DNA of 46,429 nt, from positions 1 through 46,429 of IMG/VR virus record IMGVR_UViG_3300032116_000361. One strand, 5' to 3'. The stretch's first letter is position 1; each line of letters begins with the position of its first letter. A program made the position numbers and the translations under genes. The DNA comes from a virus. Positions 1 to 46,429 of this stretch are shown here, piece by piece. The notes under the pieces are model-generated. The model did no database searches, was not told the DNA's origin, and saw only the letters and a program-made list of their open reading frames with translations.

Positions 1-1
1 G

Positions 2-379
2 TTCATCGACCCGCGGCTTGGCGCGGCCGAGAAACAGTCGGCCGAGGGCGCGGTTACCATCATCAGCCAGCTGGATGATGAGGACATGACGGTCATCCCG
101 GCCCCCGGGGTGGACATCGACAATGGGCTACAGCTGATTTCCAACAAGCTGGCGTACGACGAGGAGAAGGAGATCAGCTCAGTCAACGCCCCACACCTGT
201 TTATTAGCGAGGAATGCCAGAACTTTATCTTCGCGATGCAGGAATACACCGCCAAGGGTGGAAAGGACGAGGCGACCAAGGATCCGATTGACGCCCTGCG
301 CTACATCGCCGTATCAAATCCGCGGTTCTACGACGAGAACGACCTTGTCGATACCAACAACCGCACCGGAGTTTACTGA
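2..379 (+). CDS. Terminase large subunit, C-terminal part (cut by window edge)
   Basis: The frame is open from the first bases of the window, so this is the last 125 codons of a longer gene. The end of the protein (KDPIDALRYIAVSNPRF) and the preceding segment (SAPHLFISEECQNFIF-like, here NAPHLFISEECQNFI) match the RNase H-like nuclease domain of phage large terminases, the motor that packages DNA through the portal and cuts it. The position just upstream of the portal gene fits. The ATPase domain and real start lie outside the window. The stop overlaps the next start codon (ATGA). The ATG at 86 is internal and is not the start. Call rests on motif memory and gene order. Confidence 0.85.
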   Translation, partial: FIDPRLGAAEKQSAEGAVTIISQLDDEDMTVIPAPGVDIDNGLQLISNKLAYDEEKEISSVNAPHLFISEECQNFIFAMQEYTAKGGKDEATKDPIDALRYIAVSNPRFYDENDLVDTNNRTGVY

Positions 380-492
380 TGAAGGGCATCAAAGGGTCTA
401 AGCCGAAGAATGTTTCCCGCCACAGCTGGGTTAAGTCCCTGCGTCTGGCCGCCAAGACTAAGGACAAGAAGCGCGGGCCAATGGGCCCTTGA
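379..492 (+). CDS. Small basic protein, 37 residues
   Basis: A short open frame of 37 codons whose ATG overlaps the terminase stop (ATGA at 379-382), implying translational coupling. The product is very basic (11 Lys/Arg, MKGIKGSKPKNVSRHSW...) with no membrane segment, so a nucleic-acid-binding or packaging accessory role is possible but not shown. It occupies most of the gap between terminase and portal, which supports it being real. No family is recognised. Confidence 0.5.
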   Translation: MKGIKGSKPKNVSRHSWVKSLRLAAKTKDKKRGPMGP

Positions 493-523
493 CTTGGGGT
501 AGCCTCAACCACAGCATACGTTC

Positions 524-2647
524 GTGAGTTCCTACGACGGGACCAATACGGACGTATCCGACACGGATACCGGACTGCAGAAAGCCCCCAAGGGCGAGTC
601 CGGCCCGGATTACGCGTCCCTGAAGCGGGATTTCGAGCTGTGCACCTCGAACCTTCAGCCCTACGTCGATCAGTGCCGGGTAAACTACGACACTCGGTTT
701 GCGCTTTGGGACGGCCAGTCGGCCGACGGACGCAAGCACGCGCGTGAGGGCTCCAAGATCGACCCGACCCCGTGGGATGGGGCGTCGGACCTACGGGTTT
801 TCCTGACGGACGAGGCCATCAACGCCAAAGTGGCGATGTTGTGCATGGCTTTTCGCAAGGCGCAGCTGGTGGCGGTGCCGGTCGAGGGCAACGACCTCAA
901 GCGGGCAAAAATCGTCAGCAACTTCATGAAGTGGTTGGTGCAGACCCAGATCCCGGAGATCGACCGGGAGGTGGAACTGCTGTGCAACTACCTCTCAGAG
1001 AAGGGTGTGGCCGCCACCGGGCAGTTTTGGGAGGTGTCCCGTCAGAAGACCCTGCTCACCTTGCAGCTTTCCGACCTGCAGCAGCAGTTCCCCGAGGCGG
1101 ACCTGACCCTTTTGCTCACCGACCCGGTGATGTCGGGCACGCTGGTCTCGCTTTTCGAGGAGATCTACGGGTGCAGCTCCAAGAAGGCGCGCAAGATGCT
1201 CGCCGATCTGCAGCAGACGGGGAAGACGACGGTGCCGATCGTGGGCAAGGAGAAGTCCCGGCCCGTGATCCGGGCGTTCAACCTCGACGAGAACCTGTTC
1301 ATCCCGCACACGGCCACCGATCTGGAGACGGCGCCCGCGATCTACCGCGTGCAGTACTTCTCGGCCGAGCAGCTGCGGTCGTTCGCCGCGACCGAGGGAT
1401 GGAACCCGGAGTGGGTGGACGCGGCCATCTCCACCTGCCGCGGCAAGTTTATCACGCCCACGACCAACGAGTACATCCGGGTGCACTCGCGGTCGTTCAA
1501 CTACATCCAAGAGGAGATGACCGACCTGATCGGCGTGGTGTACGCCTATCAGCGGCTGTCAGACGAGGACGGCATCCCCGGCATTTACCTGACGGTCTTC
1601 ACTCCTATGATGGGTGACGACGGCGGCGATCATCCGGGCTATGCCAAGCACGGGTTGCTGGGATACGCCCACGGCCAGTACCCGTTCGTCATTCACCGCC
1701 GCGAGTTCCTGTCCCGCCGGATGCACGACAGCCGCGGTATCCCGGAGGTGGGCAAGCCGTTGCAGGATCAGATCAAGGTCCACAAGGACAGCCGTATCGA
1801 CGCGGCGTCGCTGGCGATCCTGCCCCCGATGGGCTACCCGGTCGGGCGCCCGCCCGCCCGTTGGGGCGCGGGTGCGCGTATCCCAGAGCGTCGGCCCAAC
1901 GAGTACCACTTCCTCGACCGGCCGATGCCGGACGGCAACACCGAGGCGAGCGAGCAACAGCTGAGGAACGACTTCAACCGTTACCTTGGGTTCGCGTCAC
2001 AGACGGGCGATCAGCAGTTCGCCCTGATGAAGAACCAGTTCGAGACGGACAAGTTCATGTCCAGCTGGTCGAAGGCGTACCGGCAGATCTGGTCCCTCTA
2101 TCAACAGTTCGGGTCAGAGGAGGTTTACTTCCGGGTGGTCGGTCTGCGCCAGCAGGAGCCCACGCAGTTCATCAAGGGCGGTCAGGACGAGGAGTACGAC
2201 TTCGTGCTCAACTACCAGATCGAGGCGATGGACACGGAGAAGACCTTTGAGAAGATCAAGCAGATCGCCCAGATCGTGGCGACCGCTGACCGTGAGGGGG
2301 TCGTTGATTACAGCGAGTGGTTGCAGGCGATGATCGAGGCCATCGACCCGACGATCGCCGAGCGCATCATTCAGCCCAAGGACATCGGCCAGCAGAAGGT
2401 CGTGGCCGACATGCAGGACATGCTGGCCAAGATCTACGCCGGTCAGGATCAGGACATCAAGATGGGCACGCCGCCCGAGCTTGGTCTGCAGATCATTCAA
2501 GGCTACGTGCAGAACGATCCGGTCGTGCAGCAGCGTCTGCAGAACCAGCAGGATCCGTTCGGCAAGCGCATCGAGAAGCTGACCAAGCAGCTGCAGTTCC
2601 AGATCACCCAACGGCAGAATGCCCAGATCGGGCGGCTAGGAGCGTAA
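524..2647 (+). CDS. Portal protein
   Basis: A 707-residue protein directly after the terminase. The size, the position before scaffold and capsid, and segments such as PWDGASDLRVFLTDEAIN (residues about 85-102), HDSRGIPEVGKPLQDQIKVHKDSR (about 403-426) and a glutamine-rich C-terminal tail are typical of large podovirus-type portals, which form the dodecameric ring at the capsid vertex through which DNA moves. The start is GTG at 524; there is no clear Shine-Dalgarno sequence before it. The last 100 residues are Gln-rich helices, as expected for a portal crown or barrel. The ring structure is family knowledge, not visible here. Confidence 0.85.
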   Translation: MSSYDGTNTDVSDTDTGLQKAPKGESGPDYASLKRDFELCTSNLQPYVDQCRVNYDTRFALWDGQSADGRKHAREGSKIDPTPWDGASDLRVFLTDEAINAKVAMLCMAFRKAQLVAVPVEGNDLKRAKIVSNFMKWLVQTQIPEIDREVELLCNYLSEKGVAATGQFWEVSRQKTLLTLQLSDLQQQFPEADLTLLLTDPVMSGTLVSLFEEIYGCSSKKARKMLADLQQTGKTTVPIVGKEKSRPVIRAFNLDENLFIPHTATDLETAPAIYRVQYFSAEQLRSFAATEGWNPEWVDAAISTCRGKFITPTTNEYIRVHSRSFNYIQEEMTDLIGVVYAYQRLSDEDGIPGIYLTVFTPMMGDDGGDHPGYAKHGLLGYAHGQYPFVIHRREFLSRRMHDSRGIPEVGKPLQDQIKVHKDSRIDAASLAILPPMGYPVGRPPARWGAGARIPERRPNEYHFLDRPMPDGNTEASEQQLRNDFNRYLGFASQTGDQQFALMKNQFETDKFMSSWSKAYRQIWSLYQQFGSEEVYFRVVGLRQQEPTQFIKGGQDEEYDFVLNYQIEAMDTEKTFEKIKQIAQIVATADREGVVDYSEWLQAMIEAIDPTIAERIIQPKDIGQQKVVADMQDMLAKIYAGQDQDIKMGTPPELGLQIIQGYVQNDPVVQQRLQNQQDPFGKRIEKLTKQLQFQITQRQNAQIGRLGA

Positions 2648-2899
2648 ATGACCAACCGCGAGCGGGAGGAGTTCCGTCAGCAGGCCATTGCCAATGCAAT
2701 GGCTCAACTGCTGCCCAACACCAACTTCCAGCAGTTTATCAACGTGCTGCGTGAACAGCGGGAGGTCGTCATCGAGGACATCTGTCGTGACGATAGCATC
2801 AAGAGCGAGCGGGCAACAATGGCCCTCGTTGGCGAGCTGCGTGCCCTGAAGGGCGTCATCGCTGTGTACGACGAGTACAAGCGTAGGGAACAGATTTGA
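2648..2899 (+). CDS. Small conserved-type protein between portal and scaffold, 83 residues
   Basis: The ATG follows the portal stop directly (TAAATG), with AGGAG at 2638-2642, one of the few good ribosome binding sites in this half of the window. The product is helical and charged (MTNREREEFRQQAIANAM..., ending DEYKRREQI) with no cysteine pair or membrane segment. Genes of this size and composition between portal and scaffold are frequent in phages, but I recognise no function. Head assembly accessory is an inference from position only. Confidence 0.7.
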   Translation: MTNREREEFRQQAIANAMAQLLPNTNFQQFINVLREQREVVIEDICRDDSIKSERATMALVGELRALKGVIAVYDEYKRREQI

Positions 2900-2910
2900 C
2901 CGTTGACTTA

Positions 2911-2944
2911 ATCCGGTGACATGCACAGCTCATGTTTACCGGAT
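2911..2944 (+). promoter_or_regulatory. Strong hairpin between portal block and scaffold gene
   Basis: ATCCGGT (2911-2917) pairs with ACCGGAT (2938-2944). Inside this, ACATG pairs with CATGT across a one-base bulge, leaving a 7-base loop. No T-tract follows, so it is a poor intrinsic terminator. It could be an mRNA processing or stability element at the head of the scaffold leader. The 171-base region 2900-3070 has no gene and holds only this hairpin and the repeat array that follows. Confidence 0.5.
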
Positions 2945-2961
2945 GATCCTCATTCGGACTT

Positions 2962-3126
2962 GGCGGCTTCACCGGCCACAAATGGTGATGATGTTAGTTG
3001 GTTAGGTGGCGGCTTCACCGGCCCTGATTGGTGATGATCTGTTAGGGACGGGCGGCTTCACCGGCCATGATTGGTGATGAGTAATACTACAGAAGCGGCT
3101 TCACCGGCTTCCAATACTGGTGATGG
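2962..3126 (+). repeat. Tandem 43-46 bp repeat carrying start codons, at the scaffold gene start
   Basis: Four copies of GGCGGCTTCACCGGCC...ATTGGTGATGA begin at about 2962, 3008, 3051 and 3094. The corresponding ATG codons are at 2991, 3034, 3077 and 3123. In every copy TCACC can pair with GGTGA in front of or over the ATG. The first two copies open only very short frames (ATG-TTA-GTT-GGT-TAG and ATG-ATC-TGT-TAG), the third provides the scaffold start, and the fourth lies inside the scaffold coding sequence. The spacers between copies 1, 2 and 3 share GTTAG. A role in controlling scaffold translation is an inference. Confidence 0.8.
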
Positions 3127-4219
3127 AGAAAAGTCGGGCAACGTATCATTGACGCAGGCGGCGGCGATGCTCTTTGCGAACGCGCAAAAGGCGGAGTCGA
3201 AACCGGCGCCAACCCCTCCCGCGGAGGGCGCTGCCACGGAAGAGCCCAGTGCTCCCGAAGCGACAGAACAACCCGCGGAAACAGCAGAGACCGCACCCGA
3301 ATCCTCCCAACCCGAGGCTGCCACGGAAGGGGAAGAAACCCCACAACCCGAGGCGGAACCGGAGAAGGAGGACGTTCCTTCCCAGAAAACTTCTTCGGAC
3401 AAGGAGACCCGGATCCGCGAGAAGGTCCAGAAGCGCGTCGATGAGGAGGTGGCAAAGCGCAAGGCGTTGGAGGAGAGGCTCGCCAACTTGGAAGCCAGCC
3501 TGAAAAAGGCGGAGACCGAGAAGACGAACCCCCCGCCCCCGATGCCCAAGGGCACCCTGCCCTTGGCGGAGTACACCGACCTCCCTTCCCTGCAGAAGTA
3601 TCAGGAGCAGGCGAAGCAAGCGGCGCGCTGGGCAGAGGACCAGCTGGCCCGAGACGACATCGGCGAAGGTGTCACGGTGGGGGATCAAACCCTGACCCGT
3701 GAACAAGTTCGTGACGTGTTGCGGAAGGCCAAGATCGCGATCGAGGATCACATCCCGGCGAGGCAGAACTTTCTCCTCACCAAGGCGCAGGCATCTCAAC
3801 AAGCCGTTCAGATGTTCCCGTTCCTGAAGGATCCCAACTCGGAGGACTACCAAGCCGCTGTCCAAGCCTACCGGCTCAACCCGTGGCTTCAGGATCTCCC
3901 CAACGCTGACTTCATCGTCGGTGTGCAGGTGGAGGGGCTGAAGGCACTCAAGGCCCGTCAGGCCGCAGCAGCCAAGTCTTCCAAGGCCACGGACGCTCCC
4001 GCACCGAAACCGAAGCCCAAGATCACCCCGACGGCCAAGCCATCGGGCGATCAGACCGCGGTGTCATCCGGCACCTCGACCCCACGCATCCCGTCCGCCT
4101 CGGTGGCACGCAATGCGTTGGACGCGCAACGGGAGAAGTTAAGACAGAAGGGCGCCGTGACGGCCGGTGAGGCCGCGGCACTACTGCTGCGTAGCGACCA
4201 ACTTCGTACCAATCGTTAA
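3077..4219 (+). CDS. Scaffolding protein (probable)
   Basis: A 380-residue protein between portal and major capsid, the usual place of the scaffold that templates capsid assembly. The first ~100 residues are low-complexity Ala/Pro/Glu, residues ~110-150 are a charged coiled coil (TRIREKVQKRVDEEVAKRK), residues ~190-300 are a helical folded part, and the C-terminal ~80 residues are again Pro/Ser/Lys-rich. The ATG at 3077 is preferred over in-frame GTG 3074 and TTG 3071 because it is the ATG of the third repeat unit. No serine protease triad is evident, so a fused maturation protease is unlikely. Call is by position and composition; no sequence family is recognised. Confidence 0.6.
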   Translation: MSNTTEAASPASNTGDGEKSGNVSLTQAAAMLFANAQKAESKPAPTPPAEGAATEEPSAPEATEQPAETAETAPESSQPEAATEGEETPQPEAEPEKEDVPSQKTSSDKETRIREKVQKRVDEEVAKRKALEERLANLEASLKKAETEKTNPPPPMPKGTLPLAEYTDLPSLQKYQEQAKQAARWAEDQLARDDIGEGVTVGDQTLTREQVRDVLRKAKIAIEDHIPARQNFLLTKAQASQQAVQMFPFLKDPNSEDYQAAVQAYRLNPWLQDLPNADFIVGVQVEGLKALKARQAAAAKSSKATDAPAPKPKPKITPTAKPSGDQTAVSSGTSTPRIPSASVARNALDAQREKLRQKGAVTAGEAAALLLRSDQLRTNR

Positions 4220-4224
4220 CTACC

Positions 4225-5232
4225 ATGGCTCAATCCACTACCTACAATGTTGCGGGGGATCGTGAAGATCTCACCAACTTCCTCACCATCCTCGAACCCG
4301 AGGATTGCCCGAAAACGTCTACCTTCGCCAAGACGACGAAGGTGACCAATGCCCTCCAGACTTGGCAGGCCGACACCCTCGCGGCTGTTGACTTCTCCGG
4401 TGTGCTGGAAGGTCAGGACGTTCAGGCGTTCAACAACGAGTCCGCCAACCGTGCGCGATTCGGCAACTACATCCAGACCTTCCGCCGCCCGTGGATGGTC
4501 TCCCGTCTGCAGGAGGCCAGCGATCCCGCCGGCATCTCCTCGGAAGTCGCCCAGTCGAAGGTCAAGGCGATGCGCGAGATCAAGCGCAGCATCGAGGCGG
4601 CCATCGGCTCCGACAACGACATGCAGGCCGACAACGGCGTCGTGCCGTGGAAGACCCGCGGTCTCGGCAGCTGGATCCGCGCCACGGCGCAGAGCACCAA
4701 CCCGGTGCCCACGGCGTTCCTCACGCCGTCCGCCAGCATCGACACCACGGCGACCGGCTCCCTCACGGAGTCGATCTTCAACGACGTGTTCCAGTCGATC
4801 TTCCAAGTGAACGGCGGTCGCCGCAACTACACGCTCTTCGCCGGTCCGTCCCTCAAGCGGGCGGTCTCGAAGTTCCAGCGTGTTGAAGGCGCCTCCGGCA
4901 CCACCAAGACCTATCAGGTCATGCAGGATGCCAACGAGGGCAAGGTCACCCTGAACGTGACGATCTATGATGGCGACTTCCACACGGTCACCGTCATCCC
5001 CGACATGTTCAACGGCCTGCTCGACGGCGCTGACCCCTCGGTCACCACCAACCAGCAGAAGGCCCGTGGCTACGTGATCGACCCCGCGCTCGTGGGGCTC
5101 GGCACCATGCTCGGCATGCAGGCCGACGAGCTGGAAGATCAGGGTGGCGGTCGTCGTGGCTTTGTCTCCACCTCGCTGCTGCTCGTCTGCAAGAACCCGA
5201 AGGGTCTCGGCAAGTTTGCCGCGACGAGCTAA
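4225..5232 (+). CDS. Major capsid protein, DUF5309/SU10-like
   Basis: A 335-residue protein. The opening (TYNVAGDREDLTNFLTILEPEDCPKTS...), the WQADTLAAVD motif and the RFGNYIQTFRRPWMVS segment are those of the DUF5309 group of HK97-fold capsid proteins, represented by phage SU10. It builds the icosahedral shell. The start ATG is six bases after the scaffold stop in the context ACTACCATGG with no Shine-Dalgarno sequence, which is surprising for what should be the most abundant phage protein. Codon use is strongly biased to GC-ending codons, as expected for a highly expressed gene. Identification is from recalled family motifs. Confidence 0.85.
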   Translation: MAQSTTYNVAGDREDLTNFLTILEPEDCPKTSTFAKTTKVTNALQTWQADTLAAVDFSGVLEGQDVQAFNNESANRARFGNYIQTFRRPWMVSRLQEASDPAGISSEVAQSKVKAMREIKRSIEAAIGSDNDMQADNGVVPWKTRGLGSWIRATAQSTNPVPTAFLTPSASIDTTATGSLTESIFNDVFQSIFQVNGGRRNYTLFAGPSLKRAVSKFQRVEGASGTTKTYQVMQDANEGKVTLNVTIYDGDFHTVTVIPDMFNGLLDGADPSVTTNQQKARGYVIDPALVGLGTMLGMQADELEDQGGGRRGFVSTSLLLVCKNPKGLGKFAATS

Positions 5233-5255
5233 CCTAAACCAAGGAGACCATCACA

Positions 5256-5732
5256 ATGGCTAGCCAAACCATCACCATCAACGATGACCGCGTTTCGCCT
5301 CTCTCCCAGCAGGAAGAGGCGGGCACGGGCTTCTCGCACAAGTTCACCGTCCTGTATCAGGACATCGCCCTTGCGGCGGCTAACGGCACGACCGACACCG
5401 TCACGGTGACGATCGGGTCCACGCCGGCCAAGTGGTACGTCAACCGCGCGCTGGCCAACGTCCGGACGGCTTTCGCCGGCTCGGGCGGTCTGACCCTCGC
5501 GGTCGGCACGTCCTCGAACACGGGCGCCATGATTGCTGCCACGTCGGTCCTCTCGGCCGGTGTCATCAACGTGGCGGGTTCCGTGGTGGCGAATGCGGGT
5601 CAGTCCACGTCCACGTCCGCGGCGACGCTGCAGCTGCTGTTCACGAACTCCGTGAGCGGCTCGCCCAGCGCCTTGACCGCGGGCGCCGTTGACGTCTATC
5701 TGAACCTGCAGGACGCCGCGCAGCTCCCGTAA
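5256..5732 (+). CDS. Probable capsid decoration protein
   Basis: A 158-residue protein immediately downstream of the capsid gene, preceded by a clear AAGGAG ribosome binding site. The sequence is rich in Thr, Ala, Ser and Val with alternating hydrophobic residues (TVTVTIGSTPAKWYVNRAL, GLTLAVGTSS), indicating an all-beta fold. Small beta proteins in this position often trimerise on the capsid surface as cement or decoration proteins. It is followed at once by an intrinsic terminator, so it is probably co-transcribed with the capsid gene at high level. Function is inferred from position and composition. Confidence 0.55.
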   Translation: MASQTITINDDRVSPLSQQEEAGTGFSHKFTVLYQDIALAAANGTTDTVTVTIGSTPAKWYVNRALANVRTAFAGSGGLTLAVGTSSNTGAMIAATSVLSAGVINVAGSVVANAGQSTSTSAATLQLLFTNSVSGSPSALTAGAVDVYLNLQDAAQLP

Positions 5733-5738
5733 GTAATT

Positions 5739-5776
5739 GGGGGGAGTCGCTGCGGCGGCTCCCCCCCTTTCCCTTT
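5739..5776 (+). terminator. Intrinsic terminator after the capsid/decoration genes
   Basis: A 12-bp stem (GGGGGGAGTCGC with GCGGCTCCCCCC, one G-T pair) closes a TGCG loop at 5739-5766 and is followed by CCTTTCCCTTT. The T-tract is interrupted, so readthrough into the tail genes is likely. The next ATG is only two bases beyond the tract. Confidence 0.7.
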
Positions 5777-5777
5777 C

Positions 5778-6137
5778 ATGACCCAAGAAGTCGGCGACAA
5801 CGAAGTCATCACCTCGCTGCCGGAGCAGTTCCTCCGGGAGTTTGAGAACGAAGTCCTCGGCCGCGTGCCGCAGGAGAAGATCGAGGCTGGGCTGAGACAG
5901 GCCAAGCTGGCCCGCATCATGAAGCAGGCCGGGTCGAGTTACATCCCCGGTGTCGGCCAGAAGATCGCCGAGATCGACGCCCGCCTGTACTTCCGGATGA
6001 TGCAGTCGTTCGGCCACGAGGAGAACTGGCTGAAGGACATGCTCGCCGACAACCCGGAGCTGTGCGCTCCGGGCTACCGCCCGAAGAACAACGGGCTCCG
6101 CCACAGTAAGACGTTCGTAAATGGGAAACCTGTCTGA
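5778..6137 (+). CDS. Head completion-region protein, 119 residues
   Basis: A soluble helical protein starting MTQEVGDNEVITSLPEQFLREFENEV, containing AKLARIMKQAGSSYIPGVGQKIAEIDARLYFRMMQ. It lies between the capsid genes and the connector gene, and its stop overlaps the connector ATG (TGATG). The start sits directly behind the terminator hairpin with only pyrimidines upstream, so it has no Shine-Dalgarno sequence. Position suggests a head or tail-joining accessory protein. I do not recognise a named family. Confidence 0.65.
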   Translation: MTQEVGDNEVITSLPEQFLREFENEVLGRVPQEKIEAGLRQAKLARIMKQAGSSYIPGVGQKIAEIDARLYFRMMQSFGHEENWLKDMLADNPELCAPGYRPKNNGLRHSKTFVNGKPV

Positions 6138-7450
6138 TGGCCAGAACCCGCAACTACTCGGACTTCCTGAACAGCGTGGTGCAGCTGATCGGGATCCCGC
6201 CGTCACGGCTGACGACCGAGGTTGCGGACTCCATCAACCAGTTCTTCAACAACGCCATCCGGGACGTCTGGCTGGCGACGCAGTGGTTTGACATCTGCCC
6301 GCGGGGCGAGGCGCGGTTCGTCGGCAACAAGCTGACGTACCCCAACGATCTGGCCAAGACTGCGTACTGGACGAACACCGGCCTGACCATCACGGCCAAC
6401 CAACTGGCCAATCCGTTGGACGGTTCGGTCACTGCCAGCAAGCTGCTGGAGACCGCGGCCAACTCGGAGCACCGGGTGACCCAGAACGTCACCTCGTTCT
6501 TCCCCGCGCAGGAGTACAACATCGTCGCTTACGTGCGGCCCAACGGTCGCAACAACGTGCAGCTCGTGGCCTACGACGGGGTCACGTCCTACAGCGCGTT
6601 CTTCAACATTGCAGCCGGCACGGTCGGCACGGTGGTCAACGCAACGGGCACAAGCATCACGCTCCAGCCCAACGGATTCTACCTGTGCCAGTTGAGCTTC
6701 ACGGCGTCGAACAGCGCGACGTCGTCGGGCTTCTACAGCCTGAAGCTGTCCAGCGACGGCAGCACGGTCAGCTACGCGGGCGACGTGACCAAGGGCGTGT
6801 ACGCGTGGGGCTGCCTCGTCCAGCAGACGACCAACGTCCCGGTCAGTGACCTTGTCATCCCGTGGCAGCAGACAGGTGAGGAGACGATCGAGGCGGTCTT
6901 CGACGTCTATCAGGCTTCGCCCGCGGCAGCCTTCTACCCGCGCTCGCAGGGCTACCTGCTGTCGCAGGACGGGGTCCAGATGATCAACGGTGGCTGGGCG
7001 ACGTACATCAACGGCGTCAACCAGAGCAGCATCTACGGCGTCCTGCCCTGCAACCCGGTGTTCCTGTACTACCGGAAGTACCTGCCGATGTACACCGGCT
7101 CGGACTACTCGGCCGCCACGGCCTACGCGGTGGACGCGCAGGTGTACTTCACCGACGCCGCCGGCAACGGCAACTACTACAAGTGCGTCGAGGTGACGAC
7201 CCCCGGGGACAGTCCGAGCACCGCGCCCGCCAAGTGGTCGGTCATTCCGCTCTACACCGTCTTCTTCCAGTACTGCGTCTACCGGGCGTTCGGCGACTGG
7301 CTGATTTCAGACGGACAGCTCGACAAGGGCGACCGGATTATGAAGATGGCCGAGCAGAAGCTGGCCGACTCCATCGAAGTGCAGGAGCGCCAGATGGGCG
7401 ATGTTCTGCCGACCAAGTTCCAAACGCACGTGACTTCCCGCAGCTGGTAG
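6137..7450 (+). CDS. Tail connector/adaptor protein with inserted carbohydrate-binding-like domains
   Basis: A 437-residue protein. The N-terminus (RNYSDFLNSVVQLIGIPPSRL...FFNNAIRDVWLATQWFDIC) and the C-terminus (FFQYCVYRAFGDWLISDGQLDKGDRIMKMAEQKL) are helical and resemble the split bundle of phage adaptor proteins that sit below the portal (P22 gp4 or T7 gp11 role). Between them are two beta-rich inserts. Residues ~70-200 look like a jelly-roll carbohydrate-binding module (YWTNTGLTITANQLANPLDG, LQPNGFYLCQLSFTAS). Residues ~320-370 (YSAATAYAVDAQVYF...YYKCVEV...SPSTAPAKW) match the aromatic pattern of a CBM5/12 chitin-binding-type domain. Adaptor role comes from position and ends; binding activity is inferred. 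Confidence 0.65.
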   Translation: MARTRNYSDFLNSVVQLIGIPPSRLTTEVADSINQFFNNAIRDVWLATQWFDICPRGEARFVGNKLTYPNDLAKTAYWTNTGLTITANQLANPLDGSVTASKLLETAANSEHRVTQNVTSFFPAQEYNIVAYVRPNGRNNVQLVAYDGVTSYSAFFNIAAGTVGTVVNATGTSITLQPNGFYLCQLSFTASNSATSSGFYSLKLSSDGSTVSYAGDVTKGVYAWGCLVQQTTNVPVSDLVIPWQQTGEETIEAVFDVYQASPAAAFYPRSQGYLLSQDGVQMINGGWATYINGVNQSSIYGVLPCNPVFLYYRKYLPMYTGSDYSAATAYAVDAQVYFTDAAGNGNYYKCVEVTTPGDSPSTAPAKWSVIPLYTVFFQYCVYRAFGDWLISDGQLDKGDRIMKMAEQKLADSIEVQERQMGDVLPTKFQTHVTSRSW

Positions 7451-7465
7451 TCCTAACTCACCACC

Positions 7466-7786
7466 ATGGCCTCGTTCAACCTTAACAACATCTACCCCAA
7501 GCCGGCGGTCTACCGCGGCAACGCCATCGCCGATCAGCGGCTGGCGGTGGGCGGTTCAGTCGTCCAGTTCGCCGCCTTCAACGAGATCACCAGCATGGTG
7601 ATGTTCGACGTTCAGGACGCCGACGTGATGTGCACGGTGGACGGCAGCACGCCCACGTCCACCAACGGTCACCGCCTCTACGCCGCGCGCGCGTACACGT
7701 GGAGCACGGCGATGGCGCAGGCGGCCAAGTTCATCCAGCAGGGCGGCACTGCCGCGGTCATCCACGCCAGCGAACTGCAGATGTGA
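7466..7786 (+). CDS. Small virion protein, 106 residues
   Basis: Starts in the context CACCACCATGG with no Shine-Dalgarno sequence. The middle (MVMFDVQDADVMCTVDGSTPTSTNGHRLY) and the tail (AAKFIQQGGTAAVIHASELQM) resemble small beta-sandwich proteins common next to phage connector genes, where they are thought to be structural. It overlaps the next gene by four bases (GTGA). Exact role is unknown. Confidence 0.65.
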   Translation: MASFNLNNIYPKPAVYRGNAIADQRLAVGGSVVQFAAFNEITSMVMFDVQDADVMCTVDGSTPTSTNGHRLYAARAYTWSTAMAQAAKFIQQGGTAAVIHASELQM

Positions 7787-7971
7787 GCCTCGTCTCCTCC
7801 GAGTTCGGCAGCGACGTCAACGTCCTCGGTCAGCGATTGGGCGAGGGCGGAAGCACGCCCACCAACCCTCCGCGGTTCGTGAACGGTGGCGCCATACTGA
7901 TTGGCGCGACCGTTGATCGTCTGATCACCGCCACCGGAGACATCTTGATCCACATGGATCCCTTGCCCTAA
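7783..7971 (+). CDS. Small protein, 62 residues, coupled to the preceding gene
   Basis: GTG start overlapping the upstream stop (GTGA at 7783-7786). The product MSLVSSEFGSDVNVLGQRLG... ends ATVDRLITATGDILIHMDPLP, with no membrane segment or metal motif. The tight overlap and consistent codon use support a real gene. A longer open frame begins at 7630, but its upstream part only shadows the previous gene. No function is recognised; the context suggests a minor structural protein. Confidence 0.55.
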   Translation: MSLVSSEFGSDVNVLGQRLGEGGSTPTNPPRFVNGGAILIGATVDRLITATGDILIHMDPLP

Positions 7972-7976
7972 CCGCC

Positions 7977-9731
7977 ATGGCCGACTCACGCATCAATCTC
8001 CTGACCCTTTCGACCAGCACGGCCTCGGACGATTTCTTCGTCACCGATGGGTCGGCGAACGGCACGCGCAGGTTGAGCGCGTCTAGCCCGACATTCAGCG
8101 GCGACCCGGTGGTTAATGGGACGCTCACGCTTAACGGCACCTCCGGGCCAAATGCCGTAATCGTGAATGGTAATGGCCTTGCGCTAAATACCACGGGGTC
8201 TGCTTCCATCCGGTTCCTAGATGGCCCTACCACCAGCAAGTGGTGGATTTACAAGCTTAGCGGTGACCAAAACCTCTACATCCGGGATATGGTGAATAGC
8301 CGGATGCAGACGACGTTCATCCCCGGCCTGACGTCCTCGAACGCTATCACTTATTTCTTCTCCAACATGATTGTGGAGTCGGCCGCCAGTTCTGTGAACT
8401 CGGTGACCGGAGCATTGGTGGTGACTGGTGGTGTCGGGGTGGGAGGTGCGATCAACGCGGGAGGAGCGATCAACGCGGGCGGTACGATCACCTCGAATAA
8501 TAGTTCGGGTTCGGGCCTTTTAGGGATGCGGTCGTCGGCGGGTAATGCCTCGTACATTTTCTGGTCAGAGACGGGTGTAGCTGACCGAGGCATCCTCGGG
8601 TTCAACAACGGGTCCAGCACGCTGTCGTACCGCTCGTTCTCATCCAGCTTCGCGACCGGGACGGAAGTGTTCTCCATCACAAGTGGAGGTAACGTGACGG
8701 CGGCTGGCACGCTGACGGTGAATGGGACAAGTGCGGTGATCCGGTCTTTGTTTACTTCGACGCGGCAGCTTGAGGTCCAAATCCCCCACACCGTCTCGAC
8801 CGAGAACTATCTCCGCGTTGCTTCCAATAATGGCACCACGTATGGCGGAGATTTCGGGTATGGCCTCACGGCGGCAGGCGATCCCGAGATCCGATTCAAT
8901 GCGGTTCACGCCGGTGCGGTAACGAATTGGCTTACGGTTCGCACGACTACCGCTCTTCCTTCTTTCCCAAAGGCTGTAAGTATTACTGACACTACCGCCT
9001 CCAACGCCTTCAATGCCGGTGCGCTAGTGGTAACCGGGGGCGTGGGAGTGGGCAATGAAGTCAGCGTGTTCGGCCGAGTCCGCGCCCAGCTTGGGCTGCA
9101 CGCTGATGGCAATGTTCCTGCGGGTCTTGCGGCAGCGTATCAAACTGATGTTCAATCGAGCACCACTCGCGACATCCTCTCCTTTGGGAACAGCGTACGC
9201 GCCGGTTTAATTCGCGGCTACCAAGATGGCAGCGGGGTTGTGCAATGGTCGTTTGGCCGTTACACCGCTTCCTCGTTTGAAGAGCAGATGCGGCTTTCTG
9301 GCGTTTCGGCCACAAGTTCCAGCCTGACCATCTACGGCACCACCGCCTCCACCACCACCGCCTCTGGCGCATTGGTGGTGAGCGGCGGGGTGGGCGTTGG
9401 TGGGAATCTAAACATTGGAGGTCAACTCGACCTGAACTCAGGTACGGCTGCTGCGCCGTCCCTGAAGTTGAACAGCACCAACAACGGCATCTATTACACC
9501 GGCTCCAATATCGTTCGCATTGCGGCGAATGGCGCAGAGGCAGCCACTTTTGGCGCCACTGCCGCTACCATTGTGGGCTCGTTTCAGACCGGCGCCCCCA
9601 CTGGTGGCACTTCCGCCCCGTGGAAGCTAGGCACCGTCGCGACCGTCACTCCGACCTCGCCCAACCGCACCATCGAAGTGGATATCGGCGGCACGACCTA
9701 CTACATCCACGCCAAGACCACGAATAACTGA
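7977..9731 (+). CDS. Tail fibre-like protein A, 584 residues
   Basis: The first ~40 residues (MADSRINLLT...DDFFVTDGSANGTRRL) form a short anchor shared with the next gene and, more loosely, with the genes at 12409 and 29534. The rest is Gly/Ser/Thr-rich beta sequence with the recurrent fibre motif GALVVTGGVGVGG near residues 141-155, 342-356 and 461-475. A tandem duplication (GGAINAGGAINAGG) lies after the first. The end (TIEVDIGGTTYYIHAKT) is a conserved fibre C-terminus type. Such motifs build elongated trimeric fibres used in host recognition. No chaperone or peptidase domain is visible. No Shine-Dalgarno sequence: the context is AACCGCCATGG. Confidence 0.75.
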   Translation: MADSRINLLTLSTSTASDDFFVTDGSANGTRRLSASSPTFSGDPVVNGTLTLNGTSGPNAVIVNGNGLALNTTGSASIRFLDGPTTSKWWIYKLSGDQNLYIRDMVNSRMQTTFIPGLTSSNAITYFFSNMIVESAASSVNSVTGALVVTGGVGVGGAINAGGAINAGGTITSNNSSGSGLLGMRSSAGNASYIFWSETGVADRGILGFNNGSSTLSYRSFSSSFATGTEVFSITSGGNVTAAGTLTVNGTSAVIRSLFTSTRQLEVQIPHTVSTENYLRVASNNGTTYGGDFGYGLTAAGDPEIRFNAVHAGAVTNWLTVRTTTALPSFPKAVSITDTTASNAFNAGALVVTGGVGVGNEVSVFGRVRAQLGLHADGNVPAGLAAAYQTDVQSSTTRDILSFGNSVRAGLIRGYQDGSGVVQWSFGRYTASSFEEQMRLSGVSATSSSLTIYGTTASTTTASGALVVSGGVGVGGNLNIGGQLDLNSGTAAAPSLKLNSTNNGIYYTGSNIVRIAANGAEAATFGATAATIVGSFQTGAPTGGTSAPWKLGTVATVTPTSPNRTIEVDIGGTTYYIHAKTTNN

Positions 9732-9736
9732 CCGTC

Positions 9737-11242
9737 ATGGCCGACTCACGCATCAACCTCCTGACCAGCGCGCCGGTCACCACCTCGGATGACTTCTTCG
9801 TCATCGACGGTGCGACCAACGGGACGCGGAAGCTGAATGCGTACGCCCCCAGCATCGGCGGGCTGGCAGCCTTCAACGGTTCGACGGTGGTGGACAGCCT
9901 GCCCACCGCGGCCTACTTCGGCAGCAACAAGCGGGTCTCGATCGGGTACGACAACGCGAACAACTGGGGCTTTGTCGCGACGCAGGACAGTGGCATTTCG
10001 TGGCAGGAACTCCGGCTGAACCCTTACGGGGGCATGGTCAAGGTGCCCTCGTCTTCCGCGTCCACCTCCACCATCACCGGCGCGTTCGTGGTCGGCAACG
10101 GGGTGGATGGGGGCATCGGCGCCAGCGGCAGCATCTGGTCGGGCGGCACGCTGACCGCGACCACCGGCACGAACAGCGGCGTCCTGCAGCTGAACCTGAT
10201 CAACAACTCCGCGGGCAACGCGGCGTCCTGCTTGTTCCGGTTCAACATGGGCACGCGGAGCGCGTCGCTCCAAGCGTACAACGACACGCACGCCACGCTG
10301 GCCGGTCAGCTGCGGATCGGGACGAGCAATGGTGACATCGTGATGATCCCGTCGGGGGTAGCCACGGCCACGTTTGCGGCTAGCGGGACTACGTTTGCTG
10401 GTGCATTGTCGGCTACGGGCGGGTCTTTTACCCTTTCCAATGCTGGCGGTGGGAGTGCGCTGGCTAACCTTAATAGCGCAGCGGGCCAGTTCAAAATTAT
10501 CGTCACCAAAACTGCGGGGGTGGATCGTTGGTACTTTGGACAAAACACGACCGCCGAGACGGGAAGTGATGCAGGGTCCGGGTTCTTCATCACCGCGTTA
10601 ACGGACGCGGGTGCGGTAATTGACACGCCTTTAGCCATCACGCGGGCAGCTGGCGGGCGCATCACGACTCCGCGCCCAGTCACCCTCTCCGACTCCACCG
10701 CCTCCAGCTCCACCATCTCGGGCGCACTGGTCGTCAGCGGCGGCGTCGGCATCGCCAAGCGCATCCACTCTGGTGAGGGGCTGACGACTGGTGGCGACAA
10801 CGAGACCCACATCAGCTTCGTCCGCAACGGGACGATCAGCATCGGTCCGACGGCTGCGGCGACGCCCAAGCTGGCGGTGGGTGGTGGGCTTCAGCTCTCC
10901 AATACCAGTCAAAGCGTCCCGGCGTGGGGCGATGTCGGCACCCAGCTTACGATCGCGGGCGCGGTACTTACCGATACCAGCTCGTCTGGCACTGTCTCTC
11001 GGACGGTCGTCAACAGCATCGCCTCGTCGGCCATAGCCGCCAGCAGCGTCACCACCTACACGCAGGCAGCCACGTTGTTCGTCGCCGGCGCCCCGACGGC
11101 CAACACGAATGTCACCATCACCCACGCTTACGCTATTTACACGGCGGCTGGACGCATCAACTTCCAAGGACTGCCCACCTCCGCCGCCGGCCTGCAGGCG
11201 GGCACGCTCTGGAACGACGCCGGAACCCTCAAGGTCGCTTAA
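9737..11242 (+). CDS. Tail fibre-like protein B, 501 residues
   Basis: A paralogue of the preceding gene: the N-terminus MADSRINLLT...DDFFVIDGATNGTRKL is nearly identical in pattern, and GALVVSGGVGIAKRI appears near residue 335. The centre is different, with GAFVVGNGVDGG (about residue 115) and a long beta region. The C-terminus (LPTSAAGLQAGTLWNDAGTLKV) is a common end of phage fibre and tailspike proteins. Two adjacent fibres with one anchor suggest that both attach to the same tail site, perhaps in alternative or mixed occupancy. This is inference from the shared N-terminus. Confidence 0.75.
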   Translation: MADSRINLLTSAPVTTSDDFFVIDGATNGTRKLNAYAPSIGGLAAFNGSTVVDSLPTAAYFGSNKRVSIGYDNANNWGFVATQDSGISWQELRLNPYGGMVKVPSSSASTSTITGAFVVGNGVDGGIGASGSIWSGGTLTATTGTNSGVLQLNLINNSAGNAASCLFRFNMGTRSASLQAYNDTHATLAGQLRIGTSNGDIVMIPSGVATATFAASGTTFAGALSATGGSFTLSNAGGGSALANLNSAAGQFKIIVTKTAGVDRWYFGQNTTAETGSDAGSGFFITALTDAGAVIDTPLAITRAAGGRITTPRPVTLSDSTASSSTISGALVVSGGVGIAKRIHSGEGLTTGGDNETHISFVRNGTISIGPTAAATPKLAVGGGLQLSNTSQSVPAWGDVGTQLTIAGAVLTDTSSSGTVSRTVVNSIASSAIAASSVTTYTQAATLFVAGAPTANTNVTITHAYAIYTAAGRINFQGLPTSAAGLQAGTLWNDAGTLKVA

Positions 11243-11248
11243 TCTCCC

Positions 11249-11506
11249 ATGAATACCAACATTGTACCGATCACCCCCGTCTCCGTCTGGACGTCCAGCG
11301 GGACCAAGACCGCGACGCAGTTCTGCGTGCGGTACGTCAACTACCAGAACGGCCCGGCCGTTGCCGACTGCACCCTGCTTACCGCCACGGGCGAGGAGGT
11401 GTCTTCCCAGCTGGTCAACGCCACCGCCGCGCAGACCGAAGCGTGGACCGATGACGCGGCGTTCTACGCCGTGCTCGCTCAGAACGCCGGGCTCACCCCG
11501 CTCTGA
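11249..11506 (+). CDS. Small protein following the fibre genes, 85 residues
   Basis: MNTNIVPITPVSVWTSSGTKTATQFCVRYVNYQNGPAVADCTL... is a compact beta-type sequence ending in AFYAVLAQNAGLTPL. Proteins like this often follow fibre or tail genes in phages with unknown function. The start has the context TCTCCCATG with no Shine-Dalgarno sequence. No membrane segment is present, so it is more likely virion-associated than lysis-related. Confidence 0.65.
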   Translation: MNTNIVPITPVSVWTSSGTKTATQFCVRYVNYQNGPAVADCTLLTATGEEVSSQLVNATAAQTEAWTDDAAFYAVLAQNAGLTPL

Positions 11507-11517
11507 AGAGGTGTTTC

Positions 11518-11670
11518 ATGGATCAGAACCTAACTCCGAAACAGGCACTCGAACTTCTCGCGCAGGCTGCGGCCCAGTTCCGCGGCACGCGATCCGATCA
11601 TGAGCTTATTGAAAAAGCTGTCCGGCTTTTGCTCCCTCTGGTCGAACCTGCCCCCGTCAAGACGGATTGA
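11518..11670 (+). CDS. Small helical protein, 50 residues
   Basis: Preceded by AGAGG seven bases upstream, a reasonable ribosome binding site. The product MDQNLTPKQALELLAQAAAQ... is a short amphipathic helical protein (QALELLAQAAAQFRGTRSDHELIEKAVRLLLPL), similar in kind to small helical proteins near lysis genes. It is the first gene of a run of short frames that lead to the holin-like gene. Function unknown. Confidence 0.55.
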   Translation: MDQNLTPKQALELLAQAAAQFRGTRSDHELIEKAVRLLLPLVEPAPVKTD

Positions 11671-11752
11671 ACTGCTGACGCTCGTTCAGCGGCTGACCGT
11701 TGCCGTCGGGGTGGTGGCCCTCATCGCCCTTCTGGTCCACGGCTGCCGCTGA
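11600..11752 (+). CDS. Candidate small membrane protein, 50 residues, overlapping
   Basis: An open frame overlapping the preceding gene by 71 bases in another frame. Product MSLLKKLSGFCSLWSNLPPS... has one hydrophobic segment near its C-terminus (LTVAVGVVALIALLVHG), and basic residues before it. Its non-overlapping part fills the gap to the holin-like gene, which is the main support. It has no ribosome binding site, and translation by coupling is possible. Could be a second holin or antiholin, or not expressed. Confidence 0.4.
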   Translation: MSLLKKLSGFCSLWSNLPPSRRIELLTLVQRLTVAVGVVALIALLVHGCR

Positions 11753-11755
11753 ACC

Positions 11756-12190
11756 ATGAGCCTCCTCTCCTTCCTCGCCTCGGCCGCCGGGGGCACACTG
11801 CTTGGCGGTGTGACCCAAGTGTTGGGCTCCGCGGTCAGCGAGCTAAAGGAGTGGAGTGCCTCCAAGCGCCGCATCGCGGAGATCGCGGCGCTCAAGGAGA
11901 AGGCCATCTCCATCGCGGAGGTGGAGGCGTTCGCCAAAGCGGTCGAGGGTACGACGAACTCCTCGTACTCGCCGCCCCCGCACGCGCCCGCGTGGACCCA
12001 CGGGCTCATGACCATCGCCGCGTTCACCACCCAGATGGTGCGCCCGGTGATGGTCGTAGGCGCCTGCTGGTACATCTGGAGCCGGCCGGCTGATCAGCTC
12101 GCAGGGCTGCAGCCGGAGATCCTGACCGTGTCGTTTGCCTGCGTGTATTTCTGGCTGGGCGTCCGCCACCAGCTGACCCGTTCCAAATGA
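11756..12190 (+). CDS. Holin-like membrane protein, 144 residues
   Basis: The architecture is a short N-terminal hydrophobic stretch (LLSFLASAAGGTLLGGVTQVLG), a charged helix (residues ~30-65), a Pro-rich linker, then two membrane segments (about residues 85-110 and 122-137: MTIAAFTTQMVRPVMVVGAC and ILTVSFACVYFWLGV). This matches the layout of the three-TM holin superfamily seen in gene transfer agents and many phages, which permeabilise the inner membrane for the lytic enzyme. The neighbouring small membrane genes support a lysis cluster. Start context is AACCATGAG without Shine-Dalgarno. It overlaps the next gene by four bases. Confidence 0.6.
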   Translation: MSLLSFLASAAGGTLLGGVTQVLGSAVSELKEWSASKRRIAEIAALKEKAISIAEVEAFAKAVEGTTNSSYSPPPHAPAWTHGLMTIAAFTTQMVRPVMVVGACWYIWSRPADQLAGLQPEILTVSFACVYFWLGVRHQLTRSK

Positions 12191-12402
12191 CACCCGATAA
12201 CTTCGACCGGCTGCAGTCATCCGTCGATCGCATCGAAAAGGCGATCGTGGGGGATCCCCAGATGGGGCATCGCGGCTTGGCCCAACGCGTTGAGCACATC
12301 GAGCAGCGCGTAGACTCACACGACAAGAAGCTCCTGCAGTGGGGCGCGGTCTTCGCCGTGATCGGCGTCGGCGCCTCGTGGCTCTTTAAGATCTTCACCT
12401 GA
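12187..12402 (+). CDS. Coiled-coil/membrane-anchored protein, XhlA- or spanin-like
   Basis: A 71-residue protein with a long charged helix (FDRLQSSVDRIEKAIVGDPQMGHRGLAQRVEHIEQRVDSHDKKL) followed by one C-terminal membrane segment (WGAVFAVIGVGASWLF). This layout is found in haemolysin XhlA-like phage proteins and other lysis accessories. The ATG overlaps the stop of the holin-like gene (ATGA), so the two are translationally coupled. Membrane topology is a prediction by eye. Confidence 0.6.
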   Translation: MTPDNFDRLQSSVDRIEKAIVGDPQMGHRGLAQRVEHIEQRVDSHDKKLLQWGAVFAVIGVGASWLFKIFT

Positions 12403-12408
12403 CCGTCC

Positions 12409-12885
12409 ATGCCCACGACCCTCATCCGCAACTTCCCGACGACCGCGCCCTCGCCTGACGCCACCGACTTCATCGCGTTGGACGGCAGCGCGCTCGGCTC
12501 GCGCAAGTGGCCGGCGACCCGGTTCCAGAACCTCGGCACGGGCGACAGCCCGACGTTCACGGCGGTCTCCGACTCCAAGGGCAACCTGCGGGTGATCCCG
12601 CAGAACGCGCAGACCAGCTCGTACACGCTGGTCCTTGCCGACTCGGGCAAGCACATCTCCACCACCGCCGGGGTGATCATCCCCTCGGGCGTGTTCTCGG
12701 CCGGCGACTGCGTGTCGATCATCAATGACAGCGCGTCGAACATCACGATCACCGCGACCGCCGTCACCTGCTACCTTTCCGGCACCGCCAGCACGGGTAA
12801 CCGCACCCTTGCCCAGCGCGGCCTTTGCAGTGTCCTCTGCATCGCTGCCAACACGTTCATCATCGCCGGGGCCGGACTCACCTGA
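12409..12885 (+). CDS. Short tail fibre-like protein, 158 residues
   Basis: The N-terminus (MPTTLIRNFPTTAPSPDATDFIALDGSALGSRKW) is a divergent version of the anchor of the 7977 and 9737 fibres (D-x-F-x-x-x-DG...G-x-R-K). The rest (NLRVIPQNAQTSSYTLVLADSGKHISTT, then TCYLSGTASTGNRTLAQRG) is a beta domain found at the ends of many phage fibre proteins. It may be a short fibre or a fibre cap using the same docking site. The stop overlaps the next start (TGATGA). Confidence 0.65.
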   Translation: MPTTLIRNFPTTAPSPDATDFIALDGSALGSRKWPATRFQNLGTGDSPTFTAVSDSKGNLRVIPQNAQTSSYTLVLADSGKHISTTAGVIIPSGVFSAGDCVSIINDSASNITITATAVTCYLSGTASTGNRTLAQRGLCSVLCIAANTFIIAGAGLT

Positions 12886-13664
12886 TGAGTATCCAGCAGC
12901 TAGTCATGGCGGTTGGCGGCCGGGTCAATGACGCGACCGGCGGGACGATCACCTACTTCGGGGACTACCAGATCCACACGTTCTTCGGCGGGCATGCCAC
13001 GTTCACGGTGACTCAGGCCGGGGTTTCTTCTACCCCAGTTGAGGTATTAGCCGTCGCTGGTGGCTACTCCGGTTCCGAGGGGGGTTACAGCGAGAACGAG
13101 GATGATCCTCCGGGCCCGGACAATAACGGCGGTGGTGGCGGTGGTGGCGGTTATGGCGGTGCGGTCGTCTCTTCCACATCCTTGACGCTTGCGTCCTTTG
13201 TCCTGAATACCGGGTACACCGTTTTTGCCGGGCCCTCCGGGGACAGCGCCTACATTCAGTACAATGGTGGGTATGTTAACGCCAGTGGCGGGGGCGCCAG
13301 TGGCGGTGCGGGCGGCTCGGAAGCGGGCGGCAATGGCACTGCTGGCGCTAACGGGACCACTTCCTCAATCACCGGCGTTTCCGCCGTGTATGGCAGTGGC
13401 GGCGGTGGCGGCGGTGGCGGTGCCAGCTATTTTACAGGCGCCGGCAGTGGGGCCAGTGGCGGGTCTAACGCTGGATCCGGCGGCAATGGTGGGGCGGCCA
13501 ATAACCCCGGGAACGATGGTGCTGCGGCCACGGGCTATGGTTCGGGCGGTGGCGGCGGTGGCGGCGCGGGCGGTGACGACTCCACCCTTCGGGCACCCGG
13601 CCAAGGCGGCGCGGGCTACGGCGGCGTCGTGATTGTGCGTTTCAAATACAAGAACATCGGATGA
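12885..13664 (+). CDS. Glycine-rich tail/adhesin-type protein, 259 residues
   Basis: After a short beta lead (TITYFGDYQIHTFFGGHATFTVTQAG..VEVLAVAGG) the protein is dominated by Gly runs (NNGGGGGGGGYGG, SGGGGGGGGASYF, GSGGGGGGGAGGDD) and ends GYGGVVIVRFKYKN. This is the glycine-rich domain typical of phage tail-tip adhesins, which can fold as polyglycine-II sandwiches and bind host receptors (as in the gp38 adhesin of T4-like phage S16). The start used here is the ATG at 12885 overlapping the preceding stop; the open frame extends further upstream only as a shadow. Receptor binding is inferred. Confidence 0.65.
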   Translation: MSIQQLVMAVGGRVNDATGGTITYFGDYQIHTFFGGHATFTVTQAGVSSTPVEVLAVAGGYSGSEGGYSENEDDPPGPDNNGGGGGGGGYGGAVVSSTSLTLASFVLNTGYTVFAGPSGDSAYIQYNGGYVNASGGGASGGAGGSEAGGNGTAGANGTTSSITGVSAVYGSGGGGGGGGASYFTGAGSGASGGSNAGSGGNGGAANNPGNDGAAATGYGSGGGGGGGAGGDDSTLRAPGQGGAGYGGVVIVRFKYKNIG

Positions 13665-16318
13665 ACAGGTATCGCTCATACGGTGAGGTGGACGATCAAC
13701 CCGTATCCATGGGGGATGGGTCGTTCACGGGCGTCGATGAGTACAACGCGTCCGAGAACATCCGCCCGGGCAACGTGCAGAAGGCGGTGAACCACGACTT
13801 CTCGTCGCAGGATGCCCAGACGCGCGGCGGCTTCGTGTGCTTGCCGGAACTGGGCTCGGTGCCGTTTGGCCTCGGCGCCTCGTGGGTCACGGAGACCACT
13901 CCGGTCAACAAGCCGTGGGTCGCGGTCGCGGCGGGTGGCGCGCGCATCGTGGCCGTGCAGTCGGACGGCACGGGAGTAAACGACGTGATGACGTCGGTCG
14001 ATGGCTGCACGTGGATCGAGGCTAGCACCGGGCTACCCTTGTACTGGTCGTCGGTCGTTTACGCCAACGGCCTCTACGTGGCGATGGCGTCCAACGCCGA
14101 CCCGTACCTGTTCGACACGAGTTTCGGCTCCACGGTGGTCACCTCGACCGGCGACGACATCGGCTACGATCTGGGCTATCGGTCGATGACTTCGTACGAT
14201 GGTCTTGCGTGGACGGCCCAGACTGTTCCGGGCCCTTACAGCTGGGCGGGCATCACTTACGGCGGCGGCCAGTTCGTCGCGGTGGCCAACGGAAACGGCG
14301 GCACTATGCAGGCGATGACTTCGCCCGACGGGTTTACGTGGACGTTGCGGAACACCCCGGCCTCCCAGCCCAACCACAACTGGCGGAGCGTCGCCTATGG
14401 CGGCGGCAAGTACGTGGCCGTGGCTTCGGGCGGATCCGGCTCGCTCAACCGGGCGATGTATTCTTCCGATGGCGTGACGTGGGTGGCGACGAATACACCG
14501 TCCGATCCCGCGGGCTGTGTCAGCGTGGCGTACGGCAATGGCGTCTTTGCTGCGGTGGCAACGACCAGTGTTAGCGGCACGCTCGGGGCAATGAGTTCTC
14601 CGGATGGCATTGCGTGGACCGCCCGCACCACGGGTTACGATGACTGGACCTCGATCACGTTTGGCAACGCCACTTTTACCGCGGTCGGCAACTCGGGCGT
14701 GGCGGCCAACTCAGTGATGATTTCCACCGATGCGGAAACGTGGGCAAAGCGTGACGCGGCCAACGGCAACTCATGGTCCTCGGTGGCGTACGGGCTTAAC
14801 CTGTACGTGGCGGTCTCGACCAATGGAGCACCGAGTCAGGTGATGACCGCGGCTCCGGCCAACTCGGTCTGGGCCACGGGTCTGTTCTCGGACCCGACCA
14901 ACCCGTCCGATGTCTGGATCATGGTGCTGGGTTCGGAGAACGTGGGCTTTTACGCCAGCGGCAAGACCAGCCGCACGATCAGCCTTGGCGGACAAACGGT
15001 GCTCACTCAGTCCACCATTGTTCAGGCCAACAACCAAGTTTACATTTTCCGCGGTAGTGAGAGCACCCCGCTGTACTGGAGCGGCAACTGGAATAGCACG
15101 TTCGTGCCGGTGCCGGACACCACGTTACCCGCTTCGTTTAATTCGATCCCGAAGAGCAATCAGGCGACATACTACCAGAACCGCCTGTGGGTGGTAAACG
15201 GCAAGGACAACATCGCCGCGTCGGACATCCTCGCGTTTACCGACTACGATCCGCTGGCCAACGAGATCAGCACCAACACGGGCAACTCGGACTACATCGT
15301 CGAGACGTTTCCGTTCGGTCAGAACAGCCTCGTCGTCTTCAAGAACAAGTCGATCATCCTGCTGCAGAACGTGGAGGGCAGCCTCTCCGATGTGACCGCC
15401 ACCGAGGTCACGCGGCAGGTCGGACTGGTCGGCATCAACGCGGTCACCACCGTGGGTCCGGATCTGGCCTACGTCAGCTACGGCAATGTCAACATGCTGA
15501 CGCTGACCTCGACTAACAACTCGACCCAGCATAAGACGCTGCCCCTGTCGTCGCGGGTGAGGAAGATCATGAGCCGGGTCAACTGGCCCTACGGCTACAA
15601 GATCAGCATGGGCTATTGGAGCAACAAGCTCTACATCGCCTTGCCGCTGGACAACAGCACGGTCTGCAACGCGGTCATCGTCTACAACTTTACCACCGAC
15701 CAGTGGTACGGCGAGTGGAACTTCGCCCCCGAGATGTCGATGGCGATCCAGAGCTGGCAGGTGATCGACTACCTCGGCCTGCAGCGTCTGCACGCGATCA
15801 CTGAGGACGGCCGGATCTTCGTCACCGACGAGGGGCAGAACGACATCAGCGGCTCCATCGTGGCCGAGATCTCGACCGAGCTGGTGACCCGCGCGTACGA
15901 CACATCGAACCTGAACCACTTCCAGCGCCGCTTGTACCTTGATCTCGCCACCAACCGCGCCCGGTTCTCGGCCGCGTCCTACAGCGAGGGGGCTAACGAG
16001 GAGTCGGTGGTTTTGACCGACCAGACCTACAGCCGGGCTCAGAGCTGGAAGTTCGGCGACACGCCGTACGACCTGACCAACGCGAACAACGACTTCAACC
16101 GGCCGTACCGCAAGGACTACTCCACCGGACCGGCCAGCGTGCAGTGCGGCACGGGGTTTGAGCCCGAGATGGCGCAGGAGTTCCGGCTGCCGCTGATCAC
16201 GCGCCGGCAGGGCCGGCTGAGCTGGATGAAGGTGACCAACACCCAAGGCTTCATTTCGGTCATGTCCCTTGGATTTGAAACTCGACCCGGTCAACGGGCC
16301 AACCTAGTTCAGATTTAA
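13661..16318 (+). CDS. Tail nozzle/stabilisation protein (P22 gp10-like) with inserted propeller-like repeats
   Basis: An 885-residue protein. The first ~65 residues (GDGSFTGVDEYNASENIRPGNVQKAVNHDFSSQDAQTRGG) and residues ~490-885 (ATYYQNRLWVVNGKD, ILAFTDYDP, NSLVVFKNKSIILL, YSEGANEESVV) follow the pattern of P22 gp10/T7 gp12-type nozzle proteins that close the tail tube. Between them, residues ~80-390 hold about five repeats with the core (M-x-S-x-DG-x-x-W...W-x-S-V-x-YG-x-G-x-Y-V-A-V), for example MTSPDGFTWT, MYSSDGVTWV, MSSPDGIAWT and MISTDAETWA. This is a sialidase/BNR-like beta-propeller pattern. Start overlaps the upstream stop (ATGA). Glycan binding is inferred. Confidence 0.7.
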   Translation: MNRYRSYGEVDDQPVSMGDGSFTGVDEYNASENIRPGNVQKAVNHDFSSQDAQTRGGFVCLPELGSVPFGLGASWVTETTPVNKPWVAVAAGGARIVAVQSDGTGVNDVMTSVDGCTWIEASTGLPLYWSSVVYANGLYVAMASNADPYLFDTSFGSTVVTSTGDDIGYDLGYRSMTSYDGLAWTAQTVPGPYSWAGITYGGGQFVAVANGNGGTMQAMTSPDGFTWTLRNTPASQPNHNWRSVAYGGGKYVAVASGGSGSLNRAMYSSDGVTWVATNTPSDPAGCVSVAYGNGVFAAVATTSVSGTLGAMSSPDGIAWTARTTGYDDWTSITFGNATFTAVGNSGVAANSVMISTDAETWAKRDAANGNSWSSVAYGLNLYVAVSTNGAPSQVMTAAPANSVWATGLFSDPTNPSDVWIMVLGSENVGFYASGKTSRTISLGGQTVLTQSTIVQANNQVYIFRGSESTPLYWSGNWNSTFVPVPDTTLPASFNSIPKSNQATYYQNRLWVVNGKDNIAASDILAFTDYDPLANEISTNTGNSDYIVETFPFGQNSLVVFKNKSIILLQNVEGSLSDVTATEVTRQVGLVGINAVTTVGPDLAYVSYGNVNMLTLTSTNNSTQHKTLPLSSRVRKIMSRVNWPYGYKISMGYWSNKLYIALPLDNSTVCNAVIVYNFTTDQWYGEWNFAPEMSMAIQSWQVIDYLGLQRLHAITEDGRIFVTDEGQNDISGSIVAEISTELVTRAYDTSNLNHFQRRLYLDLATNRARFSAASYSEGANEESVVLTDQTYSRAQSWKFGDTPYDLTNANNDFNRPYRKDYSTGPASVQCGTGFEPEMAQEFRLPLITRRQGRLSWMKVTNTQGFISVMSLGFETRPGQRANLVQI

Positions 16319-16325
16319 TCTCCTT

Positions 16326-17249
16326 ATGGCCTCTGACCTCTACAACTTTATCCTGCCAAAAAACCTGATGCCCCGGATGGCGGCTTTAAGTTCGTTCCCG
16401 TCTACCCCGCCACAAGTTCAAGTGGGGGGTGAGCCGGGGCCGAGGCCACCGCCTCCGGCGCTTCCGGTCATCAATCCGAACCCCCTACCTTCGGCTAGTT
16501 ACTCTCAACCGATCTTTCTTGGGTCTAACGATTCGATGCCCATGATTACGTCGGGTTCAGGGATTGGACCCGACTCACGCTACCGGGATTACACCCCACC
16601 CCCGCCGTCGGAAAGCGAGAACGACTTGTCCGACGTGATGCGGTTCTATCAGCCTCCGTCGTTTGCCGGGCCGCCGATCCTGCCGCTTACCCCTGCTTTG
16701 ACGCCTCCGCCACAAGTTCAAGTGGGGGGTGAGCCGGGGCCAAGGCCGCCGCCTCCGGCGCCCCCGCCGGATTTCGGTGAGAACCTTGCGGATGACATGA
16801 CGCGGTTTTACGGGCCTTCAACTACCAGCGGGCTTTACGGGTCGAACCCCGTGTACACGGGGATGTTTAACCCTTCCCAGTTAAACACGATCTATCAGAG
16901 TTATCCGGGTTACGCGACTTCCCTTCTGCCTCCCCCTCTCCCGCCGCCGGAGCCAATTCGGACTTCGCCCGGCGGGATAGAGGTACTTTACGAGGCTTTT
17001 AACCCCGACGGAAGTCTGGCCTCTCGCACTATCCGCACCCCCGATGGTCAGGTTATCGTGGAGGAGGGAGCCCGTCCTCGGCCCACTTTGCCCCCGGAGA
17101 TCGAGGTTGGGTTCACGCCCCAACCGATGCCCCCTCCGCCTCCCCCGGCTCCGATGTTCCCCACGTTCAATCCTAATATCGGGGGCCGGGTCTTCACTCC
17201 GGAACCGTATGAGCCGGAACCCGAGGGCAACGCGTTCTTCACGCTTTAA
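16326..17249 (+). CDS. Proline-rich virion-associated protein, 307 residues
   Basis: Highly Pro-rich and probably disordered (GGEPGPRPPPP, PPPLPPPEPIRTSP, PPPPPPAPMFP). Short conserved-looking elements punctuate it, such as DLSDVMRFYQPPS and the related NLADDMTRFYGPS. A block PPQVQVGGEPGPRPPPPA occurs twice, encoded by almost identical DNA. There is no membrane segment. It opens the run of low-complexity genes before the ejection proteins, so a minor virion or linker protein is likely. I recognise no family. Confidence 0.6.
   Translation: MASDLYNFILPKNLMPRMAALSSFPSTPPQVQVGGEPGPRPPPPALPVINPNPLPSASYSQPIFLGSNDSMPMITSGSGIGPDSRYRDYTPPPPSESENDLSDVMRFYQPPSFAGPPILPLTPALTPPPQVQVGGEPGPRPPPPAPPPDFGENLADDMTRFYGPSTTSGLYGSNPVYTGMFNPSQLNTIYQSYPGYATSLLPPPLPPPEPIRTSPGGIEVLYEAFNPDGSLASRTIRTPDGQVIVEEGARPRPTLPPEIEVGFTPQPMPPPPPPAPMFPTFNPNIGGRVFTPEPYEPEPEGNAFFTL
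16407..16761 (+). repeat. Near-identical 55-bp direct repeat, copies 300 bp apart
   Basis: Positions 16407-16461 and 16707-16761 differ at only two bases and are exactly 300 bases apart, so the reading frame is kept. They encode PPQVQVGGEPGPRPPPPA. The near identity at DNA level points to recent duplication or gene conversion inside the proline-rich gene. Confidence 0.8.
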
Positions 17250-17258
17250 TCGACTACC

Positions 17259-17897
17259 ATGGCCAACGTCACTCCCGGCTACACCTTCACGGGCACCACG
17301 GACCCGATCACGTTCGTCAAGCTGAACCTGATCGCGCAGCCCACCGTCGTTATTGGGAACGACGAAGTGACGTCAGCCATGATCGCCTCCGGCGTTACGC
17401 TGGAGAATGTCACGGTGGACGCGGGGCTTACCGTGGCGACGGGTGGGGCAACCATTACGGCTGGCGGTCTTACCGTGACGGCAGGTGGTGCTACGGTGAC
17501 GGCGGGCGGGCTTACCGTGACGGCAGGTGGTGCTACGGTGACGGCGGGTGGCCTGACTCTGGGCGCCAGTACCCCGATCAACATGGCGTCTTCTACCGAG
17601 ACGTTTGGGGGAACTATCGCCCTGACGTTCAGCGCGACCAAGGGGAACACGCGGCGCATCGCCTGCACGAGCAACACCGCCTCGACGATCAATGCGGCAT
17701 CGGTTCCGGCCGCCGGTTACCTCCTGATCATCAGTTTTACGACTGATGGCACGGGTGGTAACGTGATCACGTTCGGCACGAACTTCAAGAGCACCGGCAC
17801 GTACACGTTGGCCACGGCCAATAAGTACTACTCCGCGGTGTTCGTCTCTGATGGCACGTCCTTGGTCGAACTCAGCCGTACCGCCGCCGCGGGTTAA
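17259..17897 (+). CDS. Repeat-containing beta-helix-like virion protein, 212 residues
   Basis: N-terminus YTFTGTTDPITFVKLNLIAQPTVVIGNDEVTSAMI is of the kind found at the start of tail fibre and collar proteins. Residues ~55-105 contain a repeat (GGLTVTAGGATVTA) of 14 residues, compatible with a beta-helical shaft. The C-terminal ~100 residues (GTIALTFSATKGNTRRIACTSNTASTI... and YSAVFVSDGTSLVELSRT) resemble a phage tail beta domain. Start is CGACTACCATGG with no Shine-Dalgarno sequence. A short fibre or whisker is my best guess. Confidence 0.6.
   Translation: MANVTPGYTFTGTTDPITFVKLNLIAQPTVVIGNDEVTSAMIASGVTLENVTVDAGLTVATGGATITAGGLTVTAGGATVTAGGLTVTAGGATVTAGGLTLGASTPINMASSTETFGGTIALTFSATKGNTRRIACTSNTASTINAASVPAAGYLLIISFTTDGTGGNVITFGTNFKSTGTYTLATANKYYSAVFVSDGTSLVELSRTAAAG
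17426..17565 (+). repeat. 42-bp in-frame tandem repeat
   Basis: A 42-base unit (encoding GGLTVTAGGATVTA) is repeated; CTTACCGTGACGGCAGGTGG begins at 17469 and again at 17511, with degenerate half-units on both sides. The two central units are nearly identical at DNA level. Confidence 0.8.
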
Positions 17898-17899
17898 CG

Positions 17900-20296
17900 A
17901 TGCCCGAACAAACATCATCGCTTACCCCAGCCAACTCCTCGCCGGTGGTTCTTCCACCGTTCACGGTGTCAAGTCGGGAACCGGATATTTTTTGGGGGTT
18001 TAACCCGGACGATGAGGATGCTGGGTTGTATCGTCCTGAAGGCGCAGGGGAGTCCGGGTTCTACATCACCCCCAACCTGTTCACATCGCCGGTTACCCGG
18101 CCGACGCCGACAGCCATTTCACCGATAACCCCGACAGCTGATGCGGTCGGGACACCTCAAACCACAACTACCCCAAATACGCGCACCCCCACATGGGATG
18201 AGCTAAAAGAGATCCTGCTTACCCCAGAGGGGCGCGATCAGGAAATCCAACGTCGGATCCAAAAGGCGGGGGGATATGGGAACCTCCCGGACTCTCAGGT
18301 TCAGTCGATCGTCAATTCGGTCTATGAAGACCTTAACGATGTGCAGCGTACGGCTGCCGGCGTTGCTGCTCGCAATTCCGCCGGCCAAGGTGGTCCGCCT
18401 TTGGTCCTCCCTTTGCCGATCGATCCGACCGCCGCAATCCTTGGCACCCTGATCCTAAACCGAGGTAATCTGGAGAACATCTTTGGTGGTGGGATACCTA
18501 ACCCCGTTCAAGTGGGGCAAAACGTAGGGGGGATTATCACCAATCCGGTGGGTGCAGTAGTCGAGACTGGGAAGAACCTCGGCGAAGATATCGCCAACTT
18601 GAATATCGGAGGTGGCAACTCTATTGGTGGCGGTGCGCCTTCCAGCAGTTCGGGCGGTGCAGCTACTGGCGGCGGTGCAGCTACTGGCGGCGGTGCAGCT
18701 ACTGGCGGCGGTGCAGCTACTGGCGGCGGTGCAGCTACTGGCGGCGGTGCAGCTACTGGTGGTGCAGCTACTGGTGGGGGCCAGCAACCTCCTAGGCGAT
18801 TAGATCAGACCTCGTTGCCCCCCGGGACTAAGTCTCCTGACGGCACCTTAGAGGTTTCACCGACAGGCGTGTGGGAATACCCCACCAATATTTACGGGAC
18901 TCCAGTCAACCCCAACGACCCGTTGAATCAGCGAGCTGGGTATGGGACGAGTTTACCGCCGGGAACCCGGTCTGCTGATGGCCGCCTAGTCGTCACCTCA
19001 AACGGGGTCTGGGTGGAGGATGTCGCTCCTTCAACCTCCTCGCCCAGAATAAACTTCCCCGAAGGCTCCGAGATGCGGATGCCTGACGGGTCGATAGTCG
19101 TCATGACCGCCGGGGTTTGGCGCCCCAAAGGGCAAGTTCCTTCCGGCACGATCACTCCGGGTACGGGAGTTGGGGCGCCGAGTACTAACACCGGATCCCC
19201 GGATGGGAGTACTCGGACACCGGGCGGAGCAGTCCTTGTTGGCACAGGTACAAATACCTCTACCACCGGGTCTGGCCGGGCGCCGTCTTCCGGCGAAAAC
19301 CCTCAACCCGGCACCGGCGTAGTCCTTGTCGGTACTGGAGGTGGCTCCAACACGGGCGGAGGTAGCACGACGGGTGGAGGTAGCACGACGGGTGGAGGTA
19401 GCACGACGGGTGGAGGTAGCACGACGGGCGGTGGCAGCTCCACTGGCGGCACCGGCGGTGAATCAACTACAACCCCCGGCGGCACTGTCCTTGTCCCTGT
19501 TGGCGGGGGCGGAGGTGGCGGCGGTTCAACTTCAACAGGCACTAACGTGAGCACTGCATTGACTGGCACTTACAACTTCACTGTCCCGACTCCGAATCAG
19601 CTGATCATGCGGGACTTCTACAAGGAGGGCAGCACCTCCACGCAGGCGTTGCAGGGGCTGCAGCCCTCGCTGGTAAAGATGTACTCGGAACTGTACAACG
19701 CGTTTGCCCCGACGTCGTTGACTGGGCCGGTGGGTACGGGCTACGACCCCACCGCGACCTCCCGCCTGCAGCAAGATCTGGCCGCGTTGCAGGCTGCGGA
19801 ACGTCGGGAGCTTTCGGCCGAAGACATCCGTAACGCCCAGCAGGCGGCGCGTGAGGCGTACGGTGCCCGCGGTCAGGCGTTTGCCCCCGGAGCCGTGGGA
19901 GCTGAGATCCTTGGCCGTGACACCTTGGCCCGGCAGCGTGAGGCTGAGGCGCGGGCCAACTACCAGCAGTCGATGCAGAACGTGGCGAACGCGGTGCAGC
20001 TGAAGACGGGTAACCTCTTCGCCCCGATCGCCAATCTGGTACAGGGTTCGTTCAACCCGTACAGCCAGTACGCCAATCAGGTGTACGACTACAACGTCAA
20101 CGCCTACAACGAGTACCAAGCGGCCAAGGAGAACCTCGCGGCGTACAAGGAGGCGGCAGCAAAAGGTCAGGAAGCTCAGTTCTTGAACGCCTTCTCAAAC
20201 TTCCTCAGTAAGAACGGTATTCAGACCACGGCAAATGCTCTGGGCGGTATCTTCCAAGGCATCATGGATGTCTTTGGATTTAACCCCAAAGGATAA
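17900..20296 (+). CDS. Large low-complexity internal virion protein, 798 residues
   Basis: Three parts are visible. Residues 1-~240 are mixed and Pro-rich, with a conserved-looking WDELKEILLTPEGRDQEIQRRIQ helix. Residues ~240-550 are disordered and include GGAATG repeats, three copies of a DG..V...GVW motif (SPDGTLEVSPTGVW, SADGRLVVTSNGVW, MPDGSIVVMTAGVW) and GGGSTT repeats. Residues ~555-798 are helical (SRLQQDLAALQAAERREL, REAYGARGQAFAPGAVGAEILGRD, YNVNAYNEYQAAKENL). That last part resembles helical internal or tail-tip proteins of podoviruses. Position before two more helical giants suggests a DNA ejection apparatus role. Confidence 0.55.
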   Translation: MPEQTSSLTPANSSPVVLPPFTVSSREPDIFWGFNPDDEDAGLYRPEGAGESGFYITPNLFTSPVTRPTPTAISPITPTADAVGTPQTTTTPNTRTPTWDELKEILLTPEGRDQEIQRRIQKAGGYGNLPDSQVQSIVNSVYEDLNDVQRTAAGVAARNSAGQGGPPLVLPLPIDPTAAILGTLILNRGNLENIFGGGIPNPVQVGQNVGGIITNPVGAVVETGKNLGEDIANLNIGGGNSIGGGAPSSSSGGAATGGGAATGGGAATGGGAATGGGAATGGGAATGGAATGGGQQPPRRLDQTSLPPGTKSPDGTLEVSPTGVWEYPTNIYGTPVNPNDPLNQRAGYGTSLPPGTRSADGRLVVTSNGVWVEDVAPSTSSPRINFPEGSEMRMPDGSIVVMTAGVWRPKGQVPSGTITPGTGVGAPSTNTGSPDGSTRTPGGAVLVGTGTNTSTTGSGRAPSSGENPQPGTGVVLVGTGGGSNTGGGSTTGGGSTTGGGSTTGGGSTTGGGSSTGGTGGESTTTPGGTVLVPVGGGGGGGGSTSTGTNVSTALTGTYNFTVPTPNQLIMRDFYKEGSTSTQALQGLQPSLVKMYSELYNAFAPTSLTGPVGTGYDPTATSRLQQDLAALQAAERRELSAEDIRNAQQAAREAYGARGQAFAPGAVGAEILGRDTLARQREAEARANYQQSMQNVANAVQLKTGNLFAPIANLVQGSFNPYSQYANQVYDYNVNAYNEYQAAKENLAAYKEAAAKGQEAQFLNAFSNFLSKNGIQTTANALGGIFQGIMDVFGFNPKG
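18652..18778 (+). repeat. 18-bp tandem repeat encoding GGAATG
   Basis: The unit GGCGGTGCAGCTACTGGC is repeated with the core GCAGCTACTGG occurring seven times; most units are 18 bases and one is 15 bases. All changes keep the reading frame. Such arrays are prone to slippage, so copy number may vary between isolates. Confidence 0.85.
19358..19429 (+). repeat. 18-bp tandem repeat encoding GGGSTT
   Basis: Four copies of GGAGGTAGCACGACGGGT, at 19358, 19376, 19394 and 19412, with diverged units at each side (encoding GGGSNT and GGGSST). It is the second 18-bp array in the same gene, with unrelated sequence. Confidence 0.85.
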
Positions 20297-20307
20297 CTTT
20301 TTCACCT

Positions 20308-21558
20308 ATGGCCTTCGTCGCACCCAACCGAGAAGCCGGTCGCATCCTCTATCAGGGGGTGATGGATCAGGCGCGTGGCATCGCTGGCGCCGTCAACCAG
20401 TTCGTGGATGAGGGCTACAAGCGGCAGGAACAGGACAAGGAGTTCAACGCCAAGCTCAAGGTGACCGAGCAGGCGCTCTCCACGTTCATCAAGCCGAAGG
20501 CCGCGGAGTTCGGCACGACCCCCGAGGCGATCGACGCGTTCCTCAAGGTCAACCCCAGCGAGAGCCCGAAGGAACGCTACCTTCGGTTGGGCGGATTCCT
20601 TGAGCAGGCGATCACGTCGTCGAAGATGACGCGTGATGCCCAGCAGGCCGAGACCCAGCGCAAGTACACCGACGCGCTGGCGGTCAGCGCGATGGCGCAG
20701 AAGCAGGCGACTGAAGCGGCGACGGCCGATCGTCTTCGTGAAGCCCAGCAGGCAGAGCGGTTCATCAAGGGCGTCAAGGAGCTGGAGCAGTTTGAGCAGA
20801 TGGAGCGGGACGACACTCCGTTCAGCATCGAGCAGACTAACCGTTACCAGCAGCTCAAGGGTAACGAGATGCTGAAGGCGGCGCGTCAGGCCGGCGAGCT
20901 TGGGATGGATGCTGCGAGCTTCATCAAGATGACGCAGGGTAACCGCGCCTTGGACCTTCAGCAGCAAGACATCACCAACCGCAAGACGATCGCGGACCTC
21001 AAGGCTCAGAACGACCGGCTGCAGGAGCTTATCAAGGCGGGCCAGAAGCAGCCCCCGGTTCCCCCGGGCGAGGTTACTGTCGCCGGGAAAAAGATATCGA
21101 CGGTTTGGGGAGGGCCGAGCAGAGGCTATGTGGATCCGAAGAGCGGTCTTCCGGTCAGCATCCGCATCACCAAGACCGACCCGAAAACCGGCGACCAGAG
21201 CACCTACGATGGTGGGATAAATCCGGCGCTGTACGACTATTACAGCAAGGGAGGCCCCGGAGCGGACGACACTGCGGCCGTCAATACGGGGGCTGGAACT
21301 GAGGGGGCTGCAACTGAGGGGGCTGCAACTGAGGGGGCTGGAACTGAGGAGGAGCAGCCCGATCCCGCCAAGCTGACGCGGGTCAGCGGCACTGGCACGG
21401 CCAGCCGTGGGCCGATTAACACGGACTTCCTGTACCAGAACTCCCCGAAGTTCAATACCTCCGATGAGGCGATAGCCGCGGCCCGCTCTAACCCGCGCCT
21501 GATCGGGACTGTTGTGATCGTAAACGGCGTTCCGGTGCGAATCAAAGGGCCGGAGTAA
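20308..21558 (+). CDS. Helical internal virion/ejection protein, 416 residues
   Basis: Residues 1-~250 are a long, charged, Gln/Ala-rich helical region (GAVNQFVDEGYKRQEQDKEFNAKLKVTEQAL, AQKQATEAATADRLREAQQAERFIKG), as in internal core proteins that are ejected with the DNA. Residues ~330-345 carry an acidic Gly/Ala/Thr/Glu repeat. The C-terminal ~50 residues (FLYQNSPKFNTSDEAIAAARSNPRLIGTVVIVNGVPVRIKG) look like a small folded domain. Start context is TTTTTCACCTATGG; AAAGGA lies too far upstream to be a normal ribosome binding site. Confidence 0.6.
   Translation: MAFVAPNREAGRILYQGVMDQARGIAGAVNQFVDEGYKRQEQDKEFNAKLKVTEQALSTFIKPKAAEFGTTPEAIDAFLKVNPSESPKERYLRLGGFLEQAITSSKMTRDAQQAETQRKYTDALAVSAMAQKQATEAATADRLREAQQAERFIKGVKELEQFEQMERDDTPFSIEQTNRYQQLKGNEMLKAARQAGELGMDAASFIKMTQGNRALDLQQQDITNRKTIADLKAQNDRLQELIKAGQKQPPVPPGEVTVAGKKISTVWGGPSRGYVDPKSGLPVSIRITKTDPKTGDQSTYDGGINPALYDYYSKGGPGADDTAAVNTGAGTEGAATEGAATEGAGTEEEQPDPAKLTRVSGTGTASRGPINTDFLYQNSPKFNTSDEAIAAARSNPRLIGTVVIVNGVPVRIKGPE
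21288..21347 (+). repeat. 15-bp tandem repeat encoding EGA(A/G)T
   Basis: Four units of GGGGGCTG(C/G)AACTGA begin at 21288, 21303, 21318 and 21333. The outer copies have G and the inner ones C at the variable base. The product is an acidic flexible linker. Confidence 0.85.
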
Positions 21559-21567
21559 CTCCCTTAC

Positions 21568-24500
21568 ATGGCTCAACCCATCAAGATCACCCTAGAGCCG
21601 TTGACCGAGCAAGGGGGCGAGAAGCCCTTGTTCACCCCTCCGGCGGGGATCACCCCGGAGCAGGCGGCGGCGCAGGAGTTTGAGTCCATTGTCGGACAGG
21701 CGATGGAGTTGCCGGAAGGCTTCCAGCCCCCGGAGGTTGGGCCGTACACGGACATCGAGGCAACCAAGTCCAACATTCCCATCACGCTGGAGCCGGTGGT
21801 GTATGAGTCCACCGAGCCGGGGATGTACGAACGTGTTCTTGGGAAGTTCCTGCCGGACAAGACGCAGGCGGCACTGGCCCAAGGGGTGGAAGCCGCGGGG
21901 GAAAAGTACGTCAAGCCCGCCTACGACTGGCTCACCACCTCGCCGAAGTTCGTCCGGGACGCAGTCAAGGCGCAGGAGAAGAAGATCGACGACATACTGG
22001 CAAGGCCCCCGGCTCCCGCCGAGGAGGACGTCGTGGTGGATCCGATGCTCGGCATCACGCGGTCTCAGGCCCTGCCGAGCGAGCTGAGTGGTGAGACGGC
22101 CAAGCTGGTTGCGCTCAAAGTCGGTGAGGCGGTCAGCTCCCCCATCGACATGGCGTCGGTGGCGATGGGCGGCGTCGGCCCTGCGGTTACGGCGGCGAGA
22201 AGGATGGGGAAAGTCTCCGCGGCGTTGGAGAAAACCGTCCGAGGCGTTGATCTTGGCGTCCAAGCCACCGCGGCGACACCGGCGGTGGTGGAGGCGGTCA
22301 AGGCCATCAACGAGGCGGTGGCGGATCCCACGGCGGGCAACATCGCTGGCGCTACGGCCAGCACGTTCTTGGCCGCGTTTGCCGGGCCTGCTGTGGTCGA
22401 TGCCTTCCGAGCGGCGGGCACGCGGATCTCTGATCGAGATTACGTAGTTTCAGACGCGCAGTGGGAGGCGGCCCAGAACCGGATGAGGGCCGCGCAGATG
22501 ACCGACGAGCAGTACTCCGCAGTGATGCGGCGTCCCCTCGCGTTGCCGGAAGGGCTGCCCCAGATCGACACTGCTCGAACCCCCGCAGGGGAGTTCATCC
22601 GCACGGTCATCCCTTCGGATGGGGCCGTGGCCCCTCGCCCTCAACCGGCGTTGCCGGAGTTTCGGGCTCCGATGGAGGAGCCATCAATCGCCACGTTCCT
22701 GCCGTCAGGAGAGACGGTGCTCGCCCGTCCGCCGCTGGAGCTACCGGAGTTCCGGGCTCCGGTCGAGGAGCTGTCGATGCCGACGTCCATCCCGTCGGGA
22801 GAGACGATCCAGCTACCCGGTCCCCGGGTGGATCGGATCATGGCCGCCTTCAGCGAGGATGGCATCAAGCTGAGCCGGGAACAGGCCACGCAGCTGGCGA
22901 ACATCACCAGTCCCCTCGAATACTCGCTCGCGCGTCAGGCCATCCTTGATACGGTTCTGCCCCTGCCGGAGAACGTCCCGGCGGCGCGTGAGCTGCGGAA
23001 GGCCACGTCGCTCAAGGGCTTTGAAGAGATGATTCCGGTCGCCGCGAAGAAGGCGGCCCCAGCAGCCGAAGTGCCAGTGCTGGAGAAGGCTGCCCCCGCG
23101 CCCGAGCCGTTGGTTCCCCTTCCGGTCAGCCCGCGACGGATCGAACTGGAACCACTCATCTACGATTCAGGTTTGGTGGATGAAGTGGGCAACCCGGTGT
23201 TCGTCAACGAGGCGGGTGCCCCGGTTGACCCGCGCAAGTACCAAGATCCCCGCGAGGTTGTTCGTACCCCGCAGGAGCAGGTACTCTACGAGCAGCAGCT
23301 TACCCGGCTCGTGGAGTTGGACCGCAAGTCCAAGGCACTGGAGACGGTGCAGCAACTGCCCGAGAACGCTTCGGTTACCGTGCGTCTGCCCGAGGCAGAG
23401 GCTCCGGTGCCAGCCACATTCCTTGGCCGGGTGCCGGACAGTGCCGGTTTCTCCCGCGTGGCCACCAGCGAGGGCGAGATGGTGGTGCCCAATGTGGACA
23501 TCGTGGCAGCGCCCCAAGCTGCAGTGGCTCCGGTGCAGCCCATCGTCACCAAGGTCAAGGATCCAACCGTTGGTGGTTGGGATGTCCAGCTTGGGCCCAA
23601 CAAGTACCGTATCTTCCGTGACCCAGAGGATCGCTGGTGGTACTTGGACGCGGTCGGCCATTACTCCGGCCGGGTGCTGTCGGTCCGGGACAAGGCTGAT
23701 GCGATCAAGAACCTGATCGAGAACGAAGCCCGCTGGATCAAGCAGATCGAACAGGAAAACCTCATCATCGCGCAGACCCGGGCGAGAGCGGTGGAGGCGA
23801 AGGCTGCTCCGGCAAAGGCTGCTCCGGCAAAGGCTGCTCCGGCAAAGGCTGCCCCGGCAAAGGCCGCGGCAAAAGCTACCGTTCCGGCTGCCCCGTTGGT
23901 GCCTGCCCCGGCTGAGGTGTTGAAGCCCGGCTTGGATACCAAGATGGCGGAGGTCGAGGTGGCGCTGTCGGTGGTGCCGTCCACGAAGTCTGTCGGCAAA
24001 ATGCCGGGTCTGGATAAGCTGAACAAGGAGTCGCAGACCGACCCCACCGCCGCGCGCCTGCTCAGCGACATCACCGCTGACACGCTCCGGTTCCTGTTTC
24101 AGGATGTCCCCACCGTCAAGGTGGATTACATCCCGGCGATCGGGTTGTATGGTGGTGGGCTGGAGGGCAGCCTCCGGGTGCGGATGACCTTCAACGAGGC
24201 CGACCGGGCCAAAGTGCTCACCCGTCTGTCGCGCTTTGCGAAGAACTTCGATCAGGAGCAGATCCACATGCGGTTGGTCTTGCCCGAGGACAGCCTCGTC
24301 GGCCAGAGCTATGGCGATGGTTCGTACAATACGTTCTCGTACACGTGGAAAGCCAAGGGACTGGAACGCTCCAAGATCGAACAGCTGGCCAAGGAATCCG
24401 GGCTGTACGGGTTTACCGTCTCAAACGACCAACTCTTAGCCTATTACGTAGGAGATCCGAATGACCTCAAAGCCATCACCCAGTTCAAAAAGTCCGGCCA

Positions 24501-27500
24501 AAAAGTATCCAAATCACTTGGCCGCTCTGTGGGCCGAGTTGAAAGACTCTGGGTTTATGGACGTGGAGGGATCAAACTCCCAGACGTACGAGGTGGACTT
24601 CCTGTTGCCACCTCCGAGTCGAACGCCATCGCCCAGCGCATCGCCTCGCGACTCGCGTCCCGCGAAGTAAAGGCTCTCCCGCAGGATGCCAAGATGACCC
24701 CGGAGTTCAAGGCCCGGGGGACTAAGATCGCCAAGGCGTATGAGGCGCTCCCGATGGACGACCTCAACACCAACTGGAAAACACGTCGGGCGTATGAGGA
24801 ACTGAGCGACGAGATCATCGAGCAGTTCGGCGCACTGCCGGTCAAGGTGGAGATCTGGCGCGGCGATGGGCAGCCGTACAAGAACAGCAAGGAGATGCGT
24901 ACAGACATCCTCCAACGCAACCACCTGTACATCTTCGGTACTGATGCCAAGTCGTTCGGCCCCGAAGGCATCGTCTACGACAACCACCCGCTGCTGGAGA
25001 AGTCAGACTTCACCGACGTTCGCGGACGCCCGTTGCTGGTGAACGACCTGTTCCGGGCGGTGCACGACTACTACGCCCACACGATGTCGCCGGTGCAGTT
25101 CGGTCCGTTGGGCGAGACCGCGGCTCACCGGAACCACATGCTGATGACGCGTTCCCCGTGGGCGCGTTGGGCGATGACGTCGGAGACGCTGGGCCAGAAC
25201 AACTTTGTCAACTTCGGGCCCGACGGTGAGTGGAACCGGGCGCATCCGGACAAGACCAAGTACGCTCCGCAGAAGACCGCGCTGCTGCCAATCGAGTTCA
25301 CTAAGATCGGTGACCCGATGCTCGACGCGGAGATGGACGCGATCGGCAAGATGAAGAAGCCGGAGTTCATGCGCGACCGTAAGCGCAAGATCTCCACCGA
25401 GCGTCGCCGTGGTGCCCTCAACCTGTCCCTGCTCAGCGCCCTTGGTCAGAGTTCCATTGGCAGCGCGATCGGGTTTGCCTACGGCTACAACAAGGACAGC
25501 AGCGCCTCGACCACGGACCGCATCATCAACGGGTTCATGTGGGGCGCGTTGGGTGCGGGCGTGGCCAACACCAAGCTCCGCAACGCGGTGTTCGACGGGC
25601 TCTACAAGGCCCGTATCCCGGTCAAGGTCATGGGGCCCGGGGCGCAGAAGTTGCTGGGCGGTATGGACAACTGGCCCATCTTCGTCCGTTCCGGGCTGCA
25701 GGGGTTGTACGATGTCATCAAGGCCGAGCGGATGCTGGCGGAGTCCATCAAGGACGCGCCGCTCAAGGCCCTCGACGCGCTGGAGAAGATGCGGGGCAAG
25801 GTCGGGACGCCCGGCGACTGGACCGCAGTGGGCGATTACTTGGCCAACCAAGCCAACCCGATGCTGATCCTGAACAAGGAACTGCGGGCGCAGGCTAAGA
25901 TCGTCCGCAGCACCATCGATGACTTCTCTCGCAACCTTGTCGCTCTGGGTATCGCCACGCCCGGGAGCGACCTGCACGACACGATCTACGACAATCTGGG
26001 CAAGTACCTAACCCGGACGTACAAGATCTTCACCGACCCCAACTTCGAGTACGATCCAGCCAACGTCGTGCGGGCGGCGACGGAGTACGCCACTCAACTG
26101 GCGTTGGAGGGGGACACCCGCCCGTTTGCGGATCTGGTCAACGAGGGTCAGGCACAGGCGGCCTACCAGATGGCCAAGGTCAAGGGCACCGGCATGGAGC
26201 CCGCTCGCTCGTTCGCACAGGGTAACGGCATTGCCCGAGTGGACGGTTCGCTCCTCAAGCCCCGCAAGGAACTGTCGGAGGCGTGGGCCGAGATGCTGGG
26301 TATCGAGAAGGATCCCATCCGCGCCGCTGCCATCACTGTTGATCGCATGGCGGACATGATCGCCGCCCGTGCGACCCAGTTCAAAATCGCCGAGGTTGGG
26401 TTGGAGCTGGGCTTGTTGAGCCGTCGCTTCAGCAAGCAGCACTCCATCCCCATGACCTCGGAGAAGGGGCCTCCGATCTCCTCAGACCCGTCCGCCCCGC
26501 TTCTTCCCCGGGACGTGGCGAGGAACCCGCTTGACGGGCTTTTCACCACACCGGAAGTGCGGGACGCGATGTTCACGCTCCGGGCGTATCAGACCACCAG
26601 TGCCCCGCTCCGGGTGTTGGCGTTCTCCACGGCAGCCGTCAAGATCGGCAAGACCGCCCTGCACCCCATCTCGGTGGCGCCCAACTTCCTTAGTGCCGCG
26701 TCACAGCCGTTGGTACAGGGGCATCTGATTCAGGGCATCTTCCATCCCGGGATCTACCGGGATGCCTTCAGCATCTCGTTCAACACCCCGTTCCCGTCCA
26801 ACGCTGCAAAGATCCGGGCGGACATCCCCATGCTCATCCGCGAGGGGATCCTGAAGCAGGACGTCAACCTGAACGATCTGGTCGAGACCGCGCAGGCTGC
26901 CGGGTACACTGATGTGGGAAACAAGTTGGTTACTTGGTTTCCCAAAACGATGGCTATCCCGAAGGCAGGTATCAAGGGGGCCCTGTGGGTGTACGGCAAA
27001 GTCGAGGAGTTCCCCCGTCTGATCAGCTTCTATGCCGAGGCAGGGCGCTACTCCCACGCCATGTTCGGGAAGCCGTTCGAGGATCTGGTCCCAGAGGAGG
27101 CGGCGCTGGTGTACCGCAAGGCGATCGACGTGACCAAGCGGGTGTACCCCAACTCGCAGATGGTGCCGGAGGCGGTGAAGAAGTTCTCCACCGTCGGGGC
27201 GCTTGAGCCTTTCGTCGCCTACAAATGGTCGATCTTCCAGACCACGATCGAGACGGTAAAGACCGTCAAGACGGACATCGATGAGGGGCGACGGACCGGG
27301 AACCCTCGGATGATCAAAGCTGGGGTTGCCCGTCTGACTGGGTTGATCGGCGCGCTGTATGGGGCATACTGGCTGAACGAGGCGTACAACCAGCTCAACG
27401 GGGTAAGCGGTGAGCAGGACAAGGCGCTGCGCCGGCGGCTGCCGGACTGGGATCGCACCGGCATGCTGGTGGTCCCCACGTTGACCCCGAAAGAAGTAGC

Positions 27501-28920
27501 GTACGCCAACCAGAGCTACCTGCTGCCGCAGTCGATGATCTCCGCCGCCATCAAGGCTGGGTTGGAGGGCGTTACCCCCGCGCAGGCTGGGGCTGCCTTC
27601 ATCAAGGAGACCGCGGGGTCGATGGTCTCAGACGGCGGCCTGATCCTCAAGCCGGTGATGGAGGCGGTGACCGGCTACAACGAATACGGTCGCCGCATCT
27701 ACCCGCGGGATGGCGGCAAGTACGTGGACGTCTCCGAGATCCAAGCAGACGCGATCCGCAACGCGGCAACAGGTGGCCAGAATCTGGTGATCGGTGCGAT
27801 GCACGTGCTCAAGTCCACCGCGCCGGGCTTCTTGACCGAGGGCATGAAGTGGTACAAGGCCGCCCGTGAAGAGGTCGGCCCGGACGGTCAGCTCTACAAG
27901 CCCGGCGATCTGGGCGCCCGTCTCCTTGGTGTTCGGCTCCAGCGCATCGACCTGCCGCTTCAGTTCGAGCGTCAGGCGGGCGAGCTGTTCAGTCGCGTCA
28001 ACGAGGCACGCACCGAGTTTGGTCGGGCACGTAACCGAAAGGACGCCACGCCGGAATCCATTGAGGAGGCGTACCAGATGTCCGAGCAGTCCCGGAAGAT
28101 CGTGTACCGGGATCTCGTGCAGTATTTGGACGACGCCAAACTGCTGGGTCAGGACCGGGAAGCGACCATCCGGATGCTGCAGAAGGCGGGTGTGCCTTCC
28201 GACTTCTTGCTGGGGGCGATCAACAAGATCTACGTCCCCGGAACCAAAGAGAAGGAAGTCTCCGCCCGGGATCAGTTCGAGGCGATGAAACGGCTGCCAG
28301 AGGCCGAGCAGGACGCGGAACGGCTGCGACTCCAGAGTGAGGATCCCCGGCTAAAGAAGCAGTTTCAGGCTCTGGAACGGGAAAAGCGGGCGGGCATCAC
28401 GTCGGAGATCCGGATGCTTCAGAACATCGACGAAGAGGGCGGTAAGCGCGCACGCTTTATCGCGCAGCTGATCCTCAATGCTGGTGACGCTAAGGCACAG
28501 GGCCTTAAACAGGAGGAACTCCGCTCGTTCGGGTTGCTCAGTGGGGAAACCGGACGGTGGCTGTACACCAACCCGGAACTGAAGGCTAAGACTTGGGCCG
28601 AAGCCCGCGTCCTGATGGAGACGGGGAAGAACCCCAACTACCTGCCTCTGCCCATGTCGTCGGTCGAGCAAGCGCCCGCGCCCGTCGCGCCACCCGCACG
28701 GCCGAAGCCTGCAGCGCCGCCCGCCCAACCCGCCCCGCAGGGGAACGTGTTCCGGGACGACCAAGGCAGGCTCTGGCGCCAGTTGCCCAACGGCAAGTAC
28801 GAGAAAGTGACTCAGCCGCCGCCAGTGCCGGGCAAGAAGACCTCCTTCATCGAGGGTAGACTTTACAAGGATCCCACCACTGGGGTAATGAAGGTGTACC
28901 GTAACGGCCAATTCGTATGA
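21568..28920 (+). CDS. Giant polyvalent-type ejection (internal virion) protein, 2450 residues
   Basis: A single open frame of 2450 codons. Residues 1-~800 are Pro/Ala/Glu-rich with repeated promoter-like blocks (LPEFRAPMEEPS, LPEFRAPVEELS) and a KAAPA array. Residues ~1060-1230 hold a conserved domain (KIAKAYEALPMDDL, KEMRTDILQRNHLYIF, NDLFRAVHDYYAH, GETAAHRNH, SETLGQNNFVNFGP) with His1166, Asp1167, His1171, Glu1183 and His1190. I know this pattern from large phage 'polyvalent' proteins delivered into the host with DNA. A long helical region follows with hydrophobic patches (VARLTGLIGALYGAYWL). The C-terminus has a Pro-rich linker and short beta motifs. An alternative reading frame with its own ribosome binding site lies at 24461-24670. 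Confidence 0.7.
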   Translation: MAQPIKITLEPLTEQGGEKPLFTPPAGITPEQAAAQEFESIVGQAMELPEGFQPPEVGPYTDIEATKSNIPITLEPVVYESTEPGMYERVLGKFLPDKTQAALAQGVEAAGEKYVKPAYDWLTTSPKFVRDAVKAQEKKIDDILARPPAPAEEDVVVDPMLGITRSQALPSELSGETAKLVALKVGEAVSSPIDMASVAMGGVGPAVTAARRMGKVSAALEKTVRGVDLGVQATAATPAVVEAVKAINEAVADPTAGNIAGATASTFLAAFAGPAVVDAFRAAGTRISDRDYVVSDAQWEAAQNRMRAAQMTDEQYSAVMRRPLALPEGLPQIDTARTPAGEFIRTVIPSDGAVAPRPQPALPEFRAPMEEPSIATFLPSGETVLARPPLELPEFRAPVEELSMPTSIPSGETIQLPGPRVDRIMAAFSEDGIKLSREQATQLANITSPLEYSLARQAILDTVLPLPENVPAARELRKATSLKGFEEMIPVAAKKAAPAAEVPVLEKAAPAPEPLVPLPVSPRRIELEPLIYDSGLVDEVGNPVFVNEAGAPVDPRKYQDPREVVRTPQEQVLYEQQLTRLVELDRKSKALETVQQLPENASVTVRLPEAEAPVPATFLGRVPDSAGFSRVATSEGEMVVPNVDIVAAPQAAVAPVQPIVTKVKDPTVGGWDVQLGPNKYRIFRDPEDRWWYLDAVGHYSGRVLSVRDKADAIKNLIENEARWIKQIEQENLIIAQTRARAVEAKAAPAKAAPAKAAPAKAAPAKAAAKATVPAAPLVPAPAEVLKPGLDTKMAEVEVALSVVPSTKSVGKMPGLDKLNKESQTDPTAARLLSDITADTLRFLFQDVPTVKVDYIPAIGLYGGGLEGSLRVRMTFNEADRAKVLTRLSRFAKNFDQEQIHMRLVLPEDSLVGQSYGDGSYNTFSYTWKAKGLERSKIEQLAKESGLYGFTVSNDQLLAYYVGDPNDLKAITQFKKSGQKVSKSLGRSVGRVERLWVYGRGGIKLPDVRGGLPVATSESNAIAQRIASRLASREVKALPQDAKMTPEFKARGTKIAKAYEALPMDDLNTNWKTRRAYEELSDEIIEQFGALPVKVEIWRGDGQPYKNSKEMRTDILQRNHLYIFGTDAKSFGPEGIVYDNHPLLEKSDFTDVRGRPLLVNDLFRAVHDYYAHTMSPVQFGPLGETAAHRNHMLMTRSPWARWAMTSETLGQNNFVNFGPDGEWNRAHPDKTKYAPQKTALLPIEFTKIGDPMLDAEMDAIGKMKKPEFMRDRKRKISTERRRGALNLSLLSALGQSSIGSAIGFAYGYNKDSSASTTDRIINGFMWGALGAGVANTKLRNAVFDGLYKARIPVKVMGPGAQKLLGGMDNWPIFVRSGLQGLYDVIKAERMLAESIKDAPLKALDALEKMRGKVGTPGDWTAVGDYLANQANPMLILNKELRAQAKIVRSTIDDFSRNLVALGIATPGSDLHDTIYDNLGKYLTRTYKIFTDPNFEYDPANVVRAATEYATQLALEGDTRPFADLVNEGQAQAAYQMAKVKGTGMEPARSFAQGNGIARVDGSLLKPRKELSEAWAEMLGIEKDPIRAAAITVDRMADMIAARATQFKIAEVGLELGLLSRRFSKQHSIPMTSEKGPPISSDPSAPLLPRDVARNPLDGLFTTPEVRDAMFTLRAYQTTSAPLRVLAFSTAAVKIGKTALHPISVAPNFLSAASQPLVQGHLIQGIFHPGIYRDAFSISFNTPFPSNAAKIRADIPMLIREGILKQDVNLNDLVETAQAAGYTDVGNKLVTWFPKTMAIPKAGIKGALWVYGKVEEFPRLISFYAEAGRYSHAMFGKPFEDLVPEEAALVYRKAIDVTKRVYPNSQMVPEAVKKFSTVGALEPFVAYKWSIFQTTIETVKTVKTDIDEGRRTGNPRMIKAGVARLTGLIGALYGAYWLNEAYNQLNGVSGEQDKALRRRLPDWDRTGMLVVPTLTPKEVAYANQSYLLPQSMISAAIKAGLEGVTPAQAGAAFIKETAGSMVSDGGLILKPVMEAVTGYNEYGRRIYPRDGGKYVDVSEIQADAIRNAATGGQNLVIGAMHVLKSTAPGFLTEGMKWYKAAREEVGPDGQLYKPGDLGARLLGVRLQRIDLPLQFERQAGELFSRVNEARTEFGRARNRKDATPESIEEAYQMSEQSRKIVYRDLVQYLDDAKLLGQDREATIRMLQKAGVPSDFLLGAINKIYVPGTKEKEVSARDQFEAMKRLPEAEQDAERLRLQSEDPRLKKQFQALEREKRAGITSEIRMLQNIDEEGGKRARFIAQLILNAGDAKAQGLKQEELRSFGLLSGETGRWLYTNPELKAKTWAEARVLMETGKNPNYLPLPMSSVEQAPAPVAPPARPKPAAPPAQPAPQGNVFRDDQGRLWRQLPNGKYEKVTQPPPVPGKKTSFIEGRLYKDPTTGVMKVYRNGQFV
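23800..23859 (+). repeat. 15-bp tandem repeat encoding KAAPA
   Basis: Four units of AAGGCTGC(T/C)CCGGCA start at 23800, 23815, 23830 and 23845. They give a basic Ala/Pro linker between the N-terminal disordered part and the first folded region of the giant protein. Confidence 0.85.
24461..24670 (+). CDS. Candidate overprinted gene inside the giant ejection protein gene, 69 residues
   Basis: In the +1 frame relative to the giant gene, an ATG at 24461 is preceded by AGGAG at 24450-24454 with a 6-base spacer, better than almost any annotated start in this window. From 24515 to 24605 this frame has GC-ending codons typical of the phage (AAA GAC ... GAC GTG GAG ... CAG ACG TAC GAG GTG GAC TTC CTG), whereas the giant frame there uses rare codons (AGA, CGA, GTA, GGA, TCA). 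The product (LAALWAELKDSGFMDVEGSNSQ, TYEVDFLL) looks like protein up to residue ~50; the last ~20 residues (Pro/Ser/Arg) look like a shadow. Alternatives are two compensating frameshifts or chance. Confidence 0.4.
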   Translation: MTSKPSPSSKSPAKKYPNHLAALWAELKDSGFMDVEGSNSQTYEVDFLLPPPSRTPSPSASPRDSRPAK

Positions 28921-29531
28921 AACCCAGATTTGATCCGGACAATGCGGTCGAGGTTGAGGACGACATCTTCGACCGCTTCATGGAGCAGATGAGCGCCCGC
29001 TCGCAGACCAAGCAGCTGCAGCAGGCGACCGATGCCCTGCGTGTCCTGCTGGAGATGACGCGCAAGGACTCGGAGAACCTGTTGTCCAAGTACGCGCTGG
29101 AGTTCGACGAGATGGTCAAGAAGCGGGACATCCTGCTGCAGGCCATGCTGGCCAAGGTGGTGCGCGATGCCACGGCTGACTCCAAGTCCCAGTCCAAGGA
29201 GGTGATCACCGTGGTGGAGGACTCGTTCGACCAGATCATCAACCGGACGGACAGCCTGTCCACCGCGCTTGGCCGGGTGGAGAAGTCGGTCCGTGATCTA
29301 GCCTCCGCGCCCAAGGGGATCGAGCCGGACAACGCCGCTATCCGCGGGCTCGTCGCCGAGGTGGCGATGCTGCGGTCCAAGATCGAGCTGCCCCGCGACG
29401 ACAAGATGGGGGCGCTGATGGATCTGGTGCGGTCAATGAAGGAAGCTGTTCCCCCGAAGAAGTCGTGGCGGTTCTCTGTTGAGCGAGACGAGTACGCCCG
29501 CATCAAGAACGTGACCGCCACCAACGACTGA
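28917..29531 (+). CDS. Coiled-coil virion-associated protein, 204 residues
   Basis: Starts at an ATGA overlap with the giant gene, so it is translationally coupled to it. The protein is almost entirely helical and charged (DDIFDRFMEQMSARSQTKQLQQATDALRVLLEM, SKYALEFDEMVKKRDILLQAMLAKVV, SFDQIINRTDSLSTALGRVEKSVRDL), with heptad-like spacing of Leu/Val. No membrane segment is present. It may be another internal protein or an adaptor for the fibre encoded next. No named family is recognised. Confidence 0.6.
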   Translation: MKPRFDPDNAVEVEDDIFDRFMEQMSARSQTKQLQQATDALRVLLEMTRKDSENLLSKYALEFDEMVKKRDILLQAMLAKVVRDATADSKSQSKEVITVVEDSFDQIINRTDSLSTALGRVEKSVRDLASAPKGIEPDNAAIRGLVAEVAMLRSKIELPRDDKMGALMDLVRSMKEAVPPKKSWRFSVERDEYARIKNVTATND

Positions 29532-29533
29532 CC

Positions 29534-32152
29534 ATGGCCGACTCGACACTCTCAAACCTGACGTCACTGACGTTGCCCTCGCAGGCAACGGACCTGCTGC
29601 TGGTGGGGCGCGGCACGGCCCGGCCCAACAAGGTGGCGATGAGCGACGCGCTCAACTCGGCGGCGCTCGCGGCGACGACGACGGCGTATGGTGTGGTGCT
29701 GCTGGCGCCCAACGGTGGGACCACGGCGGGGACGGTGGTGCAGGCGAACGACTCGCGCCTGACTGGTGGCGGCGGTGGTGGGGTGACGTCGCTTGCTGGC
29801 ACGGCCAACCAGATCTCGGTCTCCGCCGCCACGGGTGCGGTCACGCTGTCGCTGCCTAGTGCGGTGACCGCTCCGGGAACGCTGTCCTCGAACGGCAACC
29901 TGACCGCGGGAAACGGGAGTAGCGCGATTGAGGTCCGTGCGGTTGGAGATAACACCGCCGCATATGGGTACACCCTGTACACTGGTGGCACCTATGAAGC
30001 CTCGTTGCGCCACACCGCAACCACCGGGCTGCTCAAGCTCGATGTAGGACGTAATAGCTCGTGGGGTGGGGCGTTTGAGATTTACGCGGATACGACGCGT
30101 GCTGCTCGGTTCACCAAGACTACGGCGACGCTGGATGGGGCGCTGACGGTTAGTAGTACCACCAACTCCACCAGCAAGACCAGCGGTGCTTTGATCATCG
30201 GTGACGGTACAAACGGTGGTCTGGGCGTGAGCCAGAACGGCTATTTTGGAGGCGAGTTGTTCGCTGTGTCGGCAGGTGGCGGACTAAAGTTGTCGTCCGC
30301 TAGCACGACTGGAATCATTGCGGCGCTTCAAGGTGGGGGCATATCGCTTCGCGATAATACTAACACGCAGATTCTGGGTCTTGCTAGCACAGGAGATGCA
30401 ACGTTGCGGTCCTCGCTTACGGCTGGTGGTACGACCATTTCGCTGCTCGATACTACTTCTGCTAACACGCGCATTTTCTCGCACAAGAAAACGGCGCCAG
30501 CATTAAACCATATCGCGCAAGTCGTCTTGGCGCAGGGCGTCGGAGATGGGTTTGGTGCAAACGACCGCACCTATCAGCTCACGAATACCGGCGTAAGCAG
30601 TACAGCCACTAACTTCATTCTCCAATATTGGAACGGTTCGGCGTATTCGGAGCGGCTGAAGATTGATTCGACTGGGCTTACAATTATCCCCGGTGCAATT
30701 CAACTAGCTACCACAAACTTCGTTACAATCTCCTGCGATGGTGCATCGGCATTTGACGTTAAGTCGTCGCTTGGCACCAAAGTCACTTCCACCACTTACG
30801 TTGGTACCAACACCTCGCGGATCAGTATCTATCGCCCCAGCGACAATGCCTACTATTTACTTCTGCAACAGGACTCTGCGGAGTCAACCGTGCGGGCATT
30901 TAATGGCGCCCTTAAACTAACGTCCGACACTGCTGGGGTGACGGTTACCAACACGAATAACTCCAGCAGCAAGATCACCGGAGCGTTGGTGATCGGCGAC
31001 GGTACGAATGGTGGGCTCGGCGTTGGAGGCAACATCTACGCTGGTGGTCGGATTCAAGCCGGTGCTGACTTGGTTGTCGATTCTGGTACGGGAAGCTCTA
31101 ATGCTGTCCTGTACTTAACGGGAAGGAATGCTGGCGCTCAAAACATTGCTACTGTTTACAGCAATTTTGAGGGCTCGTTACTCCTATCACCGAAAGCTGG
31201 ACAACCCGTCAGCGTACTAAGCCAAGACCTTAATCTGACCCAGACTGGCGTTGTTGTTTGGTCGATACGCAACACGACTACTTCTGGCATCCTCGATATC
31301 CGCAACGGCTCGGGCTCGTATCTTACCTTCCCGGTAGCTGCTGGCACGGTCGAGTTTAACGCGACCAACTCCTCGACGGTCAAGATCGCATCGAACACTG
31401 GTGCGACCAACACCACTTCTGGTGCGCTACAAGTTGTAGGCGGCGCGGGCATTGGCGGCGCGATCTGGGCTGGCGGCGAGATTGTTGCCAACGCAGCGTC
31501 TAACGCCTTCCGCATCGCCAACAGCCAGACGCCTGCCTCGCAGACGGCGTCCGGCACGCAGGGCCAGATCACTTGGGACGCCTCGTACCTGTACGTCTGC
31601 ACCTCGACCAATAACTGGGGACGTAGCTCGCTCAACTGGGCAGGCGGTGGCGGAAGTGGCGGCTCGACCAACATCTGGATCCCGGCGTCCGAGTGGATTC
31701 CTCGCACGACCAACGGGTGCGGCATCAACTCGCTAGAGTCCACGACCAATCGGGTGAACTACGACGTGCTGGAGTTCGACCCGGCTGCGGTTGAGTACGC
31801 GCAGGCGATGGTCGTCCTTCCCAACAACTGGAACGCAGGAACGGTCACCGCGAAATTCCATTGGACGGCGGCGTCGGGCAGCGGCGATGTGGTGTGGCAA
31901 CTTAGTGGCCGCGCCTACGCCAACGACGATGCCATCGATCAGGCGACCGGCACGGCGCAGTCCTCGACTGACACGCTGACGGCGGCGAACGACCTCGACA
32001 TCAGTCCTGCCACTTCTGCCATCACGCTCGCTGGCACGGCGGCAAACGGAAATCCCGTGGTCTTTGAACTCTCGCGCAACGCCACCGCTGGCGGCGACAC
32101 GCTCGGCACGGACGCGCGCTTGATCGGCGTCGAGATCACGTACTCGGTCTGA
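29534..32152 (+). CDS. Long tail fibre-like protein C, 872 residues
   Basis: N-terminus (MADSTLSNLTSLTLPSQATDLLLVGRGTARPNKVAMSDAL) is a distant version of the shared fibre anchor. The shaft carries the repeat TSGALVIGDGTNGGLGVS near residues 217-235 and again (ITGALVIGDGTNGGLGVG) near 480-497, and TSGALQVVGGAGIGGAI near 630. The last ~155 residues (WIPASEWIPRTTNGCGINSLESTTN..., YAQAMVVLPNNWNAGTVTAKFHW, GTDARLIGVEITYSV) form a conserved C-terminal domain seen in virion proteins of many environmental phages. The centre (30250-31330) is clearly more AT-rich than the ends. Start is TGACCATGG without Shine-Dalgarno. Confidence 0.75.
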   Translation: MADSTLSNLTSLTLPSQATDLLLVGRGTARPNKVAMSDALNSAALAATTTAYGVVLLAPNGGTTAGTVVQANDSRLTGGGGGGVTSLAGTANQISVSAATGAVTLSLPSAVTAPGTLSSNGNLTAGNGSSAIEVRAVGDNTAAYGYTLYTGGTYEASLRHTATTGLLKLDVGRNSSWGGAFEIYADTTRAARFTKTTATLDGALTVSSTTNSTSKTSGALIIGDGTNGGLGVSQNGYFGGELFAVSAGGGLKLSSASTTGIIAALQGGGISLRDNTNTQILGLASTGDATLRSSLTAGGTTISLLDTTSANTRIFSHKKTAPALNHIAQVVLAQGVGDGFGANDRTYQLTNTGVSSTATNFILQYWNGSAYSERLKIDSTGLTIIPGAIQLATTNFVTISCDGASAFDVKSSLGTKVTSTTYVGTNTSRISIYRPSDNAYYLLLQQDSAESTVRAFNGALKLTSDTAGVTVTNTNNSSSKITGALVIGDGTNGGLGVGGNIYAGGRIQAGADLVVDSGTGSSNAVLYLTGRNAGAQNIATVYSNFEGSLLLSPKAGQPVSVLSQDLNLTQTGVVVWSIRNTTTSGILDIRNGSGSYLTFPVAAGTVEFNATNSSTVKIASNTGATNTTSGALQVVGGAGIGGAIWAGGEIVANAASNAFRIANSQTPASQTASGTQGQITWDASYLYVCTSTNNWGRSSLNWAGGGGSGGSTNIWIPASEWIPRTTNGCGINSLESTTNRVNYDVLEFDPAAVEYAQAMVVLPNNWNAGTVTAKFHWTAASGSGDVVWQLSGRAYANDDAIDQATGTAQSSTDTLTAANDLDISPATSAITLAGTAANGNPVVFELSRNATAGGDTLGTDARLIGVEITYSV

Positions 32153-32868
32153 TGAGAAAGCGGCACAGGCATCTTAACCCGCGTTTCGCTGGTGCCAACG
32201 TCGTCTTTGATGCGCGATACATCACGGGACTAAGCAGCGGCAGTAACGTTTCGTCGTGGCCGGATCGCTCCGGAAACTCCAATAATGCTACAACGGCGTC
32301 TAACTTCCCGACATACCAAACAAACGCTCAAGCAGGAAATCCTGCCGTTCGATTCGTTAGCGCAAGCTCGCATAGATTAACTTGCTCCAGTTCATCCTTC
32401 AGCGGCACAGGTGCCCGCTTTGTGATGGTCGCGTACAAATGCACGTCAACAGGGACTTACTCAAATGCAGCGGCTGGTCAGTCAGGATCGGCAACAACTG
32501 GAGCGTGGTTTGCGGTCCAAGCCAGAACTCAAGCCGTTACCGGAGATCCTTATGTCGCAGGATACAGCGCCGATACGCAGAACAACAAAAGCACGCCTGA
32601 CAATCTGTGGAAAGTAGCAACTGGCGCATACAACGGGACTGCGATTTACACACGCAAGAATGCATTGGAAATCGATGCCGTAAATCGAACACTCAACACG
32701 AACAACTCTTTCTTCCGAATTGGATGCGACGACTCCAATAGTACCCTGCAAGAGTTTTTCGGTGGCGACATCTCATACATAGCTGCCGGTCCGGTGGCAT
32801 ACGCCATCCCATTGTTGCGTCGTCTTGAACACGCTATGGGTCTGTCATACAAAATCGCCTGCTCCTAA
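32152..32868 (+). CDS. LamG/concanavalin A-like lectin-type protein, 238 residues
   Basis: The segment VVFDARYITGLSSGSNVSSWPDRSGNSNNATT...NPAVRFVSASSHRL and the end (EFFGGDISYIAAGPVAYAIPLLRRLEHAMGLSYKI) are the start and end signatures of LamG-like jelly-roll domains that commonly bind polysaccharide in phage tail proteins. The ATG overlaps the fibre stop (TGATGA). The gene is AT-richer than its neighbours and has less biased codons, which suggests recent acquisition or swapping of a host-range module. It probably extends or caps the preceding fibre. Binding specificity cannot be read from sequence. Confidence 0.7.
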   Translation: MRKRHRHLNPRFAGANVVFDARYITGLSSGSNVSSWPDRSGNSNNATTASNFPTYQTNAQAGNPAVRFVSASSHRLTCSSSSFSGTGARFVMVAYKCTSTGTYSNAAAGQSGSATTGAWFAVQARTQAVTGDPYVAGYSADTQNNKSTPDNLWKVATGAYNGTAIYTRKNALEIDAVNRTLNTNNSFFRIGCDDSNSTLQEFFGGDISYIAAGPVAYAIPLLRRLEHAMGLSYKIACS

Positions 32869-33263
32869 TGACCTACCTAACCCTCGATTGCGCCCTCCGC
32901 TCGGAGACCGATCCTCAGATCATCGCTACCTTGCAGCGGAAGGGATGGACGGTGACCGTTCCGCCGACGTTCGACCCTGCGACCGAGCAGCCTCCGGTAT
33001 GGGAAGCGTGCGCGTGGGTGGTGAAGCCAATCCCTGCGCCGCAACCCTACCGCGTCTCCAAGGACACCATCGTCTCCCGGGTGAACGACGCGACCAAGGT
33101 GCCCGACCTGATGGCATTGATCGACTCGCTGCCCGCCGAGCAGAAGTTTCTGTGGGATAACTTCGCGTGGTTCTGGTCTACCAATCCCACCATCGTAGGA
33201 ATGTGTTCGCAGCTCGGCCTCGACCCGGCAGTGATCCTCGCGCCTGACCCGTATCTGACGTGA
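32868..33263 (+). CDS. Conserved-type small phage protein, 131 residues
   Basis: Start overlaps the lectin gene stop (TAATG). The product has an N-terminal part MTYLTLDCALRSETDPQIIATLQRKGWTV and a helical second half (SKDTIVSRVNDATKVPDLMALIDSLPAEQKFLWDNFAWFWSTNPTI). The second half resembles small tail-region proteins of other phages that are rich in aromatic residues near a Trp-Phe-Trp core. No enzymatic motif or membrane segment is seen. Role unknown; co-translation with fibre genes suggests tail assembly. Confidence 0.6.
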   Translation: MTYLTLDCALRSETDPQIIATLQRKGWTVTVPPTFDPATEQPPVWEACAWVVKPIPAPQPYRVSKDTIVSRVNDATKVPDLMALIDSLPAEQKFLWDNFAWFWSTNPTIVGMCSQLGLDPAVILAPDPYLT

Positions 33264-33460
33264 ATGACTTCCTCCTGCTCGATGGGTCCGACTACTTCCT
33301 GCTCGACGGGACGGATCGGCTCATCCTGACCGGAGGGGCGGTGGTCGGGGGAGGCGGGGGTGGGGCTGGGAAGCCGAAGAAGAACCGGACCCCCAGCCCC
33401 ACTCAGGACGATGACGAGGTGATGCAGATCATCCAGCGGATGCTGGATGTCCTAGACTAG
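33260..33460 (+). CDS. Small protein with (Y)FLL(L)DG repeats, 66 residues; last plus-strand gene
   Basis: GTG start overlapping the previous stop (GTGA). The N-terminal half has the repeat FLLLDGSDYFLLDGTDRLIL, a motif common in phage tail proteins and able to form a small beta-solenoid turn. A Gly run and a Lys/Pro linker follow, then an acidic helix (DDDEVMQIIQRMLDVLD). The 3' end overlaps the convergent minus-strand gene by nine bases, marking the meeting point of the two transcription units. Confidence 0.6.
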   Translation: MNDFLLLDGSDYFLLDGTDRLILTGGAVVGGGGGGAGKPKKNRTPSPTQDDDEVMQIIQRMLDVLD

Positions 33461-33934
33461 CAGTGTCGGAGGCAACACCTGTGCCTCCTCTATCGGGAGG
33501 TGGGAGTTCTCCCGGTTGGCCATGTGCGACCCCATACAGTCGCCCTTCGTCTCGCTGATGTAGCGGGCAAAGCTCGCGACGTTGCCGCGCCCATCGACCA
33601 CGGGCCAAGTGAGCAACGTATTGTCCGCCAGTCCGATGATCACCACCGCGGAGACATTAAACCGCAGGGCCCGGTCGATCATGAACTCCAGCTTCTTGGT
33701 GGTCACCAATGCGCTGGGCCAGCGGTATCCCTCGTAGGTCTCGCTGCGGTTCCGCACGATGGCCAACTCCTGAAGCCGGTCGTCCCGGTAGAACGACACG
33801 GCCAGAGGGCTGAGCGGTTTGGGGTCTATGTGGACGTCCCATCCACGGATGCACGCGTAGATCTCCGCCGTCTCATTACGACGGCGGATCGCCTCCTGCC
33901 CCTGCTCGGTCTCGTAGGCGTAGGGCAGCCTCAC
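33452..33934 (-). CDS. Unknown protein, possible divergent PD-(D/E)XK-like fold, 160 residues
   Basis: GTG start overlapping the upstream stop (GTGA). Sequence begins MRLPYAYETEQGQEAIRRRNETAEIYACIRGWDVHI and continues with LAVSFYRDDRLQELAIVRNRS, ALVTTKKLEFMIDRALRFNVSAVVIIGLADNTLLTW. The order (Glu helix, two beta strands, then Lys-Lys helix and strand) is like small phage nucleases where the second strand has E-x-K, but here that site reads V-R-N-R, so a catalytic site is not evident. Could be a degenerate nuclease or a binding protein. It is the last gene of the replication operon. Confidence 0.6.
   Translation of the reverse strand: MRLPYAYETEQGQEAIRRRNETAEIYACIRGWDVHIDPKPLSPLAVSFYRDDRLQELAIVRNRSETYEGYRWPSALVTTKKLEFMIDRALRFNVSAVVIIGLADNTLLTWPVVDGRGNVASFARYISETKGDCMGSHMANRENSHLPIEEAQVLPPTLLV
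33468..33488. other. Hairpin at the convergent junction
   Basis: GGAGGCA (33468-33474) and TGCCTCC (33482-33488) form a 7-bp stem with a 7-base loop, eight bases after the last plus-strand stop. There is no T-tract on either strand. A weak bidirectional terminator or RNA 3' end stabiliser is possible. It lies inside the 3' end of the minus-strand gene. Confidence 0.45.
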
Positions 33935-34164
33935 CGGAACTTCGCCGTCTTCTTGGCGATGGACTTGGGTTGAGCGACGAACTGCTTGCCCGCCCGCATC
34001 CCCTTCTTCTTGGCCGCGTTGGTCGCGGCCTTCTCGGCGGCGCTCAAGCTGGCCCACGCCTTGTCCGGCAGGTAACGCTCGCCCGTCTTGAGCGACGGCT
34101 TGCCGCTGGCGGTGCGCCACTTCTGGGCGGTCCAGTCCTTCAGGCTTTTCTGTTGGCGCTTCAT
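33931..34164 (-). CDS. Conserved small basic phage protein (ERYLP/AGKQFV type), 77 residues
   Basis: MKRQQKSLKDWTAQKWRTASGKPSLKTGERYLPDKAW, then AATNAAKKKGMRAGKQFVAQPKSI. I recall this pattern (W-x-x-Q-K-W, ERYLP, AGKQFV-x-QP) from phages and some giant viruses; the function is unknown. It is strongly basic, so nucleic acid binding is possible. The ATG overlaps the stop of the next gene upstream in the operon (ATGA), and GGAGG lies nine bases before it. The longer open frame upstream is a shadow. Confidence 0.75.
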   Translation of the reverse strand: MKRQQKSLKDWTAQKWRTASGKPSLKTGERYLPDKAWASLSAAEKAATNAAKKKGMRAGKQFVAQPKSIAKKTAKFR

Positions 34165-34340
34165 GACGTGTAGCCTCCCCCCTTGGCCTTGTATTCCTTG
34201 GCGACCATCTGTGCCTTGCGGGCGGACCATTGGCCGGGCTTGCCGCCCTTGCCGCCCGCCTTGACCTTCTCGAAGATGCGTTTCCGCATCGATGGCTTGG
34301 TGTAGTTACCAGCCGCGTTGACTGTGGATTTCTTTTTCAT
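34161..34340 (-). CDS. Conserved small basic phage protein (KPGQWSARKAQ type), 59 residues
   Basis: MKKKSTVNAAGNYTKPSMRKRIFEKVK, then AGGKGGKPGQWSARKAQMVAKEYKAKGGGY. This short family with the nearly invariant KPGQWSARKAQ block is widespread in phages and large DNA viruses, often beside the ERYLP-type protein found here as the next gene. Its biochemical function is not known to me. Start overlaps the upstream stop (ATGA). Confidence 0.8.
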   Translation of the reverse strand: MKKKSTVNAAGNYTKPSMRKRIFEKVKAGGKGGKPGQWSARKAQMVAKEYKAKGGGYTS

Positions 34341-34591
34341 CGGCGTAGAGTCTCCCACTTGAGCGGGAACCCGAGCGTGGCTTCGAGTTCCGTCTGCTTT
34401 GCGGTCCAGTTCCGGTGGCACACCGTGCAGTGCAGCACCCGCGTTGACACGTTGTTCCCTCCTCCGACGGGTTCGCCTCGCCGGTTGTAGACGAGCGGGC
34501 TGTGCATGCACGTCCGCTTGCTTTCGCCGTGCACGAACAGGCAGTCATCGCGGCGCTTCGGGCACGGAGGGAACTCCGGGTCGTCGGTCAT
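34337..34591 (-). CDS. Cysteine-rich putative zinc-binding protein, 84 residues
   Basis: Contains Cys9, Cys17, Cys28, Cys55 and Cys58 with histidines nearby (FPPCPKRRDDCLFVHGESKRTCMH and VLHCTVCHRNW). The CxxC at 55-58 with upstream Cys/His pairs suggests a zinc-ribbon or treble-clef-like binding protein. There is no HNH catalytic signature that I can see. ATGA overlaps exist at both ends, coupling it to the transglycosylase and the KPGQWSARKAQ gene. Role unknown. Confidence 0.65.
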   Translation of the reverse strand: MTDDPEFPPCPKRRDDCLFVHGESKRTCMHSPLVYNRRGEPVGGGNNVSTRVLHCTVCHRNWTAKQTELEATLGFPLKWETLRR

Positions 34592-34935
34592 AAGTGTCGC
34601 TGGACTTTAGTCCAGTAACGGTCCGGTCCGGTGCGCTTCCAACCATTGGGTCCATGGTGCCAGATGAGGGCATAATCACGGAGTGTTGGCTTCCGGCCAA
34701 GACGTTTCTCAGTTGCGTAATGGTTGAGGTAGATGGTCGCCATCTGGATGGCGGTCTCCCGGTGGAACGCATCGGACCGGGTGAACCTCCGGCCAGAGAT
34801 CCGGTTGATGTCCCGCAGCGTGGCGGGCATGATCTGCAACGGGCCGATCTCCCCCATCCGCCCGACGGCCCAGTCGTTGCCGCTGCTCTCCACCATGATG
34901 AGGGCGGACAGCAGGATGGTCGGGATCGGGATCAT
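34588..34935 (-). CDS. SLT-type lytic transglycosylase (probable endolysin)
   Basis: A compact 115-residue SLT/lysozyme-like domain. The N-terminus LLSALIMVESSGNDWAV carries the catalytic Glu16 in the ES-x-G setting, followed by GEIGPLQIMPATLRDIN (the conserved G-x-x-Q-I-x-P strand) and AIQMATIYLNHYA near the end. It should cleave the peptidoglycan glycan strand. No signal peptide is clear; the N-terminal hydrophobic stretch is part of the catalytic helix. It lies inside the replication operon, between the SNF2 helicase and a zinc-type protein, far from the holin-like gene at 11756. A virion role is less likely because of this context. Confidence 0.75.
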   Translation of the reverse strand: MIPIPTILLSALIMVESSGNDWAVGRMGEIGPLQIMPATLRDINRISGRRFTRSDAFHRETAIQMATIYLNHYATEKRLGRKPTLRDYALIWHHGPNGWKRTGPDRYWTKVQRHL

Positions 34936-36266
34936 TCCGCGTCCTCCACAATGCGTTGGTAGTTGGCCATGATCCGCATCATCGCGTTCTGCGCGTCGCC
35001 CTTCTCCCGCAGCGACTCGATCACCACCTCATCGATGGTGCCGGGAGCGAACAGCCGGTGCACCCGGGGCACCCGGTCCTGCCCCTTGCGGGCGACCCGG
35101 GCGTTGAACTGATCGTAGAGTTCGCGGCTCCACGTGGGCGAGTACCAGATGATGTCGCGCCCACCCTGCTGCAGGTTGAGCCCGTGGCCCAAGCTGCGGG
35201 GGTCGGCGACCAGCACCTTGATGCGCCCGCTGTTCCACTCGTCCTCCAGATTGCCCTTCACGTGGGAGGAGTGCACCGCCCCTTGCACCAGATCGCAGAT
35301 GCGTTTGGCCTCGTGGACATACTGGCAGCCCACGATCACGGGCTCGGCCAGCTTGCGGATCAGGCTCTTGAGCGCGACGATCCGGTCCTCGTGGATCGTC
35401 TGCACTGAGCGGTCCTCGGCGTAGATGGCACCGCTGCAAACCTGCAACAGCTTGTTCACTAGGACCGCGGCGTTCACCGCCGTGATGTCCCGGCGGTTGA
35501 TCTCGGCGAGGAAGTCCTTCTCCAACCGCTTGTAGATCTTCTCGGTCTTGTCGTTTAGCGGCACCGGGATGTCGTTGACCTCAGTGTCCGCCACGTCGAG
35601 GTAGTCGCTGGAGCGCAGGGTCAGCGTGATGTCTTGGATCTTGGAGTAGATCTGCTCCTCCGCCCCGGGCCGGGGCACCCAGTTGTACTGCATGTAGTCG
35701 GTCGGGTAGCAGTACTTGCGCTTGAACGATTCAAACTTGGCGCCCAACCGTTCCCCCTCATCCAGCAAACGTATCTGCCCGAAGAGTTCGAGGATGCTGT
35801 TCGGGCGTGGAGTTCCGGTCAGGCCCCATCGGTAGTGGCGCTTCTTCAGCAGGGGGCGGAACGCGTTGATCCGTTTGGAGGCGTAGTTCTTGGCGCGCGT
35901 GATCTCGTCGAACACCACCGCATCCACGAAGTCCAACGACTTCAACTGGTGAAGACGTTCGTAGTTTATCAGGTACAGCTGGGCGTTGCCCGACGGCTCC
36001 TGCCCCTTGAGGTGCTCGATCTCCATCCAGTTGAACTGGCTCCACTTGCGTACCTCGTTCGGCCACGTGATCCGCGCCACCCGCATCGGCGCCACGATCA
36101 GCGCAGCCCGGATGGCCCCGTCCCTGAACAGTTCGTTCAGGGCGGACAGGGTGGTCGCGGTCTTGCCCAGACCCAGACCGACGGTGCAGTAGGCCAGCCG
36201 GTTGGTGGTGAGGAACTCCCTCATCACCATCTGGTAAGGCTCAAGGGAGAGGGGCGATGAGGTCAT
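34932..36266 (-). CDS. SNF2-family DNA helicase/translocase
   Basis: A 444-residue helicase. Walker A is GLGLGKT (residues 30-36), motif II is FDEI (119-122), motif III is LTGTP (149-153), and motif VI is QFNARVARKGQ near the end. The short N-terminus and the lack of extra domains match the phage SNF2 proteins of the DUF2800/DUF2815/PolA module, thought to help replication or recombination by moving along duplex DNA. I use the ATG at 36266; the ATG at 36284 is possible. Either overlaps the VRR-NUC gene, whose stop is at 36241, by about 26-44 bases. Confidence 0.85.
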   Translation of the reverse strand: MTSSPLSLEPYQMVMREFLTTNRLAYCTVGLGLGKTATTLSALNELFRDGAIRAALIVAPMRVARITWPNEVRKWSQFNWMEIEHLKGQEPSGNAQLYLINYERLHQLKSLDFVDAVVFDEITRAKNYASKRINAFRPLLKKRHYRWGLTGTPRPNSILELFGQIRLLDEGERLGAKFESFKRKYCYPTDYMQYNWVPRPGAEEQIYSKIQDITLTLRSSDYLDVADTEVNDIPVPLNDKTEKIYKRLEKDFLAEINRRDITAVNAAVLVNKLLQVCSGAIYAEDRSVQTIHEDRIVALKSLIRKLAEPVIVGCQYVHEAKRICDLVQGAVHSSHVKGNLEDEWNSGRIKVLVADPRSLGHGLNLQQGGRDIIWYSPTWSRELYDQFNARVARKGQDRVPRVHRLFAPGTIDEVVIESLREKGDAQNAMMRIMANYQRIVEDAE

Positions 36267-36534
36267 CGATGACTCGTCGGGCATCCTCCCATCCCGCGGC
36301 CCAAGTGGCCAACAGGTTGGGGCCGGACATCGTGTTGATCCGGTCAATCTCCCGCAGCTGCAGGGGTGTAGGTTTTCTCCCCGCCTGCTTAAGTTCAAGC
36401 AGCAGCACTTGGTTGGGCCCAATGATGATACGGTCGGGCACACCCCGGTGCGCGGGTGAGGTAAACTTGTAGGTGATCAGGCCACGACCACGGCAGTGGT
36501 TGGCCACGCGTCGCTCGATCTCGGCTTCGGTCAT
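36241..36534 (-). CDS. VRR-NUC domain nuclease
   Basis: A 97-residue stand-alone VRR-NUC domain of the PD-(D/E)XK superfamily. The catalytic set is visible: Glu3/Glu5 helix, GVPDRI with Asp34, LLLELK with Glu47 and Lys49, and Gln59 in PLQLREI. Such phage proteins cut branched or flapped DNA and usually sit beside the SNF2 helicase, as here. ATGA overlap at the start. Whether it acts with the helicase as a junction-processing pair is inference from the conserved pairing. Confidence 0.85.
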   Translation of the reverse strand: MTEAEIERRVANHCRGRGLITYKFTSPAHRGVPDRIIIGPNQVLLLELKQAGRKPTPLQLREIDRINTMSGPNLLATWAAGWEDARRVIDDLIAPLP

Positions 36535-36803
36535 TTGCGATCCCGCGCCTCGGCTATCCGCTTCTTCATCTCACGACGTTCGACCTTGGCCAGCCGGCCG
36601 AGCAGCCGGGAGATGATCGTCTCCCGGTCGTGCCCGGCCAGCTCCAAGATGACAAGCCGACGCAGATCCTCGGCATTGACGCCGAGCAGCAGGATCTCGT
36701 GCAGCCGCTGCCAGTTGCACAGGTGGATCCTCAACCGTTCAACATCCTTGTCGGTTATGACGACCTCTCGGTCGAAGATCTGGTATCGGCGGTGGATGGT
36801 CAT
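36531..36803 (-). CDS. Small helical protein of the replication module, 90 residues
   Basis: MTIHRRYQIFDREVVITDKDVERLRIHLCNWQRLHEILLLGVNAEDLRRLVILELAGHDRETIISRLLGRLAKVERREM. This pattern (LLGVNAEDLRRLVILE) is familiar from phage replication modules, but its function is not known to me. It looks all-helical and basic at the C-terminus. ATGA overlaps at both ends place it between the VRR-NUC nuclease and an acidic protein. The start used is the ATG at 36803, which matches the overlap. Confidence 0.65.
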   Translation of the reverse strand: MTIHRRYQIFDREVVITDKDVERLRIHLCNWQRLHEILLLGVNAEDLRRLVILELAGHDRETIISRLLGRLAKVERREMKKRIAEARDRK

Positions 36804-37087
36804 TTGTTCAGCTGGCGGATCAGTTCGTCGGCGTGCTCGACCGCGAGGCGGCAGCAGCACTCGGTGCAGCTCTCGCCATCCTTGCGGTAGTTGTCGCCTT
36901 CGCCGTAGCCCTCCTCGCCTTCCTCGCCCTCCATCTCGTCCTCGTCTTCCATCTCGCCCTTCTCACGGGGCATGTCCTCGGGGTCCGAGAGGATCCCCTT
37001 CAAGGCCATGGCGGCGAAGTACTCACGCTTGGTGAGGCCGGGGTTGTTGCGGTCGGGATAGGCTGGGTCGTTTGCGTCGGTGCTCAT
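36800..37087 (-). CDS. Acidic protein with Cys cluster, 95 residues
   Basis: N-terminal part NNPGLTKREYFAAMALKGIL is the 'TKREYFAAMAMQG' motif common in small phage proteins. A very acidic stretch follows (EMEDEDEMEGEEGEEGYGEGD) and then a short helix with three or four cysteines (ESCTECCCRLAVEHADELI). The CxxCCC group could bind metal. Function unknown. ATGA overlaps with both neighbours. Confidence 0.65.
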   Translation of the reverse strand: MSTDANDPAYPDRNNPGLTKREYFAAMALKGILSDPEDMPREKGEMEDEDEMEGEEGEEGYGEGDNYRKDGESCTECCCRLAVEHADELIRQLNK

Positions 37088-39054
37088 TTGCTGTAGTATT
37101 GGACTAACTTTGCTTCTGCCTTGAGGGGAAGTCCGTCTGCCCACGGCGGAAGCTGGGTGAGGGCGGAAGCGAACTGGTCAGGAGTCTGGCCGGGCATCTG
37201 CATAGCCAGCGCCTGATCGTGGATCAATGCAAAGGGCACCATCCACTTGGACTCCGCCTCGCGGGCACCGTGCGACATCAGGTCAGCGGCGATGGCTTGG
37301 CAGATGTTCTCAAACATCTTGGCCCCGTAGAGTTTGATCCGCCCCCACTGCGTGCTCATCGGCAGCTGACCTTCGTACGTGATCTCCGTTCGCGGGCCGT
37401 TGAAGGGAGTCCCCAACCGCGGGTCGCGATACCACAGATCACGCCCGCTCGGGAGTCGGAGCGCGATGTACGGGGGCAGATCGCCGGGGTGATGCCAGCG
37501 CATGGAGATACCCTTGAAGATTACCGTTGGCCCCACTCCCGACGCCCCACCTGCGAGGCAGCGGCGCACCGCCCGATCCAGCTCGCTCCAGATCCCGACC
37601 ATCCGGTAGTGGCGGCGACGGAACGCATCCTTTGCCCGCTCGGCCAGCTCCCCGCTGACCTTCATCCCCTTGGCCTCGCAGCTGGTGCGGAACTTGTCGG
37701 CGCCCATCCCGTACGACAGCCCAAGAATCGCCTGCTTCCCCAGATCACGTTCGTCGGATGTGACGCTGGCGGTTGGCTTGTTGAAGATCAGGGCGGCCAT
37801 GGCCCGGTAGCGGTCCACGCCCTTGCGGTACTCGTCCATCAACTCGTCATCGCCCGACAACCACACGGCGATGCGCGCCTCGATGGCGTTGTAGTCCGCG
37901 TCGAACATCTGCTCGCCGGGCACGTGGACAAACTGGCGAATGCAGGAGGAGATCACCTCGACCGGGTTGCCGTAGATCGCATCGATCTCCGACGCGGAGG
38001 CGCCATCGCAGATCGCCTTGTATGCCTCCTTCACCACCGGGCGCATCGCCGGCGTGGGCTTCTTCGCGTTCTGCATCTGCGGGCCGCCTGCACTCCACCT
38101 CCCCGTGCCCGTGCCGTAGAACTTGAACACGCCGTGCATCCGCCCATTGGGGCACACCCAGTTGAGCATCGCCTGCACCTTCTTCGCGGCGGCGAAGGAC
38201 ATCTGCCGGTACAACTCCACGGCCCGGGCGACATCCGGGTGGAACGCCTTGCTGGTATCCAATGCCAGCAGGGTCTCGGCCTGCATGTCCGCCAGCGGCA
38301 GACCGTGGTCGTTGATCCACTTCCGCACCGCTTCGCGCTGCGTGATGTTCAGCCCGGTCAGCCGACGGAACTCCTCGCCCGCCGACTGGTTGACCTCGTC
38401 CAGAATACGTTGCGCGTTCCGCAGGGCGGGCACGTTCACCGGGATGCCGACGTCGTTCATCCGCAGGGTGAATTGCCACGTGTCCGCGTTGACTCCCTTC
38501 AACCGGAAGTCCTGCAGGGCTGACCAGAGGAACAGCTCCGCACGGACGTCCTGTCGGCAGTACTCGCAGAACTCCTTCCACTTATCCGGGTAATCCGTTG
38601 GCGCGTTGAAGTCCCCATCGTCACGCGGAATGGAGAAGAGGCGGATGAGCGCCTTGCCCTTGGGATCCTTGCCCATCGGAACACCCAGCGCATCGCAGCA
38701 CTTCTCCAGACTCTCGGGCAGCCCGGCGATGCGGGCCATTGCCATCGTGCACTCCCATTGGTCGAGTCCGAAGTAGGGCTGGAAGCCGGTCTCGTGCAGC
38801 ACCGCGATCTCGAACGGGGCGTTGTGCGCCACGACCTTGGTCGCCAAGGTCAGCAGCCTCAGCGCCTCGGGATCCGTCTTCACCCCGGCATCCTCGTACT
38901 TGGGGTTCACCCACAGGTAGACCGGCGCGTTGGGCTTAGCCTCGGCGACACCCATCATCAGCACCTCGGTGCTCGGGTCGCAGGCGTAGCGGTACGCACC
39001 GACCTCGGGCAGGTCGGCACGGGAGCGCGTCTCGATGTCTACGAGGATGGTCAA
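37084..39054 (-). CDS. DNA polymerase, family A, with 3'-5' exonuclease
   Basis: A 656-residue replicative polymerase. The exonuclease domain shows DIET (Asp6, Glu8), HNAPFE (77-82) and YCRQD (165-169). The polymerase has GTGTGRWSA (314-322), motif A FDADYNAIEARI (384-395), motif B R436-x3-K440-x3-L444 with YG at 448-449, and motif C IHDQ (611-614). Leu444 takes the position of Phe762 in E. coli Pol I, a variant common in viral polymerases of this module. The start is TTG at 39054 because no in-frame ATG or GTG is available upstream; the context is CCACCAATTTTG. Confidence 0.9.
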   Translation of the reverse strand: MTILVDIETRSRADLPEVGAYRYACDPSTEVLMMGVAEAKPNAPVYLWVNPKYEDAGVKTDPEALRLLTLATKVVAHNAPFEIAVLHETGFQPYFGLDQWECTMAMARIAGLPESLEKCCDALGVPMGKDPKGKALIRLFSIPRDDGDFNAPTDYPDKWKEFCEYCRQDVRAELFLWSALQDFRLKGVNADTWQFTLRMNDVGIPVNVPALRNAQRILDEVNQSAGEEFRRLTGLNITQREAVRKWINDHGLPLADMQAETLLALDTSKAFHPDVARAVELYRQMSFAAAKKVQAMLNWVCPNGRMHGVFKFYGTGTGRWSAGGPQMQNAKKPTPAMRPVVKEAYKAICDGASASEIDAIYGNPVEVISSCIRQFVHVPGEQMFDADYNAIEARIAVWLSGDDELMDEYRKGVDRYRAMAALIFNKPTASVTSDERDLGKQAILGLSYGMGADKFRTSCEAKGMKVSGELAERAKDAFRRRHYRMVGIWSELDRAVRRCLAGGASGVGPTVIFKGISMRWHHPGDLPPYIALRLPSGRDLWYRDPRLGTPFNGPRTEITYEGQLPMSTQWGRIKLYGAKMFENICQAIAADLMSHGAREAESKWMVPFALIHDQALAMQMPGQTPDQFASALTQLPPWADGLPLKAEAKLVQYYSK

Positions 39055-39111
39055 AATTGGTGGGCCACCACTGACGCAGGTTGCCCAGTCTCGGTATGAA
39101 CAACACTAACC

Positions 39112-39303
39112 TTAGTCCCCATCACTCGGGTTACCGAGATCAGGGAAGGCTTTGTAGAAGTCCTCTTCCGTCAGTTCGAGCAGGTCGATCAGGCGGATCG
39201 AGGCAACGTGTCGCCGGATCAGCGACGCGGCGACCGGGTCTTCGGACAGTTCACGGGCAAGGCGCCGCGACTTGTCGAGCGGCGTCTCAGATGGGAGACT
39301 CAT
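39112..39303 (-). CDS. Small unknown protein, 63 residues
   Basis: MSLPSETPLDKSRRLARELSEDPVAASLIRRHVASIRLIDLLELTEEDFYKAFPDLG is acidic and helical. The gene overlaps the single-strand binding protein gene by 17 bases and is followed by 57 bases without a gene before the polymerase start. There is no motif I can name. Its place between SSB and polymerase genes suggests a replication accessory, but this is position only. Confidence 0.55.
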   Translation of the reverse strand: MSLPSETPLDKSRRLARELSEDPVAASLIRRHVASIRLIDLLELTEEDFYKAFPDLGNPSDGD

Positions 39304-39808
39304 CGTCGAGCGGCTTGAACTCCTTCATCACGTCGATGTCGCCGTCGCCAAAGGCGTCGCCCTTCTTGACGAACTGGATCGCACGCAGCTGCGCGTTGAT
39401 CCGCTTGCCGTAGTTATTGTCCTGACCCCAGAGGCGGATCGTGGCGTTGACGTAGCAACCGGCGTACACGATGCCGTCATCGGGACCGATGGCTTCCATC
39501 TTGCGGCCGATCACGTGCGGGCGCTTGTCGCTGCGGGCGTTGATGAACATCACGCCGTCGCCGTAGCCCTCAAGGTCCGGCTTCTCGGAGCCGTCACGCA
39601 GGCAGATCTTCGGCGGCTGCTTGCCCTTGAAGGTCTCCTTGGTGATGGCGGCGATGGCGGCCTTGACGGCGGCGATGTCGGCGGCGTTGTCCTTCTTGTC
39701 GAGGAGGAAGGCAGCTTGGTAGCTGGCCTTCGAGTTGGCATCAGGCCCCTTGCGCGGTTCCCACAGGGCGGGGAAGGAGAGGCGGACGTTGTTGAGGGTG
39801 ACGTTCAT
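39287..39808 (-). CDS. Single-strand DNA binding protein, Enc34/DUF2815 family
   Basis: A 173-residue OB-fold protein. The start (MNVTLNNVRLSFPALWEPRKG), the middle (KICLRDGSEKP...GYGDGVMFINARSDKRP) and the motif IVYAGCYVNATIRLWGQDN...GKRINAQLRAIQFVKKGDAFG are those of the DUF2815/Enc34 family, shown for phage Enc34 to bind single-stranded DNA. It should coat ssDNA at the replication fork or in recombination. It sits between the Cas4-like nuclease and the polymerase, the standard order in this module. Confidence 0.88.
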   Translation of the reverse strand: MNVTLNNVRLSFPALWEPRKGPDANSKASYQAAFLLDKKDNAADIAAVKAAIAAITKETFKGKQPPKICLRDGSEKPDLEGYGDGVMFINARSDKRPHVIGRKMEAIGPDDGIVYAGCYVNATIRLWGQDNNYGKRINAQLRAIQFVKKGDAFGDGDIDVMKEFKPLDDESPI

Positions 39809-39822
39809 ATCAGTATGCGGTT

Positions 39823-40986
39823 TTATTCTAGCGGTTTCAGGCCATTGGTGGGTTTCAACGAGAGCGCGGGACGAGGATCGTCCGCCGATACCAGTGTCGG
39901 TTTGCCCTCGGGTCTGGTGATCAACGACTCCATCCTATTGGAGAAGCGCGTTGAAAGTTTGATGCCCTTCAGCAGTCGCTCGGCTGCGGCCGGGGAGATG
40001 ATCTCCTCCCGTGGGCGCATCTCGTCGAGGCTGAGGTGATTGGACAGGAGCTTGAGCGCGTCGTCCACGTTCGCCCACTTCCGGTTGGACTTGCCCTCGA
40101 CCAGCTTGAGGCCGACGGGTTCGGCGCCATTGGACAGGTCGTGGATCTCTTGGTCTTCGAGCGCCTCCATCCACTGGGCCAGCACCTTCTTCGCCTTCAA
40201 CGCTTGAACACGTTGCTCGCGGGTGAGGGTGCCGGGGTGGGGAAGTTCGATGACGCGGGCGGGCTCGGGCAGGGCGGCCAACCCACGCGTGGCGTAGGCT
40301 GCACAGATCCCCTTGGCCGGACAGAACTGGCAAGCCTTGTCGTCAGGGACGAACTCGCCCTTGCCGGACAGGGCTAGCTCCGCCTTCGCCGCCAGCTGGG
40401 CAGTGAAGCCAGCCAACTCTTTGCGGGTCAGTTCCCATCGGCGGATCGGCTCTGGGTTATTCCGGTCACGGGGCTGCACGATGGAGAGGAACACCTTCAT
40501 GTCCTCGGGGAACTCCATCACCTGCTCCCATGATTGGATCAGCGACTCGGCGTAGATGGCCAGCTGGGTATTGCCCTCGGCCTCGACGCTCACGCCCTGA
40601 CCATACTTCAGATCATTGACCCAGATGGACCCGGGCAGGAGGACCGCCGCGTCCACGATGCCGCTGCGATGTGGCAGGTAGAACAGGTTCACAGGTTGCT
40701 CCACCCTCAGCACGCTCTTGATCACATACGGATCGGTCTGCGCGAGCACGTAGTCCACGTACTTCTGGACATGAGCGAGCATGTCCGGCGCCACGGATCC
40801 GGGGTCTTGGCCGACGAGCAACTTGGCCGCCACGTTGTGCGCGACGCTGCCCTCATCGGCGTACTCCGACGAGTCCGACGGCAGCTTGTCCGCGTTGTCC
40901 ACGAGGAACTGTGGCGACGCGGTGCATACCGACCACCGGCCGGAAGCCGACGGGCCGACGTCGATGATGCTGCGGTTACGAGCCAT
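39823..40986 (-). CDS. Cas4/RecB-like exonuclease, DUF2800 family
   Basis: A 387-residue nuclease. Visible motifs: SASGRWSVCTASP (Cys21), DEGSVAHNVAA (Glu45, His50), RSGIVDAAVLL (Asp112), VNDLKYGQG (Asp125, Lys127), GNTQLAIYA (Gln141) and the Cys cluster C219-x2-C222-x5-C228 (ACQFCPAKGIC). With Cys21 this completes a Cas4-type iron-sulphur cluster. Such DUF2800 proteins are taken as the phage exonuclease that makes single-strand tails for recombination. The ATG at 40986 overlaps the upstream gene by 11 bases; the longer open frame (to 41130) reads through that gene in another frame. Confidence 0.88.
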   Translation of the reverse strand: MARNRSIIDVGPSASGRWSVCTASPQFLVDNADKLPSDSSEYADEGSVAHNVAAKLLVGQDPGSVAPDMLAHVQKYVDYVLAQTDPYVIKSVLRVEQPVNLFYLPHRSGIVDAAVLLPGSIWVNDLKYGQGVSVEAEGNTQLAIYAESLIQSWEQVMEFPEDMKVFLSIVQPRDRNNPEPIRRWELTRKELAGFTAQLAAKAELALSGKGEFVPDDKACQFCPAKGICAAYATRGLAALPEPARVIELPHPGTLTREQRVQALKAKKVLAQWMEALEDQEIHDLSNGAEPVGLKLVEGKSNRKWANVDDALKLLSNHLSLDEMRPREEIISPAAAERLLKGIKLSTRFSNRMESLITRPEGKPTLVSADDPRPALSLKPTNGLKPLE

Positions 40987-41365
40987 TGGTAAGGGCGGCG
41001 GTGAGAGCGGCGTAGACCGACTCGTACTTCTCCTCGGGGCACTCGGTGATGCGGCGGATGCCGTGCTCGCGGTTGATGCGGAGGATCTCGGGGAGCTTTT
41101 TCTGTTCCAGCAACTTGCTGGCTGCATCACGCAGGTCAGCCTGCGTCACCTTGCCGGGGGCGGGTACGGCGGGCGTCTCCTCCACGTCTTCGACCTCCTC
41201 GGCCGACGGCTCGGGCGCAGGGGCCGGAGCGGGCGCCACCTTTACGGGGGCGGGAGCCGGGGCTTCCACCTTGATGGGGGCGGCGGCCACGGGGCGGGCA
41301 GTGTTCAACGCAGCAGTCAGTTGCCGGATTGCTTCGGTCAGTTCGGTCAGTTTGGTTTCGATCAT
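40976..41365 (-). CDS. Coiled-coil/linker protein of the recombination module, 129 residues
   Basis: Residues 1-22 form a short leucine-rich helix (MIETKLTELTEAIRQLTAALN), residues ~25-75 are a Pro/Ala/Glu linker (APIKVEAPAPAPVKVAPAPAPAPEP), and the last ~55 residues are a small domain (TQADLRDAASKLLEQKKLPEILRINREHGIRRITECPEEKYESVYAAL). This C-terminal domain pattern occurs in small proteins coded next to DUF2800 nucleases in other phages. The layout suggests an oligomerising adaptor. It partially overlaps the nuclease gene. Function unknown. Confidence 0.65.
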   Translation of the reverse strand: MIETKLTELTEAIRQLTAALNTARPVAAAPIKVEAPAPAPVKVAPAPAPAPEPSAEEVEDVEETPAVPAPGKVTQADLRDAASKLLEQKKLPEILRINREHGIRRITECPEEKYESVYAALTAALTNGS

Positions 41366-41637
41366 AGCTTATTGGTGGGTTTCTTAACGAAGAGGTGTTG
41401 GTTCTCGGCGAGGATAGCGCACAGACCGATGATCATCGTGTCCTGCCAAGTGACTTGGTGATCGCCGACCAACCATTTGCCCTTGGTCTTGGCGTCCTGC
41501 ATCACTGCGCGGATGTCCTCGGGCAGCTTCTCGTACAGCTTGGCCTCGCTCAGACGCCCGGTGATGGGGCGGTTGACGGTAGGGGTGTAAGTAATGCTGC
41601 CCGGTGGGACCGTGGCAGTGGTGCCCGGGTTGATCAC
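41362..41637 (-). CDS. Unknown protein, 91 residues
   Basis: GTG start overlapping the upstream stop (GTGA at 41634-41637); stop overlaps the next ATG (CTATGA). Product MINPGTTATVPPGSITYTPTV... has a folded-looking second half (GRLSEAKLYEKLPEDIRAVMQDAKTKGKWLVGDHQVTWQDTMIIGLCAILAENQ). No signature is recognised. The longer open frame to 41736 overlaps the HTH-type gene and is rejected in favour of the overlap start. Confidence 0.6.
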   Translation of the reverse strand: MINPGTTATVPPGSITYTPTVNRPITGRLSEAKLYEKLPEDIRAVMQDAKTKGKWLVGDHQVTWQDTMIIGLCAILAENQHLFVKKPTNKL

Positions 41638-41846
41638 GGGACCACCTTCCGATCCACGCCGCGCTTGTCCGCCAGCCAGAGACGTTCCTCCCGGGTAAGC
41701 GGGATGCGAAGCATCCGACGCTGATCCACCTGCCACCTCACTGCGGACATGGGCACGCGCAGGGTCAGCGCGATCTCCTTGTACGTCCGCATCTCCATCA
41801 GCATCCGGCGAATTGCTTCACCCTTGGGGTTAATCGGATAGCTCAT
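41634..41846 (-). CDS. Small helix-turn-helix protein, 70 residues
   Basis: MSYPINPKGEAIRRMLMEMRTYKEIALTLRVPMSAVRWQVDQRRMLRIPLTREERLWL. The segment YKEIALTLRVPMSAVRWQV fits a helix-turn-helix (first helix, Val-Pro turn, recognition helix), similar to small homeodomain-like phage regulators. It could bind the phage genome to control the operon. ATGA overlaps at both ends. The family is not identified beyond fold type. Confidence 0.65.
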   Translation of the reverse strand: MSYPINPKGEAIRRMLMEMRTYKEIALTLRVPMSAVRWQVDQRRMLRIPLTREERLWLADKRGVDRKVVP

Positions 41847-42124
41847 CGCTTTAATTTCTTCATCGTCCGGCGCACGCTGCGGGTAGCTTCCCGATCTACT
41901 CTCTGCATAAGGGCAACAAGGTGTCGTTCCATTTCGTCCTTCCGCATGTCAGCAAACCCCTTGGGCAAGTAATCCACCAAAAAGTCCGCTAAATTACGCT
42001 TCTCTTGGCCCAACAGGAACCGAGCGATCGCAACCTCCACCCTCAGCATGCGCCATAAATGTAGCAATACGTAAGCCTCTTCCCGGTATTCTTCTAATTT
42101 AACTTGGGCGATGTCGGCGCTCAT
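41843..42124 (-). CDS. Helical basic protein, 93 residues, unknown
   Basis: MSADIAQVKLEEYREEAYVLLHLWRMLRVEVAIARFLLGQ..., ending MQRVDREATRSVRRTMKKLKR. It is helical with a basic C-terminal tail, consistent with nucleic acid contact. It begins one base after the stop of the small membrane protein gene at 42126 and overlaps the HTH gene by ATGA. DNA composition is slightly AT-richer than its neighbours. No function is recognised. Confidence 0.6.
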   Translation of the reverse strand: MSADIAQVKLEEYREEAYVLLHLWRMLRVEVAIARFLLGQEKRNLADFLVDYLPKGFADMRKDEMERHLVALMQRVDREATRSVRRTMKKLKR

Positions 42125-42125
42125 C

Positions 42126-42278
42126 TCAGTTGTCGTAGTCGTCGTTGTCCTCGGCGCGCAGCACCGCGATCACTGCGGCGGCTGTCGCGAGGAGGATGAA
42201 GGTCAGAAGTAGGGCTAGAACTGCGATCACAGTGCGAACAGAAACAGTTTCCGTGCGTGCGTCAACAGTTTTTGTCAC
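42126..42278 (-). CDS. Small membrane protein, 50 residues
   Basis: A short gene starting GTG at 42278 that overlaps the primase stop (GTGA) and ends one base before the next ATG (TGAGATG). It encodes MTKTVDARTETVSVRTVIAV..., a single long membrane segment (VIAVLALLLTFILLATAAAVIAVL) and an acidic tail (RAEDNDDYDN). The exact fit between two genes supports it. It could be a lysis-related or superinfection membrane protein; topology is most likely N-in, single pass. Function not known. Confidence 0.7.
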   Translation of the reverse strand: MTKTVDARTETVSVRTVIAVLALLLTFILLATAAAVIAVLRAEDNDDYDN

Positions 42279-44713
42279 AAAACTTGCAGCCGCACCGCCG
42301 CCTCGGCCACCGGATCCCCCGCCAGATCACGTGCCCACAACGCGTGGCGCACGCCTTCAAGATCGTGCCGCCCGACGGAGACGAACCCCTTCTCCCGCAA
42401 CACGGCGGCCAGCCCTTGGTCGCTGAACTGAGCGAGCCGGTCGGGCGGGAGCATCGCACGCAGCACGTGCAGCGACACGAGGTCACGGCGGACGAGCGCG
42501 TGCGGCTGGTCGTCGAGTGCATCCTGCACGGCAGCGGCCAGCGGGGAGGCAGTGGCAGCGGCCAGCTCCTTGAGGAACGGTGTGACCGGGGCACGGCCCT
42601 CGGGGGCGAACGTCGAGGCGATCGTCCACATCTCCAGCAGGGCGCGGATCCCACCCGCATGAGTGGACAACAGGTTGTACCCTTTGGTGAAGTAGGCATC
42701 ACCACCGAGGGCACGGACGTCGGTCTCCCCCTGCAGCGGGGACTTCAGCACGAAGTATCGGCGGTCGCTGTCGTGAACGGCCAATGAGTTGTGGTGATTG
42801 GTGAACATGATGAAGTTCATCGTGTTCGGGACGGTCTGCACCGGCTCGTAGAGCGCACGCACCGAGACGAAGTCGTCCGAGATGGACGGCTTCAGCTTGT
42901 TCATCGTGCGGTGGGAGTTGTGCCCCACGTTGTACACCTCATCGAGGACCGTCAGCTGGTAGCCACTGGCCCAAGAGTTGTACGTCGCCTCCAGTACGTG
43001 CTCGGCGGCGAGGCGCTGCACGTTCGTGAACCCCAAGGCCCGGGTCAGGAACGCCGCCCACAACCCTTTGCCTGCACCGACGCCGCTCTGCACCAGCGGT
43101 GCCCAGCGGATCTTCTTGCCCGGATTCTGCACCATGTACGCACCGAAATCCCACATCACGTTGGCCCATTGGGCGCCGAAGAGGGCGTGCGAATGGGGCA
43201 TGAAGAAGTCGAGCACCTCCTGCATCTGCGACGGGTCAGGCTGCGGGTACGAGGGGCGATAGGTATTACAGTAGGGCACGCCAGCGTACTGGACAATGGA
43301 CGAACTGGTGGTGGGATCGTAGCGCAGGTTCTCCACCACTTGGATCTTCGCGTCGTGCACCAACCACTCACGTGGTCGCTTCTCGGGATCGGGCGAACGG
43401 TACACCAGATCAACCACCTCCGGTTTCATCTTCCGGTTATCCCCGTATCGGTAGAACAGGTTGCTCGCAGTGATGAAGACCATCTGCGAAGACCACGATG
43501 GGGCGGACGACGAGGCGTTGGCCTTCGCTGCCTCGGCCAGCTTGTCCTTCACCGCATTGTTGAGCGACGAGGCGGTAACCCCAGCGATGCCACGGGCACG
43601 GAGGATGCGGGCGAGCGTGCCCACCAGCGCGGCCTGCTTCAACGGGCCTACAAGCGGGGAGATCCCGGCGATGCGAGGCACCGCGTGGTCGAGCAACTCC
43701 TCGGTGGAGCGGGAGGTCGAGCCGATCCAGTCAACGAGTCTGCCGTAGACGTTCTCGCCGATCCCCGTGCTCTTCCATCCCGCCTCCTCGGCCACGCGGA
43801 CGACGCTACGCAGGGTCACGGGCACCCGGTCCCCGGTCTGACCGGCCAACGAATCCCACCGCCGCCTGATCTTGTCCGCACCGGGATACTTATCGGGGCA
43901 ACCCGCTGACCACTTGTCCCACGCAGCAAACCCGGCGTCCCCAAACTGGTGCTTCAGCCCCATCCCCACCTCGATCCATTGCTGCATCGAGCAGGCGGGA
44001 TCGATCGCGTCGAGGGCGGGCTGGATGTCCTCGATGGTAACGCCCTCCATCGGCGGGCGGAAGTGCTCCAGCGGGGAGATGCTGAGATCCACCGGGGATG
44101 CGGCCGCCGCCGGGGCGGCCGGGCCGGGCGCCGCGTGCACGAACAGCTGGCCGGTCGGGTTGGCGTAGATGACCGGGTCGGATGGGTCATCGAGAAAACA
44201 GGTTGGCAGGAACATCGGCTGCACCGGGACGAGCGACTCCCGGTTCGGCTCGCCGATCCCCAGCTGCCCCGCCAGCTGGCGCACGGCATCGGGATAGGCG
44301 GCAACAGGTACACCATCGGTTGCCACGATGATGCGGAGGCGCGGCGCGTCGGGCGCGGAGCGTGCCGTGTGGTGGACGAGAGCGGCGAGGTCACCGAGCA
44401 CCACGTCGAGCCCCGTGTCCAACAAGTGGCGCGCGTCGTCGAGCGCATCGACGTCAATGCACAACACGTTGCACGCTACAGCGTGCTCGGTGCGGCGCTG
44501 CGATGGGTCGGCCTTGAACGTGGCGGGGACGAGGTAGCGGGTGCGCTTCGCGTCCATCGCCTCAGCCTTGGGCATCGCCAGCAGGGCGGCCTTGGTCACG
44601 GGCAACAGGACAGGCTCGCGCAGGTAGCCTTCCACCAACTCGGCGAAGGTTGAGTAGGGCAGGGCGCGGACGACGCCCATATTGGCGGGCTCGCCGCCGA
44701 AGTAACGTGTCAT
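42275..44713 (-). CDS. Primase-helicase (AEP-like primase, PriCT-2, DUF5906-type helicase)
   Basis: An 812-residue replication initiator. N-terminal part has the AEP-like CIDVD (Asp87, Asp89) and HHTARS (His114-His115). Residues ~213-310 match a PriCT-2 linker (FRPPMEGVTIEDIQPALDAID, WIEVGMGLKHQFGD...AAWDKWSAG). The C-terminal SF3-type helicase has Walker A GVGAGKG (544-550), Walker B LTVLDE (588-592 region), FTNH (637-640) and DRRYF (650-654), as in DUF5906 proteins such as NrS-1 polymerase. It should open the origin and make primers. The ATG at 44713 is chosen; the open frame runs on upstream through a terminator and is not coding there. Confidence 0.85.
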   Translation of the reverse strand: MTRYFGGEPANMGVVRALPYSTFAELVEGYLREPVLLPVTKAALLAMPKAEAMDAKRTRYLVPATFKADPSQRRTEHAVACNVLCIDVDALDDARHLLDTGLDVVLGDLAALVHHTARSAPDAPRLRIIVATDGVPVAAYPDAVRQLAGQLGIGEPNRESLVPVQPMFLPTCFLDDPSDPVIYANPTGQLFVHAAPGPAAPAAAASPVDLSISPLEHFRPPMEGVTIEDIQPALDAIDPACSMQQWIEVGMGLKHQFGDAGFAAWDKWSAGCPDKYPGADKIRRRWDSLAGQTGDRVPVTLRSVVRVAEEAGWKSTGIGENVYGRLVDWIGSTSRSTEELLDHAVPRIAGISPLVGPLKQAALVGTLARILRARGIAGVTASSLNNAVKDKLAEAAKANASSSAPSWSSQMVFITASNLFYRYGDNRKMKPEVVDLVYRSPDPEKRPREWLVHDAKIQVVENLRYDPTTSSSIVQYAGVPYCNTYRPSYPQPDPSQMQEVLDFFMPHSHALFGAQWANVMWDFGAYMVQNPGKKIRWAPLVQSGVGAGKGLWAAFLTRALGFTNVQRLAAEHVLEATYNSWASGYQLTVLDEVYNVGHNSHRTMNKLKPSISDDFVSVRALYEPVQTVPNTMNFIMFTNHHNSLAVHDSDRRYFVLKSPLQGETDVRALGGDAYFTKGYNLLSTHAGGIRALLEMWTIASTFAPEGRAPVTPFLKELAAATASPLAAAVQDALDDQPHALVRRDLVSLHVLRAMLPPDRLAQFSDQGLAAVLREKGFVSVGRHDLEGVRHALWARDLAGDPVAEAAVRLQVL

Positions 44714-44772
44714 AGTCGTATGGTTCCAGACCGGACGCGGCGCGGCAAGAGTCGCAACGGTCCGGCGATTGT

Positions 44773-44807
44773 CAGGTTGAGGTTGGCGCCCGGCGGCAGG
44801 TTGAGGT
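44773..44807 (+). repeat. 11-bp direct repeat upstream of the primase gene
   Basis: CAGGTTGAGGT occurs at 44773-44783 and 44797-44807, separated by a GC-rich spacer. It lies 60-95 bases upstream of the primase start, in a region with no gene (44714-44996, apart from regulatory signals). Could be a binding site or part of an origin; only two copies, so chance is possible. Confidence 0.45.
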
Positions 44808-44849
44808 CCGTCGGGGCGAGGGCAAAGGGGCACGTAGCGCGGGGGCTGT

Positions 44850-44886
44850 AAAGCAAAAACCCCCCACCGCTCACGCGATGGGGGGC
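44850..44886 (-). terminator. Intrinsic terminator of the early minus-strand unit
   Basis: On the minus strand CCCCCCA pairs with TGGGGGG, with an inner CGC/GCG pairing around a small loop, and is directly followed by TTTTTGCTTT. This is a textbook Rho-independent terminator. It separates the early genes (44997-46429) from the replication operon. Confidence 0.85.
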
Positions 44887-44910
44887 TCAACCTTTTGCGA
44901 CTATGACCAG

Positions 44911-44934
44911 ACAAAACGGGGAACCTGACCCCGT
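44911..44934 (-). terminator. Second (upstream) intrinsic terminator of the same unit
   Basis: On the minus strand ACGGGG (44934-44929) pairs with CCCCGT (44921-44916) around a 7-base loop, followed by TTTGTCT. It lies about 30 bases upstream of the stronger terminator, so the two act in tandem. Confidence 0.65.
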
Positions 44935-44960
44935 CGCGCGAACCTCACCCAACGCGGGCC

Positions 44961-44985
44961 GATGTCAACACCACAGCGTGACATC
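44961..44985. promoter_or_regulatory. Dyad-symmetric site, possible operator
   Basis: GATGTCA (44961-44967) and TGACATC (44979-44985) form a perfect 7-bp inverted repeat with an 11-base spacer, 18 bases long between centres. Size and spacing suit a dimeric repressor site, though it could also fold as RNA. No clear -10/-35 pair is visible around it. Confidence 0.4.
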
Positions 44986-44996
44986 AACCGGGCAAC

Positions 44997-45104
44997 CTAT
45001 CGCAGGATCAGCGGCGTCACGATGTACCGAAGCGCCGCCCAGATCACGGCGAACATCGCGACCGTGACGACGAGCAGGTACTGGTTCGGGGACAGGCGCT
45101 TCAT
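44997..45104 (-). CDS. Small membrane protein, 35 residues
   Basis: MKRLSPNQYLLVVTVAMFAVIWAALRYIVTPLILR: a basic start and one long hydrophobic segment. The ATG at 45104 overlaps the upstream stop (ATGA) and has AGGAGG seven bases before it; a nearer ATG at 45110 would leave only one base of spacing, so the 35-residue start is preferred. It is the last gene before the tandem terminators. Function unknown; a lysis, sensing or exclusion role is possible. Confidence 0.65.
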   Translation of the reverse strand: MKRLSPNQYLLVVTVAMFAVIWAALRYIVTPLILR

Positions 45105-45697
45105 CGCCATCCCTCCTGCATCAGGAACGTGAGCAGGCGAGCCGTCTTGCGGACGCGCGTAACCCCGTCCCAATCCACGGTCGCCGGGCCCCAGATGCTC
45201 CGCACCGTGACGCCGGTCACGGCGGGCGTGTCCGTCAGGATGTCGTCCTCGTTCATCCAATTCCAATCGACCTTGGCGATGGTATCGAACTCCTCAGGGG
45301 TGACGCCGACGGGTTCCAGCAGCGCGGCCAGCGTCTCCTGACGGCGGCGCTCCCGCAGATTATCGCGCGCCTTCTGGTCGTCTTCCTTCTGCCAGACTTC
45401 TTGCAGGGTGAAGCAGGCGACCGAGACCCAACGGGTCAGGCTCTTCGCCCAGTTGCGCTGGGTGGCATTGATAGTCTGCGCCTTCAGCGTGGGGACACGG
45501 GCGCGGACGTTGGGGTGGATGTACAGGCGGACCTTGTTCGCGGAGAGCGTCTCGAAGTACAGGTGCCGGTACTTCTTGTTGCCGTAGCGGGAGCCGACGA
45601 TCAGCAGGCGCGGGCCTTGCTCGTCGCCGTCCCACCCTTGTTCGATCAGGGCGGAGCGGAGGTCGGGGTTGAGGGTGATGGTGGTCATCGTGGACAT
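45101..45697 (-). CDS. Unknown early protein, 198 residues (MSTM start)
   Basis: Begins MSTMTTITLNPDLRSALIEQGWDGDEQGPRLLIVGSRYG and continues as mixed alpha/beta sequence with several aromatic and basic patches (YRHLYFETLSANKVRLYIHP, FTLQEVWQKEDDQKARDNLRER). No recognised domain. The start used is the ATG inside the shared leader (positions 45695-45697); the open frame extends upstream as a shadow. This is the longest gene of the early block. Start region is part of the repeat described separately. Confidence 0.65.
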   Translation of the reverse strand: MSTMTTITLNPDLRSALIEQGWDGDEQGPRLLIVGSRYGNKKYRHLYFETLSANKVRLYIHPNVRARVPTLKAQTINATQRNWAKSLTRWVSVACFTLQEVWQKEDDQKARDNLRERRRQETLAALLEPVGVTPEEFDTIAKVDWNWMNEDDILTDTPAVTGVTVRSIWGPATVDWDGVTRVRKTARLLTFLMQEGWR

Positions 45698-45710
45698 AGG
45701 TTGATGGTTT
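45685..45710 (-). repeat. Shared leader repeat, copy 4 (diverged)
   Basis: A version with a few changes (AACCATCAACCTATG, then TCCACGATGA) at the start of the 198-residue gene; it encodes MSTM instead of MPTM. Confidence 0.8.
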
Positions 45711-45969
45711 ATTTGATCTCGATGGTGAGGCTGACGGTGTCGTCGGCGACGCTCCACGGGCGGGCGTCGCGGATATGGAGGAGGGCGCGGTCGATGATGG
45801 GGAACGCCCACGCGGGACAGAGGGCCATCGCCTCGGGCAGGCTGTCGCCCCGGGTCTTATTGGCCCGCGTCGCGCTCAGTATCGGGGACGGATCGCAGGT
45901 CACGACGTAGCGGTGTTGCTTGCCCTTGGGGCGCAGGCGGCGGGTGACTTTGATTTTCATCGTGGGCAT
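45709..45969 (-). CDS. Unknown early protein, 86 residues (MPTM start)
   Basis: MPTMKIKVTRRLRPKGKQHRYVVTCDPSPILSATRANKTRG... has an Arg/Lys-rich N-terminal beta strand and ends with AFPIIDRALLHIRDARPWSVADDTVSLTIEIK. It looks like a compact alpha/beta fold. No known family. It starts with the shared leader; codon use is phage-like. Confidence 0.65.
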   Translation of the reverse strand: MPTMKIKVTRRLRPKGKQHRYVVTCDPSPILSATRANKTRGDSLPEAMALCPAWAFPIIDRALLHIRDARPWSVADDTVSLTIEIK

Positions 45970-45982
45970 AGGTTGTTGGGTT
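45957..45982 (-). repeat. Shared leader repeat, copy 3
   Basis: Identical 26-base block before and over the start of the gene at 45709; the CCCAA element is also duplicated just upstream. Confidence 0.85.
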
Positions 45983-45985
45983 GGG

Positions 45986-46183
45986 TCACAGGTCGTTCTG
46001 ATCGGCGTAGAACTTGCGCCCGGCGCGGTGGCCGGAGCGGTATTGCGACGCCTCGCGGGCGGTGCGGAACGCGAGGTCGTGCTCGCGGCTGGGCTGTAGC
46101 GCGTAGCCGTCGGCGAAGCCGAGGCGGAACGGTTCGGGTCGGGTCGCGACCTCGTCGAGGCTGATGATGGTCATCGTGGGCAT
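45986..46183 (-). CDS. Unknown early protein, 65 residues (MPTM start)
   Basis: MPTMTIISLDEVATRPEPFRLGFADGYALQPSREHDLAFRTAREASQYRSGHRAGRKFYADQNDL. The pattern F-x-x-GFADGYA...Y-x-x-GHRAGRKFY resembles small phage proteins with two G-Y/GH repeats that I cannot assign. The start at 46183 is set by the shared leader; the longer frame upstream is a shadow of the next gene. Confidence 0.65.
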   Translation of the reverse strand: MPTMTIISLDEVATRPEPFRLGFADGYALQPSREHDLAFRTAREASQYRSGHRAGRKFYADQNDL

Positions 46184-46196
46184 AGGTTGTTGGGTT
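46171..46196 (-). repeat. Shared leader repeat, copy 2
   Basis: Identical 26-base block before and over the start of the gene at 45986. Confidence 0.85.
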
Positions 46197-46377
46197 ATTC
46201 GCGGACGGATCCGCAGCAGGCGCAGGCGTCGTCGAACGTCGGCGTGTCCGTCTCGCAGGCCACGCAATGGGCGCGCGGTAGGTTGTGCGGGGAGCATAGT
46301 TCCTCCACGGCGGAGGCGCCGCCGCGCTCGTAAGTTATGACGAGGAGGTCGTAGGTTAGTGGTGTCATCGTGGGCAT
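46195..46377 (-). CDS. Small protein with two CxxC pairs, 60 residues (MPTM start)
   Basis: MPTMTPLTYDLLVITYERGGASAVEELCSPHNLPRAHCVACETDTPTFDDACACCGS. Two CxxC-type pairs (HCVACET and ACACCGS) suggest a zinc ribbon. It starts with the shared leader. A regulatory or nucleic-acid-binding role is plausible, but this is inference. Confidence 0.65.
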   Translation of the reverse strand: MPTMTPLTYDLLVITYERGGASAVEELCSPHNLPRAHCVACETDTPTFDDACACCGSVRE

Positions 46378-46390
46378 AGGTTGTTGGGTT
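46365..46390 (-). repeat. Shared leader repeat, copy 1
   Basis: On the minus strand the block AACCCAACAACCTATG continues CCCACGATGA and spans the stop-to-start region of the gene at 46195. The 26 bases are identical in copies 1-3. It contains the ATG plus three codons (M-P-T-M) and no Shine-Dalgarno sequence. Confidence 0.85.
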
Positions 46391-46394
46391 GTGG

Positions 46395-46429
46395 TCAGAA
46401 GGCGTGCGCCACCCACCGCTCGAAATCAG
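46395..46429 (-). CDS. 3' end of a further early gene (cut by window edge)
   Basis: The minus strand reads ...DFERWVAHAF and then TGA at 46397-46395, before the leader of the next gene. Only about 11 codons are in the window. The sequence is protein-like and in the right place for another gene of the early block. No function can be given. Confidence 0.5.
   Translation of the reverse strand, partial: DFERWVAHAF

Follow-up and report, generated by a model that had tools for sequence, protein, structure and literature searches.

Genes and repeat array at the scaffold locus

The window, that is, the whole 46,429-nucleotide viral stretch analysed here (IMG/VR record IMGVR_UViG_3300032116_000361), carries a scaffold gene at 3077..4219 that lies after a 707-aa portal-like gene and a small gene and before the major capsid gene; the genes and leader features described at this locus are on the plus strand. 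The scaffold gene encodes 380 aa and was recognised by a weak match to PHROG 8865, a head scaffolding protein (E=3.5e-4), and the major capsid protein gene (4225..5232) matches PF17236 SU10_MCP (E=7e-50). For comparison we used about 50 family contigs from IMG/VR, found by scaffold and capsid queries. Upstream of the scaffold leader, an open reading frame of 83 aa (2648..2899) is kept in these relatives and ends at a pair of TTGAC boxes; protein family searches returned no family match for it, and since it precedes the leader it is a candidate for a regulator.

The two TTGAC boxes (2896-2900 and 2903-2907) directly follow this gene and are a candidate -35 element of a scaffold/capsid promoter, and 35 of 38 distinct leaders have a TTGAC in the 200 nt that precede the scaffold start. 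No -10 box is conserved among the leaders, a sigma-70 scan of the window found none, and the same scan for promoters and terminators gave nothing useful. A palindrome follows at 2911..2944 (CCGGTGACATG(CACAGCT)CATGTTTACCGG) and is folded in both the MFE and the centroid structure, and many relatives have a palindrome of other sequence at a similar place after TTGAC. This succession of a TTGAC box and a palindrome of changing sequence (2896-2944 in the window; also, for example, in L035, L037 and L024) recurs without a clear -10 in nearly all relatives, and is possibly an unusual late promoter or operator. In the distant relative L005 (4560-4660), TTGACA and the scaffold leader are immediately preceded by a terminator-like hairpin with a T run, in keeping with transcription starting anew at this point.

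Downstream of the palindrome, GCGGCTTCACCGGC..TGGTGATG occurs in four copies (at 2963, 3009, 3052 and 3095), the array copies spanning 2962..2991, 3008..3037, 3051..3080 and 3094..3123. Every copy reads TCACC..GGTGA and then TG, so that an ATG overlaps the 3' arm (at 2988, 3034, 3077 and 3123) and the A closing each hairpin is the A of that ATG. The composite pattern has four matches against 0.00 expected in dinucleotide shuffles, and the 14-mer of the repeat has no further occurrence in the whole 46 kb record. The four-copy repeat with its TCACC/GGTGA pairing and ATG, described earlier in a sequence-only reading of this DNA, was thus located in full and lies far beyond chance; that reading also had the right spacings but the wrong order (43, 43, 46), the actual succession being 46, 43, 43.

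Copies 1 to 3 lie in the scaffold leader and copy 4 is coding. Copy 1 pairs TCACC at 2969-2973 with GGTGA at 2984-2988 and ends on a decoy ATG at 2988, with GATGTTAG next; copy 2 pairs 3015-3019 with 3030-3034 and ends on a decoy ATG at 3034. In copy 3 (3058-3062 with 3073-3077) the hairpin takes its final base from the scaffold start codon, whose A it is, and the 5-bp stem ending on this AUG has p=0.003 against shuffles. Copy 4 lies within the scaffold coding sequence and encodes AASPASNTGD, a conserved AASPA..GD segment. The earlier assignment of copy 3 to the scaffold start and of copy 4 to the coding sequence therefore holds, as do its mini-frames of seven and three codons, which correspond to MVMMLVG*, whose ATG stands 6 nt upstream of the one in the copy-1 hairpin, and to MIC* at copy 2. 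Relative to the other contigs, in-frame 3-nt indels are found only downstream of ATG 3077 and other indels upstream of it, which supports this ATG as the start in the window lineage. Further tandem repeats, with units of 15-42 bases that are mostly multiples of three, lie at 17424-17551, 18653-18776, 19352-19438, 21288-21349 and 23796-23873 of the window and are probably repetitive protein segments.

Distribution and nucleotide-level conservation of the array

Among the IMG/VR contigs, arrays are confined to one capsid-protein clade of 14 contigs (support 96/91). Three leader copies and one coding copy are present in the window, L001-L003, L015 and L016; two leader copies and one coding copy in L017, L018, L020, L021 and L025; and one of each in L022-L024. 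A pattern scan of all IMG/VR contigs returned multi-copy matches in family contigs only and no array in viral contigs outside the family, and in bacterial genomes we found neither a repeat match nor a capsid relative. Portal and capsid matches to cultured phages are all below 40% identity, and phage C75C1 has no such array.

The sequence-only reading had proposed aligning the leaders of related phages, and held that relatives with the same scaffold gene but no repeats, or repeats arising as slippage in a single isolate, would speak against it. Within the clade, repeat number varies (3, 2 or 1 leader copies) and the copies are kept, and an array shared by 14 contigs is not a single-isolate event. 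Relatives outside the clade, however, do have the scaffold gene and lack the array, which is the first of these two counter-cases; the wider group can thus express its scaffold without an array. The array is accordingly not a slip in one isolate, nor does it generally accompany the scaffold gene. Outside the clade only the coding copy is kept, in many relatives as SPx..GD encoded with TTCACC..GGTGATG; copy 4 is orthologous to this coding sequence, and the leader copies are the extra ones. Because these relatives keep the coding copy only, copy 4 is most simply the old one, with the leader copies added, and is likely their source.

The leader copies are kept at the nucleotide level. Between the window and L016, the leader (2855-3095) is ~7% divergent, against about 19-23% in the flanking coding DNA. 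A 30-mer, GGCGGCTTCACCGGCCATGATTGGTGATGA, is identical in window copy 3, copy 2 of L017 and copy 2 of L025, although four-fold degenerate sites among these three contigs differ at 0.43-0.70 (for the window and L025, 0.53 in the capsid gene and 0.70 in the scaffold gene), so that silent sites are saturated. Several features argue that selection acts on the nucleic acid and not on a peptide: firstly, inter-copy distances across the clade range over 39-50 and change by non-multiples of three; secondly, the hairpin spacer, or loop, is 10 or 11 nt among leader copies (in the window, TCACC(N10)GGTGA-TG); thirdly, the mini-peptides are altered or truncated, their frames and lengths differing even between close relatives. 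Control by an upstream reading frame or leader peptide was rejected on the last of these grounds, as frame, length and peptide all change between close relatives. A 37-aa frame at 2921-3034, which covers copy 1 and ends at copy 2, was likewise rejected as a leader peptide: the few differences in relatives alter the peptide, and a 1-nt deletion cuts the frame short in L016. Peptide-level selection on the leader copies was also discarded, a spacer of 11 breaking the AASPA..GD frame in L022, L024 and L025.

These data bear on whether the array is a passive remnant, in which a tandem duplication of the scaffold N-terminal segment is kept by recency and gene conversion and only the last copy matters, as the start codon. 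Several observations would suit such an origin: copy 4 clearly corresponds to the coding ortholog, the number of copies varies, relatives manage without an array, and in L017 the coding and leader copies share a core (copies may be homogenised by recombination). A remnant would not be expected, however, to keep its non-start leader copies about as conserved as the start copy over large divergence while the sequence between copies drifts, nor to retain the hairpin and AUGA in each of them, and we regard this explanation as unlikely.

A hairpin at the scaffold start codon across the family

In nearly all relatives outside the clade, a small hairpin with covarying arms has its 3' foot on the A of the scaffold AUG. 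The scaffold start of non-repeat relatives reads CUUGNN..NNCAUG, and the arm pairs include TGTT/AACA, TGA/TCA, TGG/CCA, TGAT/ATCA, TGGTG/CACCA and TCTTA/TAAGA, the window clade having TCACC/GGTGA. The first three pairs are kept in 21/21 distinct sequences and pair types change several times on the tree, a count in which the 5' arm was placed by means of the CUUG motif and which is therefore mildly circular. Pairs were counted by script, as several rows of a MAFFT alignment of these short hairpins were out of register. Compensatory change was found family-wide and not inside the window clade, where the arms are invariant, so the covariation rests on the wider family.

A summed-stem test, in which no arm is chosen by eye, avoids this circularity. 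For stems that end on the A of the scaffold AUG, the best values sum to 73 across the 21 representatives, where dinucleotide shuffles, which do not remove relatedness, give 36.7 (sd 4.2); the 16 non-repeat representatives sum to 60 against 29.4 (sd 3.9). Capsid starts of the same contigs gave 26 against 27.6; the start-hairpin signal had a z of 7.9 at scaffold starts of the relatives outside the clade and of -0.5 at capsid starts. Many stems in the wider family have only 3-4 pairs. Together, these comparisons make a hairpin at the scaffold start codon a well-supported conserved feature of the related phages.

Such a hairpin lies at the start codon itself in window copy 3 and in most relatives. 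In L017, L022 and L025, three related lineages, the scaffold start is not the repeat ATG, and 7-10 nt separate the end of the hairpin from the true AUG downstream. Read as an extended Shine-Dalgarno sequence, the complement of the 16S tail AUCACC, GGTGAT fits these three contigs, where it stands 5-8 nt before the AUG; for ATG 3077 this role is ruled out, as the motif overlaps the AUG.

The leader copies of the clade show the same geometry, the 3' foot of the hairpin being the A of an AUG in 11/11 copies examined (z 15.3), which bears out the original claim that the repeat multiplies a translation start. Hairpins likewise end on the upstream AUGs of leaders from phages outside the window group (summed stem 50, shuffles 24.2 with sd 3.4; 15 AUGs, two of them from L022). 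Many non-repeat relatives have a second hairpin-AUG about 35-45 nt upstream of the true start, as in L037, where TGGGT(CGTTT)ACCCA-TG lies 36 nt before it. These extra hairpin-AUGs strengthen the idea of decoy start hairpins; the reading frames and peptides of the decoys are not kept. The wider group, then, already has an upstream start-like hairpin together with the true one, and the window clade has one to three copies of a different start-like hairpin: the start-codon hairpin is the general feature and the tandem array a clade-specific elaboration.

An element acting in DNA is an alternative. TCACC(N10)GGTGA could be a protein-binding palindrome, operator- or iteron-like, beside a late promoter and without a part in translation; its arms are invariant within the clade, its position is intergenic, and a TTGAC box and other palindromes lie directly upstream. 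An iteron or DNA operator array should nevertheless hold a constant register and a conserved sequence, and here copy spacing drifts over 39-50 bp with no constant helical phase, while across the family the arms change with pairing kept and the hairpin end stays locked to the AUG. Capsid starts, moreover, show no hairpin signal. We consider a DNA-level role improbable.

The stacked hairpins might instead protect the scaffold-capsid message at its 5' end or serve as nuclease processing sites, with no control of the start codon. Several hairpins do lie in the putative 5' leader and demand for capsid message is high, but the exact placement of hairpin ends on AUGs, at true and decoy starts alike, is left unexplained by this reading, and we find it very unlikely.

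Folded as had been suggested, the whole 241-nt leader is not unusually stable (z -0.97 against shuffles); what speaks for structure is therefore local and comparative evidence and not global energy. The start hairpin is thin, at about -5 kcal/mol, and competes with another local hairpin, GGCGG(CUUCA)CCGGCC, whose energy is similar or better, which may allow a two-state switch. The probability that the AUG is unpaired varies among relatives in the predictions. A search of Rfam returned no match above gathering score and only weak, chance-level ones at E up to 10. A 7-bp pairing of an upstream CCGGTGA with every TCACCGG was discarded, as it is not kept in L001-L003 or L016.

A putative control element for scaffold translation

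Because related phages conserve a hairpin at the scaffold start codon, the repeat probably serves to control translation and did not merely arise by an accident of copying. Specifically, we propose, with about even confidence, that reiterated start-codon hairpins in a structured leader hold down or tune scaffold translation. The region would be the structured 5' leader of the scaffold-capsid message, and a transcript starting after the TTGAC boxes would carry all copies. With the scaffold start codon at the 3' foot of a small hairpin, initiation would be weak or controllable. In the window clade, the coding segment just past the start (TTCACC..GGTGATG, now copy 4) would have been duplicated upstream, a direction suggested by the relatives; the TCACC/GGTGA hairpin ending in AUG would then have taken over as the start hairpin, and further copies would have become decoys. 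Acting in RNA, the hairpins would lower or gate 30S binding, and the decoys would either capture ribosomes or share a ligand with the true start, so that scaffold output relative to capsid would be lower and tunable. Of the earlier interpretation, a translational rheostat for the ratio of scaffold to capsid, the multiplied start module and the decoy hairpins are thus supported, and the tuning itself is hypothetical.

The arms and AUGA are invariant among the leader copies of the window clade, and for this reason we slightly favour a repressor that is encoded by the phage and binds RNA over folding that is purely passive. As the arms are invariant within the clade and free outside it, a ligand that reads sequence is a reasonable guess, for instance a virion protein or, by way of GGUGAU, the 16S tail. 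A more specific version, in which tandem start hairpins with the true start last are bound together by a virion protein, so that scaffold synthesis reads out free unassembled structural protein, would be a new class of phage translational operator; we offer it as a speculative and rather doubtful extension.

In phage P22, scaffold synthesis is controlled after transcription by unassembled scaffold; P22 is not known to have tandem leader hairpins and is a candidate parallel only. Closest in mechanism are the operators of MS2 and T4. The MS2 coat-protein operator (TR stem-loop) is likewise a small hairpin in a phage message that encompasses the start codon, where coat dimers bind and block initiation (PMC11339067); the present case differs in being a double-stranded DNA tailed phage with several tandem copies, at a scaffold gene, and with no known binder. 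The T4 repressors RegA, gp43 and gp32 bind the message either at the AUG or immediately 5' of it, and the operator for gp43 combines a hairpin about 40 nt upstream with sequence over the ribosome site (PMC3014915). Whereas T4 operators are single, the start hairpin modules here are tandem and the hairpin ends on the AUG. A limited search of open-licence papers gave no account of a scaffold gene preceded by tandem hairpins at start codons.

Tailed phages have to make scaffold and capsid protein in a set ratio. The conserved, covarying hairpin at the scaffold start of this uncultivated phage group, together with the tandem decoys of one clade, offers a concrete candidate cis element for such control that is cheap to test, and natural variants with 1, 2 or 3 leader copies are ready-made comparisons. 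At the capsid end of this ratio, the capsid start (window 4195-4225) lies 5 nt past the scaffold stop and has no evident Shine-Dalgarno sequence and no start hairpin, and may depend on translation of the scaffold gene.
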